A DNA stretch of 64,000 nucleotides, taken from assembly GCA_014138725.1 (NCBI GenBank), contig JACJID010000008.1:248001-312000 (forward strand). The letters are read 5' to 3'. Position numbers and translations under genes: made by a program. Position 1 is the stretch's first letter. Each line of letters starts with the position of its first letter. The notes beneath the pieces were generated by a model. That model searched no databases. It saw only the letters and a program-made list of their open reading frames with translations, and was not told where the DNA came from. Source of the stretch: Kutzneria viridogrisea. GTDB taxonomy: Bacteria > Actinomycetota > Actinomycetes > Mycobacteriales > Pseudonocardiaceae. Of this stretch, positions 1-64,000 are shown piece after piece.

Positions 1-128
1 TCAACGGAGCCTTGACTCGCCAGCGGCAGGAGGTCCTCGACACCGAAACTGCGCCGGATCACCCCCGTGGTCCAGGGCTGATCGCGAACCGTGAGATCCC
101 AGACGTGGTGGTGCGCGTCGACCCTCAC
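1..128 (-). CDS. Amidohydrolase-family lactonase (L-fucono-1,5-lactonase type), partial
   Basis: Only the first 42 codons lie in the window; the gene runs off the left edge. The product starts MRVDAHHHVWDL. The DAHHHVWD metal-binding signature is typical of amidohydrolase-2 proteins of the fuconolactonase group, which open sugar-acid 1,5-lactones. The GTG at 126-128 was chosen because the H-x-H motif normally lies within the first ten residues. It is the last visible gene of the minus-strand sugar operon, 125 bp after the aldose dehydrogenase, and would hydrolyse that enzyme's lactone product. The family is clear; the exact substrate is inferred from context. Confidence 0.8.
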   Translation of the reverse strand, partial: MRVDAHHHVWDLTVRDQPWTTGVIRRSFGVEDLLPLASQGSV

Positions 129-145
129 GGCACGCTCCGGCACAG

Positions 146-173
146 TTGTCCACAGGCCGCTGAGTTGTCCACA
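146..173. promoter_or_regulatory. Two tandem TTGTCCACA (DnaA-box-like) sites
   Basis: Exact TTGTCCACA nonamers lie at 146-154 and 165-173, 19 bp apart and in the same orientation. They sit in the 125-bp gap between the aldo/keto reductase and the lactonase gene. The sequence equals the high-GC actinobacterial DnaA-box consensus. The sites may bind DnaA or be a local operator. The rest of the gap (174-253) shows only GC-rich sequence with short complementary runs. Confidence 0.45.
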
Positions 174-253
174 GCTCGCCCTTTCTGCCTGGTCACGGGG
201 TTGCCCGGCGGTAGACTGGACTTGGGGTCGCCCCCCTGGGAGTGGCGGGGGAT

Positions 254-1186
254 TTATACGGGTAGGAGCAGGTCAGCGGCGCGCAGGTCGGACCAGAGCT
301 GGTCGGGGACCGGGGTGGCGAGCCAGCTGGCGTTCTGGCGGATCTGTTCGGGCGTGCGCGCGCCGACGGCCACCGAGGTGACGGCGGGGTGGCGCAGCGG
401 GAAGTGCAGGGCGGCCTGGGGCAGCGGCACCGCGTGGTCGGCGCAGACGGCGGCGATGCGCCGGGCCCGGGCCACCAGCTCGGCGGGGGCGGGGCCGTAG
501 TCGTAGGTGGCGTCGGCGGGCACCTCGGGGCTGGCGAGCAGGCCGGAGTTGAACACGGCGGCGGCGACCACGGACACGCCGCGTTCCAGGCACAGCGGCA
601 GGAACTCCGCCAGCGCCCCCTGTTCGAGCAGGGTGTAGCGCCCGGCGAGCATCACCTGGTCCAGGTCGGTCTCGCGGACGAACCGCGCGGGCACCTGCCA
701 CTGGTTCATGCCCACGCCGATGGACCGGACCACGCCCTGCGAGCGCAGGTCCGCCAGCGCGGGATAGGCCTCGGTCAGGGCCTGGCGCCAGTGGTCGTCG
801 GGGTCGTGCAGGTAGACGGTGTCCACCCGGTCGAGGCCAAGTCTGTCCAAAGAGGACTCAAGGGAGCGTTTGACCCCGTCGGCGCTGAAGTCCCACTCGC
901 GGCGCAGCGTCGCTGGCACGTCGAATCCGCCGACGGGCAGGTCGGATCCGGCACCGGAGGCCGGGACGAGCACGCGGCCGATCTTGGTGGACAGGGTGTA
1001 GGAGTCACGCGGGTGCGCGGCGAGCGCGGCGCCGAGTCGGCGTTCGGACAGCCCGAGCCCGTAGTGCGGGGCGGTGTCGTAGGCGCGGATCCCGCAGTCC
1101 CAGGCAGCGGCGAGGGTCTCGGCCGCCACCGCGTCGCTGACGGCGCTGTAGAGGTTGCCGATGGGAGCGGCGCCGAAGGTGATCAC
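254..1186 (-). CDS. Aldo/keto reductase, L-fucose (D-threo-aldose) 1-dehydrogenase type
   Basis: A 310-residue AKR-fold oxidoreductase expected to oxidise a pyranose sugar at C1 to the lactone with NAD(P)+. The catalytic tetrad is visible: Asp and Tyr in DTAPHYGLGLSERRLG, Lys in STKIGR and His in VYLHDPDDH. Length is normal for the D-threo-aldose dehydrogenase subgroup. The GTG start overlaps the mutarotase stop (GTGA), indicating translational coupling. It lies in an operon with a mutarotase, fuconate-type dehydratase, SDR and FAH hydrolase, which supports L-fucose or a stereochemically related 6-deoxy sugar or pentose as substrate. Confidence 0.8.
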   Translation of the reverse strand: MITFGAAPIGNLYSAVSDAVAAETLAAAWDCGIRAYDTAPHYGLGLSERRLGAALAAHPRDSYTLSTKIGRVLVPASGAGSDLPVGGFDVPATLRREWDFSADGVKRSLESSLDRLGLDRVDTVYLHDPDDHWRQALTEAYPALADLRSQGVVRSIGVGMNQWQVPARFVRETDLDQVMLAGRYTLLEQGALAEFLPLCLERGVSVVAAAVFNSGLLASPEVPADATYDYGPAPAELVARARRIAAVCADHAVPLPQAALHFPLRHPAVTSVAVGARTPEQIRQNASWLATPVPDQLWSDLRAADLLLPV

Positions 1187-1497
1187 GGCAGCTCCCAGAC
1201 GAGCCGCACCGAGGGCTCGGCCCCGGAGTAGTCGTCGGGCACGTCGAGCAGCTCGGCCATGCGCGCCTGCCAGGGGATGTTGGCCGGGTGCTCGCGCAGT
1301 TGCTCACGCATGGCGGCGTAGTCGGCGACCTCGATGAGGTGGAACAACTCCCTGCCACTGCGCCAGATCCGCCAGGAGTGCACCCCGGCCTCACGCAGTG
1401 CACCGTCCAATTCGGACGGTATGGTGGCGTGCACGCGGTCGTAATCGGCTTCACAGCCCGGTTTGAGCCTGGTGTGCAGTGCGATGGTCTGCGTCAT
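1183..1497 (-). CDS. L-rhamnose/L-fucose mutarotase (RhaM/DUF718 family)
   Basis: A 104-residue alpha/beta-barrel mutarotase interconverting sugar anomers so that the right one feeds the dehydrogenase. Family features are present: LHTRLKPG near the N-terminus with its active-site His, YDRVHATIP, WRIWRSG and the C-terminal VRLVWEL. The length is exactly typical. It starts directly after the permease stop and overlaps the dehydrogenase start by 4 nt, so it is inside the operon. RhaM members act on L-rhamnose, but this family also occurs in fucose clusters; the specific sugar is inferred. Confidence 0.85.
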   Translation of the reverse strand: MTQTIALHTRLKPGCEADYDRVHATIPSELDGALREAGVHSWRIWRSGRELFHLIEVADYAAMREQLREHPANIPWQARMAELLDVPDDYSGAEPSVRLVWELP

Positions 1498-2499
1498 CTA
1501 GTCCTGGGCCTTCCCGGTCGTCAGCCTGGACAGCATCAGCGCGACGAGGATGATGCCACCGTTGATCGCGCCGTACCAGAACGGGGACACGTGGGCCAGG
1601 GTCAGGATGTTCTGCACCAGCCCGAGCATCAGCACCCCGCACAGGGCGCCGAACAGGGTTCCCTTGCCCCCGTTGAGACTCACCCCGCCGATCACCGCGG
1701 CGGCGAAGGTCGTGAAGATCATGTTCTGGCCCTGGGCCGCGGCCACCGAGCCGAGCCTGCCCGCCATCAGCAGACCGGCCAGCGCGGCCAGCACCCCGCC
1801 GAGGACCAGCACGGTCCACACCACCCGGTCCACCCGGATGCCCGCGGCCCGCGCCGCGTCCGAGTTGCCGCCGATCGCGTAGAGGGCACGGCCCTGGCGG
1901 AAGAAGCCGAGCACCACGATGCCCACGGCGAACAGCAGGCCGGTGATCCACACCGAGGCGGGCAGCCCGAGCCAGGTGGCGCTGCCCAGGTAGCTGACGG
2001 AGGCGGGCAGGTCGAACAGGTTCTGGCCGCCCGTCGCACCCAGCTGCACCCCGCGGATCGTGATCAGCATGCCGAGTGTCACCACGAAGCCGGACAGCCG
2101 CAGCTTGAGGATCAGCGCCCCGTTGACCAGCCCGATCAGCGCGCCGATGAGCAGGCACAGCGGGATCGCGGTCCACTCCGGCAGCCCAACCCCGAGCCCG
2201 TGGCTGGAGGCGGGCACGATCAGCGCCACGGCCAGCGCGGGCGCGAAGCCCACCGTGGACTCCAGCGACAGGTCGATCCGCCCGGCGATGAGGATCAGCG
2301 CCTCGGCGAGCACGACCAGACCCAGTTCGGTCTGCTGCTGCACCACGTCGAGCAGGTTGCCCGCGGTCAGGAAGATCGGGCTGACGATGAAGCCCACCAC
2401 CAGCAGCACCAGGATCGCGGGCACCAGGGCCAGGTCCCGGAACCGGGCCAGTTGCAACTTCGGCTTGGCCGCGGGCAACTGGGCTGACAACTCACTCAC
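1498..2499 (-). CDS. ABC sugar transporter permease (RbsC type)
   Basis: An integral membrane permease of about 333 residues with 8-10 hydrophobic segments and the RbsC-type signature ILIAGRIDLSLESTVGF. The GTG at 2497-2499 was chosen. It overlaps the end of the ATPase gene by 8 nt (GTGAGTGA), whereas the longer upstream reading runs back into the ATPase coding region. Only one permease gene is present, as in ribose-type importers where it works as a homodimer. It would carry the operon's monosaccharide across the membrane. Confidence 0.85.
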   Translation of the reverse strand: MSELSAQLPAAKPKLQLARFRDLALVPAILVLLVVGFIVSPIFLTAGNLLDVVQQQTELGLVVLAEALILIAGRIDLSLESTVGFAPALAVALIVPASSHGLGVGLPEWTAIPLCLLIGALIGLVNGALILKLRLSGFVVTLGMLITIRGVQLGATGGQNLFDLPASVSYLGSATWLGLPASVWITGLLFAVGIVVLGFFRQGRALYAIGGNSDAARAAGIRVDRVVWTVLVLGGVLAALAGLLMAGRLGSVAAAQGQNMIFTTFAAAVIGGVSLNGGKGTLFGALCGVLMLGLVQNILTLAHVSPFWYGAINGGIILVALMLSRLTTGKAQD

Positions 2500-3997
2500 T
2501 GCTCTCCCCGATTCCCTCGATCGCGCCGACCAGTTCCCCATCGGTCCACCCGGCGGCGAACTCGGCGGCCACCGCCCCGTGCCACATCACCAGCACCCGG
2601 TCGCACGGGCGCAGGTCGTCCAACTCGTCGGAGATCACCAGCACCCCGGTGCCCGACCCGGCCGCCCGGTCCACCGCGTCCAGCAGGTTCTCCTTGGACC
2701 GCACGTCCACCCCGGCCGTGGGGTCGATCAGCACCAGCACGCTGGGTTGGTCGGCCAGTGCCCGCGCCATGACCACCTTCTGCTGGTTGCCGCCCGACAG
2801 CCCGGCCACGTCCTGCTCGGGGCCGGCGGTCTTGATCGCCAGGTCGGTGATCATGGACTCGGCGACCGCGCGCCGACGGCCCGGTGAGATCGCGCCGAAC
2901 CGGCCGAGCTTGTGCGCGATGGGCAGGGTGGCGTTCTCGGCCACGCTCAGCCCGGCGACCAGCCCCTCCTTGTGCCGGTCCTGGGGTACGAACCCGATGC
3001 CGCCCGCCAGTGCGGCGGGCACGCTGCCGGGGCGCAGCCGCCTGCCGGAGACCTGGACCTCGCCGTGCACCGGCTTGCGCAGGCCGACGATGGCCTCACC
3101 CAGCGCCACCTTGCCGCTGCTGGCCGACCCGGCGATGCCGACCACCTCACCGGGGCGGATGGCCAGGTCCACTTCCTGGAACTGGCCGGGCAGGCCGAGT
3201 CCACTGACCTTCAGCACGGGAGTCGAGTTTTCCGCTACTGGAGAACGATTTCCCTCGGTGCGCAGGCCGCTGGCCTCGCCGGTCATGGCCTCGACAAGGT
3301 CCTCTTTGGACAGTCCACGCACCGGACTGGTCAGGATGTGCCTGGCGTCGCGGAAGACCGTCACCTCCTGGCAGATCTCGAAGATCTCCTGCAGGTGGTG
3401 GGAGATGAACAGGAAGGTGACCCCGCCCTCCCGCAGGGAGCTCATCCTGGCGAACAGCCGCTCGATGGCCGGTCCGTCCAGCTGCGCGGTCGGCTCGTCC
3501 AGGATGATGAACCGGGTGCCGAAGGACAGCGCCCGCGCGATCTCCACCAGCTGCCGCTGTTCCACGGTCAGGTCGGCGGCCATCGCCGCGGGGTCCACGG
3601 CCACGGCGTACTCGTCGAGCAGTTCCGCGGCGCGGCGGCGCAGCCGCGGCCAGCTGATTAGCGAGCCGCCGCCGAGCGCCTGCCGGTTGATGAACAGGTT
3701 CTCCGCCACGGTCAGCGTAGGGATGATCGTGGACTTCTGGTAGACGCAGGCCACCCTGCGCCGCCACGCCTCCCGGTCCTCCACCGGGGGCGCGGGCTCG
3801 CCGCCGAAGCTGACCTGCCCGCTGTCCGGCCGGTTCAGCCCCGTCAGCACGGACACGAGGGTGGACTTGCCCGCCCCGTTGCGGCCGACGAGCGCGTGCG
3901 TACTGCCCTCGGCCACGGTGATGCCGACCCCGTCCAGTGCGAGGGTCCGGCCGAACCGCTTGCTGATGTCGCGGGCCTGTGCCGCTGGCTGTGTCAT
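2492..3997 (-). CDS. ABC sugar transporter ATP-binding protein (RbsA type, two ATPase domains)
   Basis: A 501-residue protein with two tandem nucleotide-binding domains, the pattern of RbsA/MglA/AraG importers. The first domain has a normal Walker A (GRNGAGKSTL). The second has the usual degenerate P-loop (GSASSGKVAL) but keeps the LSGGNQQKV signature. The ATG at 3995-3997 overlaps the stop of the binding-protein gene (ATGA). It energises import with the permease just downstream and the lipoprotein just upstream. Confidence 0.9.
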   Translation of the reverse strand: MTQPAAQARDISKRFGRTLALDGVGITVAEGSTHALVGRNGAGKSTLVSVLTGLNRPDSGQVSFGGEPAPPVEDREAWRRRVACVYQKSTIIPTLTVAENLFINRQALGGGSLISWPRLRRRAAELLDEYAVAVDPAAMAADLTVEQRQLVEIARALSFGTRFIILDEPTAQLDGPAIERLFARMSSLREGGVTFLFISHHLQEIFEICQEVTVFRDARHILTSPVRGLSKEDLVEAMTGEASGLRTEGNRSPVAENSTPVLKVSGLGLPGQFQEVDLAIRPGEVVGIAGSASSGKVALGEAIVGLRKPVHGEVQVSGRRLRPGSVPAALAGGIGFVPQDRHKEGLVAGLSVAENATLPIAHKLGRFGAISPGRRRAVAESMITDLAIKTAGPEQDVAGLSGGNQQKVVMARALADQPSVLVLIDPTAGVDVRSKENLLDAVDRAAGSGTGVLVISDELDDLRPCDRVLVMWHGAVAAEFAAGWTDGELVGAIEGIGESSE

Positions 3998-5031
3998 CAC
4001 TTGCCGATCTGGTTGCCCCAGAGGCTGGAGTCGCCGACGTTGTCCTTGGTCACCAACGGCGCGGGCAGCTGGTCCTCCAACTGGCCGCTGCCGACGTCCA
4101 CGATGGTGCTGCCGTGGTCGGTGGCGCCCGGCTTGAAGGACTTGCCCTCCACCGCGGCCTTCGCGTAGTACAGCGCCCACTTCGCGTATAGGTCGGCGGG
4201 CTGGGACACGGTGGCGTCGATCTGCCCCTGCTTGATCGCCTCGAACTCCTGCGGGATGCCGTCGTTGGAGATGATCGTGATGTGCCGGGGATCGCCGGCC
4301 GGGAACAGGTGGTTGGTGGACTTGAGCAGTTGCAGGGTCGGCGCCAGGAACACACCACCGGCCTGCATGTAGATCCCGTTGATGTCCGGGTTCGCGGTCA
4401 GGTCGGTCTGCAACGCGGCCGAGGCCTTGCCGCCCTCCCAGTTGGTGGGCTCGGCGAACACCGTGATGCCCGGGTAGTTCTGCTTCATGCAGTCACCGAA
4501 CGCCTGTGAGCGGTCCCGGCCGTTGATCGAGGACAGGTCGCCCTCGAACTCCACGACCTTTCCCTTGCCCTTCAACTGCTCGCCGAGGTACTTGCACGCC
4601 TTCTCGCCGTACGCCTTGTTGTCCGCGCGCACCACCATGTAGGCGCCGCCCTTGTCCGGGCGGGTGTCCACGGTGATCACCGGGATCTTCTTCTGGTTCA
4701 GCCGGTCCAGGGTGGTGGTGATGGCGCCGGTGTCCTGCGGGGCCATCACCACGGCCTTGGCGCCCTGGTTGGTCAGCGTCTGCACGTTGGACACCAGGGT
4801 GTTGACGTTGTTCTGCGAGTTGGTCGGCGGCATCAGGTTGATGCCCAGGTCCTTGGCCTGCTGGGGCACGTACTTGGCGTAGGAGTTCCAGAAGTCGGAG
4901 TCGGCGCGGGGCAGGTCGATGCCGACCGGCCCCGCCCCGCCGCCGGTGGCCGCGTCGGTGCCCCTGTTGCACGCGGCCAGCGCCCCGGCGAGCGCCACGC
5001 ACACCGCGACGGTGAGGATGCTGCGCTTCAT
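3997..5031 (-). CDS. Sugar-binding lipoprotein of a ribose-type ABC importer
   Basis: A 344-residue periplasmic-binding-protein-like (family 4) receptor. The N-terminus MKRSILTVAVCVALAGALAAC is a signal peptide ending in a lipobox with Cys21. The mature protein shows the two-lobe pattern of RbsB-like proteins (DFWNSYAKYVPQQAKDLGI; repeated NQGAKAVVMAPQDTGA). A GAGGG ribosome-binding site precedes the ATG at 5031. It would capture the sugar outside the membrane; co-location with fucose-oxidising enzymes suggests L-fucose or a similar aldose. Confidence 0.87.
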   Translation of the reverse strand: MKRSILTVAVCVALAGALAACNRGTDAATGGGAGPVGIDLPRADSDFWNSYAKYVPQQAKDLGINLMPPTNSQNNVNTLVSNVQTLTNQGAKAVVMAPQDTGAITTTLDRLNQKKIPVITVDTRPDKGGAYMVVRADNKAYGEKACKYLGEQLKGKGKVVEFEGDLSSINGRDRSQAFGDCMKQNYPGITVFAEPTNWEGGKASAALQTDLTANPDINGIYMQAGGVFLAPTLQLLKSTNHLFPAGDPRHITIISNDGIPQEFEAIKQGQIDATVSQPADLYAKWALYYAKAAVEGKSFKPGATDHGSTIVDVGSGQLEDQLPAPLVTKDNVGDSSLWGNQIGK

Positions 5032-5054
5032 GGTGTTCCCTCTGTTCGACTCGA

Positions 5055-5807
5055 TCAGCTCGGCGGCCGCAGCCGCAGGCCGTGCATGCCTCCGTCGACG
5101 CCGAGCACCGTGCCGGTGGTGGATCCGGTCAGCGGGCTGGCCAGGTAGCAGATCGCGTTGGCCACCTCGGCCGCCGACACGAGCCTGCCGGTGGGTTGGC
5201 GCGCCCGCAGTGCCGCGCGCTCGGCAGCCGGATCGGCGGCCGAGTCGAGCAGGCGCGAAACCCACGGCGTGTCCACCGTTCCCGGTGCCACGCAGTTGAT
5301 CCTGATGCCCTCGCGCACGTGGTCGGCGGCCATCGCGAGGGTCAGTGCGTACACGGCGCCCTTGCTGGCCGAGTACAGGGCGCGCTGCGGCAGCCCGGCC
5401 CAGGCGGCGATCGAGCAGGTGTTGACCACGGCCGCCGACGGGGACTGCCGCAGCCAGGGCAGCGCGGCCCTGGTCACCCGCGCGATGCCGACCACGTTGA
5501 CGTCCAGCACGCGGTGCCACTCCGCGTCGGGGTTGGCGGCCACGTCGCCCTGCGCGCCGATGCCCGCGTTGTTGACGAGCACGTCGATCCGGCCGAACCG
5601 CGTTGCGACGCGGTCGATGGCGGCCCGCACGGTGTCGTCCTCGGTGACGTCGCAGGGCACGCCGGTCAGCGGCTCGGGCACGGCCTCGGGGTTGAGGTCC
5701 AGGCAGGCCACCCGCGCACCGCGCTCGGCGAGCAAACTCGCGGTGGCCAGGCCGATGCCGGAGGCCCCGCCGGTGACCACGGCGACCAGGCCGGTGAAGT
5801 CGGTCAT
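5055..5807 (-). CDS. SDR oxidoreductase, probable 2-keto-3-deoxy-L-fuconate dehydrogenase
   Basis: A 250-residue classical short-chain dehydrogenase. It has the cofactor motif TGGASGIG, the NNAGIGAQ motif, an active-site Ser before a [11 protein letters not shown] (Tyr-x3-Lys) segment, and a C-terminal DGGMHGLR. In the non-phosphorylative fucose pathway described in Xanthomonas, an SDR oxidises 2-keto-3-deoxy-L-fuconate at C4, and this neighbourhood fits that role. SDRs can also be the first fucose dehydrogenase, but the AKR in the operon already fills that step. The ATG overlaps the dehydratase stop by 4 nt. Confidence 0.78.
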
Positions 5808-7105
5808 GCGCCCTCCTCCGTCCACACAGGACCGTCGGGGTATCGGTACCGGTTCAGCGTGTCCTCGCGCAACTGCGCGGAGAAGCCGGGGGCGTTCGGC
5901 GCGGTGTAGCGGCCGTCGACCACGGTGGCCGGGTCGGTGAAGTGCTCGTGCAGGTGGTCGACCCATTCGATGACCCGGTCCTGCATGGAGGCCGAGACCG
6001 CCACGTAGTCGAACAGGGACAGGTGGCGGACCAGCTCGCACAGGCCGACCCCACCGGCGTGCGGGCACACCGGGACGCCGAACTTGGCCGCCAGCAACAG
6101 GATCGCCACGTTCTCGTTGACACCGCCGACCCGGCACGCGTCCAGTTGCAGCACGTCGATCGCGCCGGCCTGCAACAGCTGCTTGAACACCACGCGGTTC
6201 TGCACGTGCTCGCCGGTGGCCACCTTGATCGGGGCCAGCGCGTCGGCGATGGCGCGGTGCGCGAGCACGTCGTCCGGGGAAGTGGGCTCCTCGATCCAGT
6301 ACGGCCGGTGCGGCGCCAGCTCGCGCATCCAGCGGATCGCCACCTCGGTGTCCCAGCGCTGGTTGGCGTCCACCGCGATGCGCACCCCGTCGCCGACGAC
6401 CTCGCGGGCCAGCTTGAGCCTGCGCACGTCGTCATCCAGGTCCCCGCCGACCTTGAGCTTGATCATGTCGAAGCCCTCGGCCACGGCCTGCCTGGCCAGG
6501 GCGGACAGCTTCTCGTCGGAGTAGCCCAGCCAGCCGGGTGAGGTGGTGTAGGCCGGGAACCCACGCTCGGTCAGCTCCGCGACGCGCTGCGCCCTGGTCG
6601 GCTCGGCGGCGCGCAGGATGCCCAGCGCCTCGTCCGGGGTGAGCGCGTCGGACAGGTAACGGAAGTCGATCAGCCCGACGATCTCCTCCGGGCTCATCGC
6701 GGCCAGGAAGCGCCACACCGGCAGGCCCGCGGCGCGGGCGGCCAGGTCCCAGGCGGCGTTGACCACGGCGCCGATCGCCATGTGCACGACGCCCTTCTCC
6801 GGGCCGAGCCAGCGCAGTTGCGAGTCGCCGACCAGGTCGGCGGACAGCGCGGCCAGGTCGGCGGCGGTGCGGGGTGCCTCGCGGCCGACCACGTGCGGGG
6901 CCAGCGCGCGGATGGCGGCGGCCTGCACGTCGTTGCCGCGGCCGATGGTGAAGGCCAGGCCGTGACCGTTCGGGCCTTCTCCGGTGCGCAGCACCACGTA
7001 GGCCGCGGAGTAGTCGGGATCCGGGTTCATCGCGTCCGAACCGTCCAGTTCCCGCGAGGTGGGGAACCGGATGTCCAGCACGTCCAGGTCGGTGATCAGC
7101 GGCAT
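5804..7105 (-). CDS. L-fuconate dehydratase-like enolase-superfamily enzyme
   Basis: A 433-residue acid-sugar dehydratase of the mandelate racemase/enolase superfamily. The general-base lysines are in IKLKVG (Lys216, Lys218), the metal ligands are Asp246 (VDANQRW), Glu272 (WIEEP) and Glu299 (ATGEH), and the His base is His349 (CPHAGG). This spacing closely matches the characterised Xanthomonas FucD (about 441 residues). The reaction would be L-fuconate to 2-keto-3-deoxy-L-fuconate plus water. The ATG at 7105 is one base after the FAH gene stop. A longer upstream reading was rejected because it only overlaps the FAH gene. Confidence 0.85.
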
Positions 7106-7106
7106 C

Positions 7107-7958
7107 TCAGGCCTGCCCGAACTGCTGGCGCTGGCGGCCGAGCCCGTCGATCTCCAGTTCGACCACGTCACCCGCACGCAGGAACGCCTTGGGCTCGGGC
7201 TGGCCCAGCGCTACTCCGGCCGGAGTCCCGGTATTGATCAGGTCGCCGGGGCGCAGCACCATGAACTGGCTGAGGTAGCGCACGACCTCGGCCACGCCGA
7301 AGATCATGTTCTTGGTGGAGGAGTCCTGCTTGAGCTCGCCGTTGACCCACAGCCGCATCGGCAGGCGCTGCGGATCGGGTACCTCGTCGGCGGGCACCAG
7401 CCAGGGTCCCAGCGGGTTGAAGGTCTCGCAGTTCTTGCCCTTGTCCCAGGTGCCGCCGCGCTCGATCTGGAACTCCCGCTCGGACACGTCGTGCGAGAGC
7501 ACGTAACCGGCGACGCAGTCCATGGCCTCCCGCTCGCTGTCCAGGTAGCGGGCGGTGCGGCCGATGACCACGCCCAGCTCGACCTCCCAGTCGGTCTTGA
7601 CCGAGCGGCGCGGCACGAGCACCTCGTCGTGCGGGCCGACCACCGTGTCCGGGGTCTTGAGGAAGATCACCGGCTCACGGGGCACCTCGGCCCCGGTCTC
7701 GGCGGCGTGGTCGGAGTAGTTCAGGCCGATACAAATGATCTTGCCGATCCCGGCCAGCGGCGGCCCGACCCGGTGCTCGCCCTCGACGACGGGCAGCTCG
7801 CCGGCTGCCAGCGCGCGCCGCGTTCTGGCGATGCCCTCCGCCGCGAGGAAGGCACCGTCCACCTCGGGGGTGATCGGGCGCAGGTCGTGCACGACACCCT
7901 CGTCGGTGCGCACGGCGGGGTGCTCGGTGCCCGGGGCGCCCAGGCGCAGCAGCTGCAC
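7107..7958 (-). CDS. Fumarylacetoacetate hydrolase-family protein, 2,4-diketo-3-deoxy-L-fuconate hydrolase type
   Basis: A 283-residue FAH-fold C-C hydrolase. Family segments include [29 protein letters not shown] and a metal/substrate loop ending [13 protein letters not shown], then the C-terminal GTPAGVALG. The GTG at 7958 has a strong GAGGAGG ribosome-binding site about 8 nt upstream and gives the standard family length; more upstream starts lack one. It is the first gene of the operon. By analogy with the Xanthomonas pathway it would cleave the SDR product to pyruvate and L-lactate, so the operon would end in central metabolites with no phosphorylation step. Confidence 0.83.
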
Positions 7959-8089
7959 GGATCGGTCCTCCTCGCTCAGCCGACACGGCGGTCCGAAGAC
8001 CTCCGATGTATATCCGTCCACAGGTCGACAAGTCCAGGGCCTGAGCCAGATTTTCCCGATAACTGATCCGATGAATGCGCGAGGTGCAC
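7959..8089. promoter_or_regulatory. Divergent promoter region between sugar operon and kinase
   Basis: This 131-bp gap separates divergently transcribed genes and is less GC-rich than its surroundings. A TATACA-like minus-10 hexamer for the minus-strand operon lies at 8007-8012, about 50 nt before its GTG. Three TCCGAT/CCCGAT words lie near 8002, 8054 and 8066 and could be part of an operator. No regulator gene for the operon is inside the window. The exact promoter is a guess. Confidence 0.4.
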
Positions 8090-9085
8090 GTGGCTGATAC
8101 CGAGGGTTACCTGGTGGGCGTCGACGCGGGAGGTACCTCGACCAGGGCGCTGGTGGTCGCGCCGGACGGCCACCGCGCCGGGTTCGGCAGGGCGGGTGGG
8201 GCCAACCCCACCTCGCACCCGCCCGAGGTCGCCGCCGACCAGGTGGCCACGGCCATCCGCGCCGCGCTGGACCAGGCCGGCTGCCAACCCGCCCAGGTGG
8301 CCGCGGGCGTGCTGGGCCTGGCCGGGTCCTCCAAGCTCGCCGACGAACGGGTAGCCGGGCTGTTCAACCGGGCCTGGGCGGCCACCGGCCTGCGCTGCCC
8401 GCTGCGCGTGGTCACCGACTGCGAGGCCGCCTTCGCCGCGGGCACGACCGAACCGGACGGCACCGTGCTGGTCGCGGGCACCGGCTCGATCGCGGCCAGG
8501 ATCGCCAACCACCGGCAGGTCGCGCTGGCCGGGGGCTACGGCTGGCTGCTCGGCGACGAGGGCTCCTCGTTCTGGCTCGGCCGCGAGGCGGTGCGCGGCA
8601 CGCTGCGCACGCTGGCCACCGGCTCGGCGCCGGGGGCGCTGGCCCGCTCGGTGCTCGCCGAGTGCATGTCCCTGTGGGAGGACCTGCCCAGCGACCCCGT
8701 GCTGCGCCGCTCCGTGGCCGCCCGGCTGATCACCACCGTGAACGGGGAGGCCCCGATCCGGCTCGCCCGGTTCGCCCCGCTGGTCAGCGCCGCCGCGTCC
8801 GGGGGCGACCCGCTCGCCGAGGAGATCATCACCGGCGCGGTGAGCTGGCTGGTGCGCACGGTGCAGGACGCCCGCTCCCCCGGCGAGCGCACCCCCGTGG
8901 TGCTGATCGGCAGCCTCGTCAACGCCGACACCCCGCTGGGCAAGCAGCTGCACGAGGCGCTGGCGGTGGAGTGCGGCGCCAGCGTGGTCCTCGCCACCGA
9001 CGGGGCCGCCGGCGCGGCCTGGCTCGCCGCCCTGGACCTGCTCGGGCCGGCCGCCGCCCTGCTCCGCGCCCCGATGTTCGGCTAG
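8090..9085 (+). CDS. BadF/BadG-type sugar kinase (N-acetylglucosamine kinase-like)
   Basis: A 331-residue ASKHA-fold kinase beginning VADTEGYLVGVDAGGTSTRALV. The GVDAGGTSTR phosphate-1 motif, TDCEAAFAAGT, VAGTGSIAARI and GDEGSSFWLGREAV are typical of the family that includes mammalian-type GlcNAc kinase. The GTG at 8090 follows a GAGG site and starts just before the ATP motif; an in-frame ATG at 8075 is an alternative. It is divergent from the fucose-type operon. That pathway needs no kinase, so this enzyme probably phosphorylates another sugar, such as GlcNAc released with fucose from a glycan. Confidence 0.75.
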   Translation: MADTEGYLVGVDAGGTSTRALVVAPDGHRAGFGRAGGANPTSHPPEVAADQVATAIRAALDQAGCQPAQVAAGVLGLAGSSKLADERVAGLFNRAWAATGLRCPLRVVTDCEAAFAAGTTEPDGTVLVAGTGSIAARIANHRQVALAGGYGWLLGDEGSSFWLGREAVRGTLRTLATGSAPGALARSVLAECMSLWEDLPSDPVLRRSVAARLITTVNGEAPIRLARFAPLVSAAASGGDPLAEEIITGAVSWLVRTVQDARSPGERTPVVLIGSLVNADTPLGKQLHEALAVECGASVVLATDGAAGAAWLAALDLLGPAAALLRAPMFG

Positions 9086-9135
9086 TGGCGCGTCGCGCAT
9101 CGTTGACCTGGTATCCGGTCCGGCCCGAGGCCGCG

Positions 9136-9192
9136 GTGTCATGAAAGTGCCGTTTGGGACATCTAGTGTCCTGAACGGCACTTTCATGACAC
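9136..9192. repeat. Near-perfect 25-bp inverted repeat (dispersed-element-like hairpin)
   Basis: The left arm 9136-9160 and right arm 9168-9192 match at 23 of 25 positions around a 7-bp loop. The arms carry TCATGAAAGTGCCGTT and its complement. It lies 50 bp beyond the kinase stop, between convergent genes, so it could act as a two-way terminator. The length and AT-containing arms differ from ordinary local terminators and suggest a repeated intergenic element. Only one copy is in this window. Confidence 0.7.
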
Positions 9193-9278
9193 GGCCCGCG
9201 TCGGCGGGCGCGGCTGGGTGGTCGCCGGCGAGCCACGGTCAAGGTTCCGAGGCGAGCCACTAGGTCCGAGGGCCTGCT

Positions 9279-9353
9279 CGGCGGGACTCGGCGCCCGCTG
9301 AGCGGGGCTCGGCGTCGTGTGGGCTGGACTCGCCGCCCGCTGAGCGGGACTCG
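9279..9353. repeat. Four-copy array of a 12-bp core with exact 21-bp period
   Basis: Cores at 9279, 9300, 9321 and 9342 follow the consensus GAGCGGGACTCG with 0-3 differences, each start exactly 21 bp after the last. The array ends 4 bp before the stop of the downstream minus-strand regulator. The same core and period occur at 51256-51398. Because 21 bp is seven codons, spurious ORFs across it show heptapeptide repeats; no coding signal is convincing. Confidence 0.75.
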
Positions 9354-9357
9354 CCGG

Positions 9358-11598
9358 TCAGAGGGCGCGGATCCGGGCGCGCAGGCCGCTGGCCCGGGGC
9401 TGGTCCCCGACCTCCTCGTACCGCTGCAAAGCCTGCTCCCAGCAGTGCTGCGCCTGGTCCAGCTGCCCGAGCCCGAGCTGGATGTCCCCGCTGCGGGCGA
9501 GCACGTCGGCCTCACCCCAGCGGTCCTTGCCGTCACGGCAGGCCCGCAGGGCACGCTCCAGCGTGGCCAGTGCCGCCGCGTGGTCGCCCTGCACCAACTG
9601 GATGTCGGCCATCCTGGTCAGCACCCAGGACTCGCCCTCCAGCGAGCCGATCCGCTCGTACAGGGCCAGCGCCTCGTTCATCGTGGCCAGCGCCTCGTCC
9701 AGGCGGCCCCAGCAGCGGTGCACCTCGCCCAGCGTGGTCAGGATCGCACCGATGCCCTGGTTGTCCTCGAACTCGGTGAAGATCGCCAACGCCTTGGCCG
9801 CGTGGTCGCTGGCCAGTTCCGGGTCGCCCCGGTCGATCGCCAGGAAGGCCGAGCCCGCCAGCGACCAGCCCTCCCCGTGCCGGTCGTTGACCTGCTGGCG
9901 CAGCCGCAGCGCCCGCTCGTAGAGCAGCTCCGACTCGTTGTACTCGCCCATCCGCCGGTAGGCCTCGGCCAGGTTGGTGGCCACCCAGCCCTCGGCGTAG
10001 TTGTCGCCAACGGCCCTGGCGGCCTGCTGGGCGAGCTTGTGCGTCCTGGTCCAGACGCTCCACGGCTTACGCAGGAACAGGTAGCTCCACAGCGAGATGG
10101 CCAGCTGCCAGGCGGGCACGTTGACCCCGGTGTCCACGGCCAGCTGGATCACCGGCTCGAAGTTGGCCAGCTCGGCCTCGCACCAGCGCAGCGCGGCGGC
10201 CTCGCTGTCGAACTCCAGCGCGGTCACGCCCTCGGCCAGCGGCTCGGGCTCCAGCCGCTCCACGCGGAACGGGGCCAGCACACGTGTGGCGGCCCGCGCG
10301 GTGTGCACGTACCAGGTGACGAGCCGGCGCACGGCCGCGACCCGCTCCTTCTCGTCCTCCTCGGCGGCGGCGAGGTCGCCCGCGTACTCCAGCAGCAGGT
10401 CGTGCACCTGGTACCGGTCGCGCACGGTGCCCTGCACGAGGTGCGCGCTGGCCAGCCGCTCGAACAGGCTGCGCGCGGTGCTCAGCGGGACCCCGGCCAG
10501 CGCCGCGGCGGCTGCCGTGCTGATGTGCGGGCCCCGGTGCAGGCCCAGCAGCCGGAACAGCCGGGCCGCCTCCTCGCCCAGCCGGCGGTAGGACCAGTCG
10601 AACACCGAGCGCACGGCCACCGAGTCGTAGGTGGACAACGCCTCCAGCCGACCACCGCTGTCCAGCTCCTCGACCAGGTCGCCGACCGAGTAGTGCGGCT
10701 GGGTGACGACCCGTTCCGCGGCGATGCGCAGGGCCAGCGGCAGGTAGCCGCAGCGGGCGGCCAGCGCGGCCACGGCGGCGGGCTCGGCCTTGGCCCGGTC
10801 CGCGCCGATGACCCGGCCCAGCAGGGCGACGGCCTCGGCGGGCGGCATGGGGCCGAGCGTGACCCGCAGCGCGTCCGTGCGCAGTGCGACCCCGGACAGC
10901 CGCTCCCGGCTGGTGATCACCACCGCGCACTCCGCCGAGGCGGGCAGCAGGGGTTCGACCTGACCGGAGTCGGCGGCGTTGTCCAGCACGACCAGCATGC
11001 GGCGGTTGGCCAGGATGGAGCGGAACAGCCCGGCCCGCCGGTCCAGCCCGCTCGGGATGCCGCTGGCGGGCACGCCGAGGGTGATCAGGAACTCCTCGAG
11101 CACGTCGTCCGGGTTGACCGGGCGGTCGGCGGGCGAGTGCCCGCGCAGGTCGGCGTAGAGCTGGCCGCCGGGGAAGCGCTCCACCACGTGGTGCGCCCAG
11201 CGCAGGGCGAGCACGGTCTTGCCCGCGCCGGGCGGCCCGTCGATGATCATCACGGTCGGGTTGCCCGGCTTGCCGCTGCCGATCAGGGCCTCGTCCAGCT
11301 GGCCGAGCTGGTCGTCGCGGCCGACGAAGCGGGCCATCGAGGCGGGCAGCTGCGCGGGCCGCACGGTCTCCTCGGCGCTGGCCAGCGCGAGCAGCGCCCC
11401 GTCGGCGCCCAGCGCCTGGTCGCAGGCCCTGGCCAGTTCCACCGAGGGCGCGCGGCCGTTCTCCACCTTGCTCAGGTAGCCGGGGGTGAACCGGACGAGC
11501 TGCGCGAGGTCGCGCAGGGACAGCGAGTGCTGCTGGCGCAGTCGCCGCAACTCCTGACCGAACAGGACGTTGGCACCGTCCGCCTTGCCACGCTGCAT
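9358..11598 (-). CDS. XRE - NB-ARC - TPR transcriptional regulator
   Basis: A 746-residue STAND-type regulator. Residues about 10-70 form an XRE helix-turn-helix (LRRLRQQHSLSLRDLAQLV then PGYLSKVENGRAPS). An NB-ARC ATPase follows with Walker A in DGPPGAGKTVLALRW and Walker B-like MLVVLDNAAD. The C-terminal third is TPR repeats (for example YNESELLYERALRLRQQVND). It is transcribed alone on the minus strand. Regulators of this build sense a signal through the TPRs and oligomerise on ATP binding; neither its ligand nor targets can be read from the sequence. The ATG start is preceded by a weak GGGG site. Confidence 0.85.
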   Translation of the reverse strand: MQRGKADGANVLFGQELRRLRQQHSLSLRDLAQLVRFTPGYLSKVENGRAPSVELARACDQALGADGALLALASAEETVRPAQLPASMARFVGRDDQLGQLDEALIGSGKPGNPTVMIIDGPPGAGKTVLALRWAHHVVERFPGGQLYADLRGHSPADRPVNPDDVLEEFLITLGVPASGIPSGLDRRAGLFRSILANRRMLVVLDNAADSGQVEPLLPASAECAVVITSRERLSGVALRTDALRVTLGPMPPAEAVALLGRVIGADRAKAEPAAVAALAARCGYLPLALRIAAERVVTQPHYSVGDLVEELDSGGRLEALSTYDSVAVRSVFDWSYRRLGEEAARLFRLLGLHRGPHISTAAAAALAGVPLSTARSLFERLASAHLVQGTVRDRYQVHDLLLEYAGDLAAAEEDEKERVAAVRRLVTWYVHTARAATRVLAPFRVERLEPEPLAEGVTALEFDSEAAALRWCEAELANFEPVIQLAVDTGVNVPAWQLAISLWSYLFLRKPWSVWTRTHKLAQQAARAVGDNYAEGWVATNLAEAYRRMGEYNESELLYERALRLRQQVNDRHGEGWSLAGSAFLAIDRGDPELASDHAAKALAIFTEFEDNQGIGAILTTLGEVHRCWGRLDEALATMNEALALYERIGSLEGESWVLTRMADIQLVQGDHAAALATLERALRACRDGKDRWGEADVLARSGDIQLGLGQLDQAQHCWEQALQRYEEVGDQPRASGLRARIRAL

Positions 11599-11785
11599 GA
11601 GTTACCCCGGCACCACGAGCGGCCTTTGCGGACCTTGTGGCCCGCCGGGAGTGTACTCGGCGCTGGTGGCGGGCGGTGCGCCAATCGACGTAGCAAGGCC
11701 CTTCGGCTGCCGGGTGTTTCTTGCAACAGGCAACGTGGAAACGCTCTAGCCCGCCGCCGTGCCGCTCGATAGACAACGAGGACCT

Positions 11786-11820
11786 CCGGCACAGGAGTCA
11801 CCCCCAGCTCCTCGTGCCGG
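11786..11820 (-). terminator. Hairpin terminator after the DUF3159 gene
   Basis: The arm at 11786-11797 pairs with 11808-11820 through a 10-nt loop, with one bulged base; the stem begins CCGGCAC. It lies 45 nt beyond the stop of the minus-strand DUF3159 gene and before the next minus-strand gene. The remainder of 11599-11864 should contain the regulator promoter, but no clear hexamers stand out. Confidence 0.55.
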
Positions 11821-11864
11821 CTCCCAACCCGCTCGCGGCCATGCCGCGCCTGGTCGCGAGCGGG

Positions 11865-12512
11865 TCAAGCTGTTCTGGGGTGGCGCAGGCCGGGGTGGTC
11901 GGCGGGCAGGGTGCGCCGGAACACCCACCAGGTGGGGCCGAGCATCAGCACGAACAGCGGCCAGGACATGGCCACCCTGGCCACGCCCAGCGCCACCACG
12001 GCGTCCTGCCACCACAGCAGCCCGAACACGATCACGCGCAGCACGTACTGCACCGCGTAGACCAGCGTGGCGCGGCCGTAGGCGCGGACCAGGTCGGGAT
12101 CGCGGCGCCAGCGGGCCTTCTGGCCGACGAGCACGCCGACCACCACGCCGACCAGCGGCCAGCGGATGGCCCAGCTGACCACGAAGGCCATGCCGGACGC
12201 GGCGTTGCTGACCAGCTGGACCAGGAAGAAGTCGGCGGCCCGCCCGGTGTAGAGCGCCACCGTGGCGGCCAGTGCGACCACGAACATGCCCACCAGCACC
12301 GCGCGGATCCGGTCCCCGCGCAGCACCCTGACCAGCCCGACCGCGGCGCCTACAAACAGCGCGATGGCCGCGCCCCAGCCGATGGACTGGTCGGTGAGCA
12401 GCCAGCCCGCGACGAAGCCCACCGAGGGCAGGGTCGCGTCCAGGGCACCGCCCCGGCCACCGAGCAGCGTCGCGAAGGTCTCTTCCCTGGCGGTCTCCTG
12501 ATCGGTCACCAC
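11865..12512 (-). CDS. DUF3159 family integral membrane protein
   Basis: A 215-residue protein with about five to six hydrophobic segments. The N-terminal pattern LLGGRGGALDATLPSVGFVAGWLL is the DUF3159 signature common in actinobacteria; function is unknown. Later segments include WPLVGVVVGVLVGQ and a Trp-rich C-terminal part (GPTWWVFRRTLP). Two successive GTG codons (12512 and 12509) can start it. It is monocistronic and divergent from the ROK regulator. Confidence 0.8.
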   Translation of the reverse strand: MVTDQETAREETFATLLGGRGGALDATLPSVGFVAGWLLTDQSIGWGAAIALFVGAAVGLVRVLRGDRIRAVLVGMFVVALAATVALYTGRAADFFLVQLVSNAASGMAFVVSWAIRWPLVGVVVGVLVGQKARWRRDPDLVRAYGRATLVYAVQYVLRVIVFGLLWWQDAVVALGVARVAMSWPLFVLMLGPTWWVFRRTLPADHPGLRHPRTA

Positions 12513-12590
12513 CCCAGCCTGCCAGGTTAGGTGGCCCTAACGCATATATCTCACGGGACGTCACCGGGCGGGCACGGGCTGAACTGGGCA

Positions 12591-12619
12591 TTGACCGGGG
12601 TGAGCGTGGTCACTAGCGT
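12591..12619 (+). promoter_or_regulatory. Candidate promoter of the ROK-regulated sugar operon
   Basis: TTGACC at 12591-12596 and TAGCGT at 12614-12619 are separated by 17 bp, a good match to an actinobacterial housekeeping-sigma promoter. The predicted transcript would start near 12626, about 36 nt before the GTG of the regulator. The fit was made by eye only. Confidence 0.5.
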
Positions 12620-12630
12620 GACCGGAAATC

Positions 12631-12649
12631 GTCTGGAAAGTTAACAGAC
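12631..12649. promoter_or_regulatory. Candidate ROK operator
   Basis: GTCTG at 12631-12635 and CAGAC at 12645-12649 are inverted around GAAAGTTAA, with a GTTAAC palindrome inside. The site lies just after the predicted transcription start and before the AGGAG ribosome-binding site. AAAGTTAA-containing dyads resemble targets of actinobacterial ROK sugar repressors, so autoregulation is likely. Confidence 0.45.
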
Positions 12650-12661
12650 AGGAGTTACCCA

Positions 12662-13861
12662 GTGCGAGCCGGAAGCCCGAGGCTGCTGCGCGAGATCAAC
12701 GACCGCGCCGCGATCGACGCCCTGTTGCGCAACGGCCCGCTGACCCGCTCCGAACTGGAAAACCTGATCGGCCTGTCCAAGCCTGCCACCGCTCAGCTGC
12801 TCACGCGCCTCGAACTGGACGACGTGGTCCGCAGGGACGGCCTGCGCGGCGGTGGACGCGGCCCGCGCGCCCAGCTGTGGGCGGTCAACGGGGCCCTGGC
12901 GCACGTGGCCGCGATCGACCTGACCCCGGACTCGGTGGACATCGCCATCGCCGACATCTCCGGCACCACGCTGACCGAGCACCACGCCCCGATGCCGCGC
13001 GGCGGGGACGTGCTCACCGCGTTCACCGAGGCCGTGGGCAAGGCACTGGCCGAGGCCCACCTGAACCTGTCCGACCTGCACCACGTGGTGGTCGGCAGCC
13101 CGGGCGCGGTGGACCCGGCCACCGGCCAGCTCGGCTTCGCCCCGCACCTGCCCGGCTGGGAGGGCTTCGACCTGCCCGGCCGGCTGACCGAGCTGCTGGG
13201 CACCACGGTGACCGTGGAGAACGACGTGAACCTGGTCGCGGTCGAGGAGATGATCGCGGGCCGGGCCAGGGACGTGCGCGACTTCGTGCTGATCTGGCCG
13301 GTGGACGCGACCGGCGCCGCGGTGGTGATCAACCGCGTGCTGCTGCGCGGGGCGACCGGCGGTGCCGGTGAGATCGACTGGATGCGCGTGCCCGACCTGG
13401 CCGAACAGGACACCGGCGCGGGCAGGCAGGGCGACCGCTACGGCGAGCTGCTCAGCTCGGTCGCGGTGACCCGGCTGGCCAAGGCGCACGGCATCTCCGC
13501 CCGCAACGCGCTGGGCGCGGTGACCAGGGCGCTGGCCTCCGGCGCCGCGGGCCGCGAGTTCCTGGCCGACCTCGCGCGCCGCATCGCCTCGGGCGTGGCC
13601 GGGGTCGTCTCCGTGGTCGACCCCGAGCTGGTGCTGCTGTCCGGTGAGGTCGCACAGGCGGGCGGATCCGTGCTGTGCGAGCTGGTCGCCAGCGAGCTGC
13701 GCAGGCTGGTCATCCCGCGCACCCCCGTGGAGCTGGCACTGGTCGGCGGCCAGGCGGTGCGCGCCGGTGCGCTGCACTCCGCGCTGGCCGTGGTCCGCGA
13801 ACAGGTCTTCGGCCTGCCCACCGAGGACATGCTGCCACCCGCAACCCGATCTTCGTCCTGA
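12662..13861 (+). CDS. ROK family transcriptional regulator
   Basis: A 399-residue repressor with an N-terminal winged helix (residues about 12-70: IDALLRNGPLTRSELENLIGLSKPATAQLL) and a C-terminal ROK sugar-kinase-like domain containing VGSPGAVDPATG and ENDVNLVA. The zinc-binding CxCGxxGC motif of ROK proteins is absent: the equivalent loop reads GATGGAGEIDW. It is first in a run of six plus-strand genes and has an AGGAG site before the GTG. It probably releases the operon when the imported sugar or its phosphate binds. Confidence 0.87.
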   Translation: MRAGSPRLLREINDRAAIDALLRNGPLTRSELENLIGLSKPATAQLLTRLELDDVVRRDGLRGGGRGPRAQLWAVNGALAHVAAIDLTPDSVDIAIADISGTTLTEHHAPMPRGGDVLTAFTEAVGKALAEAHLNLSDLHHVVVGSPGAVDPATGQLGFAPHLPGWEGFDLPGRLTELLGTTVTVENDVNLVAVEEMIAGRARDVRDFVLIWPVDATGAAVVINRVLLRGATGGAGEIDWMRVPDLAEQDTGAGRQGDRYGELLSSVAVTRLAKAHGISARNALGAVTRALASGAAGREFLADLARRIASGVAGVVSVVDPELVLLSGEVAQAGGSVLCELVASELRRLVIPRTPVELALVGGQAVRAGALHSALAVVREQVFGLPTEDMLPPATRSSS

Positions 13862-13920
13862 GTGGACGATTCCGCCGCCGCTGTACCTCCCCCGCCGAAT
13901 CCCCGTCCCCAGGAGGGCCG

Positions 13921-15252
13921 ATGCGCACCAGAAGAGGCGCTGCCCTGATCAGTGCCGCCACCGCAGGCGTGCTGCTGTCCGCGTGTACCGCGGGCGGTGG
14001 GTCGAACTCCGGCGCCGCCGCGGCGTTCGACCCCAACCAGCAACTCACCCTGACCGTCTACAGCAACTTCGCCGACCGCGAACTGGGCGTGCTGAACAAG
14101 GCCCTGGACGGCTTCCGCGCCAAGTACCCGAACATCAAGGTGAACAGCCAGGGCAACCAGGACGACGACAAGATCACCCAGTCGATCCGCAGCGGCAACC
14201 CGCCGGACGTGGCGATCTCCTTCGCCACCGACAACATCGGCCAGTTCTGCTCCAGCAAGGCCTGGCAGGACCTCAAGCCGTACCTGGACCGGGACAAGCT
14301 GGACCTCAACCAGATCCCGCAGGCGGTGCGGGACTACACCTCCTACCAGGGCACCCGCTGCGCGATGCCCATGCTCGCCGACGTCAACGGCCTGTACTAC
14401 AACAAGGACCTGTTCGCGCAGGCCGGGATCACCGCCGCGCCCAAGAACATGACGGAGCTGTTCGAGGACGCCAAGAAGCTCACCCAGCGCAACCCGGACG
14501 GCTCGATCAAGACGATCGGCTTCATCCCGCAGATCGGCTTCTACGCCAACCACCCGCAGATCTGGGCCCCGCAGTTCGGCGCGAAGTGGGTGGACGGCAA
14601 CGGCAAGTCCGACCTGGCCACCGATCCAGGCTGGCAGGAGCTGTTCACCTTCCAGAAGAAGCTGGTCGACTTCTACGGCTGGGAGAACCTGCAGAAGTTC
14701 ACCGCGGGCCTTGGCCAGGAGTACTCGGCGGACCACGGCTTCAACAAGGGCCAGGTCGCGATGATGTTCGACGGTGAGTACCGCACCGCGTTCATCAACA
14801 ACGACGCGCCCAAGCTGAACTACGGCACCGCACCCTCCCCCGTGGCCGACGACAGGGCGAACCTGTACGGCGGGGGCTACACCACCGGCACCATCGTGGG
14901 CATTCCCAAGGGCGCCAAGAACTCCGCCGCCGGGTGGGAGCTGGTCAAGTACCTGTCCACCGACACCGGCGCGCTGGTGCAGCTGGCCAACGGGCTGAAC
15001 AACGTTCCGTCCACAAAGGACGCGCTGCACAGCCCCGACCTGAAGCTGCCCCCGCAGTTCAAGACCTTCCTGGACATCTTCGACAACCCGAACCTGGCCT
15101 CCAACCCGGCCAGCCCCAACGGCGGGGCGTACATCAAGACCGTCGAGGACTTCGCCAACTCCTGGCAGAGCGGCAAGGTCACCGACCTCAAGGGTGAGCT
15201 GGCCAAGGTGGACAAGACGATCGACGACGCCAAGGCACTCGGCGGCAACTGA
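13921..15252 (+). CDS. Extracellular sugar-binding lipoprotein (family 1 ABC importer)
   Basis: A 443-residue solute-binding protein. MRTRRGAALI to LLSAC is a lipoprotein signal peptide with the lipid-modified Cys about 21 residues in. The mature part has the family-1 oligosaccharide-binding pattern (LTLTVYSNFADRELGVL near the N-terminus; YYNKDLFAQAGI; KGQVAMMFDGEY). The ATG has a CAGGAGGG site. Its stop overlaps the first permease start (TGATG). Family-1 receptors bind di- and oligosaccharides, consistent with the glycosidase in the operon. Confidence 0.88.
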   Translation: MRTRRGAALISAATAGVLLSACTAGGGSNSGAAAAFDPNQQLTLTVYSNFADRELGVLNKALDGFRAKYPNIKVNSQGNQDDDKITQSIRSGNPPDVAISFATDNIGQFCSSKAWQDLKPYLDRDKLDLNQIPQAVRDYTSYQGTRCAMPMLADVNGLYYNKDLFAQAGITAAPKNMTELFEDAKKLTQRNPDGSIKTIGFIPQIGFYANHPQIWAPQFGAKWVDGNGKSDLATDPGWQELFTFQKKLVDFYGWENLQKFTAGLGQEYSADHGFNKGQVAMMFDGEYRTAFINNDAPKLNYGTAPSPVADDRANLYGGGYTTGTIVGIPKGAKNSAAGWELVKYLSTDTGALVQLANGLNNVPSTKDALHSPDLKLPPQFKTFLDIFDNPNLASNPASPNGGAYIKTVEDFANSWQSGKVTDLKGELAKVDKTIDDAKALGGN

Positions 15253-16238
15253 TGACCGCGACCCTGGTGCGTGACACGCCGGGCACCGCCGCCCCGGCCT
15301 CCGCTTCGCGGAGGCCGGGGCACCGGAGCAGGCACAAGTGGTGGGCCGCGCTGTTCATGGCCCCGTGGGCGGTGGGCGTGCTGGTGTTCTTCGCCTACCC
15401 GCTGGCAGCGACGGTGTGGTTCTCGCTGACCAACTACGACGGGCTGAACACCGCGGACTTCGTGGGGCTGCGCAACTACGCGTTCATGTTCACCTCCGAC
15501 CCGGTGGTGGGCACCGCCGCGTACAACACGCTGTGGCTGGTGGTCGTGCTGACCGCCGCCAGGGTGCTGTTCTCGATCGGCGTGGCCTCGGTGCTCACGA
15601 AGGTCCGGCACGGCGCGGGCTTCATCCGCGCGCTGTGCTACCTGCCCTCGCTGGCGCCCCCGGTGGCCGCGACGCTGACCTTCGTGTTCCTGTTCAACCC
15701 CGGTACCGGCCCGGTGAACACGGTGCTGCACTGGATCGGTGTGCAGGGCCCGCTGTGGTTCAACGACCCCAACCTGTCCAAGCCCGCGCTGACCCTGCTC
15801 ACCCTGTGGGGCTCCGGCGAGCTGATGATCATCATCCTGGCCGCCATGCTGGACGTGCCCAAGGATCTGTACGAGGCGGCTCAGATCGACGGGGCCGGTC
15901 CGTGGACCCAGTTCCGCCGGATCACCCTGCCCTCGATCTCACCGGTGCTGCTGTTCGGCGTGATCAACTCGGTGATCTTCGCCCTGCAGTACTTCACGCA
16001 GGCGGTGGTCGCGGGCTCGGTGGCCTCCGGTTCGGCCGAGGCCGTGGGCAACAGCAAGATCATCGGCTACCCGTCGAACAGCACGCTGACCTTCCCGGTG
16101 TGGATGTACAACGAGGGATTCCGCTCGTACCACATGGGTTACGCCTCGGCCATGGCCGTGCTGCTGTTCGTGGTGTCCTTCGCGTTCACCGCGATCATGA
16201 TCCGGCAACTGCGCTCGGCACGCGGAGGTGAGGTCTGA
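15252..16238 (+). CDS. ABC sugar permease, MalF/MsmF type
   Basis: A 328-residue membrane permease with about six transmembrane helices. The EAA-loop signature is present in the form YEAAQIDGAGPWTQFRRIT. The N-terminal cytoplasmic tail is short and basic (SRRPGHRSRHKW). It is coupled to the receptor gene upstream and the second permease downstream by TGATG overlaps. It forms the channel heterodimer with the next gene product. No dedicated ATPase gene is in the operon, so a shared MsiK-like ATPase elsewhere is likely. Confidence 0.88.
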   Translation: MTATLVRDTPGTAAPASASRRPGHRSRHKWWAALFMAPWAVGVLVFFAYPLAATVWFSLTNYDGLNTADFVGLRNYAFMFTSDPVVGTAAYNTLWLVVVLTAARVLFSIGVASVLTKVRHGAGFIRALCYLPSLAPPVAATLTFVFLFNPGTGPVNTVLHWIGVQGPLWFNDPNLSKPALTLLTLWGSGELMIIILAAMLDVPKDLYEAAQIDGAGPWTQFRRITLPSISPVLLFGVINSVIFALQYFTQAVVAGSVASGSAEAVGNSKIIGYPSNSTLTFPVWMYNEGFRSYHMGYASAMAVLLFVVSFAFTAIMIRQLRSARGGEV

Positions 16239-17116
16239 TGACCGCGCTCACCCAGGTCGCCCCGGCGACCGCCGTGCGCCGCCGCGGGGCCGGCCGGCGC
16301 CAGGTCCTGCACTGGATCGCCGTGCACTCCTTCGGACTGGCCCTGGGCCTGGTGTTCACCCTGCCGATCGTGTTCGTGGTGCTCACCGCGTTCATGTCCG
16401 ACCAGCAGGCGCTCACCTCGGACCTGTGGCCGCGCGACTGGCACCCGGAGAACTTCCTCACGGTGTTCCAGAAGGCCCCGATGCTGGAGTACTTCGCCAA
16501 CAGCATGCTGTACTCCCTGCTGGCCACCGCGTTCATGCTGGTCTCCAGCGTGCCCGCCGCGTACGCCCTGTCCCGGCTTCGCTGGCGTGGCAGCAACTTC
16601 GCGTTCATGATCGTGATCGCCGCGATGATGCTGCCGCCCCAGGTGGTCGCCGTACCGATCTACAGCATGTGGGCCAACCTGGGCCTGACCGGCACGCTGT
16701 GGCCGCTGGTCGTGCCCTACCTGCTGGGCGACGCGTTCAGCATCTTCCTACTGCGCCAGTTCTTCGTCACCGTGCCCCAGGACTACTTCGACGCCGCCCG
16801 CATGGACGGCTGCTCGGAGATCCAGATCCTGTACCGGGTGCTGGTGCCGATGACCAAGCCCGGTCTCGCCGCCGCCGGGCTGTTCACCTTCCTCTACACC
16901 TGGAACGACTACTTCGGCCCGCTGCTGTACGTGGGCGAGAAGCAGGACAGCTGGACCCTGTCCCTGGCGCTGGCCTCCTTCCGGGGCATGCACCAGACGC
17001 AGTGGAACCTCACCATGGCCGCCACCGTGCTGGTCCTGGTGCCGGTGATCGTGCTGTTCCTGTTCGCACAGAAGTCCTTCGTCCGGGGAATCACCTTCAC
17101 AGGAGTCAAGGGATGA
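16238..17116 (+). CDS. ABC sugar permease, MalG/MsmG type
   Basis: A 292-residue permease partner with six hydrophobic segments and the EAA loop FDAARMDGCSEIQILYRVLVP. The start overlaps the upstream permease stop (TGATG) and the stop overlaps the glycosidase start (ATGA). With the MalF-type partner it forms the translocation path of a carbohydrate-uptake-1 importer. Confidence 0.88.
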   Translation: MTALTQVAPATAVRRRGAGRRQVLHWIAVHSFGLALGLVFTLPIVFVVLTAFMSDQQALTSDLWPRDWHPENFLTVFQKAPMLEYFANSMLYSLLATAFMLVSSVPAAYALSRLRWRGSNFAFMIVIAAMMLPPQVVAVPIYSMWANLGLTGTLWPLVVPYLLGDAFSIFLLRQFFVTVPQDYFDAARMDGCSEIQILYRVLVPMTKPGLAAAGLFTFLYTWNDYFGPLLYVGEKQDSWTLSLALASFRGMHQTQWNLTMAATVLVLVPVIVLFLFAQKSFVRGITFTGVKG

Positions 17117-18378
17117 AGCTGACCGTCGTTGGGGGCGGCTCCACGTACACCCCGGAGCTGGTCGACGGCATCGCGGGCCGTCGCACGAGCCTGGAGGTCG
17201 ACGAGATCGTCCTGGTCGACCCGGACGCGCACCGGCTGTCGATCGTCGGGGAGTTCAGCAGGCGCCTGCTGGCGCACGCCGGGCACCCCGCCAAGGTGCG
17301 CACCACCAGTTCGCTGGAGGAGGGTGTCGAGGGTGCGTCCGCCGTACTGCTGCAACTGAGGGTCGGCGGCCAGCAGGCCCGGCGCTCGGACGAGACCTTC
17401 CCGCTGGTCTGCGACTGCGTCGGCCAGGAGACCACCGGCGCTGGCGGACTGGCCAAGGCCCTGCGCACGGTGCCGGTGGTGCTGGACATCGCCGAACGGG
17501 TGCGGGCGATCGCCGGTGAGGACACGTGGATCGTGAACTTCACCAACCCGGTGGGCATCGTGACCCGCGCGCTGCTGCAGGCGGGCCACCGGGCGGTGGG
17601 CCTGTGCAACGTGGCGATCACCTTCCAGCGCTGGACCTCCGCGCTGCTGGGGCTGCGTCCCGAGCAGGTGCGGCTGGACCACGTGGGGCTCAACCACCTC
17701 ACCTGGGAACGCGGTGTGCACGTGGACGGCAAGGACGTGCTGCCGCAGCTGCTCGCCGACCACGCGGAGGGCCTGGCCGAGCACATCGGCCTGCCCGCTT
17801 CGCTGATGCGCCGACTCGGCGTGGTCCCCTCCTACTACCTCAAGTACTTCTACGGTCACGACGAGGTGGTTGCCAAGCAGCGCAAGGAGAAGCCGCGCGC
17901 CGACGTGGTCAGCGAGGTGGAGTCGCAGCTGCTGGACATCTACGCGGACCCGTCCGTGGTGACCAAGCCCGAGCAGCTGTCCAAGCGCGGTGGCGCCTAC
18001 TACTCGGAGGCGGCCGTACAGCTGGTGCACTCGCTGACCAGCCGCGCCGCGGGCGAGGAGCACGTGGTGAACGTGCGCAACGGCGGCACGCTGCCGTTCC
18101 TGCCCGATGACGCCGTGATCGAAGTACCATCCATTGTGGACTCAGCTGGGGCGAAACCGCTGCCGGTGCGCCCTGTCGAACCCGCGTACGCCGGGCTGAT
18201 CGCCCACGTCACCGGGTACGAGTACCTGGCGCTGGAGGCGGCGGTGCACGGCGGCCGGGACCGGGTGGCCGACGCGCTGCTGGCGCACCCGCTGATCGGG
18301 CAGCACGCCATCGCCGACCGGCTGGCCGACGAGCTCGTCGCGCAGAACAAGGACCTGCTGCCGTGGGCGAAGGCATGA
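17113..18378 (+). CDS. GH4 6-phospho-beta-glucosidase-like glycosidase
   Basis: A 421-residue NAD+- and Mn2+-dependent glycoside hydrolase family 4 enzyme. The N-terminal Rossmann motif is VVGGGSTYTPELVDG. FTNPVGIVTRAL, the metal-binding Cys in GLCNVAITF and the His in HVGLNHLTW follow. GH4 enzymes of this subgroup split 6-phospho-beta-glucosides by a redox-elimination mechanism. Import here is by ABC transporter, which delivers unphosphorylated sugar, so the kinase directly downstream may supply the 6-phosphate. The ATG has an AGGAG site and overlaps the permease stop. Confidence 0.85.
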   Translation: MKLTVVGGGSTYTPELVDGIAGRRTSLEVDEIVLVDPDAHRLSIVGEFSRRLLAHAGHPAKVRTTSSLEEGVEGASAVLLQLRVGGQQARRSDETFPLVCDCVGQETTGAGGLAKALRTVPVVLDIAERVRAIAGEDTWIVNFTNPVGIVTRALLQAGHRAVGLCNVAITFQRWTSALLGLRPEQVRLDHVGLNHLTWERGVHVDGKDVLPQLLADHAEGLAEHIGLPASLMRRLGVVPSYYLKYFYGHDEVVAKQRKEKPRADVVSEVESQLLDIYADPSVVTKPEQLSKRGGAYYSEAAVQLVHSLTSRAAGEEHVVNVRNGGTLPFLPDDAVIEVPSIVDSAGAKPLPVRPVEPAYAGLIAHVTGYEYLALEAAVHGGRDRVADALLAHPLIGQHAIADRLADELVAQNKDLLPWAKA

Positions 18379-19397
18379 AGGCGGCGGTACTGGCCATCGA
18401 CGGTGGCAACAGCAAGACCGACGTGCTGCTGGTGGACGAGGAGGGGACCGTGCTGGCACACGTGCGCGGCCCCGGCGCGTCCCCGCAGAACATCGGGTTG
18501 CGGCCGAGCCTGGAGGCGTTCGACCGGATGGCTGGCGAGGCCGCGGCGAAGGCGGGGCTGAGCACGGCCAAACCCTTCGCCCGGCACACCGCGGCCTACC
18601 TGGCCGGTGCCGACCTGCCCCGCGAGGAGGAGGTGCTGCAACGGGAGTTCGACCGGCTCGGCTGGTCGGACAGCTCGGTGGTCGCCAACGACACCTTCGC
18701 GCTGCTGCGCTCGGGCACCACCGACGGGGTCGGCGTGGCGGTGGTCTGCGGCGCGGGCATCAACTGCGTGGGCGTGGCACGGGACGGCCGGGTGCACCGC
18801 TTCCCCGCACTGGGGCGTATCTCCGGCGACTGGGGCGGCGGCTCGCAGCTGGGCGGGGAGGCGCTGTGGTGGGCGGTGCGCGCCGCCGACGGGCGCGGAC
18901 CGGACACGGCCCTGCTGCCGGCGCTGCTGGCCCACTTCGGCATGGACGACATCCAGGACGTGGTGGCGGGCCTGCACTTCGAGGAGATCAGCGGCGAGGT
19001 GGTGCACGAGCTGTGCCCGCTGCTGTTCCGCGTGGCCGCCGAGGGCGACCGGGTCGCGGGCGAGGTGGTGCGGCGGCTGGTCGAGGAGGTCACCGTGCTG
19101 GCGACGGTGTCGCTGCGGCGGCTGGACCTGCTCGGCGAGCGGGTGGACGTGGTGCTCGGCGGCGGGGTGCTGGCCAACGCGGGCGCGGAGGTGATCGGCG
19201 AGATCACCGCGGGCTGCCACGAGGTGGCGCCGCTGGCCGAGGTGCACGTGGTCGACCTGCCCCCGGTGGTCGGTGCCGCGCTGCTCGGCCTGGACGCGAT
19301 CGGCGCCGGGCAGGCCGCGGAGCTGCGGCTGCGCACGCACTACGTGGCCGAGCCGCAGGCCGAGCCGGTGGAACAGCAACTGGCCGCGGGCGGCTGA
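18375..19397 (+). CDS. BadF/BcrA-type sugar kinase
   Basis: A 340-residue ASKHA kinase starting MKAAVLAIDGGNSKTDVLLV, with the DGGNSKTD phosphate-1 motif, VCGAGINCVG and GDWGGGSQLG. It is coupled to the GH4 gene by an ATGA overlap and is the last gene of the operon. It is in the same broad family as the kinase at 8090-9085 but clearly diverged. The substrate is probably the imported disaccharide or the released monosaccharide; the sequence does not decide which. Confidence 0.8.
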   Translation: MKAAVLAIDGGNSKTDVLLVDEEGTVLAHVRGPGASPQNIGLRPSLEAFDRMAGEAAAKAGLSTAKPFARHTAAYLAGADLPREEEVLQREFDRLGWSDSSVVANDTFALLRSGTTDGVGVAVVCGAGINCVGVARDGRVHRFPALGRISGDWGGGSQLGGEALWWAVRAADGRGPDTALLPALLAHFGMDDIQDVVAGLHFEEISGEVVHELCPLLFRVAAEGDRVAGEVVRRLVEEVTVLATVSLRRLDLLGERVDVVLGGGVLANAGAEVIGEITAGCHEVAPLAEVHVVDLPPVVGAALLGLDAIGAGQAAELRLRTHYVAEPQAEPVEQQLAAGG

Positions 19398-19400
19398 GGC

Positions 19401-19883
19401 TCAGCTCACCGCGTGGTTCGGGACGGGGCCGGAGGCGGGCGGCGAGCTGGTGCTCGGGCCCTGGCTCGTCGTGGGCACGACAGGGGTGGTCATCAGCACC
19501 GGCGGCGTGGTCGTCGTCGTGCTGGTGGCCGTCGTCGTGCCACCGCCGCCGCTGCCACTGCCCAGCTGGGGCTGCGGGGCCGGTGCCGAGCTGCTGGGCG
19601 CGGGCGTCTTGCTCACGGTGATCGTCTTGACCGTGGGCGTGCCGTTGACGGTGACCGTGGAGACGATCACCGTCACCGGGAAGCCGTCCATCGGCGCCTG
19701 GTCGCCGCCCTGCTGTTCGTTGGTGGGCAACGGGTTGCCGCCGCGGTCCACCTTGCTGGCCGGGGCCTGCTCACCGCCGGAGGCGAGCCAGACGCCGACC
19801 GCCACGCCGACCACCGCGGCGATCGCGGCGCTGGCCGACACCGCAGACCGTAGCGGGAAACGGCGGGTACGCAGAAACTGCAC
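19401..19883 (-). CDS. Single-pass membrane-anchored protein with Ser/Thr/Pro-rich tail
   Basis: A 160-residue protein. After a basic start (MQFLRTRRFPLR) it has one hydrophobic segment (residues about 13-35), then a low-complexity extracytoplasmic region rich in Thr, Ser, Pro and Gly. A TVTVNGTPTVKTITV stretch suggests short beta-strand repeats. No catalytic motif is seen and the function is unknown. It converges with the kinase gene, leaving 3 bp between stops. The 179-bp gap upstream (19884-20062) shows no gene. Confidence 0.6.
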   Translation of the reverse strand: MQFLRTRRFPLRSAVSASAAIAAVVGVAVGVWLASGGEQAPASKVDRGGNPLPTNEQQGGDQAPMDGFPVTVIVSTVTVNGTPTVKTITVSKTPAPSSSAPAPQPQLGSGSGGGGTTTATSTTTTTPPVLMTTPVVPTTSQGPSTSSPPASGPVPNHAVS

Positions 19884-20062
19884 GGGTGTCTCCTGCCACG
19901 AGGACCGTCCTCGGTCGGCTCATCGCGGAGCACAGCGCTCGTGCTACCGAATGGAGCACCCAGTCACTCGTTCGTGGGGTAACTGCGACCGAGAAGGCCA
20001 ACAGGTTACCCCGTACGGACGCAGCCTTCCGTGCCGAACCCTGCTCTGTTCGGCCTACCAGG

Positions 20063-20830
20063 TCAAACGCGGCTGGCGAGCCTGATCATCTCGCCGAGCC
20101 GGTGGACGAGACGGTTGCCGTCGGCCGGGGCCACGGTGGCCCACTGCTGCCCGTCCCGGCCGCGGCCCAGCACGCCCACGTACCGGCCCGCCTCGGTGTC
20201 GAACCAGCTCAGCCCGGGCAGCCGACGGGCGTTGCCCTGCTGGTCGAAGGTCGCGCCCGCGATCTGGCCCAGCCGCAGCACCGGCGAAGCCAGGATCGCG
20301 GAGAGGGCCTGCTGCTGCTCGGTGGCCGAGGACCCGCCCGGTTCGGCCCAGCCGTTGACCCGCTGCCCGGGGGCGGCGACCTGGGCCGCGGGCAGGGACA
20401 CCGGCTCGCCGGGTGCCGCCGGGGTGGGCGGCAGCAGGCCGACCAGTGAGGCGGCCATCGCCGTGTCCCGGATGTAGTCCAGCCGGATCGCCCGGTCCTG
20501 CTGCACGGCCAGCACGGCGCGCTGGCCGTGCGCGACCGCGGCGGCGCGCAGCATCACGCCCTGCGCGTTGTCCACCGTGGAGATGGTGTCCAGTTGCAGG
20601 TACGGCCTGCGCAGCAGGCGCAGCGCGTCCTCCAGGTCGGGGTCCAGTTGCCGGTCGGTGACCAGCCGGCGCTCCTGTAGGTCCGCGTACACCGCGCCGC
20701 GGATACGAGCCCGCTCGTCCAGGGTCTCGCCGTGGCTGGGCACCTCGAACGGGTAGGGCACCGACCCCAGCCGCAGGTCCGCCCACAGGATGTCGAAGGC
20801 GGCCAGCGGGAGGATCGCGATGGTGGACAT
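20063..20830 (-). CDS. ESX-secretion-associated protein EspG
   Basis: A 255-residue EspG-family chaperone that binds PE/PPE-type substrates of type VII secretion in the cytoplasm. Family-like features are the N-terminal LAAFDILWADLRLGSVPYPFEVPSHG, the DNAQGVMLRAAAVAHGQRAVLAVQQD core and the C-terminal strand pair around GRYVGVLGRGRDGQQW. The ATG overlaps the PPE-like gene stop (ATGA), so the two are co-translated, as expected for chaperone and client. Confidence 0.82.
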   Translation of the reverse strand: MSTIAILPLAAFDILWADLRLGSVPYPFEVPSHGETLDERARIRGAVYADLQERRLVTDRQLDPDLEDALRLLRRPYLQLDTISTVDNAQGVMLRAAAVAHGQRAVLAVQQDRAIRLDYIRDTAMAASLVGLLPPTPAAPGEPVSLPAAQVAAPGQRVNGWAEPGGSSATEQQQALSAILASPVLRLGQIAGATFDQQGNARRLPGLSWFDTEAGRYVGVLGRGRDGQQWATVAPADGNRLVHRLGEMIRLASRV

Positions 20831-22068
20831 CAGTACCCGCCGGTCGGGTTCTCACCGATGACCGGAGGGGCGACCATCTGGCCGTCACCGAACACGTCGT
20901 CGGTCTCGACCAGGTAGCTCGGCCGCTTGTGGACCTTGTCCTCTTCCTTCTTGCCGCCACGCCCGCCTGCGCCACCCATGCCCCCAGGGGCACCAGCGCC
21001 GCCACGGGCCCCCGCGCCGCCGCGCGCCGCGTCCTCGGCGCCCATCGCCCCGGCACCGGCCGAGGAGCCCGCGCCCGGACGGCCGCCGCCGGCCGAGGAG
21101 GTGCCGCCGGCACCCGCGCCGCGAGCGCCCCCGGCACCGCCGCCGTAACCACCGGCGCCGCCAGGACCGAAGGCACCGCCGAAGCCGCCCTGCGTGCTCG
21201 GGGACGCGTTCGGGTTGTAGCCCTGCGGCACCTGCGGGTTCTGGTTGTAGCCGCCCTGGGGCAGGTCAGGGGTGTAGCCAGCGATCTGGGTCGGGCCGGT
21301 GTACTGCGTGTTCGGGTAGCCGCCCGGCTGGTTGTAGCCGCCCTGGCCCAGCTGGCCGGGGACCTGGTGGCCGCTCTGGCCGCCGCCCTGGCCCGAGTAG
21401 CCGCGGTTGCCGCCACCGCCGCCCTGAGCGCCGACCCCGTAGGCCGCGCCGCCGAAGCTGCCGCCGGGGCCACCGGTACTGCCGCTCGGCATGGTCGTGC
21501 CCGCCCCGCCGTTGCCGCCGAGGTCCGGCGGGGGCAGGAACGGCGGGATGGTCGAGGAGGCGTGTTGCAGCGTGGTGTCCCGGGTGGAGATGACCTCGAT
21601 CGCCTTGTCCTTGGCGTCCACGGACTTCTCGTGCTGGGAGTACATGTCGAAGGGCAGCGTGAGCATCTTGATCGGGTTGGTCGCCGCGTCCTGGATCATG
21701 TCCTTCGGCTTGAACGGCACCGGCTCCGGCATGTCCGCCTTGGCCTTGGCCGAGGCGTCCGCCTGCTGGTGCACCGCGTCACCGGTCTTGCTGAAGTTGT
21801 CGGCGCTGTCGGCGCTCCAGTCGCGGACCTTCGCCAGGTGGGCGCGCGCCATGTCGGCGGCAGCACCTTCCCAGTGGGACTGCGAGCCGTTGATGGCCGC
21901 GTCCAGGTCCACCGCGGACTGCCGCAGCGAGTGCGCGATCTTGTGCCAGGTGTCGCCGACCGCGTAGACCTGCGCGGGGTCGTTCTGGTTGACGACCTGC
22001 GACTTGAGCACCTCGTGGGAGTTGCTCGCGTAGTTCTCGTTGATGCCAGGAACCGCCGGCTGTGTCAT
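20830..22068 (-). CDS. PPE/WXG-like ESX substrate with Gly/Gln-rich C-terminus
   Basis: A 412-residue protein. The N-terminal 170 residues are helical, with a WXG-type hairpin in SQSHWEGAAADMARAHL. The remainder is a long low-complexity tail rich in Gly, Gln, Tyr, Asn and Ala, containing repeated QGGYNQ units and ending with a charged stretch (KKEEDKVHKR). This resembles PPE-domain or EspB-like secreted proteins. The ATG at 22068 was chosen where homology to helical domains starts. It is coupled to EspG. Confidence 0.75.
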   Translation of the reverse strand: MTQPAVPGINENYASNSHEVLKSQVVNQNDPAQVYAVGDTWHKIAHSLRQSAVDLDAAINGSQSHWEGAAADMARAHLAKVRDWSADSADNFSKTGDAVHQQADASAKAKADMPEPVPFKPKDMIQDAATNPIKMLTLPFDMYSQHEKSVDAKDKAIEVISTRDTTLQHASSTIPPFLPPPDLGGNGGAGTTMPSGSTGGPGGSFGGAAYGVGAQGGGGGNRGYSGQGGGQSGHQVPGQLGQGGYNQPGGYPNTQYTGPTQIAGYTPDLPQGGYNQNPQVPQGYNPNASPSTQGGFGGAFGPGGAGGYGGGAGGARGAGAGGTSSAGGGRPGAGSSAGAGAMGAEDAARGGAGARGGAGAPGGMGGAGGRGGKKEEDKVHKRPSYLVETDDVFGDGQMVAPPVIGENPTGGY

Positions 22069-22099
22069 CGCTGTCCTACCCCCTGCTTCGCAATCCTGT

Positions 22100-22627
22100 T
22101 CAGGCCGACGGCAACTTCGGCTCAACGAGCTTGGCGGCGTTCTCCGCCAACGGGCACGCACTCGGCTTGTCCGGCCTGTCCTGGGCGAGCACGCCAATGC
22201 TGGAGTGCTGCGTGACAGCCAGGCGGAAGATGCACGAGTTGTCGCTCTCCTTGACGACCTTCATCGCCTGGTGCGAACCGACCGGCATCTTGGTCGCGGT
22301 CCCGCCGTCGTTATTCAGCTCGTCGATCCCGCCCTTCTTGACGACGGTGACGATCACGTAGACGGATCCGGAGTTGTTGTACTGGCAGGTGTCGCCACCG
22401 GAGAACCCGGATTCCTTCAGCCCCAGCTGCGTCACTTCCGCAGCCGTCAGCAGCGAGCACGGCTTCACGCTGTCCAACGAGGCACCCGAGGCGGAGGACG
22501 TGGTGGAGGTCCCGGCCGCCGCCGAGGTGGTCTCCGGTGAGGGGGTGCCCTGCGCGCCGCCACCGCAGGCGGCGACCGCGAGCATCAGCCCCGCGCCGAT
22601 GAGCCCGACTGCTGCTGAGGACCTCAC
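22100..22627 (-). CDS. DUF3558 lipoprotein
   Basis: A 175-residue surface lipoprotein. The signal peptide ends at LAVAACGGG, followed by a Ser/Thr linker. The DUF3558 core starts at the conserved DSVKPCSLLTAAEV, with paired cysteines (CQYNN; NSCIFRL; SACPLAE). The function of DUF3558 is unknown, but it is often near ESX genes in this order. The GTG start overlaps the stop of the upstream WXG-like gene (GTGA). Confidence 0.82.
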   Translation of the reverse strand: MRSSAAVGLIGAGLMLAVAACGGGAQGTPSPETTSAAAGTSTTSSASGASLDSVKPCSLLTAAEVTQLGLKESGFSGGDTCQYNNSGSVYVIVTVVKKGGIDELNNDGGTATKMPVGSHQAMKVVKESDNSCIFRLAVTQHSSIGVLAQDRPDKPSACPLAENAAKLVEPKLPSA

Positions 22628-23091
22628 GCGTAGCTTCCCGATCCGTCGACGCGGTGCTTCCCGGCCTGGTCGGCACCGTGGTAGTTGTTCACGCTGGTCT
22701 GGATGGTGCGCTTGAGCTCGTCCAGGCTCTGCTCGAACTTGAGCAGCATCCCCTCAGCCGAACCCGCACCACCGCTGGCGATCTGCGTGTTGCGGTCACT
22801 GACCTGCTGCGCGTAGCCCTGACCGAGCTGCATGGACATCCCAGCGGCGTTCTTCAGGTTCGCCCGCGCCGCCGAAATGGCGGTCTGGATGTCGGAGAGC
22901 TTGCTGTTGATCAGTTCGGCGGTGTTGCCGTCGACGGCGAAGCTGCCCGCGGTCGCCGCGGCGGCCACGCCCTCCATGGCTGTGATCATCGCCCCGAAGC
23001 CGAAGATGTCGGCGCCGTTCTCCTTGGAGAACTGCTGCTGGGCGTAGTTCGCGGTGTTGCCCGCGCCCTGATCTGCGCCTGGTGTCGACAT
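22624..23091 (-). CDS. WXG100/ESAT-6-like small helical protein
   Basis: A 155-residue, mostly helical, Ala/Gln-rich protein without a signal peptide. It lacks a perfect Trp-x-Gly, but the size, heptad pattern (ELINSKLSDIQTAISAARANL) and location with EspG, PPE-like and DUF3558 genes support an ESX-linked role. The ATG at 23091 has a GGGGAGAG ribosome-binding site. It heads a four-gene operon: WXG-like, DUF3558, PPE-like, EspG. Confidence 0.65.
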   Translation of the reverse strand: MSTPGADQGAGNTANYAQQQFSKENGADIFGFGAMITAMEGVAAAATAGSFAVDGNTAELINSKLSDIQTAISAARANLKNAAGMSMQLGQGYAQQVSDRNTQIASGGAGSAEGMLLKFEQSLDELKRTIQTSVNNYHGADQAGKHRVDGSGSYA

Positions 23092-23229
23092 GGCTCTCCC
23101 CACCCGATGCTCGCTGCCGTGCACTGATGCTAGCGAATCGCCCACTCGGACGTAGGGCAGTTGGCCCAGGTTCCCCATGGGCGCGAAGTCACACGAACGG
23201 TTCAGCGCGAGTCGGGCATTGCGGACGTT

Positions 23230-23751
23230 TCAGGCATTCAGCGGCAATTTGGGGTCGATGACGAAGGCCACCTTCAACGCGTCGTAGCAGGCGGTTGGCG
23301 TGTCCCCGCCACCGATCTTGCTGACCTCGATCTGCGCGCTGGAGTGCGCGGCGGCCGACAGGTAGAGCTGGCACTTGCCGGCCTCGGTGCCGGTGACCCT
23401 GCGGCCCTGGCGCTGGTTGACGGCGGTGTCGGTGGCGGTCCCGCCGAAGGTGATGTCGTTGACGCCGACGGAGGGGAACAGGCCGATGGTGGCGAAGTAG
23501 CCCTGGGGCAGCAGCCAGCCGCAGGCGCTGGTGGACCCGCCCATGAACGCGGAGTGCGCGCTGCCCGCGATGCCGAGCCTGCCGCTGTCCTGCGCGGAGA
23601 TCAGCGAGCAGGGGTCCACGTTGTCCATCGAGGACGGTCGGGCCGGGGTGCTCGGCGCGGGGGCGGAACTGCTGCTGGCGGCGCCCGATCCGCAGGCGGT
23701 CACGGCGAGCGCACCCGCGGCCAGCACGGCGGCGAGCCGGTACTTCTTCAC
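23230..23751 (-). CDS. DUF3558 lipoprotein (second copy)
   Basis: A 173-residue lipoprotein with signal peptide MKKYRLAAVLAAGALAVTAC, a Ser/Ala/Pro linker and the DUF3558 core at DNVDPCSLISAQDSGRLGI. Cysteine positions resemble the copy at 22100-22627, but overall identity looks low, so they are divergent paralogues. It lies 138 bp upstream of the ESX-like operon on the same strand. Confidence 0.8.
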   Translation of the reverse strand: MKKYRLAAVLAAGALAVTACGSGAASSSSAPAPSTPARPSSMDNVDPCSLISAQDSGRLGIAGSAHSAFMGGSTSACGWLLPQGYFATIGLFPSVGVNDITFGGTATDTAVNQRQGRRVTGTEAGKCQLYLSAAAHSSAQIEVSKIGGGDTPTACYDALKVAFVIDPKLPLNA

Positions 23752-23805
23752 GACGCCACTCCTCCACGATCACCGGCGAACGGCCAGACCCTAGCCGCAT
23801 CCGCC

Positions 23806-23842
23806 GACCTACGGTGCCGTAACCGACGGTGGCGTAGGTCGA
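23806..23842. promoter_or_regulatory. 9-bp inverted repeat, candidate operator
   Basis: CGACCTACG at 23806-23814 and CGTAGGTCG at 23834-23842 are perfect inverted copies separated by 19 bp. They lie in the divergent promoter gap between the DUF3558 gene and the SGNH hydrolase. The spacing suits a dimeric regulator on both promoters. Confidence 0.45.
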
Positions 23843-23911
23843 ACCCGAGGGTGCAAGCTGTCCAGTTGGTTGGCGAGGCCAACCTTTCTGCCTGGAAGGG
23901 GAGGACGGATC

Positions 23912-24706
23912 GTGCACAGCTGGCAGAGCTACGTCGCCATCGGGGACAGCTTCACCGAGGGGCTGGAGGACCCCGGCCCGGACGGGGCCTACCGGGGCTG
24001 GGCGGACCGCCTCGCCGAGATCATGGCGGCGGGCAACCCGGACCTGCGCTACGCGAACCTGGCGGTCCGCAGCAAGAAGATGCGGCACATCCTGGCGGAG
24101 CAGGTGCCCGCGGCCGTGGCGCTGCGACCGGAGCTGGTGTCGCTGTGCGGGGGCACCAACGACATCCTGCGACCGGGCGCCGACCCGGACGCGGTGGCCG
24201 CCCTGTTCGAGCAGTGTGTGCGGCAGCTCACCGAGGCGGGCAGCAAGGTCGTGATCTTCACCGGTATCGACACGAAGGGCGTGCCGGTGTTGCAGCGGCT
24301 GCGCGGCCGGATCGCGACCTACAACGTGCAGCTGCGGGCGATCGCCGACCGGTACGGCTGCCTGGTGGTGGACCTGTGGCCGCTGACCGCCTTGCAGGAC
24401 CGCAGGGCCTGGGCCGAGGACCGGCTGCACCCCTCACCGGAGGGGCACCGGCGGATCGCGCTGCTCGTGGCGCAGACCATCGGGGTGCGCACCGAGCAGG
24501 CCTGGGACGAGCCCTGGCCGCCCGCGCAGGAGCTGGTGGGGCTCGCGCGGCACCGCGCGGACCTGCGCTGGGCGCAGCAGTTCCTGGTGCCGTGGATCAG
24601 CCGTCGGCTGCGCGGGGTCACCTCCGGTGACGGGCTGAGCGCGAAGCGACCCGAGTTGGGGCCGTTGTGCCAGCGGTCACGTCAGGGCCAGCAGGAGAAG
24701 TGCTGA
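23912..24706 (+). CDS. SGNH/GDSL-family hydrolase
   Basis: A 264-residue cytoplasmic esterase/lipase-like protein. Block I is AIGDSFTEG (nucleophile Ser13), the oxyanion Asn is in GGTNDIL and the catalytic Asp-His pair is in DRLHPSPEGH. No signal peptide is visible. The GTG at 23912 was chosen for its strong GGGGAGG site and its position right before block I. The substrate is unknown; actinobacterial homologues include acyl-ester and carbohydrate esterases. Confidence 0.85.
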   Translation: MHSWQSYVAIGDSFTEGLEDPGPDGAYRGWADRLAEIMAAGNPDLRYANLAVRSKKMRHILAEQVPAAVALRPELVSLCGGTNDILRPGADPDAVAALFEQCVRQLTEAGSKVVIFTGIDTKGVPVLQRLRGRIATYNVQLRAIADRYGCLVVDLWPLTALQDRRAWAEDRLHPSPEGHRRIALLVAQTIGVRTEQAWDEPWPPAQELVGLARHRADLRWAQQFLVPWISRRLRGVTSGDGLSAKRPELGPLCQRSRQGQQEKC

Positions 24707-24715
24707 GTTGTTGAT

Positions 24716-24754
24716 GCGGCCGGGCGGTGCTCTCCCCAAGCACCGCCCGGCCGC
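24716..24754. terminator. Bidirectional hairpin terminator
   Basis: A perfect 16-bp stem (24716-24731 with 24739-24754; GCGGCCGGGCGGTGCT) with a 7-nt loop lies between the convergent SGNH hydrolase and SARP genes. It has no U-tract, as is common for actinobacterial terminators. Confidence 0.8.
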
Positions 24755-24871
24755 AGGGTGACAGACCCCCCTCTGGGTCCCCCAGCATCACCCCTCCGCA
24801 CCGGATCCGGAAACCGGTCCAGCGCCCGCCACCAACCTGTCACACCGCGCTGTACGGGCACTAAAAGTCAA

Positions 24872-27694
24872 CTAAACAGCCAGCCGGGCGAGCAGCTGCT
24901 CGGTGTCGGCCGCGTAGGGCGAGCGCATCCGCCGGTAGACGTCCAGGGCCAGCCCGAGCTCGAAGCGGGCGGGCTGCTTGCGACCCTGGTCCAGGTAGAG
25001 CTCGCCGAGTTGGTGGTGCAGCATGGCTTCCACGTAGGCCATGCCGTGCTTCTGCGCCAGGCGCAGGCCTTCCCGCGCGTAGCCCTCGGCCTCGTCGTAC
25101 CGCTTGAGCTGGCGGCTCACCCAGCACAGGTTGGCCAGCGCGCGGGCGGCGTCCTCGTCGTTGCCGCCAGCGCGGTGCAGGCCCAGCGCGCGCTGGTAGT
25201 TGTCGAAGGCGCTGTCGTAGCGGCCCTGGTCCTGGTCCAGCACGCCGAGGTTGTTCAGCGCCACCGCCTCACCCTGCTGGTCACCGAGCGTCCGGTACAG
25301 CGCGAGCGCGCGGCCCAGGTGGGTGTGCGCCTGCTCGTAACGGCGCAGCTCGGTGTGGATACCGCCCAGGTTGTCCTCGGCGGTGGCCTGCAACGCCAGT
25401 TCCCCGAGCTCGCGGGCGATCTGGTGCGCGCGCTCGTAGTTGCGCAGCGCCTCGGTGTAGCCGCCGACCAGCTCGGCGGCGTTGCCCAGCCCGCGCAGCA
25501 TGAGCGCCTCACCGGCCCGGTCGCCCACGGCCTGCGCGCTGGCGAGCCCGAGCCGGAACAGGTCGGCCCAGTCGGCGGCGAGCCCGCGCAGGTACAGGTA
25601 GGAGCGCAGGCACAGGGCGAGCTGCCAGGCGCGCCGGTGCAGGCCCTTCGCGGCGCCGAAGCGCACGGCGGCGACCAGGCCGGGCCACTCCGCGTCGAAC
25701 CAGCGCAGGGCCTGGTCGGCGGTGGCGATGACCGGGGTCTCGCCGGGGTCGGCGGGCAGGTCGGGCCGGTAGCTGTCGCGCGGCGGGCGGATCAGCCGGT
25801 GCGCGTGGTCGGCCACGACCAGGTAGTGGTCCAGCAGCCGGTTGCCCAGTTCGGCGCGCTGCTCGGCGGTGAGCTCGGTCTCGGCCAGTTCCCTGGCGTG
25901 CAGGCGCAGCAGGTCGTGGATGACGAACCGGTCGGCCCTGGTCTCGGTGATCAGGTGGGCGCCCGCCAGCTCGCGCAGCCGCCTGCGGGCGGTGACCAGG
26001 TCGGTCCGGCACAGCGCCGCGACCAGGTACGGGGTGACCGTGGGCCCCTGGTGCACGCCGAGCACGCGGAAGGTCTCGGCCAGGTCGGGGTGCAGCGCCC
26101 GGTAGGACACGTCGAAGGCCCCGCGCACGCTGGTGTCGGCGTCCTCCAGGTCCAGCGCGCGCAGGCGGTGCTGTTCGTCGGCCAGCTCGGCGACCAGGTC
26201 CTGAACCGTCCACTGTGGACTCGCCGCGAGCCGGGCCGCCGCGATGCGCAGCGCCAGCGGCAGTTGGCCGCACAGCCGGGCGAGCGTGCGCAGCGCCTCG
26301 ATCTCCTCGCCGCGGCGCTGGTGCCCGCCGCTGGTGTCGAGCAGTCGGATGGCCGCCTCGCTGGAGAGCGTGTCCAGGGTGAGCAGTCGCGCGCCACCGC
26401 GGGCCACCAGCCCGTCCAGCCTGCGCCTGCTGGTGACCAGCACGAGGGAGCCGGTGCCCGCGGGCAGCAGCGGGCGGACCTGCTCGGAGTCGCGGGCGTC
26501 GTCGAGCAGCACCAGCACGCGGCGCTCGGCGAGCACCGAGCGGTACAGGGCGGCGCGCTCGTCGGTGTCCAGCGGGATCGCCTCCGCCGGTACACCCAGT
26601 GCGAGCAGGAACTGGGTCAGCACCTCGGCGGGCGAGGTGGGCGGCTGCGCGGAGTCGAACCCGCGCAACGCGGCGAACAGCTGCCCGTCGGGGAAGGCGC
26701 CCGCGGTGCGGTGCGACCAGGTCAGCGCCAGCGCGGACTTGCCGATGCCGGGCGGGCCGATCAGCCCGGCCAGGGTGATGGCGCCCTCACCGCCCGGACC
26801 GGCGTGCAGCAGGCCGTCCATCCAGGACAGCTCCACGTCGCGCCCGGCGAAGGAGCTGCTCGCGGGCGGCAGCTGGGCGGGGATGACCGTGCCGTAGGAC
26901 AGCGGGCGGTGCGCCCCGGTGCCGGGCAGCCGCAGTGCGGGGTCGTCGCGCAGCACCTGCTCGTGCAGCTGGCGCAGCTCGGGCCCGGGGTCCACGCCGA
27001 GCTCCTCGGAGGCGTAGCGCTGGAAGCGGCGGTAGGACACCAGCGCGTCGATGCGCCGCGCCGAGCGGTACTGGGCGAGCATCAGCAGGCTGAGCAGCCG
27101 CTCGCGGGAGGGGTGCTCCTCGACCAGCCGGCGCAGCTCGCCGACGACCTCGGCGTGCTTGCCCAGCTCCAGGTCGGCGCAGACCCGCTCCTCCACGGCG
27201 ACCAGCCGCAGCTCGTCCAGGTCGGGCAGGCCGGTGGCCAGCGGGGCGTCGACCAGCACCGGGCCGCGCCACAGCCGCAGCGCCGCGCGCAGCAGCTCGG
27301 CGCGCTCGGCGGCGGGGCGCCCGCTGGCCTGGGCGATCAACGTGCGGGCCCGGTGCAGGTCCACCTGGTCGGGTTCGACCTGCAACAGGTAGCCGGGCGG
27401 CCGGGTGAGGATGCTCGCGGGGCCGCCCGCGGTGCCCAGGATGCGGCGCAGCTTGGAGACGTAGCCGTGCACGATGGTGCGGGCGGTGTCCGGCGGGTCC
27501 TCGCCCCACAGCGCGTCCACGATCTGGTCGAAGGCGACCACCTGGTTGGCGTCGAGCACGAGCAGTGCGAGCAGGCTGCGCACCCCGCTGCCGCCCAGCG
27601 GCGCGGGCCTGCCGTCCAGCAGGATCTGGACCGGTCCGAGCACACCGAACTCCAGCAGCGGGCCGGTCCGTTCGATCGAGCGCGACTGCGTCAT
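24872..27694 (-). CDS. SARP-family regulator: wHTH - BTAD - NB-ARC - TPR (AfsR type)
   Basis: A 940-residue regulator. Residues about 14-105 form an OmpR-like winged helix (LEFGVLGPVQILLDG to TIVHGYVSKLRRILG). A bacterial transcription-activation domain extends to about residue 255. An NB-ARC ATPase follows with Walker A in GPPGIGKSALALTW, then TPRs (YTEALRNYERAHQIA; YDSAFDNYQRALGLH). The ATG at 27694 places the DNA-binding domain close to the N-terminus; a longer upstream extension was not favoured. AfsR-type regulators activate secondary-metabolite or developmental genes. No biosynthetic cluster touches it directly. Confidence 0.87.
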   Translation of the reverse strand: MTQSRSIERTGPLLEFGVLGPVQILLDGRPAPLGGSGVRSLLALLVLDANQVVAFDQIVDALWGEDPPDTARTIVHGYVSKLRRILGTAGGPASILTRPPGYLLQVEPDQVDLHRARTLIAQASGRPAAERAELLRAALRLWRGPVLVDAPLATGLPDLDELRLVAVEERVCADLELGKHAEVVGELRRLVEEHPSRERLLSLLMLAQYRSARRIDALVSYRRFQRYASEELGVDPGPELRQLHEQVLRDDPALRLPGTGAHRPLSYGTVIPAQLPPASSSFAGRDVELSWMDGLLHAGPGGEGAITLAGLIGPPGIGKSALALTWSHRTAGAFPDGQLFAALRGFDSAQPPTSPAEVLTQFLLALGVPAEAIPLDTDERAALYRSVLAERRVLVLLDDARDSEQVRPLLPAGTGSLVLVTSRRRLDGLVARGGARLLTLDTLSSEAAIRLLDTSGGHQRRGEEIEALRTLARLCGQLPLALRIAAARLAASPQWTVQDLVAELADEQHRLRALDLEDADTSVRGAFDVSYRALHPDLAETFRVLGVHQGPTVTPYLVAALCRTDLVTARRRLRELAGAHLITETRADRFVIHDLLRLHARELAETELTAEQRAELGNRLLDHYLVVADHAHRLIRPPRDSYRPDLPADPGETPVIATADQALRWFDAEWPGLVAAVRFGAAKGLHRRAWQLALCLRSYLYLRGLAADWADLFRLGLASAQAVGDRAGEALMLRGLGNAAELVGGYTEALRNYERAHQIARELGELALQATAEDNLGGIHTELRRYEQAHTHLGRALALYRTLGDQQGEAVALNNLGVLDQDQGRYDSAFDNYQRALGLHRAGGNDEDAARALANLCWVSRQLKRYDEAEGYAREGLRLAQKHGMAYVEAMLHHQLGELYLDQGRKQPARFELGLALDVYRRMRSPYAADTEQLLARLAV

Positions 27695-27818
27695 GCGGCG
27701 CCTGTCATGCTGGGCGGCTCCCTGGAGTTGCTGCGGCCTGGCCTGCGGCGGGGACAACTTACGCGACCTCATCGGACACGGGTGAGCACAGTCCCCCGTT
27801 CAGAGCAAGGGGCAACCA

Positions 27819-27842
27819 CTCACAGCAGCATCTCACAGCAGC
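27819..27842. promoter_or_regulatory. 11-bp direct repeat upstream of the SARP gene
   Basis: CTCACAGCAGC occurs at 27819-27829 and 27832-27842, a 13-bp period, about 130 bp upstream of the SARP start. SARPs bind direct repeats, usually with an 11-bp period, so this is a possible but imperfect autoregulatory site. Confidence 0.3.
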
Positions 27843-27893
27843 CAGCGCCCGATCGAGGGAAAGCGCTCGCCGGTTTGCGAGTCAGGACACGAG

Positions 27894-30425
27894 TCAGGAC
27901 AGCAGCTTCGCCAGCCGCACCCGCACGCTGGCCACCCAGGGGGAACCGATGTGGCCGAAGGACTTCAGCGCGTCCTGCCACACCGCGCGCGCCGCGGGCT
28001 TGTCGCCCCTGGCCAGGTGCACGTCCCCGATGCCGCGCAGCGCGTAGCCCTCGCGCAGCGAGGAGCCGCACACCCGGGAGAGCCGGACCGCCTCCGCGAA
28101 GCAGGTCTGCGCCCGGTCCAACAGCCCGGCGCCGAGGTTGGTCTCACCCAGGTGCACCCGCACCCAGGCCTGCCGCTCCTCGTCCCCGAACTCCTCGTAG
28201 ATCAGCAGGGCCTGGTTGTTGCAGGACAGCGCGGCCCGGTAGTCCCCGCGCAGCCGTGCCAGCTCGCCGAGGTTGCTCAGCGGCTGGGCCTGCAGGTACC
28301 GGTCGCCGAGCAGCCGGTGCAGTGCGAGGGCCTGCCGCGAGCGCTGCGTGGCCTCGGTGTGCCGGCCCAGGTGGAACAGCGCGGACCCGGCCAGCCCCGC
28401 ACCCAGGGCCACCGCGGCCAGGTCGCCCTCGCCCATGGCCAGCCGCTGGCAGTCGTCGTGCTCGGTGAAGGAGCGCTCGTGCTGGCCCAGCCTGCCGTGC
28501 AGCACGCCAAGCCCGGACAGCATGAGCGCCTCACCGACCTGGTCGCCCGCGGCCCGCGCCGCGGCCAGGCCCAGCTCGTGGCTGGTGCGCCAGTCCTCCC
28601 ACGGGCAGCGGACGGCGAGGAAGTCGAACAGCAGCCTGGCCAGCCGCCACACCGGGTCGTTGAGCCCGGCGGCCTGGGCCTCGCGCAGCGCGCCGATCAG
28701 GTTGGCGCGCTCCCGCTCGAACCAGGCCAGGGCCTGCCCTCGGGTGCGCAGCTCGGGGGTGACCAGCGGGCTGCCCACCGAGGGTGCGAGCCGGTCCACC
28801 GGCGGGCGGATCAGCCGCCGGGCGCGGTCGGCGACCACGCAGTAGTAGGCCAGCCCGCGGTGCGCGATGGCCAGCGCGTCGGCGATCGGCAGTTCGGTGG
28901 CGGCCACCTCGCGGGAGTGCAGCCGCACCAGGTCGTGCATGCCGAACCAGTCCTGGCCCAGCTCGGTCACCAGGTGTGCCGCGGCCAGCGCCCGCAGGGT
29001 GGCCCTGGCCGAGGCGGGCGAGCAGGAGTTCATCGCGGCGATCAGGTGCGGGCCGAACTGGCTGCCGGGCAGCAGGCCGATCATGCGGAACACGGCGGCG
29101 TGCTCGGGGGCGAGCCTGCGGTAGGACACGTCGAAGGCGCGGCCGACACTGATCTGCACCTCGTCGGCGTCGGAGATGTGCAGTGCGCGCAGCCGGTACC
29201 GCTCGTCGGCCAGTTCCTCGGCCAGCCGGGCCAGGCTGCCCCGCGGGGAGACCGCCAGCCGGGCGCCGACGATGCGCAGCGCCAGCGGCAGGTGCCCGCA
29301 CATGGCGGCGACCCGGCGCGCGTTCACCGGGTCGTGCTGGGACCAGCGCACCCCGGTGACCTCGTCGATCAGCCGGACGGCCTGCGCGCGGGACAGGGTG
29401 CCCACCGGCACGTAGGCGGCACCGTCGCGGGCGACCAGCCCGTCCAGCCTGCGCCTGCTGGTGACCAGCACCAGCGAGCCCGCCCCGCCGGGCAGCAGCG
29501 GGCGGACCTGCTCGGAGTCGCGGGCGTCGTCGAGCAGCACCAGCACCCGCCTGCCGGTGAGCAGCGAGCGGTAGAGCGCGGCCCGCTCCGCCAGGTCGAC
29601 CGGCACGTCCTCGGCGGCGACGCCGAGCGCGAGCAGGAAGCGGCGCAGCACCTCGGCGGGCTCCACCGGCGGGCGGTCCGGGTCGAACCCGCGCAGCCCG
29701 GCGTAGAGCTGGCCGCCGGGGAAGCCGTCGGCGACCCGGCTGGCCCAGGTCACGGCGAGCGCGGTCTTGCCGGCACCGGCCGCGCCGACCACCACGCTCA
29801 GCGGGCGGCCGTCCTCGGCCAGCAGCTGGTCCAGCGCGGCCAGCTCGTCCTCACGACCGGTGAAGCCCGAGGGGGGCGGCGGCAGCTGGGCGGGCACGAC
29901 CTCGGTCCGGGACCGTTCGGTCACGGCCGGGGTCAGCGCGGGGTCCTCGTAGAGGATCCGGTCGTACAGCGTGCGCAGTTCGGGGTCGGCGGGCTGGTCG
30001 GTGTGGCCGGTGCGCTGGTGCTCGTAGACGGCCAGTGCCTCGCTGCGGCGGCCGAGCCGGTGCAGTGCGAGCATCCTGCGGCCGATCAGCTCCCGGCGGG
30101 CGCAACCGGGCATGGCGGACGGATCGGCCTCGGCGATGACCTCGTCCAGTTGCACGTCCACCCGCTCGGGGTCCACCCGCAACCGATAGCCCCCCGGCTC
30201 GGCGAGCAGCTCGGTGCTCCCGCCGGGGTCGGCCTTGTCCAGCAGCACCCGCAGCTCGTCGGCGGCCTCGGCCCGGTCGGTGGCCACCAGCAGGCCGGGC
30301 CGCAGCGCGAGCTGGCACAGCAGCTCACGCGCCTGTGCGTCCTCGACGACGAACGGCCCGTCCAGCCCTATCACCTCCACCTGACCGAGCAGGCGGATCA
30401 GCAGCCGATCCTCCGCCGCGGCCAC
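27894..30425 (-). CDS. SARP-like NB-ARC - TPR regulator with reduced DNA-binding region
   Basis: An 843-residue relative of the neighbouring SARP gene. The NB-ARC core (GAAGAGKTALAVTW; RVLVLLDDARDSEQVRPLLP) and TPRs are intact and close to those of the neighbour. The N-terminal 165 residues hold only a shortened, degenerate winged helix and BTAD (LLGQVEVIGLDG; ELRTLYDRIL), where about 250 residues are usual. It may no longer bind DNA by itself and could work by partnering. The GTG has a GGGGGGA site. Confidence 0.8.
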   Translation of the reverse strand: MAAAEDRLLIRLLGQVEVIGLDGPFVVEDAQARELLCQLALRPGLLVATDRAEAADELRVLLDKADPGGSTELLAEPGGYRLRVDPERVDVQLDEVIAEADPSAMPGCARRELIGRRMLALHRLGRRSEALAVYEHQRTGHTDQPADPELRTLYDRILYEDPALTPAVTERSRTEVVPAQLPPPPSGFTGREDELAALDQLLAEDGRPLSVVVGAAGAGKTALAVTWASRVADGFPGGQLYAGLRGFDPDRPPVEPAEVLRRFLLALGVAAEDVPVDLAERAALYRSLLTGRRVLVLLDDARDSEQVRPLLPGGAGSLVLVTSRRRLDGLVARDGAAYVPVGTLSRAQAVRLIDEVTGVRWSQHDPVNARRVAAMCGHLPLALRIVGARLAVSPRGSLARLAEELADERYRLRALHISDADEVQISVGRAFDVSYRRLAPEHAAVFRMIGLLPGSQFGPHLIAAMNSCSPASARATLRALAAAHLVTELGQDWFGMHDLVRLHSREVAATELPIADALAIAHRGLAYYCVVADRARRLIRPPVDRLAPSVGSPLVTPELRTRGQALAWFERERANLIGALREAQAAGLNDPVWRLARLLFDFLAVRCPWEDWRTSHELGLAAARAAGDQVGEALMLSGLGVLHGRLGQHERSFTEHDDCQRLAMGEGDLAAVALGAGLAGSALFHLGRHTEATQRSRQALALHRLLGDRYLQAQPLSNLGELARLRGDYRAALSCNNQALLIYEEFGDEERQAWVRVHLGETNLGAGLLDRAQTCFAEAVRLSRVCGSSLREGYALRGIGDVHLARGDKPAARAVWQDALKSFGHIGSPWVASVRVRLAKLLS

Positions 30426-30514
30426 GCGTGTCCCCCCAGATCAGGTGACTCCTCCTCCAGCGCAAGCTACCGGCGTGACCGAGGGCCCGTCTGCCCGCAC
30501 GGGCCAAATTGCCC

Positions 30515-30543
30515 CTTATTCCTGCCCGATCTGGTGTGAACAA
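30515..30543 (-). promoter_or_regulatory. Candidate promoter of the second SARP-like gene
   Basis: On the minus strand TTGTTC (30538-30543) and AATAAG (30515-30520) are 17 bp apart, in a locally AT-richer stretch about 90 bp before the GTG at 30425. It was found by inspection only. Confidence 0.35.
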
Positions 30544-30604
30544 AGGAGAAACACGGCCCGAACGTATGAAGAGGACGCACCGGGTGCCGGGCCGTGGAGA
30601 CGAA

Positions 30605-30650
30605 GCGGCCCCCACCCGGGTGCTCCCGATTGCGCCCGGGTGGGGGCCGC
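30605..30650 (-). terminator. Hairpin terminator after the flavin monooxygenase gene
   Basis: Perfect 16-bp arms (GCGGCCCCCACCCGGG at 30605-30620 and its complement at 30635-30650) flank a 14-nt loop, about 200 nt beyond the monooxygenase stop. It isolates that gene from the SARP-like gene. The rest of the 428-bp gap 30426-30853 has no convincing coding region; 30700-30850 is AT-richer than its surroundings. Confidence 0.7.
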
Positions 30651-30853
30651 GCCTCGACGACTTGACCAACAGCGGTACGGGACTCACCCCGAGCGGGAAC
30701 CCCGGACTGCTCTTGATCAACGTCAACGAAGCGGAAGTGGACCAGTGCCAAGGAATTTGGCAAACCGACCGCTCCCTGGTCTGCGCCTACAACTTAACAG
30801 AGCGCGTGCGAGCCGTCACAACCACCCACCCTTTTGGACTACCAGCACCCTGA

Positions 30854-32272
30854 TCAGCGACGCAGCGTCGCCGGGGCACCAAACCACTGGCGCAGAACCG
30901 CTTCGAGGTCACGCGGGCCGCCGTCGACCCACACCACGTGACCGTCCGGCCGCAGCAGCACCGCCCCCGCGTCGAGCTCCTCGCCGCACTCGGCCACCAC
31001 GTCCACCCGGTCCGCCCAGCCCGGCACCGACAGCCCCCGCCCGGTCTGGTCCAGCAGCAGCCCGCGCCCGGTGCGCAGCAGGTCGTAGAGCCGCCCCGAC
31101 TTTAGCCCGACATCGCGCATCCGCTTGCCCAGCAGCGGATGCGCGCCCTCGCCGACCTCGTAGCGGATGTCCACCGCGCTGATCATCCCGGTGAGGTACC
31201 GGCAGGTGTCCTCCTGGTCGAGCAGCTCGGACAGGAAGTCGCGCAGGGACTCCGAGCGCATCAACTGGCCCTGCACCCGGGTGTTCTCCAGCACCCGGGC
31301 GCCCACCGGGTGCCGCTCCGAGTGGTAGGTGTCCAGCAGGCCCTCCGGGGCCCAGCCGTTGACCTGCGCGGCCAGCTTCCAGCCCAGGTTGAACGCGTCC
31401 TGCAGGCCCAGGTTCAGCCCCTGACCACCGGCGGGCAGGTGGATGTGCGCCGCGTCCCCGGCCAGCAGCACCCGGCCGACCCGGTACCGCCGCGCCTGCC
31501 TGCTGGCGTTGCCGAAGCGCGAGATCCAGCGCGGCGAGTGCGCACCGAAGTCGGTGCCCGCGACCTCGCGCAGCCGCTGCTTGATCTCCGCCAGGGTCGG
31601 CGGCACGCTGCGGTCGGCGGCCACCTCCGCGGCGTTCACCGTCACCCGGTACAGCCCGTCGCCCAGGTGGAAGCAGCCCAGCACCCCGTTGGGCCGGATG
31701 CTGAACGGGGCCTCGCCGGGGGACTCGGTCAGCTCCACGTCGGCCAGCACCATGTCCATCTGGGACGGCGTGCCGGGGAAGTCCACACCGAGCAGCCCGC
31801 GCACCGTGCTGCGCCCGCCGTCGCAGCCCACCACGTAGCTCGCACGCAACTGCTGCCCGTCGGCCAGCTCCACGGTGACGCCCTGCTCGTCCTGGCTCAG
31901 CCCGGTCACGGCGCTGCCCCGGCGGATCTCCGCGCCCAGCTCCAGCGCGCGCTCGGTGAGCAAGCGCTCGGTCGTCGCCTGCGGGGTGCCCAGCGCGAAC
32001 GGGTGGGCGGTGTCCAGCAGGTCGTAGCGCAGCTTGAACACGCCGGCGAAGTGGCCGCCCAACCCCCTGCGCGGGCTGGACTCCACGAAACGGTCCAGCA
32101 GCCCGCGCTGCGCGAGCACCTCCACGCTGCGCACGTGCAGCCCCAGCGCCCTGGACTGCCCGCTGGGCTCGGCCAGCCGCTCCAGCACCACCGTGCGCAC
32201 CCCGGCCAGCCGCAGCTCGCAGGCCAGCATCATGCCGGTCGGACCCCCGCCGACGACCACGACGTCGATCAT
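30854..32272 (-). CDS. Class A flavin monooxygenase, rifampicin monooxygenase (Rox)-like
   Basis: A 472-residue FAD-dependent aromatic hydroxylase. The N-terminal FAD motif is IDVVVVGGGPTGMMLACELRL, the middle DG motif is YVVGCDGGRSTVRGLLGV, and the GD motif is VLLAGDAAHIHLPAGGQGLNLGLQDA. Length and segments such as SRALGLHVRSVEVLAQRGLL and GTDFGAHSPRWISRFG closely resemble Rox enzymes that inactivate rifampicin, as I recall them. The inner ATG at 32272 has a GGGGG site; an ATG four codons earlier lacks one. The divergent TetR regulator with three shared operators suggests induction by an aromatic compound. Confidence 0.82.
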   Translation of the reverse strand: MIDVVVVGGGPTGMMLACELRLAGVRTVVLERLAEPSGQSRALGLHVRSVEVLAQRGLLDRFVESSPRRGLGGHFAGVFKLRYDLLDTAHPFALGTPQATTERLLTERALELGAEIRRGSAVTGLSQDEQGVTVELADGQQLRASYVVGCDGGRSTVRGLLGVDFPGTPSQMDMVLADVELTESPGEAPFSIRPNGVLGCFHLGDGLYRVTVNAAEVAADRSVPPTLAEIKQRLREVAGTDFGAHSPRWISRFGNASRQARRYRVGRVLLAGDAAHIHLPAGGQGLNLGLQDAFNLGWKLAAQVNGWAPEGLLDTYHSERHPVGARVLENTRVQGQLMRSESLRDFLSELLDQEDTCRYLTGMISAVDIRYEVGEGAHPLLGKRMRDVGLKSGRLYDLLRTGRGLLLDQTGRGLSVPGWADRVDVVAECGEELDAGAVLLRPDGHVVWVDGGPRDLEAVLRQWFGAPATLRR

Positions 32273-32282
32273 CAGAACCCCC

Positions 32283-32335
32283 ATGCTTAACGTCGTTAAA
32301 TTTAACGTCGTTAAGCATGGATCTAACGACGTTAA
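32283..32335. promoter_or_regulatory. Three TetR operators in the divergent promoter
   Basis: TTAACGTCGTTAA is a 13-bp palindrome present at 32287-32299 and 32302-32314, with a one-mismatch-type copy (CTAACGACGTTAA) at 32323-32335. The first two make up a larger 36-bp near-palindrome, 32283-32318. The sites fill the 73-bp gap between the two start codons and so would block both promoters. Confidence 0.82.
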
Positions 32336-32345
32336 GCTGTCAACC

Positions 32346-32969
32346 ATGAAACTCAGCAGGGAGGCCGTGATCCGGGCCGCGCTGGAGCTGCTCGACGAGG
32401 TCGGGCTGGACGGGCTGACCCTGCGCGGGATCGCGACCCGGCTGGGCGTGCAGGCGCCCGCGCTGTACTGGCACGTCAAGAACAAGCGCGAGCTGATCGA
32501 CGAGATGGCCACCGCGATCCTGCATGAGGCGCTGTCCGGGATGCCGCTTGCCAGCGAGCACGAGTCCTGGGCCGACTGGCTGGCCGAACTGGCCCGCGGC
32601 TACCGGGCGATGACCCTGCGGTACCGCGACGGGGGCCGGGTGCTGTCCGGGGCACACACCCCGGCGCCAGAGCTGTACCGGATGCTGGAGACGGTGCTGC
32701 GCGTGCTGACCGAGGCCGGGTTCTCGGCGCGGGAGGGGCTGCGCGCGATCACCACGCTGATCAGTTTCGTGTCCGGGTTCGTGATCGAGGAGCAGGCCCT
32801 GCAAGCCATCGCGGAGCGCAGGCTGGCCGAGGACCGCCCCGACCCGCTGCTGTTCCCACTGCTGAGCAGTGGGAACAGCAGTACGCTGGACAGCTCGATC
32901 AGCGACGAGACCTTCGAGTACGGGCTCAAGCTGCTGCTGGACGGGATGCGGGTCGCCCGGCTCAGCTGA
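32346..32969 (+). CDS. TetR family repressor
   Basis: A 207-residue TetR protein. The N-terminal helix-turn-helix is LTLRGIATRLGVQAPALYWHVKNKRELI, the classic TetR-class recognition region (with an unusually Tet-like YWHVKNK). The C-terminal ligand-binding part has the TetR_C pattern (FVSGFVIEEQALQ). The ATG at 32346 is preceded by the triple operator. It almost certainly controls the Rox-like monooxygenase and itself. It ends 8 bp inside the convergent ApbE-like gene. Confidence 0.88.
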   Translation: MKLSREAVIRAALELLDEVGLDGLTLRGIATRLGVQAPALYWHVKNKRELIDEMATAILHEALSGMPLASEHESWADWLAELARGYRAMTLRYRDGGRVLSGAHTPAPELYRMLETVLRVLTEAGFSAREGLRAITTLISFVSGFVIEEQALQAIAERRLAEDRPDPLLFPLLSSGNSSTLDSSISDETFEYGLKLLLDGMRVARLS

Positions 32970-33666
32970 CCTCGACCACGATCAGCTCGTCCAGTGCGGC
33001 CGAGCGGTGCACCACGTGCTCGGCGTCCACCGCGAACACCAGGCAGCCCGGCTGCGAGTCGGCCCAGGACACCCCGTCCGGGCCCAGTGCGTAGGCCGCC
33101 GCGGCCACCACCCCGGCCGTGATCAGGTCCGCCGCCACCACGCTGACCGCGAGCAGCCCGCCACCCGGGCCCCGTTCGACGGGCACGCGCGTGGCCACCG
33201 CCAGGTCGCGCACCCCCAGCACCGCGCACACCCGGTCAGCCAGCTCGGGGTGCCGGATGCCCACCACCCACGGCCTGCCCGGTTCCGGCTCGCCCACGGC
33301 CAGCACGTCCCCGCCCGCGTTCAGGCAGAAGTTCGCCGAGCCCCCGGCCCGCAGCCGGTCGGCCGCCCGCCGCACCGCCCAGCCCAGCGCCGCCGGGCCG
33401 GGGTCCAGCCGCCCGCCGGGCGTGCGCGCGCTGAACGCGCCACCGGTGAGCCGCTCGTAGTAGGCGCAGATGCCCAGCACCTCGGCCAGGTCCACGGGCA
33501 GTTCCGCCAGCTCGCCCCGCTCCAGGCGGCACACCTGGCTGTCGGCCAGCCCTGGGTTGAACCGCCGGTCCAGTTCGGCCAGGCAGTCGTAGGCCCCGTC
33601 GGCGGGCACCCCGTCGCGGACCTCGATCGACACCGGTCGTCCCAGCAGCTGCTCGACTCTGCTCAT
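32962..33666 (-). CDS. ApbE-like FAD:protein FMN transferase, short form
   Basis: A 234-residue protein resembling ApbE flavin transferases, which attach FMN to a Thr of target proteins. It has LDRRFNPGLADSQVCRL near the start, FCLNAGGDVLAVG in the middle and a late ADLITAGVVAAAAYALG. It is shorter than usual (about 300 or more) and lacks an export signal. The typical metal-binding region is only weakly visible. The ATG at 33666 is clear. Flavinylation of a partner is possible; a target protein is not apparent nearby. Confidence 0.65.
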   Translation of the reverse strand: MSRVEQLLGRPVSIEVRDGVPADGAYDCLAELDRRFNPGLADSQVCRLERGELAELPVDLAEVLGICAYYERLTGGAFSARTPGGRLDPGPAALGWAVRRAADRLRAGGSANFCLNAGGDVLAVGEPEPGRPWVVGIRHPELADRVCAVLGVRDLAVATRVPVERGPGGGLLAVSVVAADLITAGVVAAAAYALGPDGVSWADSQPGCLVFAVDAEHVVHRSAALDELIVVEVS

Positions 33667-33788
33667 GTCCCCAGGGTGCGCGGGGCTGGTGGGAGCCGCC
33701 TTTGCGTCGGCTGTCGAATTCCTGTCGATGCGCCACGAGTGGTGGGTTCGGCTCGCCCGGTCCGGCCCGGGTGCAGCACGATGTCCAG

Positions 33789-34496
33789 GTGCGTGCGGAC
33801 AAGGGCGAGCCGCCGGTCCGGCTGCTCGTGGTGGATGACGAACCGGCGATCGCCGACCTGGTGGCCACGGTGGCCCGCTACGAGGGCTGGCAGGCCAGGA
33901 CCGCGGGCAACGGTGCCGCGGCGCTGACCGAGGCGGGCAGCTTCAACCCGGACATCGTGGTGCTGGACCTGATGCTGCCCGACATGGACGGGTTCACGGT
34001 GCTGGACAGGCTGCGCGAGTCCGGGGCGATGGTGCCGGTGGTGTTCCTGACGGCCAAGGACGGCACCGCCGACCGGGTCGCCGGGCTGACCAGGGGCGGG
34101 GACGACTACCTGGTGAAGCCCTTCGCGGTGGAGGAGCTGATGGCCAGGCTGCGCGCGGTGTTGCGGCGCACCACCGGCCCCGGCTGGAAGCGCTCGGTGC
34201 TGCGGGTGGAGGACCTGGAGCTGGACGAGGACACCCGCGAGGTGCGGCGCGGCACCAGGACCGTTTCGCTCACGCCCACCGAGTTCGAGCTGCTGCGCTA
34301 CCTGATGCGCCGCTCCCCCGCCGTGCTGACCAAGGCGCAGATCCTCGACCACGTGTGGGACTACGACTTCGGCGGCCGCTCCAACGTGGTGGAGCTGGTC
34401 ATCTCCCACCTGCGACGCAAGATCGACACCGGTGAGCAGTCACTGATCCACACCATCCGCGGTGTGGGCTACGTCGTGCGCCGCAACGGCGCGTGA
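33789..34496 (+). CDS. OmpR/PhoB family response regulator
   Basis: A 235-residue two-component regulator. The receiver domain has the acidic pair in VVDDE, the phospho-accepting Asp in VLDLMLPDMDG, a Thr in FLTAKD and the Lys in LVKPFAVEEL. The C-terminal winged helix covers about residues 140-235 (LTPTEFELLRYLMRRSPAVL). The GTG at 33789 was chosen to give the standard family length. It overlaps the kinase start (GTGA), so both are made from one transcript. Confidence 0.9.
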   Translation: MRADKGEPPVRLLVVDDEPAIADLVATVARYEGWQARTAGNGAAALTEAGSFNPDIVVLDLMLPDMDGFTVLDRLRESGAMVPVVFLTAKDGTADRVAGLTRGGDDYLVKPFAVEELMARLRAVLRRTTGPGWKRSVLRVEDLELDEDTREVRRGTRTVSLTPTEFELLRYLMRRSPAVLTKAQILDHVWDYDFGGRSNVVELVISHLRRKIDTGEQSLIHTIRGVGYVVRRNGA

Positions 34497-35941
34497 GCCC
34501 GGTGGCCACCGCGTGGCGGGGCCTGCGCCTGGGCACCCGCCTCGCGCTGGCGCTGGGTGTGCTGGCGCTGGTCGTGTTCGGACTGGTCGGCGCGATCACG
34601 GTGTCGGTGATGCGGGAGTCTCTGCTGCACCGGCTGGACTCCCAGCTGGACGACCTTCAGGTGCAGTACCGGACCTCCCAGCTGACGCCCCGCCCCACGC
34701 GTCCCTCCAACCGGGACACGCTGGTGGGCGTGGTCTACCGGTTCGGCGACGACGGCGCACCGGTAGCCGTGGAGAGCACGAACCTGCCCTCGGACACCAG
34801 CATGCTGGAGGCCATGGCCAAGTCGGTGCACACGGGCTCGCGCGCGGCGCGGCAGACGGTGTGGTTGGCGGGCAACGAGTACCGCGCGCTGGCCATCTCC
34901 GTGCCGGGCAGGGTCCGGGTGCTGGCCATTTCGCAGGAGGAGACCGAGCACACGATCAAGACCCTCGCCCTGGTGGAGGCGCTGACCTTCTTCGCGGCGC
35001 TGGCGGTGCTCGTCGGCGCCGGGGCCGCCGTGCTGCGCAGGGGGCTGCAACCGTTGGGGGACATGGCTTTCACCGCGCACGAGATCGCCTCGACCGACCT
35101 GACGGCGCGTTCGGTGGACCTGTCGACCAGGGCCGAGGGCACCGGCGGCGGGCTGGAGGTCGAGGAGCTGCGCACCGCCTTCAACGTGATGCTCGCGCAC
35201 ATCGACGAGTCCCTGGCCGCGCGCTCGGCCGCCGAGCAGCGGCTGCGCCAGTTCGTCGCGGACGCCTCGCACGAGCTGCGCACCCCGCTGACCTCCATTC
35301 GCGGCTACGCGGACCTGTTCGCCTACGCGGCGGCCAACGAGCCCGCCGAGCGGGACCGGCTGATGGGCCGGATGCGCGAGGAGGCCGGCCGGATGAGCGC
35401 ACTGCTGGACGACCTGCTGCTGCTGGCCAGGCTGGACGCCACCGAGACCCCGCTGCGCCCGGAGCGGGTGGACCTGGTCGAGCTGGCCATGGCCGCCGCG
35501 GAGGGCTTCCACGCGGGGCGGCCCGAGCACCCGCTGAGCTTCGACTCCCAGGTGGACAGTCTGCGGCTGGACGCCGACCCGATGCGGCTGCGGCAGGTGC
35601 TGGACAACCTGCTGACCAACGGGGCGGTGCACACCGAGCCCGGCACGGCGGTGGCGCTGCGGGTGCGCGCCGAGCCTGGCTGGGCGGTGGTCGAGGTGGC
35701 CGACGCCGGGCCGGGCATCAGCGAGCAGGACCAGGCCAGGGTGTTCGACCGGTTCTACCGGGTGGACGACTCTCGGACCAGGGGCAGCGGCGGAACAGGC
35801 CTGGGCCTGTCCGTGGTGCACTCACTGGTGGCCGCGCACGGTGGCACGGTGTCGCTGACCAGCAGGCCGGGCGACACCGTGTTCACCGTGCGACTGCCCT
35901 CAGCCAGCCTGGTGGGAGGGAGCCCACAGGTCGATTCCTGA
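34493..35941 (+). CDS. Sensor histidine kinase
   Basis: A 482-residue membrane kinase. Two transmembrane helices (about residues 14-40 and 160-185) bracket an extracytoplasmic sensor; a HAMP domain follows. The phospho-acceptor His is in ADASHELRTPLTS, the N box in DNLLTNGAVHTE, and the G boxes are VADAGPGIS and GTGLGLSVV. It partners the upstream response regulator. The signal is unknown. Its last 42 bp overlap the convergent aldo/keto reductase gene. Confidence 0.9.
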   Translation: MSPVATAWRGLRLGTRLALALGVLALVVFGLVGAITVSVMRESLLHRLDSQLDDLQVQYRTSQLTPRPTRPSNRDTLVGVVYRFGDDGAPVAVESTNLPSDTSMLEAMAKSVHTGSRAARQTVWLAGNEYRALAISVPGRVRVLAISQEETEHTIKTLALVEALTFFAALAVLVGAGAAVLRRGLQPLGDMAFTAHEIASTDLTARSVDLSTRAEGTGGGLEVEELRTAFNVMLAHIDESLAARSAAEQRLRQFVADASHELRTPLTSIRGYADLFAYAAANEPAERDRLMGRMREEAGRMSALLDDLLLLARLDATETPLRPERVDLVELAMAAAEGFHAGRPEHPLSFDSQVDSLRLDADPMRLRQVLDNLLTNGAVHTEPGTAVALRVRAEPGWAVVEVADAGPGISEQDQARVFDRFYRVDDSRTRGSGGTGLGLSVVHSLVAAHGGTVSLTSRPGDTVFTVRLPSASLVGGSPQVDS

Positions 35942-36928
35942 CTCCACGGCGTACTTGTCGATCTGGGTCAGCTCGTCCTCGGTCAGCGGCGGCCCGTCCA
36001 GCGCGGCCACGTTGTCCTCCAGTTGGGCCACCGAGCTGGCGCCGATCAGCGCCGAGGTGACCCGGCCGTCGCGCAGTGCCCAGCTCAGCGCCAGCTGCGC
36101 CAGGCTCTGACCACGCCCGGCCGCGATCTCGTTGAGCGCCCGGATCCGGCCCAGGTTCTCCTCGGTGAGCAGGCTGGTGGACAGGGACTTCTGCTGGCTC
36201 GCGCGGGAACCCTCGGGCACCCCGTCGAGGTACTTGTCGGTGAGCATTCCCTGGCCCAGCGGGGAGAACGCGATGCACCCCGCACCGACCTCGGACAGGG
36301 TGTCCAGCAGCTCGGGCTCGATCCACCGGTTGAGCAGCGAGTAGGAGGGCTGGTGGATCAGCAGCGGGACGCCCGCCGAACGCAGCAGCTCGGCCGCCTC
36401 CCTGGTCTTGGCCGGGGAGTAGGAGGAGACGCCCACGTAGAGCGCCTTGCCCTGCTGCACAGCGGAGACCAGCGCGCCGACCGTCTCCTCCAGCGGGGTC
36501 TCCGGATCGAACCGGTGCGAGTAGAAGATGTCCACGTAGTCCAGGCCCATCCGGGTCAGCGACTGGTCCAGTGAGGACAGCAGGTACTTGCGCGAGCCCC
36601 ACTCCCCGTAGGGCCCGGGCCACATGTCGTACCCGGCCTTGGTGGAGATCAACAGCTCGTCCCGGTAGCGGCGCAGGTCGTCGTCCAGGATGCGGCCGAA
36701 GTTGCGCTCGGCCGTGCCGTAGGGCGGCCCGTAGTTGTTGGCCAGGTCGAAGTGGGTGATGCCCAGGTCGAAGGCCCGGCGCGCGATGGCCCGCCCCGAC
36801 TCGTAGGGGCGGTCGTCGCCGAAGTTGTGCCAGAGCCCGAGCGAGATCGCGGGCAGCTTGAGCCCGCTGCGACCGCACCTGCGGTAGTCCATCCGGTCGT
36901 AGCGCTGGTCGGCAGCCTGGTACGGCAC
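35900..36928 (-). CDS. Aldo/keto reductase, L-glyceraldehyde 3-phosphate reductase (YghZ/Gpr) type
   Basis: A 342-residue NADPH-dependent reductase of the AKR14/YghZ group. It has the MDYRRCGRSGLKLPAISLGL start with LWHNFG, the catalytic Asp/Tyr in FDLANNYG, Lys in LISTKAGYDMWPGPYGEWGS and His in YSHRFDP. These match E. coli YghZ, which reduces methylglyoxal and L-glyceraldehyde 3-phosphate. The GTG at 36928 has a GGAGGGG site and gives almost the same length as YghZ (346). It is monocistronic. Confidence 0.87.
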   Translation of the reverse strand: MPYQAADQRYDRMDYRRCGRSGLKLPAISLGLWHNFGDDRPYESGRAIARRAFDLGITHFDLANNYGPPYGTAERNFGRILDDDLRRYRDELLISTKAGYDMWPGPYGEWGSRKYLLSSLDQSLTRMGLDYVDIFYSHRFDPETPLEETVGALVSAVQQGKALYVGVSSYSPAKTREAAELLRSAGVPLLIHQPSYSLLNRWIEPELLDTLSEVGAGCIAFSPLGQGMLTDKYLDGVPEGSRASQQKSLSTSLLTEENLGRIRALNEIAAGRGQSLAQLALSWALRDGRVTSALIGASSVAQLEDNVAALDGPPLTEDELTQIDKYAVESGIDLWAPSHQAG

Positions 36929-36986
36929 GTGGTGCCCCTCCCGTAGTGGTTCACGTGGCGGCACCGCCGAGTCTAGGCAGAACGGG

Positions 36987-37562
36987 TCAGGGACTCAGGT
37001 CGGCGGGATCGAAGGTCACCGGCTCGGGTGCGGTCCTGAGGGTGACCTCCGCGCCCGACACCGCGGTGGTCTCCGCCACGTAGCCGTCCTTCTCCAGGCG
37101 GTGCGCGGTGACGGTCACGCCGCCGACCTTGTTCAGCTCCACCGCCCAGAAGAACGACACCCCGGCCAGCGCGTAGGCGGCCACCTTGTTCGCCCGCTCC
37201 TCGGCGGTGTTGCCCGGGGACCACACCTCCACGGCCAGTTCCACGTCCCCGGCCCGGAAGCTGGTGCCCACCGGCCTGGTGTTGAGCACCACCACGTCGG
37301 GGACCAGCCCGGTGCGGGCCCGCGTGCTGATCCCCACCGCGACCGCGGTCACGACGTAGAGGTCGGTACGGCGGGACAGGGCGGCCTTGAGCACCGCGCG
37401 GAGTTCGTCCGCCGCGTACTGGTGTTGTCCTGCCGGTGCCGGACTCACGTGGAAGTAGCCCCAGATCAGTTCGAGCCGGGTCCCGTCCTGCGGCGGCTCG
37501 GCGGTCAACCAGTCGTCGACCGTGTGGGGGCCCATCTCGTGGTGCAGCAGTGCGGCCGTCAC
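36987..37562 (-). CDS. Uma2 family (DUF820) endonuclease-like protein
   Basis: A 191-residue PD-(D/E)XK-fold protein. It shows RLELIWGYFHVSPAP near the N-terminus, LVPDVVVLN (the active-site Asp) and ELAVEVWSPGNTAEERANKVAAYALAGV (Glu-x-Lys-type and following Lys). Uma2 proteins are abundant in actinobacteria and cyanobacteria, often with unknown targets. The GTG at 37562 follows AGGAGG. It is not clearly in an operon. Confidence 0.82.
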   Translation of the reverse strand: MTAALLHHEMGPHTVDDWLTAEPPQDGTRLELIWGYFHVSPAPAGQHQYAADELRAVLKAALSRRTDLYVVTAVAVGISTRARTGLVPDVVVLNTRPVGTSFRAGDVELAVEVWSPGNTAEERANKVAAYALAGVSFFWAVELNKVGGVTVTAHRLEKDGYVAETTAVSGAEVTLRTAPEPVTFDPADLSP

Positions 37563-37650
37563 TCGACCCGCCTCCTCAGCTCGACTCACGACCACCCTCC
37601 CACGCACCCCTGACAAGTTCCGTTCAGCACCGAGTCTCCCCCACCAGTCG

Positions 37651-38571
37651 TCACGGCACCAGCACGACTCGTCCCCGCAGGCCGCCCTTGGCGAGTAGCT
37701 CGTGGGCGTGCCGCACCTCGTGCAGCGGCAGCGTGTGAGCGACCCTCAGCGTGAGCTCGCCCCGCTCGGCGAGCGCGGACAGTTCGGCGAGCCGGGGGCC
37801 GTCGGCGTGCACGCGCACGGTGGCGACCCGGATCCCGCGCTCTGCCAAGGGTTCCGCCCCGATGCGCACCGCGACGAGCACGCCGCCGGAGCGCACGGCA
37901 CCGAGCGCGGGCGCACCCAGCACGGCGGTGTCCAGCACACCGTCGACCCCACCTGGCACGAGTGCGCGCACCGCCTCGGCCAGATCGCCACCGCGGGGCA
38001 CGAACCACTCGGCGCCGAGCCCGCGCACGAACTCCTCGTCGCGCGGACCTGCTTGTGCCACAACACGAATCGCACGCCGAGCGGCCAGCTCCACGGCGAA
38101 ACCGCCAACGGCGCCGGCGGCACCGGTCACCAGCAGGGTGCTGCCGGGCTCGAACTCGAACAGGTCCAGTGCCTGTACGGCGGTCAACCCGTTCAGCGGC
38201 AGGGTCGCCGCCGCCACGGTGGGCAGTGTGGTGGCGGCCACGGCGCTCGCGTCCAGCAGGACGTGGTCGGCCTGGGCGCCGAGCGGGGTGGCCGGCCGGT
38301 CGCGCAGGCCGATCACGGTGTCGCCCACGGCGAACCCCGCGCCTGGGCCCGCGGCGTGCACGGTGCCCGCGACGTCCCAGCCGAGGCCGACCTGGTCCAC
38401 CTCGCCGAGCAGTGCCGCCAGCGCCCCGGACCGGGTGGCCAGGTCCACCGGATTGACGGTGGCGGCGCCGACCTTGACCAGGACCTGCCCCTCAGCCGGT
38501 TCGGGGACCGGCACCTCCGCGATCTCCAGCACCTCGGGACCACCGAACTCTCGTGTGATGACTGCTCTCAT
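37651..38571 (-). CDS. Zinc-free MDR-family NADPH:quinone oxidoreductase-like protein
   Basis: A 306-residue medium-chain reductase of the quinone-oxidoreductase group. It has MRAVITREFGGPEVLEIAEV, GWDVAGTVHAAG, the cofactor motif VTGAAGAVGGFAVELA and no Cys/His zinc ligands. It is divergent from an HxlR regulator and shares its operator region. Such HxlR/oxidoreductase pairs commonly respond to electrophiles or quinones. The ATG at 38571 is used; GTG (38577) and TTG (38580) just upstream are in frame. Confidence 0.82.
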   Translation of the reverse strand: MRAVITREFGGPEVLEIAEVPVPEPAEGQVLVKVGAATVNPVDLATRSGALAALLGEVDQVGLGWDVAGTVHAAGPGAGFAVGDTVIGLRDRPATPLGAQADHVLLDASAVAATTLPTVAAATLPLNGLTAVQALDLFEFEPGSTLLVTGAAGAVGGFAVELAARRAIRVVAQAGPRDEEFVRGLGAEWFVPRGGDLAEAVRALVPGGVDGVLDTAVLGAPALGAVRSGGVLVAVRIGAEPLAERGIRVATVRVHADGPRLAELSALAERGELTLRVAHTLPLHEVRHAHELLAKGGLRGRVVLVP

Positions 38572-38605
38572 GGGCACCAACTTAGAAGCTGATACTCTCT
38601 TCTGG

Positions 38606-38635
38606 TAAGTACATACTTAAAAGTGCGTAACTTAC
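38606..38635. promoter_or_regulatory. Candidate HxlR operator
   Basis: TAAGTA-CA-TACTTA at 38606-38619 is a perfect dyad. A further GTAACTTAC half-site lies at 38627-38635, just ahead of the GGAGGAGG site of the HxlR gene. The region is strikingly AT-rich and lies between the divergent starts, so both genes are probably controlled here. Confidence 0.6.
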
Positions 38636-38649
38636 CCGGAGGAGGCCCG

Positions 38650-39057
38650 GTGCCCACGCTGACCGCCACCGCGCGCAGGAACGAGGCGCGGGAGACCTAC
38701 AACGCGTTCCTGGCGACCTGCCCGGCGCACCAACTGCTGGCCAGGATCAGCGACAAGTGGGTGAGCCTGGTGCTCAGCGCGCTGTCGAACGGCCCGATGC
38801 GCTACAGCGACCTGTCCCGCAAGATCGCCGGGGCCAGCCAGAAGATGCTCACCCAGACCCTGCGCACCCTGGAGCGGGACGGCCTGGTCTCCCGCGAGGT
38901 CACGCCCAGCGTGCCGGTGCGGGTCGACTACGCGCTGACCGAACTGGGCGCCAGCCTCATGCCGGTGATCCGCGCGGTGAAGGACTGGTCCGAGCGCAAC
39001 ATCACCTCGGTGCTGGCCGCACGGCAGTCCTACGACCTCGGCGCGACCTCCCGGTAG
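38650..39057 (+). CDS. HxlR family transcriptional regulator
   Basis: A 135-residue winged-helix regulator. The HxlR core is visible: CPAHQLLARISDKWVSLVL, the helix-turn-helix around RYSDLSRKIAGASQKMLTQTLRTL, then LERDGLVSREV and YALTELGASLMPV. A Cys sits at the typical redox-sensing N-terminal position. The GTG at 38650 has a GGAGGAGG site. It is divergent from an MDR reductase, the probable target. Confidence 0.88.
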   Translation: MPTLTATARRNEARETYNAFLATCPAHQLLARISDKWVSLVLSALSNGPMRYSDLSRKIAGASQKMLTQTLRTLERDGLVSREVTPSVPVRVDYALTELGASLMPVIRAVKDWSERNITSVLAARQSYDLGATSR

Positions 39058-39166
39058 CCCCCCCCGATGCTACGACCTGCGCGAACCCCGTTCCGGACGG
39101 CGAGGTCGCGCCATTGGACCAGGGCCGAGGGCGGCCGTTGGATGATCTTCCGGCGCGGCGCGCGGC

Positions 39167-39208
39167 GCGGGCTTGTGATCGGCGGGACAATCGGGGGTGC
39201 AAGCCCGC
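39167..39208. promoter_or_regulatory. 9-bp inverted repeat upstream of the DUF6069 gene
   Basis: GCGGGCTTG (39167-39175) and CAAGCCCGC (39200-39208) are perfect inverted copies around 24 bp, ending about 20 bp before the ATG. It could be an operator or a terminator for the HxlR gene. Nothing else is seen in 39058-39229. Confidence 0.4.
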
Positions 39209-39229
39209 CAGGTGGAAGGACGGACGGAC

Positions 39230-39736
39230 ATGACCGACTACGGGGACGCTCCGATCACCGTGCAGTCCGGTCGGCTGTGGGCAGGTGCCGCGGCGACAGC
39301 GCTGGTGGCCGGGCTGATCTCGATCGTGGGCATCCTGATCGGCCGGGGCCTCGTGCACGCGGAGGTGCTCGCCCCCAAGGGCGACGGGGTGTGGGGCGGG
39401 GCGAACACCGTGACCTACGCCATCGTCTCCGCCGCGATCGCGTTGCTGGCCGCGGGGCTGCTGCACCTGTTGCTGCTGACCACGCCGAGAGCGACCACCT
39501 TCTTCACCTGGATCATGGTGCTGCTCACGCTGATCGCCGTGGTGCTGCCGCTGAGCCTGCCGGTGAACTGGGACAGCAAGATCACCACGGGTCTGATCAA
39601 CCTGGTGATCGGGCTGGTGATCACGGGGATCCTGACCGGGCTGGCGCCCAGCGCGGTCAGGATGACCCCGCCTCCCCCGCACCGCCCCCGGGAGGACTAC
39701 GACGAGACCGTGGAGTGGCCCGACCGCAGGCGCTGA
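39230..39736 (+). CDS. DUF6069 family four-helix membrane protein
   Basis: A 168-residue protein with four hydrophobic helices (about residues 17-38, 62-84, 90-112, 120-143) and a Pro-rich, acidic C-terminal tail. The arrangement fits the DUF6069 family, found widely in actinobacteria with no known function. The ATG at 39230 has a GGAAGGA site. The final 40 bp overlap the convergent TPR gene. Confidence 0.72.
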   Translation: MTDYGDAPITVQSGRLWAGAAATALVAGLISIVGILIGRGLVHAEVLAPKGDGVWGGANTVTYAIVSAAIALLAAGLLHLLLLTTPRATTFFTWIMVLLTLIAVVLPLSLPVNWDSKITTGLINLVIGLVITGILTGLAPSAVRMTPPPPHRPREDYDETVEWPDRRR

Positions 39737-41757
39737 TCGGCCAGGCAGGCGGCCCGCTGCCCGCGCAGCTCCGCCTCGTCGGCGCCGGGCAGTTCCAGTG
39801 CCGCGTCGAAGTCGCGCAGCGCCAGCTCCACCTGACCGCTGGCGCGCAGCGCGACCCCGCGGTTGAACAGCACGTCCGGGTCCGCGCCGACCTGTTCCAG
39901 GGTCCTGGTCAGGTCCTCGACGGCGTGCTCCAACCGTCCCGCGTCGAAGTGCACGGCGGCCCGGTTCACCAGCGCGGCCGGGTAGTCCGGGTCGGCCGCC
40001 AGCGCCGCGTCCAGCGCGCGCAGTGCCCGCTCGGGCTCCCCGCGCTCCAGCGCGATGGTGCCCGCCATGCACAGCAGCCTCGGTTCCCCTGGCAGCAGCG
40101 CCAGCCCGGCCAGCACGTCGGCCTCCGCCTCGTCCACCCTGTCCAGCCCCAGCAACAGGTCCGCGCGGGTGATCCGGGTGTCCACCTCGTCGGGTTCCAT
40201 CTCCAGCACGTAGTCCAGGTCCGCCAGCGCGCCCCCGGTGTCACCGACCTCGATGCGGGCGGTGGCCCGGTTGTAGTACAGCTCCGGGAAGGGCGGGGCA
40301 AGCCGCACGGCGTGGTCGTAGTCGGCCAGCGCGGCGGCGAAGTCCCCGCGCTTGCGGGAGACCTTGGCCCGCTCGGACAGGTAGTCGGTGTAGTACGGGT
40401 CCAGGCCCACCAGCGTGGTGTAGTCCGCGTACGCCTCGTCCAGCCGGCCCGTGGCCAGCAGCAGCCGCGCGCGGTTGTAGAGCAGCTGCGAGCGGTGCAG
40501 CACCCACTGGTCGGGGTCCAGTTCCCGGTCCAGGCGGTCGATCCCGGTGTTGATCAGCTCCAGCGCGCGGCCCAGGTTGCCCCGGTGCATCTCGATCAGC
40601 GCGAGGGCGTTGTTCTGGAAGCCGGTGAACACCAGGCGTTCCCGCTCGTCGGGCAGCAGGCTGGCGATGGCCAGCGCGTTGTTCTGCCACTCCAACGCCT
40701 TCTCGTGGTCGCGCGGGGTGAAGAACCTGGTGTACAGCATGGCGATCGCGTAGCTGGTGGTCATGTGCACGCGCGGCAACGGGTAGCGGTGCCGCAGGTC
40801 CTCGTACAGGCGCAGCGAGCCCTCCAGGTCACCCAGCGGCACCAGCGCGGCAGCGGCCTGGCAGGTGAACTCGCAGTACACACGTTGCTGTGCAACAGGA
40901 TCAGTGACCGCACGCCCGCGCATGCCCAGATCCGCGATGGCCGCCGAGAAGCCCACCTCCACACAGAACTGCAGGGCTCGCGCCAGTGCCTCCCGCCCCG
41001 CACCACCCGGGTCGGTGCCGCGCTCCCGGTGGTAGGTGATCGCGCCGACCTTCGTGCCCCAGCTCGATCCCGGTTCCAGCTCGTCCGCGCGCCGATCGTG
41101 TTGTGCCGCGACAAGTGCCGGGTCGGCAGCCCGGTAGGCGGCGAGCTCGGCCGGGTCCTCGCTCGTGCCGTCCGAGGCGATGTAGGCGGCCACCAGCTCC
41201 GCACTACTCCGATCGTCCACAGTGGACTCACTGGGCTCGGCCCGCACCGTGCGCAGGCCGTCCACGGACAACTCGGCACCGGACACGACCACCCGCAACC
41301 GGGCGGGATCCGCGCGGCGCACCAGGATCGTGACGAGTTCGCGGGTGGTCGGCTCCGCCTCGTGCAGGTCCTCGAACACCAGGCTCATCGGCCGGTGCTC
41401 GGCCAGCCGCAGCAGGAAGGTCACCACCCCCTGGCTCATGCAGCGGATCATGCCGGAGCCGAAGAACCGGGTCCGCTCGGTGAACGGGGAGTCGGCGGCC
41501 AGCGTGCTCGGCGCGGGCCCGATGATCTCGGCGAGTTCGGGCATGCCGTAGAGCAGCTCCACGCGATGCTGCTCGACCAGGTCGGGGTGCTCGGCGGCGG
41601 CCTCTCCCAGCAGCGCGGCCAGCACCTCGTCCACCCCGGTGTAGGGCCCGCGCAGCCGACGGTGACAGCGCCCGACGGCGGTGTGCGGCCCCTCCTGGGC
41701 CCAGCGGCGCTCGCGGTCGGCGCGGCGGTTCCCGACGATCACCAGGTGCTCACTCAT
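39697..41757 (-). CDS. Large TPR protein with degenerate AAA-like N-terminus, in peptide/M50 cassette
   Basis: A 686-residue protein. Residues about 1-240 resemble the ATPase core of LuxR/AAA-16-type proteins (RRLRGPYTGVDEVLAALLGEA; a Walker B-like MSLVFEDLHEAEPTTRELV) but carry no Walker A motif. Residues about 270-680 are TPR repeats (LRLYEDLRHRYPLP; AYADYTTLVGLDPYYTDYL; AADPDYPAALVNRAAVHFDAG). The ATG lies 2 nt after the M50 stop, so the two are coupled. TPR arrays can bind peptides, as in RRNPP sensors; that role is an inference here. Confidence 0.72.
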   Translation of the reverse strand: MSEHLVIVGNRRADRERRWAQEGPHTAVGRCHRRLRGPYTGVDEVLAALLGEAAAEHPDLVEQHRVELLYGMPELAEIIGPAPSTLAADSPFTERTRFFGSGMIRCMSQGVVTFLLRLAEHRPMSLVFEDLHEAEPTTRELVTILVRRADPARLRVVVSGAELSVDGLRTVRAEPSESTVDDRSSAELVAAYIASDGTSEDPAELAAYRAADPALVAAQHDRRADELEPGSSWGTKVGAITYHRERGTDPGGAGREALARALQFCVEVGFSAAIADLGMRGRAVTDPVAQQRVYCEFTCQAAAALVPLGDLEGSLRLYEDLRHRYPLPRVHMTTSYAIAMLYTRFFTPRDHEKALEWQNNALAIASLLPDERERLVFTGFQNNALALIEMHRGNLGRALELINTGIDRLDRELDPDQWVLHRSQLLYNRARLLLATGRLDEAYADYTTLVGLDPYYTDYLSERAKVSRKRGDFAAALADYDHAVRLAPPFPELYYNRATARIEVGDTGGALADLDYVLEMEPDEVDTRITRADLLLGLDRVDEAEADVLAGLALLPGEPRLLCMAGTIALERGEPERALRALDAALAADPDYPAALVNRAAVHFDAGRLEHAVEDLTRTLEQVGADPDVLFNRGVALRASGQVELALRDFDAALELPGADEAELRGQRAACLADQRLRSGHSTVSS

Positions 41758-41759
41758 GA

Positions 41760-42929
41760 TCAGGTCATCTCCCGGATCGGGGCGCGGCGCTTGCGCCGGG
41801 ACAGGTGGGCCAGCAGGGCGAGCTGACCGAGGTTGACCAGCAGGGACACCGCGCCGTCCCAGAAGGCGGCGTCCACCCTGCCGGAGACCAGCCGCCCGCC
41901 GATGGTGGTGGCGTACTCGACGACCACCGGCACGCTGGCGAACACGGCGATGCCCAGCGCGGTGGTCACGCCGAGCACCAGGAACGGCCCGTACCAGCGG
42001 CCGACCCTGCGGTCGTGCTCGGTCCACGCGCTCTCGTCGACGAGCTTGTCCGCACGACCGAGCAGGCCCCAGAAAGCGTTGCGCAGCAAGGCTTTGCTCG
42101 CCTCGTGCAGGGAGTAGCAGTTGAAGGCGGTGGCGAACACGTAGTAGAGATCGGTGCGCAGGAACAGCTGGAACTGCCAGGCGAAGCGCATCACCACGGT
42201 GAAGCCCATGGCCAGCGCGAGCCGACCGGCCAGCGAGAGGGACCCGTCCGCTTCGCGGGTGGCCGCGGCGAGCAGGTCCAGGCAGGCCAGCACGAGCAGG
42301 TCGCACAGCATGCCCGCCAGGAAGGGCAGGTACCGCTTGGCGCGCGGCACGCTGAGCACCCCGTTGAGCTTGGTCTCGAACACGATGTAGGCCAGCCGGT
42401 TGCTCATGCCCAGCTGGCTGGTCAGGCCCAGCCGCTGCCCGGCGAGCACGTGGAAGCCCTCGTGCAGGAACAGCAGCGGCACCTGGCCGAAGGTGATCAC
42501 GAGCTGCACCACGATCACCGAGGAGGTGAAGAAGATCTGCCCCGGCGCGGGCAGCAGGTCGGGTTGCCCGGCGAGCACCACCAGCCAGGCGGCGAGCAGC
42601 ACCGCGAAGCACACCCACGCGGCCGGGGAGAACAGCGCGCGGCCCAGCCAGCGCCAGCGCAGCGCGCCCGCGGTGCTGTCGGCGGCCTCCCCCTCGTGCC
42701 GCACGAACCCGAGCTCGTCCAGGGTCTCCAGGAACTCCTCGACGTCGACGGGTTCACCGTAGGTGTCCTCGTACCAGCGGGCCGCGTGGTCGGGGGCCAT
42801 GCCCTCGGCCATCCTGCCCAGCAACGCGGCGCCGTCCGCGGGCAGCACCGCGTAGGAACCGGTGCCCATCCGGCCGACAACCACCTCGTCCCCCTCGGGC
42901 ACGAAGCTGAGCTGGTGGAACGAGACCAT
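41760..42929 (-). CDS. M50-family membrane zinc protease with PqqD-like N-terminal domain
   Basis: A 389-residue protein. Residues about 10-78 look like a PqqD/RRE-type winged helix (LPADGAALLGRMAEG; EFLETLDELGFVR), a fold that binds precursor-peptide leaders. Several transmembrane helices follow. The zinc site HEGFH is at residues 156-160 inside a hydrophobic segment, and a likely third ligand Asp is at about 210 (AGMLCDLLVL). This resembles the YydH-type peptide metalloproteases of RiPP clusters. It sits 68 bp after a 36-codon peptide gene. The ATG has a GAGGGAGGG site. Confidence 0.83.
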   Translation of the reverse strand: MVSFHQLSFVPEGDEVVVGRMGTGSYAVLPADGAALLGRMAEGMAPDHAARWYEDTYGEPVDVEEFLETLDELGFVRHEGEAADSTAGALRWRWLGRALFSPAAWVCFAVLLAAWLVVLAGQPDLLPAPGQIFFTSSVIVVQLVITFGQVPLLFLHEGFHVLAGQRLGLTSQLGMSNRLAYIVFETKLNGVLSVPRAKRYLPFLAGMLCDLLVLACLDLLAAATREADGSLSLAGRLALAMGFTVVMRFAWQFQLFLRTDLYYVFATAFNCYSLHEASKALLRNAFWGLLGRADKLVDESAWTEHDRRVGRWYGPFLVLGVTTALGIAVFASVPVVVEYATTIGGRLVSGRVDAAFWDGAVSLLVNLGQLALLAHLSRRKRRAPIREMT

Positions 42930-42949
42930 GGCCGCCCTCCCTCACGGGA

Positions 42950-42979
42950 CCCGCGTGCGCCGGAGTGGGCGCACGCGGG
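42950..42979 (-). terminator. Intergenic hairpin (attenuator) between peptide gene and M50 gene
   Basis: CCCGCGTGCGCC at 42950-42961 pairs perfectly with 42968-42979 across a 6-nt loop. It stands between the peptide stop and the M50 ribosome-binding site. Such hairpins commonly let a precursor transcript exceed that of its processing genes. Confidence 0.75.
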
Positions 42980-42997
42980 CCGGTGTCATGCCGTGTG

Positions 42998-43108
42998 TCA
43001 GGCGTTGACCACGTGGTACGGGCACTGGCAGGCGGCCGAGGTCAGGCGGACGTCGCCCGCACGGCGCACGGTGATCTTCTTCATCTTGGTCGTCGTCTTG
43101 AGCTTCAT
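42998..43108 (-). CDS. Putative 36-residue precursor or signal peptide
   Basis: The ATG at 43106-43108 follows a good GGAGGA ribosome-binding site and opens a 36-codon frame ended by TGA at 42998. The first part, MKLKTTTKMKKITVRR, is strongly basic and Thr-rich, like a leader. The last 15 residues, LTSAACQCPYHVVNA, hold a Cys-x-Cys, Pro-Tyr-His core. It is followed by a hairpin and then an M50 protease with a leader-binding-like domain. I do not recognise the peptide family. It may be a RiPP precursor, a pheromone or, less likely, a small metal-binding protein. Confidence 0.68.
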   Translation of the reverse strand: MKLKTTTKMKKITVRRAGDVRLTSAACQCPYHVVNA

Positions 43109-43378
43109 CCGATCCTCCAGGGTTCGAACACCGACGGCATTCACTTTCGCCGCTGACGGATTTCTATCAGCCGCAAACCGGTCGAATGGCGTTCACGACC
43201 ACTTTCAGAACACCGTGAGAACAACGCAGCGTGCCCACTCGGTCACCGAACAGAACTGGGTCGATTCGCGAACGCGGACGTAACTCTTTCGGAGGATGCG
43301 TTGACGGGGTCCCGTGTCGAACACTCTGTCGTCCGACGAGAGAACACACTGGTCAGCGTCGGTTCGAAGGGGCAGGAC
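43109..43378. promoter_or_regulatory. Divergent regulatory region with repeated GAACAC words
   Basis: This 270-bp gap between the peptide gene and the XRE gene is markedly less GC-rich than the window. GAACAC occurs in the same orientation at 43126, 43208, 43319 and 43342. GGTTCGAA occurs at 43121-43128 and 43361-43368, each just upstream of one of the two starts. These are the best operator candidates; promoter hexamers are not clear. No additional ORF is convincing. Confidence 0.5.
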
Positions 43379-43777
43379 ATGAGGGAAACTGGGGCAGCGG
43401 CGATCCGTCTCGGCGCCGAGTTGCGCAGGCTCCGCCTGGAGCGGGGACTCTCCCTGCGGGCGATGGCCAAGCGGGTGGGAATGAGTGCGCACAGCGGACT
43501 GGTTGACTACGAACGGGGGAATCGCATTCCTCCGCACGACCTGCTGACCAGTTATCTGAGAGAACTGAGACCGACCGATCAGAAATTGGTGTCACTACAC
43601 CGCTTGGCAATGTCAGAACGGGCAGACCTGCGGGTCGGAATAGCTCCGGAACCGCCCGTGTCGCCCATTGTCGTGTCCCCGGCACCGCCGAGGGTGCTGC
43701 GGGTGACCGCCACCGTGCTGGGCCACGTGGCCAGGACCCTGCAGGGCGTGGCCGAGCGCATCACCCGGCTGCCCTGA
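43379..43777 (+). CDS. XRE family regulator divergent from the peptide cassette
   Basis: A 132-residue protein with an N-terminal XRE helix-turn-helix (LGAELRRLRLERGLSLRAMAK, then GLVDYERGNRIPP) and a C-terminal tail with an amphipathic helix (LGHVARTLQGVAERITRL). The ATG at 43379 has an AAGGGG site. Many codons are AT-ended or rare for this genome (AGA, ATA, CTA, AAA), unlike its neighbours. Position and orientation suggest it controls the peptide-M50-TPR operon. Its 3' end overlaps the convergent GNAT gene by 17 bp. Confidence 0.82.
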   Translation: MRETGAAAIRLGAELRRLRLERGLSLRAMAKRVGMSAHSGLVDYERGNRIPPHDLLTSYLRELRPTDQKLVSLHRLAMSERADLRVGIAPEPPVSPIVVSPAPPRVLRVTATVLGHVARTLQGVAERITRLP

Positions 43778-44261
43778 GCTCGAACTCGGCGTGCACGGCA
43801 CCGCCCTCGGCGCGCAGGCGGGCACCGAGCCCGCTGAGCGCGCCGAGGGCGGCGGCGTTGTCCGCGGTGGTCCGCGCGACCACCCGCCGCACCCCGGCAC
43901 GCTTGGCCTCCGCGAGCAGGGCCGCCAGCGCGGCGGCGCCCAGGCCCCGGCCCCGTGAGCCCCGGCCGAGCCACATGCCGGTCTCCACCACGCCCGGCTC
44001 GTCCAGCCTGCTCATCCGGATCATGCCCACGACCGAGTCCTCGGACAGCACGGCGTACATCTGGGTGCGGTGCACGCCGCCCAGCCCGTCGAAGTGCTTG
44101 CGGTGGAAGGCCCGGAACGCCTCGTGCCGCAGCGGCGGCCACCCGGGTCCCGCCGGCACGGCGGGCATCACGTCCTCCGGTTCCGCCTCGGCCACGGCGA
44201 GCGCCAGCAGTCGCTCCACGAGGTGGTCGTTGACCGGTTCGAGCCGGACGCGAGGTTGCAC
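43761..44261 (-). CDS. GNAT family N-acetyltransferase
   Basis: A 166-residue acetyltransferase. The acetyl-CoA motif is GRGSRGRGLGAAALAALLAEAKRAG, preceded by the beta-bulge strand VVETGMWL. It uses a GTG start at 44261 and follows the aspartokinase by 43 bp on the same strand, so it may be the last gene of the polymer operon. There it could acetylate diaminobutyrate or polymer ends; the substrate cannot be read from sequence. Confidence 0.82.
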   Translation of the reverse strand: MQPRVRLEPVNDHLVERLLALAVAEAEPEDVMPAVPAGPGWPPLRHEAFRAFHRKHFDGLGGVHRTQMYAVLSEDSVVGMIRMSRLDEPGVVETGMWLGRGSRGRGLGAAALAALLAEAKRAGVRRVVARTTADNAAALGALSGLGARLRAEGGAVHAEFELRAAG

Positions 44262-44276
44262 GCCCGCAGTGTCACC

Positions 44277-44295
44277 GACCGGGGCGAGCCCGGTC
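44277..44295 (-). terminator. Short hairpin after the aspartokinase gene
   Basis: GACCGGG (44277-44283) pairs with CCCGGTC (44289-44295) around 5 nt. It could reduce readthrough into the GNAT gene. It is short, so the call is weak. Confidence 0.35.
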
Positions 44296-44304
44296 CACCG
44301 GGTT

Positions 44305-45567
44305 TCAGCGCCCGCTGCCCGCGTACACCACCGCCTGCTCGCTGCCGCCGAGCTGGAAGGCGTCGTGCAGGGCGCGCACCGCGTCGGACACCTGGAAGTC
44401 CTTGCACAGCACCGAGATCCGGATCTCCGAGGTGCACATGATCTCGATGTTGATGCCGACCGAGCTCAGCGCCTCGCAGAAGGTGGCCGCCACCCCGGGT
44501 TGAGCGCGCATTCCCGCACCGACCAGCGAGACCTTGCCGACGTGCTCCTCGTACAGCACGTCCCGCAGGCTCAGCTCGCCCCGCCTGGCCAGCAGCGCGG
44601 CCACCGCGGCCGGACCGTCCTGTTCGGACACCGTGAAGGTCAGGTCGGTGCGGCCGGGCTGGGTGCACACGTTCTGCACCACCACGTCCAGCTCGATCTG
44701 CTGGTCGGCGAGTACCCGGAAGACCGCCGAGGCGAAGCCGGGGCGATCGGGCAGGCCCGCCACCACGACCTTCGCCACCGACCTGTCGTGCGCGACACCG
44801 GTGATCAACGCCTGTTCCACGGTCTGCTCCTCCACTGAGCCGAACACCGTCGTGCCCTGCTCGCCGCCGTAGGCCGAGCGCACGTGCAGCGGCACCCCGT
44901 TGCGCCGCGCGTACTCCACGCAGCGCGACATGAGCACCTTCGCCCCGCTGGCGGCGAGTTCGAGCATCTCCTCGTAGCTGAGCCGGTCCAGCCGCCGCGC
45001 GTTGGGCACGATGCGCGGGTCGGCGGTGAGCACCCCGTCCACGTCGGTGTAGATCTCGCAGACATCGGCCTTGAGCGCCGCGGCCAGCGCCACCGCCGTG
45101 GCGTCGGAACCACCGCGCCCCAACGTGGTCACGTCCCCGGTGGGCAGGTGCACGCCCTGGAACCCGGCGACGAGCACCACCGCGCCCCTGGCGAGTTCCT
45201 CGCGGACCCGCCTCGGCCGGACCTCGGTGATCCGGGCCCGGCCGTGCGCCCCGGTGGTGATCATCCCCGCCTGGTCCCCGGACAGCGAGCACGCCCGCAG
45301 GCCCAGGTCCTCCAGTGCCATCGCCAGCAGCGAGTTGGACACCCGCTCGCCGGAGCTGAGCAGCATGTCCAGCTCGCGGGCCAGTGGCTCGGCGGCCACC
45401 CGCCCCGCCAGTTCGAGCAGGTCGTCGGTGGTGTCGCCCATAGCCGAGACGACCACCACCACCTCGTGCCCCGCTCGCCGGGTGTCGGCCACCCGCCGGG
45501 CCACGGCGCGGATCCGCTCCGTGCTGTCCACTGAGGAGCCGCCGTACTTCTGCACGACCAGCGCCAT
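44305..45567 (-). CDS. ask: Aspartate kinase
   Basis: A 420-residue aspartokinase. The N-terminal [16 protein letters not shown] and [16 protein letters not shown] are catalytic-domain signatures. Two C-terminal ACT domains are present ([36 protein letters not shown]), so feedback control by lysine or threonine is expected. It follows the aminotransferase by 1 nt. In this operon it would supply aspartyl phosphate for aspartate semialdehyde, the precursor of 2,4-diaminobutyrate. It may be a second, pathway-specific copy; the semialdehyde dehydrogenase is not in the window. Confidence 0.93.
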
Positions 45568-45568
45568 G

Positions 45569-46915
45569 TCAGCAGCCTTCCTTGATGGCCTCGACCAGGA
45601 TGGCGCAGGCCTTGTCGACCACCTCGGCGGTGACGTTGAGTGGGGGCAGCAGGCGCACCACGCTGTCCTGCCTGCCTCCCAGCTCCACGATCAGCCCCTT
45701 GCGCAGCGCGCGGGTCTGCACGGCCCTGGCGAACTCCCCCGCGGGCCGCCCGTCCACCGGATCGGCCAGCTCGATGCCCCACATCAGGCCGATCCCGCGC
45801 ACCTCGCGCACCCACGGGTGATCGGCCAGCGCACCCAGCCGGGCCGCCACCTGCGAGCCCCGCCGGTCCACGTTGCCCAGCACGTCGTCCCGGCGCACCA
45901 CGCGGATCGCCTCGACCCCGGCCGCGAAGGCCAGCTGGTTGCCGCGGAACGTGCCCGTGTGCGCCCCAGGCGCCCAGCTGTCCAGCTCACGGTCGTACAT
46001 GATCATCGCCACCGGGGAGCCGATCCCGCTCAGCGCCTTGGAGGCCACGATGACGTCCGGTTCGATGCCGTAGCGCTGGAAGGCGAACCAGGTGCCGGTG
46101 CGGCCGCAGCCGGTCTGCACCTCGTCCACGATCAGCGGGATCTCCAGCAGCCGGGTCAGCTCCCGCACCCGGCGCACGAACTCCGGTACCGCCGGGATCA
46201 CCCCGCCCTCGCCCTGCACCATCTCCATGATCACCGCGGCCGGGCGGGGCAGCCCGCTGTTGCCGTCGGTCAGCGAACGCTCCAGGAAGGACACGCAGTT
46301 GGTCAGGCAGCTGTCCTGGCTCAGCCCCACCGGGCAGCGCGTGCAGTACGAGTACGGGAAGAAGTGGATACCCGGCACCCCGTTGGCGACCGGTTGCTTC
46401 TGCGCGACGAGCCCGGTCAGCGCCATGGCGGCGTGCGTGCTGCCGTGGAAGCCGCCCTGGAAGGCGATCACCTCGCCGCGGCCGGTGGCCGTCTTGCACA
46501 GCTTCACCGCGGCGTCCACGGCATTGGCCCCGGTCGGCCCGCACAGGTGCACCTTCATCCTGTCCCGCAGCGCGGGGTCGAGCATGGACAGTTGGGCCTG
46601 CACGAACTCCTGCTTGGCCGGGGTCGGGAAGTCCAGCGCGTGGGTGAGCCTGCCCAGCTGGTCGGTCATGGCCCGGACCAGCTCGGGGTGGTTGTGGCCC
46701 AGCGAGAGCACGCCCGCGCCGGACAGGAAGTCGATGAACACGTTGCCGTCGACGTCGCGCACGAAGCTGCCGGACGCGTCGGCGATGGCGATGGGCAGGT
46801 GGCGGGGGTAGGTGCGGGCGTTGGACTCGACCTGGGCCTGTCGGCTGAGGTACTCAGCCGAGCGCGGGCCTGGCAGGTCTCCCTCCACGTCCGGACCAGT
46901 CAGCAACGGGGTCAT
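45569..46915 (-). CDS. dat: Diaminobutyrate-2-oxoglutarate aminotransferase
   Basis: A 448-residue class III PLP aminotransferase. It has [11 protein letters not shown], the PLP-binding Asp in [14 protein letters not shown], the Schiff-base Lys in [10 protein letters not shown] and the Cys-rich YCTRCPVG loop typical of DABA aminotransferases. It converts aspartate semialdehyde and glutamate to L-2,4-diaminobutyrate. The ATG overlaps the synthetase stop (ATGA). No ectoine acetyltransferase or synthase is nearby, so the product is probably fed to the polymer synthetase. Confidence 0.88.
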
Positions 46916-49900
46916 CACGACCTTCTCGGTTCGGTGGTTGTCTGGGTGCGGGCGGGAATGCCGCGCCAGCGGGTGTGTTCGGGCAGGGTTTCGCCCTTCA
47001 TCACCAGGGACATCGCGTCCAGGCTGGCGCCTTCGCCGACGACCGCGTCGTAGAGCACGACCGAGCGCACGCCGACCGAGGCACCGTCGCCGATGCGGAC
47101 GCGGGACATCTTCATCACGCGGTCCTCGAACAGGTGGGTCTGCAGGGAGGTGAACTCGCCGACCGCGGTGTCGTCGCCCACCTCGACGAGGTCGAACTCG
47201 GTCAGGAAAGTGGTGGACAGCCAGGTGCGGCGGCCGATCTTCGCCCCGAACAGGCGCAGGACCGGTGCTGCGAAAGGAGATCCGGTCAGCATCGCCAGGA
47301 AGCCGGGCACGACGAGGTTCTCGTACAGCCCGGTGATCAGCTCGGTGCGGCGGACCCAGATGCTCCACAGGGCCTCGGTCCTCGGCCGGTAGCGGCCGAT
47401 CACCACCCACTTGAGCAGGGCCACGATCAGGGTGGACGCCAGGCCGATGCCGAGCACCAGCGCGGGGCTGACCGCCGCCACGGCCCACGCGGGCCAGGAC
47501 CTGGCCAGCTGCACCGCCGTGTAGTAGCCAGCCAGCACGGTCAGGCTGGCGATCGTGCCGGGCAGCGTCACCCGGAAGTACTCGATCAGCAGCCGCGCGA
47601 CGATCAACCACTTCGTCGGCTGGAAGGTGAGCCGGTCCGGGAAGATCTGGCTCGGCTGCCGGGTGGGCAGGAAGATCGCCGGGGAGCCGAGCCAGGTGGT
47701 CTCGGGCTCCACCGGCTTGGCCGGTGCCACGGAGTGCACGCCGAGCAGGCTGTTGTCGCCCAGCTTGGCCGCGCCGGGCACCAGCGCGCCGTTGCCGACG
47801 AAGGTGCGCCTGCCCACCTCGGCCGGGGACAGCGCGACGCAGCCGCGGTGGAACACCGCCGGGCCGACCACCGCGATGTCGGCCACGAAGCTGCGCTCGC
47901 CGATGATCAGCATGTCCGGGTCCACGAAGTTGACCGTGGCCACCTCGGACCAGCGCCCGGTGCGGGCGCCCAGTGCGCGCAGGAACGGCACCAGGTAGAG
48001 CGTGGAGTACAGCGCGTGCGTCACGCTCAGGCTCGTGGCCATCATGCCGTCACTGATCCACTTGCGGACGCCGAACCCGCTGCGCTCCTGGTGGATCCCC
48101 GGCCTCGGGCCCGGCATGACCGCGCGCTTGACCAGGACCACCAGCACGCAGGTAGTGAACGGCACCAGCGGGCCGCCGACCAGGGTGAGGATCATGCCGT
48201 TGAGCAGCCCGTGGTGGTGGGTGGTCAACGCGACCACGAGCACGGTGGGCACCGCGATCAGCACCGGCATCAGCATGAACAGCACGGCACCGGCCAGGTA
48301 GCCGAGCAGCACCAGCACGGGCCAGCGCCGGCCCTGGGCGCTGGCGGCCATGGCCGCCAGCAGCGGGGGCGCCGCGGGTTGGCGTGTCGCTGGCGAACCC
48401 GACCAGTGCTCGCCGTCCGGGATCACCTGGTCCGCCGCGACCAGCGACTGGTCGCCGACCGAGGCGTCCGCGCCGATCTCCGCACCCGGCAGCACCACGC
48501 AGTTCGTACCCAGGTAGCTGCCCGCGCCCAGGCGGATCGGCGCCAGCCGCAGCCAGCCCGCCTCCACCTGGTAGGGCTGCACCCGCGCGCCGTAGCCGAT
48601 GCTCACGCCCGCACCGATGTTCACCAGCGCGGGCAGGCCGACCACGGAGGACATGTGGCAGTCCCGGCCGATCCGCGCACCCATCAGCCGCAGGTAGGGC
48701 GCCAGCAGCGGAGATCCGGCCAACAGCGGCAGCGGTGCGATCCCGACAACCTTGCCGTACAACCAGAAGCGCAGGTATGTCAGTCCCCACAACGGGTAGC
48801 GGCCCGGTTTGAGCCCGGTCATGAGCAGTCGGCCGCCCACGATCGGCAGCAGCAGGTAGGAGGCCGCGAGCCAGCCGAGCGCGGGCAGGATCGCGCTGTT
48901 GTCGTACAGGAAGAGCACAAGAGGCATGCCCAGCAACAGGATCCAGCCGTAGAGCAGCACCAGCTGCGCCGCCCCGCAGAGCGCCACGCGCAGGCTGGAG
49001 TGCTTGAGCGCGGGCTCGGCCTCGACCTCCGTGGCGGGCTCGCTGGCCTCGATGAACGCCGCGAGGGCGCGGATCGTGGAGTGCGCGTACAGGTCGCCCA
49101 TGGCAACACCACGCAGCTCAGGTTCCTTGCGCAGCCTGGACATCAGCTGTGCGGCACTCATGGAGTGCCCGCCCAGGTCGCAGAAGAAGTCCTCGTCGAT
49201 GGAGATGTCCGTGCCGCCCAACACCTCCGACCAGAGCTCCGCCAGCTTGCACTGCACGGGGCCGGTCGGGGGCACCAGTGGTGCGGCACTGCGCCCCAGC
49301 GGGGGTGAGCTGGGCGCGGGCAGTGCCGACCGGTCCACCTTGTCCGCCGCCAGCAAGGGGAACTCCGCAAGCACTTCCACGAAGGCAGGGATCATGTACG
49401 TGGGCAGCCTGCGCCGCAGCACCGCGAGCAGCCGCTCGCGCAACCGCTCGTCCTGTTTCCCGCGCAGGGTCACGTAGCCGACCAGGTCGGTCACCACCCC
49501 GTCGCGTTCCAGGGTGGTCACGACAGCGTTTTCCACCGCGGGCTCCTCCCGCAGCACCTGTTCGATCTCGGCCAGCTCGATCCGGTAGCCGCGCACCTTG
49601 ACCTGCGTGTCGATCCGGCCCAGGTACTCGATCTCGCCGTCCGGGGTGTACCGCCCGAGGTCCCCGGTCCGGTAGACCCTCGGCGCGTGCTCCCGGTCGG
49701 CCAGCACGGGGTTGGGCACGAAGCGCTGCGCGGTGAGCCCGGGCCGGTTCACGTAGCCGATCGCCACGCCCGGTCCGCCCACGCAGATCTCCCCGGGTTG
49801 GCCCTCCGGCACCGGCCGCAGCTGCTCGTCCAGCACGTACACCCGGTACGAGGGCAGCGGGGTGCCGATCGTCACCGGCCGGTCCGGGCTCAGCTCCCCG

Positions 49901-50805
49901 CAGGTCGCGGTCACGGTGGACTCGGTGGGCCCGTAGGCGTTGAGGATGCGTCTGCCGGGTCTTGACCAGCGGCGGACCAGGTCCTGCGGGCAGGCCTCCC
50001 CGCTGACCAGCAGGCTGCGCAGGGTGGGCAGCTCGGCGTCGATCGTGGTGAGCAGGGTCGGCACGCAGCACAGGAAGGTGATGTCCTGCTCCGCGAGGAA
50101 TTCGGACAACCCGGCACCAACCCGGCGGTCGTCGCCCGGCCCGGTCACCAGCGTGGCGCCGGCCAGCCAGGCGGGCCAGATCTCCTCCACGGAGAAGTCG
50201 AAGGCGATGGACAAACCCTGGTAGACCCGGTCCTCCGCCCGCACCTGGTAGATCGGGGTCACCACGTCCAGGAAGTTCACGATGCTGGCGTGCGAGACCG
50301 CGACGCCCTTCGGTTTTCCCGTGGTACCCGATGTGTAGATGACATAACACAACTGCTCGGGCTCGAGGTATACCTGTGGACGCTCGTCCGACATACCGAC
50401 GACAGATGTACCGTCTATTTCCAGCAACGGGCAGGGCAGATGGCCCACAGCACCGCTGGTACCGGAAGTCGTGACCAACTGGCACAACCCCGCATCCTGG
50501 GCAATGAACTCCAGTCGATCTGCCGGAAAGGACGAGTCCAGCGGAACATATGCCGCACCCGATTTCAGCACACCGAGCAGCGCGATGTAGGTGTCGATCG
50601 AGCGTTCCACCAGGATACCGACCGCATCACCCTCGGACACGCCGCGCGAGCGCAGCAGGTGAGCAAGCCGGTTGGCGGCCCGGTCCAGCTCTCGATAGCT
50701 CAGTTCAACGTTTCCGCAGGCCACAGCAATGGCCTCCGGATGTCGATCACAGGCCCTTTCGAAGCACTGCGGTAGCGACCGCACGGCTGTCTGCACAGCA
50801 ACCAC
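46915..50805 (-). CDS. Pls-type homopoly-amino-acid synthetase (probable poly-diaminobutyrate synthetase)
   Basis: A 1296-residue membrane NRPS. Residues about 1-500 are an adenylation domain ([11 protein letters not shown] at 157-167; Lys489 in [10 protein letters not shown]). A carrier domain follows with the pantetheine Ser548 in DLGGHS. From about 605 to the end, transmembrane helices alternate with left-handed-beta-helix-like soluble segments, the pattern of epsilon-poly-lysine synthetase (about 1319 residues) and of the 'NRPS terminal domain' family. The enzyme would link one amino acid into an isopeptide homopolymer. Neighbouring DABA aminotransferase and aspartokinase genes point to diaminobutyrate. 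The GTG start has a GGAGGGG site. Codons in the first 150 residues are unusually AT-rich. Confidence 0.86.
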
Positions 50806-50951
50806 GGTTTCCCCTCCACACGAACCACCATTTGGCGGGGCGATCCCACCTTTACGTCACGGCAGAAGAAATGACGGCCGACCGGGCCCCCAGTACTGCC
50901 CCCGTCGTACAAGCAACGAAAGATAGGGCCAGTCCAGCTCACGGGACAGGG

Positions 50952-50979
50952 CCATTACGGTGACGCCAGAACCGGTCAA
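50952..50979 (-). promoter_or_regulatory. Candidate promoter of the polymer operon
   Basis: On the minus strand TTGACC (50974-50979) and TAATGG (50952-50957) are 16 bp apart, predicting a leader of about 140 nt before the GTG at 50805. The whole stretch 50806-51255 is AT-richer than average and shows no convincing gene. Regulatory inputs are unknown. Confidence 0.4.
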
Positions 50980-51255
50980 CTGTGAAACCCTCAAGCTCCC
51001 CGAACAGGCAATTCGTGGGATGTTCTGGACATAACCAGACCGGGTGACGACAAATTTCGACACACAGAAACGCCTTGCTTTGTCGGCCGGGTTACAAGTT
51101 TCACGGTTGACCGCACGGAGTGGTTGATCCGACCGGCCGAAGGTGACCTCACCAGAATGGTATGTGTGAAGGTCACGGTCCGTGCCAGTACACCCCCGAA
51201 TCAGACGAACGGGATCACCCGATAATCGAGCCATCCTCACTCACCGCACTTATTC

Positions 51256-51398
51256 GCGAGTCCCGCTCACTGTAGGCCGAGTCCCGCTCACGCGGGATCG
51301 AGTCCCGCTCAGCGCACAGCCCCGGAATCACCCCGGCCTCGGCACAGCGGGATTCGCACGCCCGAGAGCGGGACTCGGGCGCGGCCGAGCGGGACTCA
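51256..51398. repeat. Inverted array of 3+3 cores, 21-bp phased
   Basis: GAGTCCCGCTCA-type units start at 51256, 51277 and 51298 (as 14-mers, identical after the first base or two). Inverted GAGCGGGACTCG-type units start at 51345, 51366 and 51387. Each half has an exact 21-bp period. The two halves can fold on each other into a long interrupted hairpin or cruciform with a loop of about 33 nt. The array lies 92 bp beyond the 3' end of the tRNA gene. Confidence 0.8.
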
Positions 51399-51489
51399 CG
51401 GGTGGGTGGAACTGGATCTTGGTCCACTCTGCCGGGTGATGCCGCCGCGGCGCGACACGCGCCACGGCGGCACTACTTCCCGTTCACGG

Positions 51490-51565
51490 TGGAGCCGGCG
51501 GCGGGACTCGAACCCGCAACCCCTCGCTTACAAGGCGAGTGCTCTGCCAATTGAGCTACGCCGGC
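51490..51565 (-). tRNA. tRNA-Thr (anticodon TGT)
   Basis: A full cloverleaf can be drawn. The acceptor stem is GCCGGCG with CGCCGGC, the D-arm follows TAGCTCAATTGGCAGAGCA, the anticodon stem CTCGC/GCGAG encloses CTTGTAA with anticodon TGT, and the T-loop is GGTTCGAACCC. CCA is encoded at the 3' end (51490-51492). Confidence 0.95.
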
Positions 51566-51884
51566 ACGGTCGGCCCTGCGGGCCCGCGGCCGTGCTCTCC
51601 GGCCATGCTCATCGTAAAGGCCAACAGCGCGTGCCACCTGCGGCGAATGCTCTGCTCAGGGTAGACAGACGTTCCTCCAAGTGGAGGGATGGTCAGCCTG
51701 CCGAGTGGGTGTTGACAGATCAACGAGTGCCGTGACCAGCGGCGAAGCACCGCCCACGATGAGTGTCGCGAGTCATTCGAACGGGGTAACCCGGGTGAGC
51801 GTGTCCGACAACACGTACGCGGTCGTGCAACGGTCGGGTGAAGCCACCCGATCTGGCCATTGAGAACAACGAGGAGGTAACCGA
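51566..51884. other. Intergenic region upstream of the exporter gene
   Basis: This 319-bp stretch holds the promoters of the tRNA (minus) and the exporter (plus). A TTGACA hexamer lies at 51712-51717, but no good minus-10 partner was found at the usual distance. Short frames here lack ribosome-binding sites and family resemblance. Confidence 0.4.
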
Positions 51885-53285
51885 GTGCGGCGCAGGACCG
51901 GGGCGCGGGGCAGGTTCTGGCGCGATCGGGCCGGATTCCTGCCGAGACAGCCCCTGACCAGCGAGGACAGTCCGGTGCTCGGGCCGGAGCTACCCCCTGA
52001 CTCCACCGTCAACCTGGTGCTGGACCTGGCCCTGCGCATCGGTGAGGTGCAACTGGCCAGCGGGGCGGCCGCCGCCGACGTCACGGCCACCCTGCTCACG
52101 GTCACCGAGGCCTGCGGCCTGCCGCACTGCGAGGTGGATGTGATCTTCACCTCGATCTCGGTCTGCTGCCACCGCGGCACCGCCGCCTCACCCGTCACCT
52201 CCATGCGCGTCGTGCGGTCACGTGGCCTGGACTACACCCGCCTGGCCGCCGTGGAGCGGCTGGTGCGCGAACTGGGCGCGGGCACGCTGACCCCGGAGTC
52301 GGCCGCCACCGAGCTGGACCTGATCACCAAGGCCCCGCACCCCTACCCGCGCTGGGTGGCCACCGCCGCCTGGGCGGGCATGGCGGCCTCCGTGGCGCTG
52401 CTGCTGGGCGGGAACGCGGTGCTCGCGCTGTTCGCCGCGCTGGTGACGGCGGTGGTGGACCGGATCGGCCGGCTGCTCAACCGCCGCAAGCTGCCGTTCT
52501 TCTACCAGCAGGTGGTCGGCGGGGCGGTGGCCTGCGGGGCGGCGCTGGTGGTGACGGCCTCCGACCTGGTGCCGGTCGGCCAGATGGCGCTGGTGGTCGC
52601 CGCGGGCATCGTGGTGCTGCTCTCGGGGCTGTCGGTGGTCAGCTCGGTGCAGGACGCGATCACCGGCTACAACGTGACCGCCTCGGGCCGCGCGATGGAG
52701 ACCCTGCTGATGACGGCGGGGCTGATCGCCGGGGTGGTGCTGGCCCTGCGCATCGGCGTGCAGCTGGGGGTGAACGCCACGCTGGTGCAGTCCGCCCCGC
52801 TGGCGTTCAGCGCGGTGCCGATCCAGGTCGTGACCGGCGCAACCGCTTGCGCCTGCTACGCGCTGGCCAGCTACGCCCAGCCGAGGGCCCTGCCGGTGGC
52901 CGGACTGGCCGGTGCGGGCGGGGTGGGCTGCTACGCGGTGTTGCAGGCCAGCGGGATAGACATGATCACGGCCACGGCCCTGGCCGCCGTGCTGATCGGC
53001 TTCGGTGGCGCCCTGATGTCGCGCCGGCTGGGCATCGCCCCGCTGATCGTCGTGGTGTCCGGCATGACCCCGCTGCTGCCCGGGCTGACCACGTACCGGG
53101 GGCTGTACCAGTTGATCGTGCAGGGGGACATGACCGGGCTGTCCACGCTGGTGGTGGCGCTGGGCATCGGGCTGGCGCTGGCCGCCGGGGTGGTGCTCGG
53201 CGAGTTCCTGGCGCAACCTGTCCGCAGTGGGCTGGGCAGACTGGAACGCAGGTTCTCCTGGCAGCGGCGTGACCGGTACCACTAG
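51885..53285 (+). CDS. Threonine/serine exporter ThrE family protein
   Basis: A 466-residue membrane protein. The N-terminal soluble domain (about 35-160) has the ThrE pattern ALRIGEVQLASGAAAADVTATL and a Cys/His-rich strand. Ten or so transmembrane helices follow in two groups (GVTGYNVTA-like ITGYNVTASGRAMETLL; a second group ending FLAQPVRSGL). The Corynebacterium prototype exports L-threonine and L-serine by proton antiport. The GTG at 51885 has a GGAGG site. It is monocistronic. Confidence 0.85.
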   Translation: MRRRTGARGRFWRDRAGFLPRQPLTSEDSPVLGPELPPDSTVNLVLDLALRIGEVQLASGAAAADVTATLLTVTEACGLPHCEVDVIFTSISVCCHRGTAASPVTSMRVVRSRGLDYTRLAAVERLVRELGAGTLTPESAATELDLITKAPHPYPRWVATAAWAGMAASVALLLGGNAVLALFAALVTAVVDRIGRLLNRRKLPFFYQQVVGGAVACGAALVVTASDLVPVGQMALVVAAGIVVLLSGLSVVSSVQDAITGYNVTASGRAMETLLMTAGLIAGVVLALRIGVQLGVNATLVQSAPLAFSAVPIQVVTGATACACYALASYAQPRALPVAGLAGAGGVGCYAVLQASGIDMITATALAAVLIGFGGALMSRRLGIAPLIVVVSGMTPLLPGLTTYRGLYQLIVQGDMTGLSTLVVALGIGLALAAGVVLGEFLAQPVRSGLGRLERRFSWQRRDRYH

Positions 53286-53381
53286 GGGGTAGCCCCGTCG
53301 GCAGGACGCGGCCCCGGCCGGGGCTGGCTAGCCTCGACAGGGCTGCGCCGCGTGTTCCACCGACAAGGAGGCGTTTCCGCC

Positions 53382-54809
53382 TTGAGCACCACGGGCTCGG
53401 ACTTCATCGTCGTCGCCAACCGGCTCCCGGTAGACCTGGAACGGCTACCGGACGGCACACAGCGCTGGAAGCACAGCCCTGGTGGCCTGGTGACCGCGCT
53501 GGAGCCCTTCCTTCGCTCGCGCAGCGGGGCCTGGGTCGGCTGGCCGGGTGTGGCCGACGCCGACGTGGAGGAGTTCGAGGAGGAGGGCCTGCGGCTGCAC
53601 CCGGTCGGCCTGTCCTCGGCCGAGGTGCGCGACTACTACGAGGGCTTCTCCAACGGCACGCTGTGGCCGCTGTACCACGACGTGGTGGCCCCGCCGGTGT
53701 TCGACCGGTCCTGGTGGGAGAGCTACGTCAAGGTCAACCGGCGGTTCGCCGACGCCTGCGCCTCGATCGCGGCCCCCGGCGCGACCGTGTGGGTGCAGGA
53801 CTACCAGCTGCAACTGGTGCCCCAGCTGCTCCGCGAGCAGCGGCCCGACCTGCGCATCGGCTTCTTCCTGCACATCCCGTTCCCGCCGGTGGAGCTGTTC
53901 ATGCAGCTGCCCTGGCGCACGGAGATCATCCGAGGACTGCTCGGCGCCGACCTGGTGGGCTTCCACCGGCCGGGCGGGGCGCAGAACTTCCTCTGGCTGG
54001 CACGCAGGCTGGTCGGCCTGGAGCCCAGCCGGGGCGCGGTCGGCGTGCGTACACGTCCGGGTGTCGTCCAGGTGGGTGACCGGACGGTCCGGGTCGGTGC
54101 CTTCCCGATCTCCATCGACGCCGCCGGGCTGGACGCGATCGCGCGCAGCAGGGAGACCCAGCAGCGGGCCAAGCAGATCCGCGCCGAGCTGGGCAACCCG
54201 AAGAAAATCATGCTCGGGGTGGACCGGCTGGACTACACCAAGGGCATTGACGTGCGGTTGCACGCCCTGCACGAGCTGCTGGCCGAGGACAGGCTCTCCG
54301 CCGAGGACGTGGTCATGGTGCAGTTGGCCACCCCAAGCAGGGAGCGGGTCGAGCACTACAAGAAGATGCGCAGCGAGATCGAGCAGGTGGTCGGGAGGAT
54401 CAACGGAGAGTTCTCCCGGGTGGGTCACCCAGCCGTGCACTACTTGCACCAATCGGTGGATCGCAAGGAGCTCTGCGCGTTCATGAGTGCCGCAGATGTG
54501 ATGGTTGTGACGCCTGTCCGAGATGGTATGAATTTGGTCTGCAAGGAGTACGTCGCCTGCCGGTACGACCTCGGTGGCGCGCTAGTGCTCAGTGAGTTCG
54601 CCGGCGCGGCATCGGAGCTCACCAGCGCGTTCCTGGTCAACCCGCACGACCTTGACGGGGTCAAGAACGCTCTGCACGCAGCCCTCACCGTGGACCCGGC
54701 GGAGGGGCGCCGTAGGATGCGCGCACTGCGCCGTCAGGTCCTGACCCACGACGTCGACCGCTGGGCGCGGTCTTTCCTCGAGGCTCTGGGCACGGCGCCA
54801 GCGCACTGA
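53382..54809 (+). CDS. otsA: Trehalose-6-phosphate synthase
   Basis: A 475-residue GT20 enzyme making trehalose 6-phosphate from UDP- or GDP-glucose and glucose 6-phosphate. Signature residues include [44 protein letters not shown] and [17 protein letters not shown]. The TTG start at 53382 is 10 nt after AGGAGG and gives the usual N-terminus. It is followed by the phosphatase-trehalase fusion after 65 bp, so synthesis and dephosphorylation are neighbours. Confidence 0.95.
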
Positions 54810-54874
54810 TTCAATTCAGAGTCTGGCCCACATCTGCATACCCCGACCATCCCCCGAAAGCCTGAGGAGGAGGC

Positions 54875-57409
54875 GTGACCGCCGAGGCCCTCCCCGCGGA
54901 GCTCCGACGCGCGCTCGTCCAGATCGCGCGCACCCCGCGGCTGCTCGTAGCGTGCGACTACGACGGAACGCTCGCACCGATCGTGCAGGACCCCGAGCAG
55001 GCCCGCCCGTCGACAGAGTCGGTCGGCGCGCTGCGCTCACTGGCCGGCCTGCACGAGACGACGGCCGCCGTCATCTCGGGCCGCGCCCTGCGCGACCTGG
55101 CAGCTCTGTCCAGACTGCCCGGAGAAGTACACCTGGTCGGCAGCCATGGATCCGAGTTCGACGTCGGGTTCGTGCACGCCATCGACGCTGAGGCGAAGGA
55201 CCTGCACCGCAGGATCCAGTCCAGCCTGGACGAGCTGGTCACCGGTGCCGAGGGCGTGCACCTGGAGGTCAAGCCCGCCAGCATCGCCGTGCACGTGCGC
55301 CGGGCGGCCCCCGAGGTCGGCGAACGCGTGCTGGCCACCGTGCGCACCGGCCCGGCCGCCTGGGACGGCGTGCAGGTGACCGAGGGCAAGGCCGTGATCG
55401 AGCTGGCCGTGGTGCAGACCGACAAGGGCCACGCCCTGGACGTGCTGCGCCACCAGGTCGGCGCCACGGCCGCGATCTTCCTCGGTGACGACGTCACCGA
55501 CGAGAAGGCCTTCGCCCGGCTGACCGGCCCCGACCTGGGCATCCACGTCGGAACCGGCGAGACCCTGGCCGGGTACAAGATCAACGACACCACCGACGTG
55601 GCCACGGTGCTGGCGTTCCTGGTCGAGGAGCGGCGCACCTGGCTGTACGGCGAGCAGGCACCGCCCATCGAGCGGCTGTCCATGCTGGCCAACGAGCGCT
55701 CGGTGGCGCTGGTGACCCCGGACGCCCGGCTCACCTGGATGTGCCACCCCGAGCCGGACTCGGCCGCGGTGTTCGCCGACCTGCTCGGCGGCCCCGGCGC
55801 GGGCATGTTCTCGATCAGGCCCGAGCGCAACGGACTGCCGCTGGGCCAGCGCTACCTGCCGGGCACGATGACCGTGGAGACGCGCTGGTCGCGGCTGCTG
55901 GTCACCGACTACCTGGACCACTACGCGGCACCGCACCGCACCGACCTGGTGCGCGTGGTGTCCGGTTCGACCAAGGCCGTGGTGGAGTTCGCGCCGCGCC
56001 CGGAGTTCGGGCAGGTCCCGGTGCGCATCGCGGTGGAGGCCGACGGCCTGCGCGTGCTGGGCACCACCGACCCGATCGTGCTGCGTGCCCCCGGGCTGAC
56101 CTGGCAGATCGCCTCCGACGGCATGCACGAGACGGCCACCGCCGTGATCGAGCCCGGCGAGAACGCGCCCGTGGTGCTGGAACTGCGCTGCGGCACCGAC
56201 GACCTGTCGGCCAACCCGGTCAGCGAGTCCGAGCGGCGCAACCGCGCGGGCAGCTACTGGTCGGAGTGGCTGTCCGGGCTCAAGCTGCCCGAGCTCGAGC
56301 GCGACCTGGTGGCCCGCTCCGCGCTGACCCTGCGCGGGCTGTGCCACTCGGAGACCGGCGCGATCATGGCGGCGGCCACCACCTCGCTGCCCGAGGAGAT
56401 CGGCGGGGTCCGCAACTGGGACTACCGCTACTGCTGGCTGCGGGACGCGGCGCTGACCGCGCAGGCACTGGTCTCGCTGGGCTCCACCAGTGAGGCCGAG
56501 GCCTACCTGAGCTGGGTGCACGGCGTGCTGGCCACGCTGCCCGGCCCGGAGCGGCTGCACCCGCTGTACACGATCCACGGCACCACGCTGGGCCCCGAGG
56601 CCGTCATCGACACGCTGCCCGGTTACGCGGGCTCGCGGCCGGTGCGCGTGGGCAACCTGGCCAACCAGCAGGTGCAGTTGGACGTGTTCGGGCCGGTGGT
56701 GGACCTGGTCGCCAAGCTGACCGAGGTGCGCGGCAAGCTCACCGACGACGACTGGCGCATGGTCTGCGCGATGGCCGAGGCGGTCTCCCGCCGCTGGCAC
56801 GAGCCCGACCACGGCATCTGGGAGGAGCGGCACGCGCCCCGGCACAACGTCTACTCGAAGGTCATGTGCTGGATGACCATCGACCGGGCGGTGCGGCTGG
56901 CCGAGACCTACGGCCGCGAGTTCGACCCGTCCTGGCCCGCCCTGCGCGACACGATCGCCGCCGACGTGGTCAAGAACGGCTGGAACGCCGAGGTGGGCGC
57001 GTTCACCACCGCCTACGACGGCACCGACCTGGACGCGGCCTCGCTGCACGTGGGCCTGGCCGGGCTGATCGACCCGACCGACGAGCGGTTCCAGTCCACG
57101 GTCACCGCCATCGAGGCGGAGCTGCGCAGCGGTGCCACCGTGTACCGCTACCACCGCGACGACGGCCTGCCCGGGGACGAGGGCGGCTTCCACCTGTGCG
57201 CGGCGTGGATGGTCGAGGCGTACCTGCTCTCCGGCAGGCGCACCGAGGCCGAGGAGCTGTTCGCGCAGATCGTGGACTGCGCGGGCCCGACGGGTCTGCT
57301 GCCCGAGGAGTACGACCCGGTCGCCGAGCGCTCGCTGGGCAACCACCCGCAGGCGTACTCGCACCTGGGCCTGATCCGCTGCGCCCAGTTGCTCAGCGCC
57401 AGCAGGTAG
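54875..57409 (+). CDS. Trehalose-6-phosphatase (OtsB) fused to GH15 glucoamylase/trehalase-like domain
   Basis: An 844-residue fusion. Residues about 10-250 are an HAD phosphatase: CDYDGTLAPI (nucleophile Asp), ISGRALRDL and FLGDDVTDEKAF. Residues about 265-844 are a GH15-type catalytic region with an N-terminal beta-sandwich and an alpha/alpha-barrel: VRNWDYRYCWLRDAAL, GIWEERHAPRHNV (candidate acid Glu) and GLLPEEYDP (candidate base Glu). It could both release trehalose and split it to glucose. The GTG start has a GAGGAGGAGG site. No internal stop or linker shift suggests an assembly artefact. Confidence 0.88.
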   Translation: MTAEALPAELRRALVQIARTPRLLVACDYDGTLAPIVQDPEQARPSTESVGALRSLAGLHETTAAVISGRALRDLAALSRLPGEVHLVGSHGSEFDVGFVHAIDAEAKDLHRRIQSSLDELVTGAEGVHLEVKPASIAVHVRRAAPEVGERVLATVRTGPAAWDGVQVTEGKAVIELAVVQTDKGHALDVLRHQVGATAAIFLGDDVTDEKAFARLTGPDLGIHVGTGETLAGYKINDTTDVATVLAFLVEERRTWLYGEQAPPIERLSMLANERSVALVTPDARLTWMCHPEPDSAAVFADLLGGPGAGMFSIRPERNGLPLGQRYLPGTMTVETRWSRLLVTDYLDHYAAPHRTDLVRVVSGSTKAVVEFAPRPEFGQVPVRIAVEADGLRVLGTTDPIVLRAPGLTWQIASDGMHETATAVIEPGENAPVVLELRCGTDDLSANPVSESERRNRAGSYWSEWLSGLKLPELERDLVARSALTLRGLCHSETGAIMAAATTSLPEEIGGVRNWDYRYCWLRDAALTAQALVSLGSTSEAEAYLSWVHGVLATLPGPERLHPLYTIHGTTLGPEAVIDTLPGYAGSRPVRVGNLANQQVQLDVFGPVVDLVAKLTEVRGKLTDDDWRMVCAMAEAVSRRWHEPDHGIWEERHAPRHNVYSKVMCWMTIDRAVRLAETYGREFDPSWPALRDTIAADVVKNGWNAEVGAFTTAYDGTDLDAASLHVGLAGLIDPTDERFQSTVTAIEAELRSGATVYRYHRDDGLPGDEGGFHLCAAWMVEAYLLSGRRTEAEELFAQIVDCAGPTGLLPEEYDPVAERSLGNHPQAYSHLGLIRCAQLLSASR

Positions 57410-57420
57410 TTCGCGCATCA

Positions 57421-57458
57421 GAGGGCCACCCGGTCGATAGCCTGACCGGGTGGCCCTC
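57421..57458 (+). terminator. Perfect hairpin overlapping the next start codon
   Basis: GAGGGCCACCCGGTC (57421-57435) pairs perfectly with 57444-57458 across an 8-nt loop, 12 nt after the fusion-gene stop. The GTG start of the following hydrolase (57450) lies inside the right arm. It terminates the trehalose operon and may hide the next start. Confidence 0.8.
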
Positions 57459-58193
57459 TCGTACGACGTGGCCGGTTCCGGCACGCACGTGGTCCTGCTG
57501 CACTCCACCGCCTGCGACCGGCGCATGTGGGACCCGCAGTGGGCGGCCCTGACCGAGCGGCACCGCGTGCTGCGCCCCGACTTCCGCGGCTACGGGCAGA
57601 CCCCGCGCGGCACCGGGCCGTACACCGACGCCGAGGACGTGCTCGCGCTGATGGACTCGCTCGCCATCGACTCGGCCGCGCTGGTCGGCGCCTCGTTCGG
57701 CGGGCGGATCGCGCAGGTGCTGGCCGCCGACCACCCGGAGCGGGTCAGCAGGCTGGCGCTGCTGTGCGCGGGCACACCCGGCGGGCAGCCCGGCCCGGAC
57801 ATGGACGACTACCTCCAGGCCGAGGCGAGGTTGACCGCCGCCGAGGACGTGCCGGGCATCGCCGAGCTGTTCGCGCGGACCTGGCTCGGCCCCGCAGCAG
57901 ACGACTCCGCCCGCGAGGCCGTGCGCGCCATGCGCCTGAACTCGGCGCGGATGGCGACCGAGCCCGGTACCTGGGGCACGTCGGCGCTCGTGGACCTCCG
58001 GGAGATCACGGCGCCGACCCTGGTGGTGTCGGGGCGGCACGACCTGCCCACCTACCAGCGGATCGCCCGTGAGGTGGCCGACCGGGTGCCGGGGGCACGC
58101 CTGCTCGAACTGGACTGGGCGGGCCACCTGCCCAGCCTGGAGCGCCCCGCCGAGACCACGGCCCTGCTGCTGGAGTTCCTCGCGGTACCGTGA
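57450..58193 (+). CDS. Alpha/beta-fold hydrolase
   Basis: A 247-residue single-domain hydrolase. The nucleophile elbow is GASFGGR (Ser), with Asp in SGRHDLP and His in WAGHLPSLE; the oxyanion region is LLHSTACDRRMWDPQW. The GTG at 57450 is the first possible start, since an in-frame TAG lies 12 nt upstream at 57438. There is no Shine-Dalgarno sequence, so it is probably leaderless or coupled. The substrate is unknown; it resembles esterase and enol-lactonase members. Confidence 0.83.
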   Translation: MALSYDVAGSGTHVVLLHSTACDRRMWDPQWAALTERHRVLRPDFRGYGQTPRGTGPYTDAEDVLALMDSLAIDSAALVGASFGGRIAQVLAADHPERVSRLALLCAGTPGGQPGPDMDDYLQAEARLTAAEDVPGIAELFARTWLGPAADDSAREAVRAMRLNSARMATEPGTWGTSALVDLREITAPTLVVSGRHDLPTYQRIAREVADRVPGARLLELDWAGHLPSLERPAETTALLLEFLAVP

Positions 58194-58212
58194 GAGCAGG
58201 GGGGTGGTCGCG

Positions 58213-58911
58213 ATGCAGCTGCGTGATCCTGAGGTGCGACCGGGGCAGTTCCTGTTGCGGGAGACCCACTCGTGGCAACTGTCCAGCGTCATGTCAGTGG
58301 ACAGGAACGGCTCGCTGCACGACCCGGGTCTCGTCCGGAAGGTCGAGCACCGGTCGCGGACCTGGATACCCGCAGACTTCGAGCAGGAGTGGGTGCAGCT
58401 GCGGATCACCACGGGCGCCTACGAGTGGGTGCGCGGGGACGAGCAACGCGGGCGCGAGTTCGGGCTGGACCCGGTCGTACCGGAGACAGCGGTGCACCGC
58501 GCACCGCGTGGGGAGTTCTTCGGCGCCCACCCCGGCGGCTGGATGACCCCCAACCCCGAGTGGCTCGCGGCCCTGCCCGCGGATCGCGAGGAGCTGTACC
58601 GCAAGCTGCGCGCGGACACCGCGGGACGCGGCAGGGACCCCGACCTACAGGTCGTGGTGTACGCCACCGCCGCACTGCGCAGCGGCATCGTGCCCGCCCC
58701 GGTCCGCAGCACCATCTACCAGGCACTGGCCCTGGTGCCCGGCATGGTGGTCACGGAGACCTCGTTCCGGCTCAGCCGGGCCGGGACCACCACGGAGCTG
58801 GAACTGGACCCGGACACCGGGCTGGTCGTGGCCGAACACGACCAGAGCGGTGACCTGCCGAGGACCACCACGACCACCCGGACCTTGGTGGTGGACGAGA
58901 TCGTCTACTGA
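58213..58911 (+). CDS. Uncharacterised protein (CU044_5270-like)
   Basis: A 232-residue soluble protein of unknown function. The C-terminal half (DPDLQVVVYATAALRSGIVPAPVRSTIYQALALVPG and later TTELELDPDTGLVVAE) resembles the CU044_5270 family of actinobacterial proteins, usually anti-sigma-linked or membrane-anchored. Here no transmembrane helix is seen. The ATG at 58213 is used; a GTG three codons earlier is possible. It starts 19 bp after the hydrolase and ends 7 bp into radA on the other strand. Confidence 0.55.
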   Translation: MQLRDPEVRPGQFLLRETHSWQLSSVMSVDRNGSLHDPGLVRKVEHRSRTWIPADFEQEWVQLRITTGAYEWVRGDEQRGREFGLDPVVPETAVHRAPRGEFFGAHPGGWMTPNPEWLAALPADREELYRKLRADTAGRGRDPDLQVVVYATAALRSGIVPAPVRSTIYQALALVPGMVVTETSFRLSRAGTTTELELDPDTGLVVAEHDQSGDLPRTTTTTRTLVVDEIVY

Positions 58912-60311
58912 GCCACGTCGTAGAGCACCTGCAACGCGGCCCCCAGGTCCGGCACGACCAGGGTGCGGATGCCCTCGGGCAGCGGCCCGGCGTCCGGCGG
59001 CACGAGGGCGCGGGTGAAACCCAGCCGGGCCGCCTCGGCCAGCCGCCTGCCCACCCCGGTGACCCGGCGCATCTCCCCCGCCAGCCCGACCTCACCCAGC
59101 ACCACCACGTCGGCGGGCAGCGCCACCTCCCTGGCCGCCGAGGCCACCGCCAGCGCCACGGCCAGGTCGGCGGCGGGCTCGGTGATCCGCATGCCGCCCA
59201 CCGCCGCGGTGAACACGTCCTGCTCGCTGAGCTTGACCTTGCCGCGCCGCTCCAGCACGGCCTGGATCATGGCCACCCGGCCGGAGTCCAGGTCGCTGAC
59301 GGCCCTGCGCGGGGAGGGCAGGTGCGACTTGGCCACCAGGGCCTGCACCTCGGCCAGCAGCGGGCGCTTGCCCTCCATGGCCACGGTGACCGCCGTGCCG
59401 GGCACCCCCACGTCCTTGCGGTTGAGGAACAGCCCCGAGGGGTCCGGAACGCCCTCGATGCCGTCGTCGCGCAGCTCGAAGCAGCCCACCTCGTCGGCGG
59501 GCCCGTAGCGGTTCTTCACCCCGCGCAGCAGGCGCAGCGTGGAGTGCCGGTCGCCCTCGAACTGGAGCACCACGTCCACCAGGTGCTCCAGCACGCGCGG
59601 GCCCGCGATGGAGCCGTCCTTGGTGACGTGGCCGACCAGCACCACCGGCAGCGAGTGCTCCTTGGCCAGCGCGATCAGCGCGGCGGCCACGGCGCGCACC
59701 TGGGTGACCCCGCCGACCGTCCCGGTGTCCGAGGTGGACTGCACGGTCTGCACCGAGTCCACGATCATCAGCCCGGGCTTGACCGCCTCCACGTGCCCGA
59801 GCACCGCGGACAGGTCGCTCTCGGCGGCCAGGAAGATCTCCTGGTGCAGGTTGCCGGTGCGCTCGGCGCGCAGCCGCACCTGACCGGCCGACTCCTCCCC
59901 TGTGACGTACAACACAGGCGAGCTGCCCTGCTCGGCCCAGCGGTGCGCGACCTCCAGCAGCAGGGTCGACTTGCCCACCCCGGGCTCCCCGGCCATCAGC
60001 ACCACCGCGCCGGGCACGATGCCGCCGCCGAGCACGCGGTCCAGCTCACCGACCCCGGTGGGCTGCGCGCGGGTGGTCTCGACGTCGACCTCGGAGATGC
60101 GCCTGGCCGGTGAGCTGGGTGCTCCGGCCGCGACCCTGGCCAGCCCTGGCCGGGCGGCGGCCCGCTCCTCGATCGTGCCCCAGGCCTGGCACTCGGGGCA
60201 GCGGCCGAACCACTTCGCCAGCTCGTGCCCGCACTCGGCGCAGCGGTAGCCCGGCTTGGCCGGACGTGCGTTCTTCACCACACCGACCACGGTAGGGCCG
60301 GGCACCGACAA
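58905..60311 (-). CDS. radA: DNA repair protein RadA
   Basis: A RecA-like branch-migration factor of about 460 residues. It has the N-terminal zinc finger YRCAECGHE plus CPECQAWG, Walker A GEPGVGKST, the RadA motif KNRYGPADEVG and a C-terminal Lon-protease-like domain. The start is uncertain: TTG at 60311 is the longest, while GTG codons at 60305, 60290, 60281 or 60278 are possible, and none has a clear ribosome-binding site. It lies directly downstream of the LpqE-like gene, as in mycobacteria. Confidence 0.93.
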   Translation of the reverse strand: MSVPGPTVVGVVKNARPAKPGYRCAECGHELAKWFGRCPECQAWGTIEERAAARPGLARVAAGAPSSPARRISEVDVETTRAQPTGVGELDRVLGGGIVPGAVVLMAGEPGVGKSTLLLEVAHRWAEQGSSPVLYVTGEESAGQVRLRAERTGNLHQEIFLAAESDLSAVLGHVEAVKPGLMIVDSVQTVQSTSDTGTVGGVTQVRAVAAALIALAKEHSLPVVLVGHVTKDGSIAGPRVLEHLVDVVLQFEGDRHSTLRLLRGVKNRYGPADEVGCFELRDDGIEGVPDPSGLFLNRKDVGVPGTAVTVAMEGKRPLLAEVQALVAKSHLPSPRRAVSDLDSGRVAMIQAVLERRGKVKLSEQDVFTAAVGGMRITEPAADLAVALAVASAAREVALPADVVVLGEVGLAGEMRRVTGVGRRLAEAARLGFTRALVPPDAGPLPEGIRTLVVPDLGAALQVLYDVAQ

Positions 60312-60333
60312 GTAGCGGCACGGCCCCCGTGGA

Positions 60334-61005
60334 TCAGCCCTCCTTGCCCTCCGGGCGCGGGTCGGCGCTGGCGCCGATCGGCAGCCGCAGGGTCAGCTCC
60401 CCGGACACCGCGAAGGTGAAGCGCACGTCCACGGTCTGGCCGGGGGTGAGCTTGTCCAGCTTGAGCCCGGTGAGCACGATCCGGATCTTGCCGACGGGCA
60501 GCTTCGTGGTCGGGGCGCTGCTGCCGGTCGCGCTGGCACCGGTGGTGCTGGTGCCGGTGGTCGTGGTCGCGCTGGGCGAGCCGCTGGCGCTGGTGGGCGT
60601 CGCGGCGGAGGAGCTCGGCACGGTGGTCGCCGTCGGTGCCGGGTTGTCGTCCAGGTCCTTGCCCGCGACCACGGAGTTGCGGGCGGCGATGGCGGTGGTG
60701 CCGCTGATCGTGGCCGAGGCGAACTGCGGGCTGGTCACGGCCTTGAGCTCGTCGCCGAGCTCACCGGAGTTGGCGATGGTGATGATCAGCGGGGCGTTGT
60801 CCCCGCGCGAGTAGTACCGGTTCGCGTTGACCGGGAAGGCCAGCTGGGCGTCGCGCACGGCGAGGGTGCCCACGGTGCCGTTCGCGCCGTTGACCCCGGC
60901 CACCTGCGTGGAGGTCTGCGTGATCTGCCCCGCCCCGCAGCCGGTGAGCAGCACGGCCGCGGACACGCCAAGCACGGCGGGCAGCAGGCGCAGCTTCGAG
61001 TTCAC
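60334..61005 (-). CDS. LpqE-like lipoprotein
   Basis: A 223-residue lipoprotein with a signal peptide ending LLTGCGAGQ. The mature N-terminus GCGAGQITQT and beta-rich body (TVGTLAVRDAQLAFPV; LPVGKIRIVLTGL) resemble mycobacterial LpqE and copper-chaperone-like PCu(A)C folds. A Ser/Thr/Ala-rich insert of about 45 residues interrupts the domain (about residues 118-165). It lies between radA and carD, matching the mycobacterial gene order, which supports the name. The function is unknown. Confidence 0.75.
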   Translation of the reverse strand: MNSKLRLLPAVLGVSAAVLLTGCGAGQITQTSTQVAGVNGANGTVGTLAVRDAQLAFPVNANRYYSRGDNAPLIITIANSGELGDELKAVTSPQFASATISGTTAIAARNSVVAGKDLDDNPAPTATTVPSSSAATPTSASGSPSATTTTGTSTTGASATGSSAPTTKLPVGKIRIVLTGLKLDKLTPGQTVDVRFTFAVSGELTLRLPIGASADPRPEGKEG

Positions 61006-61261
61006 GGTGGCGATCCCTCCTGGATGACTCCTCTGGCAAGCGGAAGCCTAACCACAGCCCGGAACCGCCCGCGCACGCGGTGGTCCCGAGGTGGCGGCGG
61101 ACACGTCGTCCACTGTGGACTCCACACCCCCGGCCAGCACGGTCGACGCGGGTTTGTCAACCCCCCGTCCAGCCGCTGACCTGCGGTAACGGATCACCGG
61201 CGGCGGATGCGGGGATTGCCGGACGTGTTAAGCTTGGGTCAGCGAAAGGGGCAGAGGACAC
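61006..61261. promoter_or_regulatory. Divergent promoter region of the lpqE-like and carD genes
   Basis: A 256-bp gap. A 13-bp palindrome GTCCACTGTGGAC lies at 61108-61120. A TTAAGCT stretch at 61229-61235 is a possible minus-10 for carD, about 30 nt before its AGAGGA site, without a clear minus-35. No small gene is seen. Confidence 0.4.
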
Positions 61262-61750
61262 ATGGTTTTCAAGGTCGGAGAGACCGTCGTCTACCCGCAC
61301 CACGGTGCCGCTCTCATCGAAGCGATTGAGACCCGTCTGATCAGGGGCGAGGAGAAGAAGTACCTCGTCCTGAAGGTCGCCCAGGGTGACCTGACGGTCC
61401 GCGTGCCCGCAGACAACGCCGAGATCGTGGGTGTGCGGGACGTCGTGGGCCAGGACGGGCTGAACCGGGTCTTCGAGGTCCTGCGTGCTCCGCACACCGA
61501 GGAGCCGACCAACTGGTCCCGGCGGTACAAGGCCAACCTGGAGAAGCTCGCCTCCGGCGATGTGAACAAGGTGGCCGAAGTGGTGCGCGATCTCTGGCGG
61601 CGCGAGAAGGACCGCGGGCTGTCCGCCGGTGAGAAGCGAATGCTGGCGAAGGCGCGGCAGATACTGGTCAGCGAGCTGGCGCTGGCCGAGGGTACTGATG
61701 AGGACAAGGCCGAGGTCATGCTCGACGAGGTCCTCGCAACCGCCTCCTGA
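61262..61750 (+). CDS. carD: CarD-family RNA-polymerase-binding regulator
   Basis: A 162-residue essential-type regulator. The N-terminal Tudor-like RNAP interaction domain is [20 protein letters not shown]. The C-terminal helical DNA-binding part has the Trp in [18 protein letters not shown] and [20 protein letters not shown]. It stabilises open promoter complexes, mainly at rRNA genes. The size and sequence are near identical in pattern to mycobacterial CarD (162 residues). It precedes ispD by 34 bp. Confidence 0.95.
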
Positions 61751-61784
61751 TTCACCGAACTGAAGACGCCCCGGAGCCGCAGGT

Positions 61785-62471
61785 ATGAGTGTGGTCGCGC
61801 TTGTGCCTGCGGCCGGCCGGGGTGAACGCCTCGGCGCCGAACTGCCCAAGGCGTTGGTGCCTGTCTGCGGTGCGCCCCTGCTCGTGCACGCCGTGCGCGG
61901 CCTACTGGCCGCCGGGTGCGTGCAGCACGTCGTGGTGGCCGCTCCGGCCGCCCACCTGGATGTCGTCACCGAAGCGCTGGCCGTGTTCGCCCCGGCGGTG
62001 CACGTGGTCCCCGGTGGCGGCGAGCGCTCCGACTCCGTCCGCCTCGCGCTCGACGAGGCGATGACCCGTGTCCCCGACGCGAGCGTCGTGCTGGTGCACG
62101 ACGCGGCCCGCGCCTTCACCCCGCCCGAGGTCGTGCGCGCCGTGGTGGACGCCGTGCGCGCGGGATCGGCCGCGGTGATCCCCGTGCTGCCGGTGGCCGA
62201 CACCGTCAAGCAGGTAGACGCGGACGGGCTGGTCGTGGCCACTCCGGACCGGTCGGCGCTGCGGGTGGTGCAGACCCCGCAGGGCTTCGAGCCCGCCCTG
62301 TTGCGCAGGGCGCACGAGGGCGCCACCGGGGCCACCGACGACGCCGGGCTGGTCGAGCGGCTGGGCGAGCCGGTGCACACCGTGCCCGGTCACCCGCACG
62401 CCATGAAGATCACCACCCCGTTCGACCTCGTCCTCGCCGAAGCCCTCTTCACCAAGGAAGCGCACGAGTGA
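61785..62471 (+). CDS. ispD: 2-C-methyl-D-erythritol 4-phosphate cytidylyltransferase
   Basis: A 228-residue MEP-pathway enzyme that joins CTP and methylerythritol phosphate. It has the nucleotide-binding motif [46 protein letters not shown] and the C-terminal [18 protein letters not shown]. It overlaps ispF by 4 nt (GTGA), as is usual. Together they supply isoprenoid precursors. Confidence 0.95.
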
Positions 62472-62944
62472 ACTCCCTCCCCCGCGTCGGTGTCGGCAGC
62501 GATGTGCACCCGATCGAGCCGGGCCGTGACTGCTGGATGGCCGGACTGCTCTGGGACGGGGTGGACGGCTGCGCCGGTCACTCCGACGGGGACGTGGCCG
62601 CGCACGCGCTGTGCGACGCGCTGCTGTCCGCCGCCGGTCTGGGTGATCTCGGCGCCGTGTTCGGCACCGGGGACCCCCGCTGGTCCGGGGCACACGGGGT
62701 GGAACTGCTCGCCGAGGTGCGCCGCCGGGTGTCGGCAGCGGGCTTCGTGGTGGGCAACGCCACGGTGCAGGTGATCGGCAACGCCCCGCGCATCGGCAAG
62801 CGCCGCGAGGAGGCCCAGCGCGTGCTGTCCGAGGCGGTGGGCGCCCCCGTCTCGGTGTCCGGCACGACCACCGACGGCCTCGGCCTGACCGGGCGCGGTG
62901 AGGGCGTCGCCGCGATCGCCAGCGGCCTGGTCGTACCCGCCTAG
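62468..62944 (+). CDS. ispF: 2-C-methyl-D-erythritol 2,4-cyclodiphosphate synthase
   Basis: A 158-residue MEP-pathway cyclase. The metal-binding [10 protein letters not shown] (Asp and His), [17 protein letters not shown] and the trimer/substrate segments [14 protein letters not shown] and [15 protein letters not shown] are all present. The GTG at 62468 overlaps the ispD stop. The length is standard. Confidence 0.95.
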
Positions 62945-63043
62945 GTCTCAGGGCTGATATTCCGGTCATTCCGCAGCAGGACGCTCCCGCTGCCCACCCG
63001 TGGGTAGAAATGGGGCCGTCCTCGAGCGGATTCGGAGAATCGC

Positions 63044-64000
63044 ATGCCTGTGCAGTGGATCGTCGGCGGAGTGGTCGCCGCGGTGACAGGGCTGGTCGCG
63101 CCTGCTCCCACGGTGACGCCGACGGTGCACTGGGCTCAGTGCACGCGCGATGACGTCGGGTCCGAGGTCGAGTGCGGAACCATCACGGTGCCGATCGACT
63201 GGGCGAAACCGAATGGCGACACGATCTCGGTGGCGGTGTACCGGCTCAAGGCCGCCAACAGGTCCTCGGTGAAGGGCACGATCGCCAATTTCGCTGACGG
63301 TCCAGGCGCCACCGGCGACATCGCGTTCGCCAGCCTGCGCATGCTCAGCCCGGACTACGACCTGATCGCCGTCGACCCGCGCGGTGTCGGTGGCAGCAGT
63401 CCCCTCATGTGCGACATCAAGGACCCGAAGAACTTCAAGCTCCCGCCCGTCCTGCCGCCGACCACCGCCGCTGGCATGGCCGGGCTCGAGGCCGACCAGG
63501 CGACGTTCCGCAAGGCGTGCGGCACCAAGCCCGCCGCGGCCCTGACGCACCTGGACGCCGACAGCGTCGCCAGGGACACCGACTACCTGCGCCAGGCACT
63601 CCACCTGCCGAAGATCAACATCTACGGCCACTCGTACGGCACGCTGATCGGCGAGAAGTACCTGGCCCGGTTCGGGCAGCATGTGCGCGCCTCCGTGCTG
63701 GAGGGCGTCATGGACCCGGCCAAGGACCGGCGCCGGTTCGTCACCACGGCCGCCGCCGAGAGCGAGGCCGGGTTCACCGCGTTCGACCGCTGGTGCGCCG
63801 CGAACACCAGCTGCGCGCTGCACGGCCAGGACGTGGCCGCGGTGCTCAGGAAGGCCCAGGCCAAGGCCGAGGCCGGGCAGATCCCCGGCACGTTCTTCGG
63901 GCGCGAGTGGTCCGCCGACGGGGTCGTCCAGGCCGTGCAGCTGAACATGGACAGCCACCGGCTCCCGACCCTGGCCACCCAGCTCGCCCAGCTCGCCGAG
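63044..64000 (+). CDS. Secreted alpha/beta hydrolase, tripeptidyl aminopeptidase (TAP)-like, partial
   Basis: The first 319 codons; the gene runs off the right edge. The start MPVQWIVGGVVAAVTGLVAPAPT is a secretion signal. The mature part shows the TAP/proline-iminopeptidase pattern: WAQCTRDDVGSEVECGTITVPIDW, YDLIAVDPRGVGGSSPL and the nucleophile elbow YGHSYGTLIGEKYL. GGAGA precedes the ATG. The loop usually read as PGGPG (oxyanion side) is here DGPGATGD, a variation. The Asp/His of the triad would be outside the window. Confidence 0.82.
   Translation, partial: MPVQWIVGGVVAAVTGLVAPAPTVTPTVHWAQCTRDDVGSEVECGTITVPIDWAKPNGDTISVAVYRLKAANRSSVKGTIANFADGPGATGDIAFASLRMLSPDYDLIAVDPRGVGGSSPLMCDIKDPKNFKLPPVLPPTTAAGMAGLEADQATFRKACGTKPAAALTHLDADSVARDTDYLRQALHLPKINIYGHSYGTLIGEKYLARFGQHVRASVLEGVMDPAKDRRRFVTTAAAESEAGFTAFDRWCAANTSCALHGQDVAAVLRKAQAKAEAGQIPGTFFGREWSADGVVQAVQLNMDSHRLPTLATQLAQLAE

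Follow-up and report, generated by a model that had tools for sequence, protein, structure and literature searches.

A candidate new family of ribosomally made peptides with a short Cys/Tyr precursor, an RRE-fused membrane M50 protease and a TPR protein

The window (i.e., the whole 64,000-nucleotide stretch of DNA from the soil actinobacterium Kutzneria viridogrisea analyzed here) carries a minus-strand run of genes for an unannotated 36-residue peptide, a membrane M50 protease and a TPR protein. This run is probably an operon that makes a RiPP, a peptide produced by the ribosome and then matured by enzymes. The protease, through a leader-recognition domain (RRE), would bind and cut the leader of the peptide, the TPR protein would be a constant partner, and the core would be modified. 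Because the precursor nearly always accompanies the same leader-binding protease and repeat protein, the best reading is that the three represent a new RiPP family, outside the classes with which we compared it.

The run is headed by the precursor gene (42998–43108, minus strand), recognized as a frame with homologues, which extends from the ATG at 43108 through 36 codons and a stop at 42998 and encodes MKLKTTTKMKKITVRRAGDVRLTSAACQCPYHVVNA. Its ribosome-binding site, GGAGG, is followed by a five-base spacer (ATCGG) and the ATG; a good site had been noted in a sequence-only reading of this DNA. Neither Pfam nor NCBIfam matches the peptide at E≤1. A 13-bp stem-loop (42949–42980, minus strand) lies between its stop and the start of the M50 gene (41760–42929, minus strand; 389 aa). 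The frame of the 686-aa TPR protein (39697–41757, minus strand) follows the M50 stop after a gap of 2 nt, again as previously described, and the three genes are probably read from one transcript. Divergent from them is the XRE-type regulator that had also been noted; its listed frame (43301–43777, plus strand) opens at TTG 43301, and we propose the likelier ATG start at 43379 (43379–43777, plus strand). Past the TPR gene, an ApbE-like gene stands 8 called genes away and one for an FAD hydroxylase 10.

The three-gene arrangement recurs well beyond this genome. We searched 200 genomes of the host family with the peptide as query, scoring a limited number of first-look candidates per genome. Among those candidates 23 matched strongly (E≤1.1e-9), the next standing at E 1e-3. 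Searches for the M50 and TPR genes, limited in the same way, gave 23 M50 genes with at least 40% identity; each of these has a TPR gene and, just upstream, one of the 23 peptide matches. We collected 103 loci, 92 of them distinct. The peptide is present in 91/92 distinct loci, and TPR directly follows M50 in 99/99 loci where both genes were called, the TPR gene of the remaining four having been found by tblastn. A PSSM seeded with 17 of the scored peptides gave scores of 24.4–42.3 upstream of M50 in 102/103 TPR-linked loci; the highest score in 570 other windows was 6.8. Genome contigs yielded 80 retained loci, in genera that include Streptomyces, Kitasatospora, Streptosporangium, Lentzea, Nocardia, Saccharothrix, Kutzneria and, in a single locus, Ktedonobacter. 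A transposase-flanked Streptomyces plasmid locus is exceptional in that its M50 and TPR genes accompany a precursor without Cys or Tyr (outside the 76 distinct peptides considered below), and L123 has, in place of a recognizable leader motif, only a frame ending HRLTTACYYSCSQA. Eight TPR homologues have no adjoining M50 gene; clear diverged precursor-like frames accompany three of these, weak ones two, and none three. Several loci stop at contig ends, and counts of called neighbor genes are lower bounds, since the custom codon-score script used for gene calling missed the XRE genes of the window and of L063.

Within the precursor, conservation and variation are sharply partitioned. Among 76 distinct peptides the leader follows the pattern MKKIx[VI]R[KR]xGx[VI][RK]LT, with R7 and L14 kept in all 76, T15 in 75 and G10 in 74. 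In the window, column counts over the same peptides place this motif at 43040–43084 (minus strand; MKKITVRRAGDVRLT), the stretch predicted to be bound by the RRE. The core sequence, by comparison, varies strongly between loci. In the window it is predicted to be SAACQCPYHVVNA (43001–43039, minus strand; the leader/core boundary is our placement), which contains a Cys/Tyr pair and ends in Ala. Both Cys and Tyr occur in 76/76 distinct cores—the chance per 13-residue stretch being 0.117 for Cys and 0.261 for Tyr—though at varying positions and without a fixed C-terminal place. Over the first 24 codons from the motif in 13 loci from the CxCPY subgroup to which the window's locus belongs (78 pairs; L069 was left out because its peptide duplicates that of L066), pN/pS was 0.195 for the leader and 0.516 for the core, and differences at codon positions 3, 1 and 2 numbered 622, 305 and 182. 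The sequence-only reading had staked its proposal on a small frame that is conserved beside M50/TPR homologues and under coding selection, and this frame is both. A possible lipoprotein signal (LTAAAC) was dropped because the peptide has no hydrophobic stretch.

Such core composition also bears on whether the peptide might be an unmodified, Cys-rich metal- or thiol-binding peptide that the protease simply frees. Six of the 76 cores, those of the Nocardia loci among them, hold four to six Cys, in keeping with this; a single Cys is found in 41 of the 76, however, Tyr is as constant as Cys, and precursors with a C-terminal Cys accompany a decarboxylase-like flavoprotein (below), so that we regard this explanation as very unlikely. 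The stem-loop raises a different possibility. Its median z is −2.97 (81 of 91 distinct spacers, the 10 outside 45–180 nt being excluded) versus −0.49 in 120 control gaps, and it may be a partial terminator or attenuator. It lies directly 3' of the frame in most loci, as expected if frame and stem-loop were a translation-sensing attenuator for the M50 and TPR genes and the peptide had no function. Yet selection acts on the leader at the amino-acid level, the next gene carries an RRE domain, L081 and L102 have two precursors each, and precursor type goes with the decarboxylase, all of which make a purely regulatory frame extremely improbable.

The M50 protein has the features of a membrane site-2-type metalloprotease that recognizes a leader. 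Its HExxH (H156, E157, H160) and TDxY (259–262) motifs recur in 67/67 and 64/67 M50 proteins of the family, respectively, and long helices in its model fit membrane spans. The assignment of both RRE and M50 domains rests on motifs, models and profiles, because Pfam and NCBIfam gave no M50 or PqqD-like domain for the window protein at E≤1. The N-terminus (approximately residues 1–82; 42684–42929, minus strand) is modeled with a bbb-aaa secondary structure at a pLDDT of 93.8. The best Foldseek matches of this model are leader-bound TbiB1, lasso B1 6jx3 and McbBCD chains (probability 0.98–1.00, E≥0.045), and a family profile searched against PDB sequences at E≤1 matched only TbiB1 (E 0.0088) and TfuB1 (E 0.029). 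By fold and profile match, the domain thus models as an RRE nearest to lasso B1 proteins, which agrees with the leader-binding domain earlier ascribed to this protease. That the peptide is the protease's substrate, as had also been proposed, is very likely given this predicted domain, the tight linkage and the leader/core architecture.

The TPR protein combines an ATPase-like N-terminal domain (approximately residues 1–180) with a TPR superhelix, in line with Pfam, which gives a TPR array and a weak match to AAA_16. GxxxxGK[ST] is absent from the first 80 residues of 59/59 family members, and the protein looks, from its sequence, like a relative of STAND-type ATPases that has lost the P-loop. 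No DNA-binding domain was found by Pfam in the window protein or its L045 homologue, nor any helix-turn-helix; BTAD appears only below its cut-off, in one member. A PDB search with the TPR model returned generic TPR proteins (e.g., O-GlcNAc transferase), uninformative on function. These traits matter for the suggestion, made in the sequence-only reading, that the TPR protein is an RRNPP-type receptor. In such a scheme a peptide released by M50 would leave the cell and be taken up, and the TPR protein would sense it and in turn control the neighboring XRE or SARP regulators. A TPR superhelix and a membrane protease in one gene run would suit such signaling, as would SARP-type (BTAD) regulator families near 34/92 distinct loci and an XRE gene that is divergent in the window and in related loci. 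However, XRE relatives stand divergent upstream of the precursor in just 4/102 other loci (L031, L063, L064 and L072), confined to a few close relatives, with a fifth elsewhere in its locus (L110). The lack of a DNA-binding domain by Pfam and the strong variation of the core between loci also count against signaling, and the combination of conserved leader, RRE and flavin-enzyme partners fits biosynthesis. We accordingly consider peptide signaling quite unlikely; of the earlier interpretation, the peptide as substrate and the lack of a matching class were upheld, and the receptor role was not.

Indirect support for enzymatic modification of the core comes from one accessory gene. A gene for a PF02441-type, Cys-decarboxylase-like flavoprotein (assigned by Pfam on two members) occurs in six distinct loci, L107 of Umezawaea among them, and 6/6 of their precursors end in Cys, as against 3/85 in distinct loci without it, counts uncorrected for relatedness. 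One such member matches NCBIfam CypD at E 1.6e-5, below the cut-off, and CoaBC models score better. A profile of the known decarboxylases found none in L093, L103 or L111, whose precursors end in Cys; a 205-aa neighbor in L093 and L103 (called shorter in L111) was considered for this role and rejected, as it resembles a membrane protein. A flavin reductase gene is present in 44/92 distinct loci, too few for a universal partner, and an Old Yellow Enzyme gene in 7/92 (each assigned by Pfam on one member). The large L053 protein, at first taken for an NRPS, is a polyketide synthase by Pfam. Across the loci, no known core-modifying enzyme is common to all and no transporter recurs widely. The window genome has six PF01613 and two PF02441 matches, none of them on the window's contig. 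Core modification at the window locus is an assumption, since no flavin enzyme adjoins it and no known core-modifying enzyme is universal.

Precursors of redox cofactors have a constant Tyr, as do those of this family, a trait that would count toward a pearlin- or PQQ-like carrier peptide, i.e., a scaffold from which M50 cuts a modified amino acid or a small Cys/Tyr cofactor. The Old Yellow Enzyme gene points in the same direction, and the M50 proteases TglG and TmoG free C-terminal amino acids from scaffold peptides (PMC10885120). Against this, Cys and Tyr occupy variable places inside the core with no fixed C-terminus, and no LanB-like peptide aminoacyl-tRNA ligase is found among the 17 called genes at 30–54 kb of the window; a carrier role is unlikely. 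Returning to the RiPP operon, a bolder version, which we consider rather unlikely, gives the TPR protein itself the catalytic role in core modification, or that of a flavin-assisted scaffold, within a new RiPP class: the constant Cys and Tyr of each core would be joined or oxidized. The RRE-M50 module would in addition have been recruited at least three times with different chemistry (with TPR, with a ThiF/E1-like protein and with a leinamycin-type polyketide synthase set).

We propose that the small gene yields a precursor whose basic leader is conserved and whose short core, variable in sequence, holds Cys and Tyr. The leader would dock on the RRE of the membrane M50 protease, probably by adding a beta strand to it. 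Modification of the core would take place before the leader is removed, and the TPR protein would always take part, be it as a scaffold or as an enzyme of a new kind; some lineages may add FMN-type enzymes (flavin reductase, Old Yellow Enzyme, Cys decarboxylase). Finally, the M50 active site would cleave off the leader at the membrane; it may also deliver the product to the outside. A minimal set of precursor, RRE-protease and TPR protein with no recognizable core-modifying enzyme would escape mining based on known enzymes, and so short a precursor can be missed by gene finders. The strict Cys/Tyr rule offers a direct, cheap prediction of the site of chemistry, and a TPR pseudo-ATPase that serves as maturation partner, if true, would add a new type of component to RiPP pathways.

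The absence of a match to a known RiPP class, as the sequence-only reading had it, is true for the classes compared here. Lasso leaders have the shape hydrophobic-x3-Gly-x-hydrophobic...Thr, which the new family's leader resembles, and the predicted RRE is closest to those of TbiB1 and TfuB1; unlike in lasso systems, the protease is a membrane M50, and no lasso cyclase or transglutaminase-type protease occurs among the 17 called genes. The six loci with a PF02441 flavoprotein and a Cys-ending precursor recall the Cys decarboxylases (CypD/EpiD) of linaridins, lanthipeptides and thioamitides, whereas the window locus has no decarboxylase and a precursor ending in Ala, and other enzymes of those pathways were not seen among its 17 called genes. 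The weak AAA_16 match and TPR array are reminiscent of STAND-type regulators with TPRs (AfsR-like), from which the TPR protein differs in having neither P-loop nor helix-turn-helix. In epipeptide (Yyd/Epe) and pearlin pathways, as is proposed here, a membrane M50 protease matures a small precursor (PMC10885120), but the place of the radical SAM epimerase or peptide aminoacyl-tRNA ligase is here taken by the TPR partner, and no radical SAM epimerase is found in the 30–54 kb interval (17 called genes). The yyd type had been named as M50 precedent; RRE-fused site-2 proteases are also known from daptides, whose MpaP is an RRE fused to an intramembrane site-2 protease (PMC10036551). The same paper gives daptides a precursor with an ELExMEAP motif and invariant C-terminal Thr, and as partners a PLP aminotransferase, an Fe-type alcohol dehydrogenase, a methyltransferase and ABC transporters. 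Daptides and the candidate family share an N-terminal RRE on a membrane site-2/M50 leader protease and short actinobacterial precursors, and differ in the KKIxVRKxGxVRLT leader, the Cys/Tyr core, the TPR partner and the lack of a widely recurring transporter. Neither the daptide motif nor the invariant Thr is found in the 76 distinct precursors, and the 17 genes called at 30–54 kb include no PF00465 dehydrogenase and no methyltransferase; a zinc-type dehydrogenase is present, along with a single class III aminotransferase that adjoins an NRPS-like gene. Two other TPR proteins were compared and set aside as not the same: that of cacaoidin is a BTAD regulator (PMC8068269), and that of biphenomycin sits with rSAM and MNIO genes (PMC12707348). 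In the literature searched, the TPR partner and Cys/Tyr core are not described; supplements (decRiPPter, RRE-Finder, daptide) may list the family. Like RiPPs at large, the family has a short precursor encoded by its own gene, in which the leader is conserved and the core varies, next to candidate enzymes, and a pathway protein with a predicted RRE by fold and profile match. The protease, for its part, shows what is expected of an M50 protease: it is a predicted membrane protein that carries both HExxH and the distal motif supplying an Asp ligand.

The small 36-codon frame of the window (43108-42998, minus strand, with a GGAGG box) is followed on the same strand by a 389-codon gene for a predicted M50 membrane protease with a fused RRE (42929-41760) and then by a 686-codon gene for a TPR repeat protein (41757-39697), with an XRE-type gene that has two possible starts (43379 or 43301 to 43777) divergent from this run. 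Relatives of the M50 (E<=0.001) occur in at least 33 of 200 genomes of the family, and a peptide frame of the same design lies upstream of M50 in all 21 loci with >=40% M50 identity among the first 30 fetched; two further places at >=40% identity also yielded peptide frames, by hand. A genome-contig scan, from which the best 80 of 153 relatives were kept, gave 103 loci together with the window and 22 further stretches, and 91 of the 92 distinct loci hold the peptide. A matrix built from 17 of the loci's own peptides scores 24-42 in 102 of the 103 loci, against at most 6.8 across 570 other windows. A search that starts from the peptide is the cleaner test: a 20-peptide profile run against the 200 genomes finds at least 23 matches at E<=1.1e-9, the next only at E=1e-3, and each of 23 matches sits just upstream of one of 23 M50–TPR pairs.

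For 78 pairs drawn from 13 loci of the window's subgroup (L069, which repeats L066, dropped), pN/pS is 0.195 in the leader (the conserved N-terminal motif KKIxVRKxGxVRLT) and 0.516 in the core that follows it. Substitution patterns thus indicate that the small frame is a gene, evolving as a protein, and the sequence-only reading, which had placed a coding frame beside the M50 and TPR genes, holds on both linkage and coding selection. The system is patchy and of low prevalence: in a sample of the phylum, M50 relatives at E<=1e-30 turn up in 4 of 396 genomes (the window's own among them), and a single one of the three others reaches >=40% identity. One set lies outside Actinomycetota, in Ktedonobacter robiniae (L097).

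The first part of the M50 protein is where the leader would be held. Its model (67 sequences, mean pLDDT 93.8) opens with three strands, has three helices after them and continues in long helices, and the best Foldseek matches of the first part in the PDB are leader-bound TbiB1, the 6jx3 lasso B1 protein, McbBCD chains and other RRE-bearing enzymes, with probabilities near 1 yet E-values of 0.045 or worse. The family profile run against PDB sequences finds only TbiB1 (E 0.0088) and TfuB1 (E 0.029) at E<=1. HExxH is present in 67/67 members and TDxY in 64/67. Across the 76 distinct peptides, R7 and L14 of the leader are invariant and T15 and G10 almost so, a shape (hydrophobic-x3-Gly-x-hydrophobic-...-Thr) that, we presume, recalls lasso leaders; one locus, L123, has no recognisable leader, and two (L081, L102) carry two precursor genes each.

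Past RLT the core is variable (10-22 residues), but both Cys and Tyr occur, once or more, in all 76 cores, where chance per 13-residue stretch is 0.117 for Cys and 0.261 for Tyr (called-protein frequencies); as the sequences are related, the 76 peptides are not 76 independent trials. Because only the leader and three initial core positions entered the matrix, the peptides were not chosen for Cys or Tyr at later positions. The first Tyr falls 4-8 residues past the motif Thr, and Cys lies solely before Tyr in 33/76 cores and solely after it in 28/76. An exception outside the 76 is L199, on a plasmid of Streptomyces sp. NBC_01450 among transposase genes, where M50 and TPR accompany a precursor with neither residue, which suggests transfer and possibly decay.

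Three accessory genes are flavin-related (Pfam run on one member each, or two for PF02441). A flavin reductase (PF01613) occurs in 44/92 distinct loci; among the 99 called loci its gene comes immediately after TPR in 43, and in 25 of those 43 the two genes abut or overlap. An Old Yellow Enzyme (PF00724) occurs in 7/92. In six distinct loci a PF02441 flavoprotein (Cys-decarboxylase superfamily) adjoins the precursor on the opposite strand, and all 6 of these precursors end in Cys vs 3 of the 85 other distinct peptide loci (Fisher p about 1e-7, kinship ignored). This pairing is the best sign of the peptide as substrate of a non-protease enzyme. SARP-type regulator families (BTAD, two members run) are no more than five or six genes away from M50 in 34/92 distinct loci, and transporter-like families (named by eye) in 3 or 4 each. 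Relatives of the window's XRE stand divergent upstream of the precursor in four loci (L031, L063, L064, L072).

TPR directly follows M50 in 99/99 loci where both are called (duplicates counted; median gap 12 nt), and tblastn found it in four more (L081, L083, L097, L136). In its model (59 sequences, pLDDT 96.4) an alpha/beta domain precedes a long TPR superhelix; since the first domain matches AAA_16 weakly and GxxxxGK[ST] is absent from the first 80 residues in 59/59 members, the protein appears to be a relative of STAND ATPases in which nucleotide binding has been lost. Many of its polar residues are almost invariant. Its pairwise identity tracks that of M50 (Spearman 0.72, 52 loci), a correlation that shared ancestry could produce on its own. 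Among the 200 genomes, at least eight TPR homologues (L161-L168) have no adjoining M50. Three of these (L163, L165, L166) are directly preceded by frames that are clearly precursor-like though diverged (scores 16-22), two (L164, L167) have weak frames resembling these (6.8 and 4.4, scores that the null also reaches), and three have none. Each of the five frames lacks Cys or Tyr. We read these loci as decaying systems, though they could be of another type. The RRNPP-type signalling that the sequence-only reading had also offered finds no positive sign in the peptide–M50–TPR set.

Most loci have a strong hairpin between precursor stop and M50 start (81/91 distinct spacers, those of 45-180 nt: median z -2.97, 78% below -2; 120 control gaps from the same loci: -0.49, 17%); in the window it spans 42980-42949 (13 pairs, z about -2). 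Hairpins placed behind a precursor gene frequently increase the proportion of transcript given over to it.

M50 relatives of 25-36% identity occur with other partners. In eight loci (L055-L062; by clustering, PF00899 on one) a ThiF/E1-like protein lies directly upstream, with an 18-26-residue frame before its gene in 6/7 loci examined (e.g., MTIEVRKVESVKATGNDA; L057:8578-8634 and L060:6245-6301, both +), and this set may be another undescribed short-peptide pathway. On a Streptomyces plasmid (L200) such a pair is annotated 'ThiF family adenylyltransferase' and 'hypothetical protein'. In L053 and L054 a polyketide synthase with Beta_elim_lyase and thioesterase-like parts, accompanied by LnmK-like, HMG-synthase-like and hydrolase genes (Pfam on L053), forms what we take to be a leinamycin-type set; the set, ketosynthase included (L053:78-11016 and the L054 equivalent), is followed immediately by a small frame with a VRK leader and one Cys (KKLTVRKLESVKASASVVCGSQPA or a near copy) and by the RRE-M50-type gene. 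VRK is kept in 6/8 sister peptides (others IRK or VKK), so protease and leader motif look like a module shared among several chemistries.

In the most probable scheme the leader sits in the RRE, the core is altered with the aid of TPR and, in some cases, of flavin enzymes, and M50 cuts the leader away at the membrane. Fold and motif are our grounds for inferring leader binding and removal; for the step between them, the grounds are linkage and the Cys/Tyr rule. By genomic criteria the set looks like a RiPP pathway. As the sequence-only reading held, radical SAM, LanM and YcaO genes are absent from the 17 called genes at 30-54 kb, and so are LanB and lasso enzymes (Pfam, called genes only). Nearby lie an aspartokinase, a class III aminotransferase and a single-module NRPS-like protein (44305-50805, minus; AMP-binding, PP-binding, hexapeptide repeats), presumably resembling poly-amino-acid synthetases and possibly a poly-diaminobutyrate-type cluster; and an ApbE-like gene, a TetR regulator and an FAD-type aromatic hydroxylase cluster at 30857-33666. 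Searches of main paper texts turned up no description of the set, and it falls outside the daptides, lasso peptides, epipeptides and pearlins as these are defined, consistent with the earlier view that it fits no compared RiPP class. An RRE fused to a site-2 protease is already known from daptides (PMC10036551).
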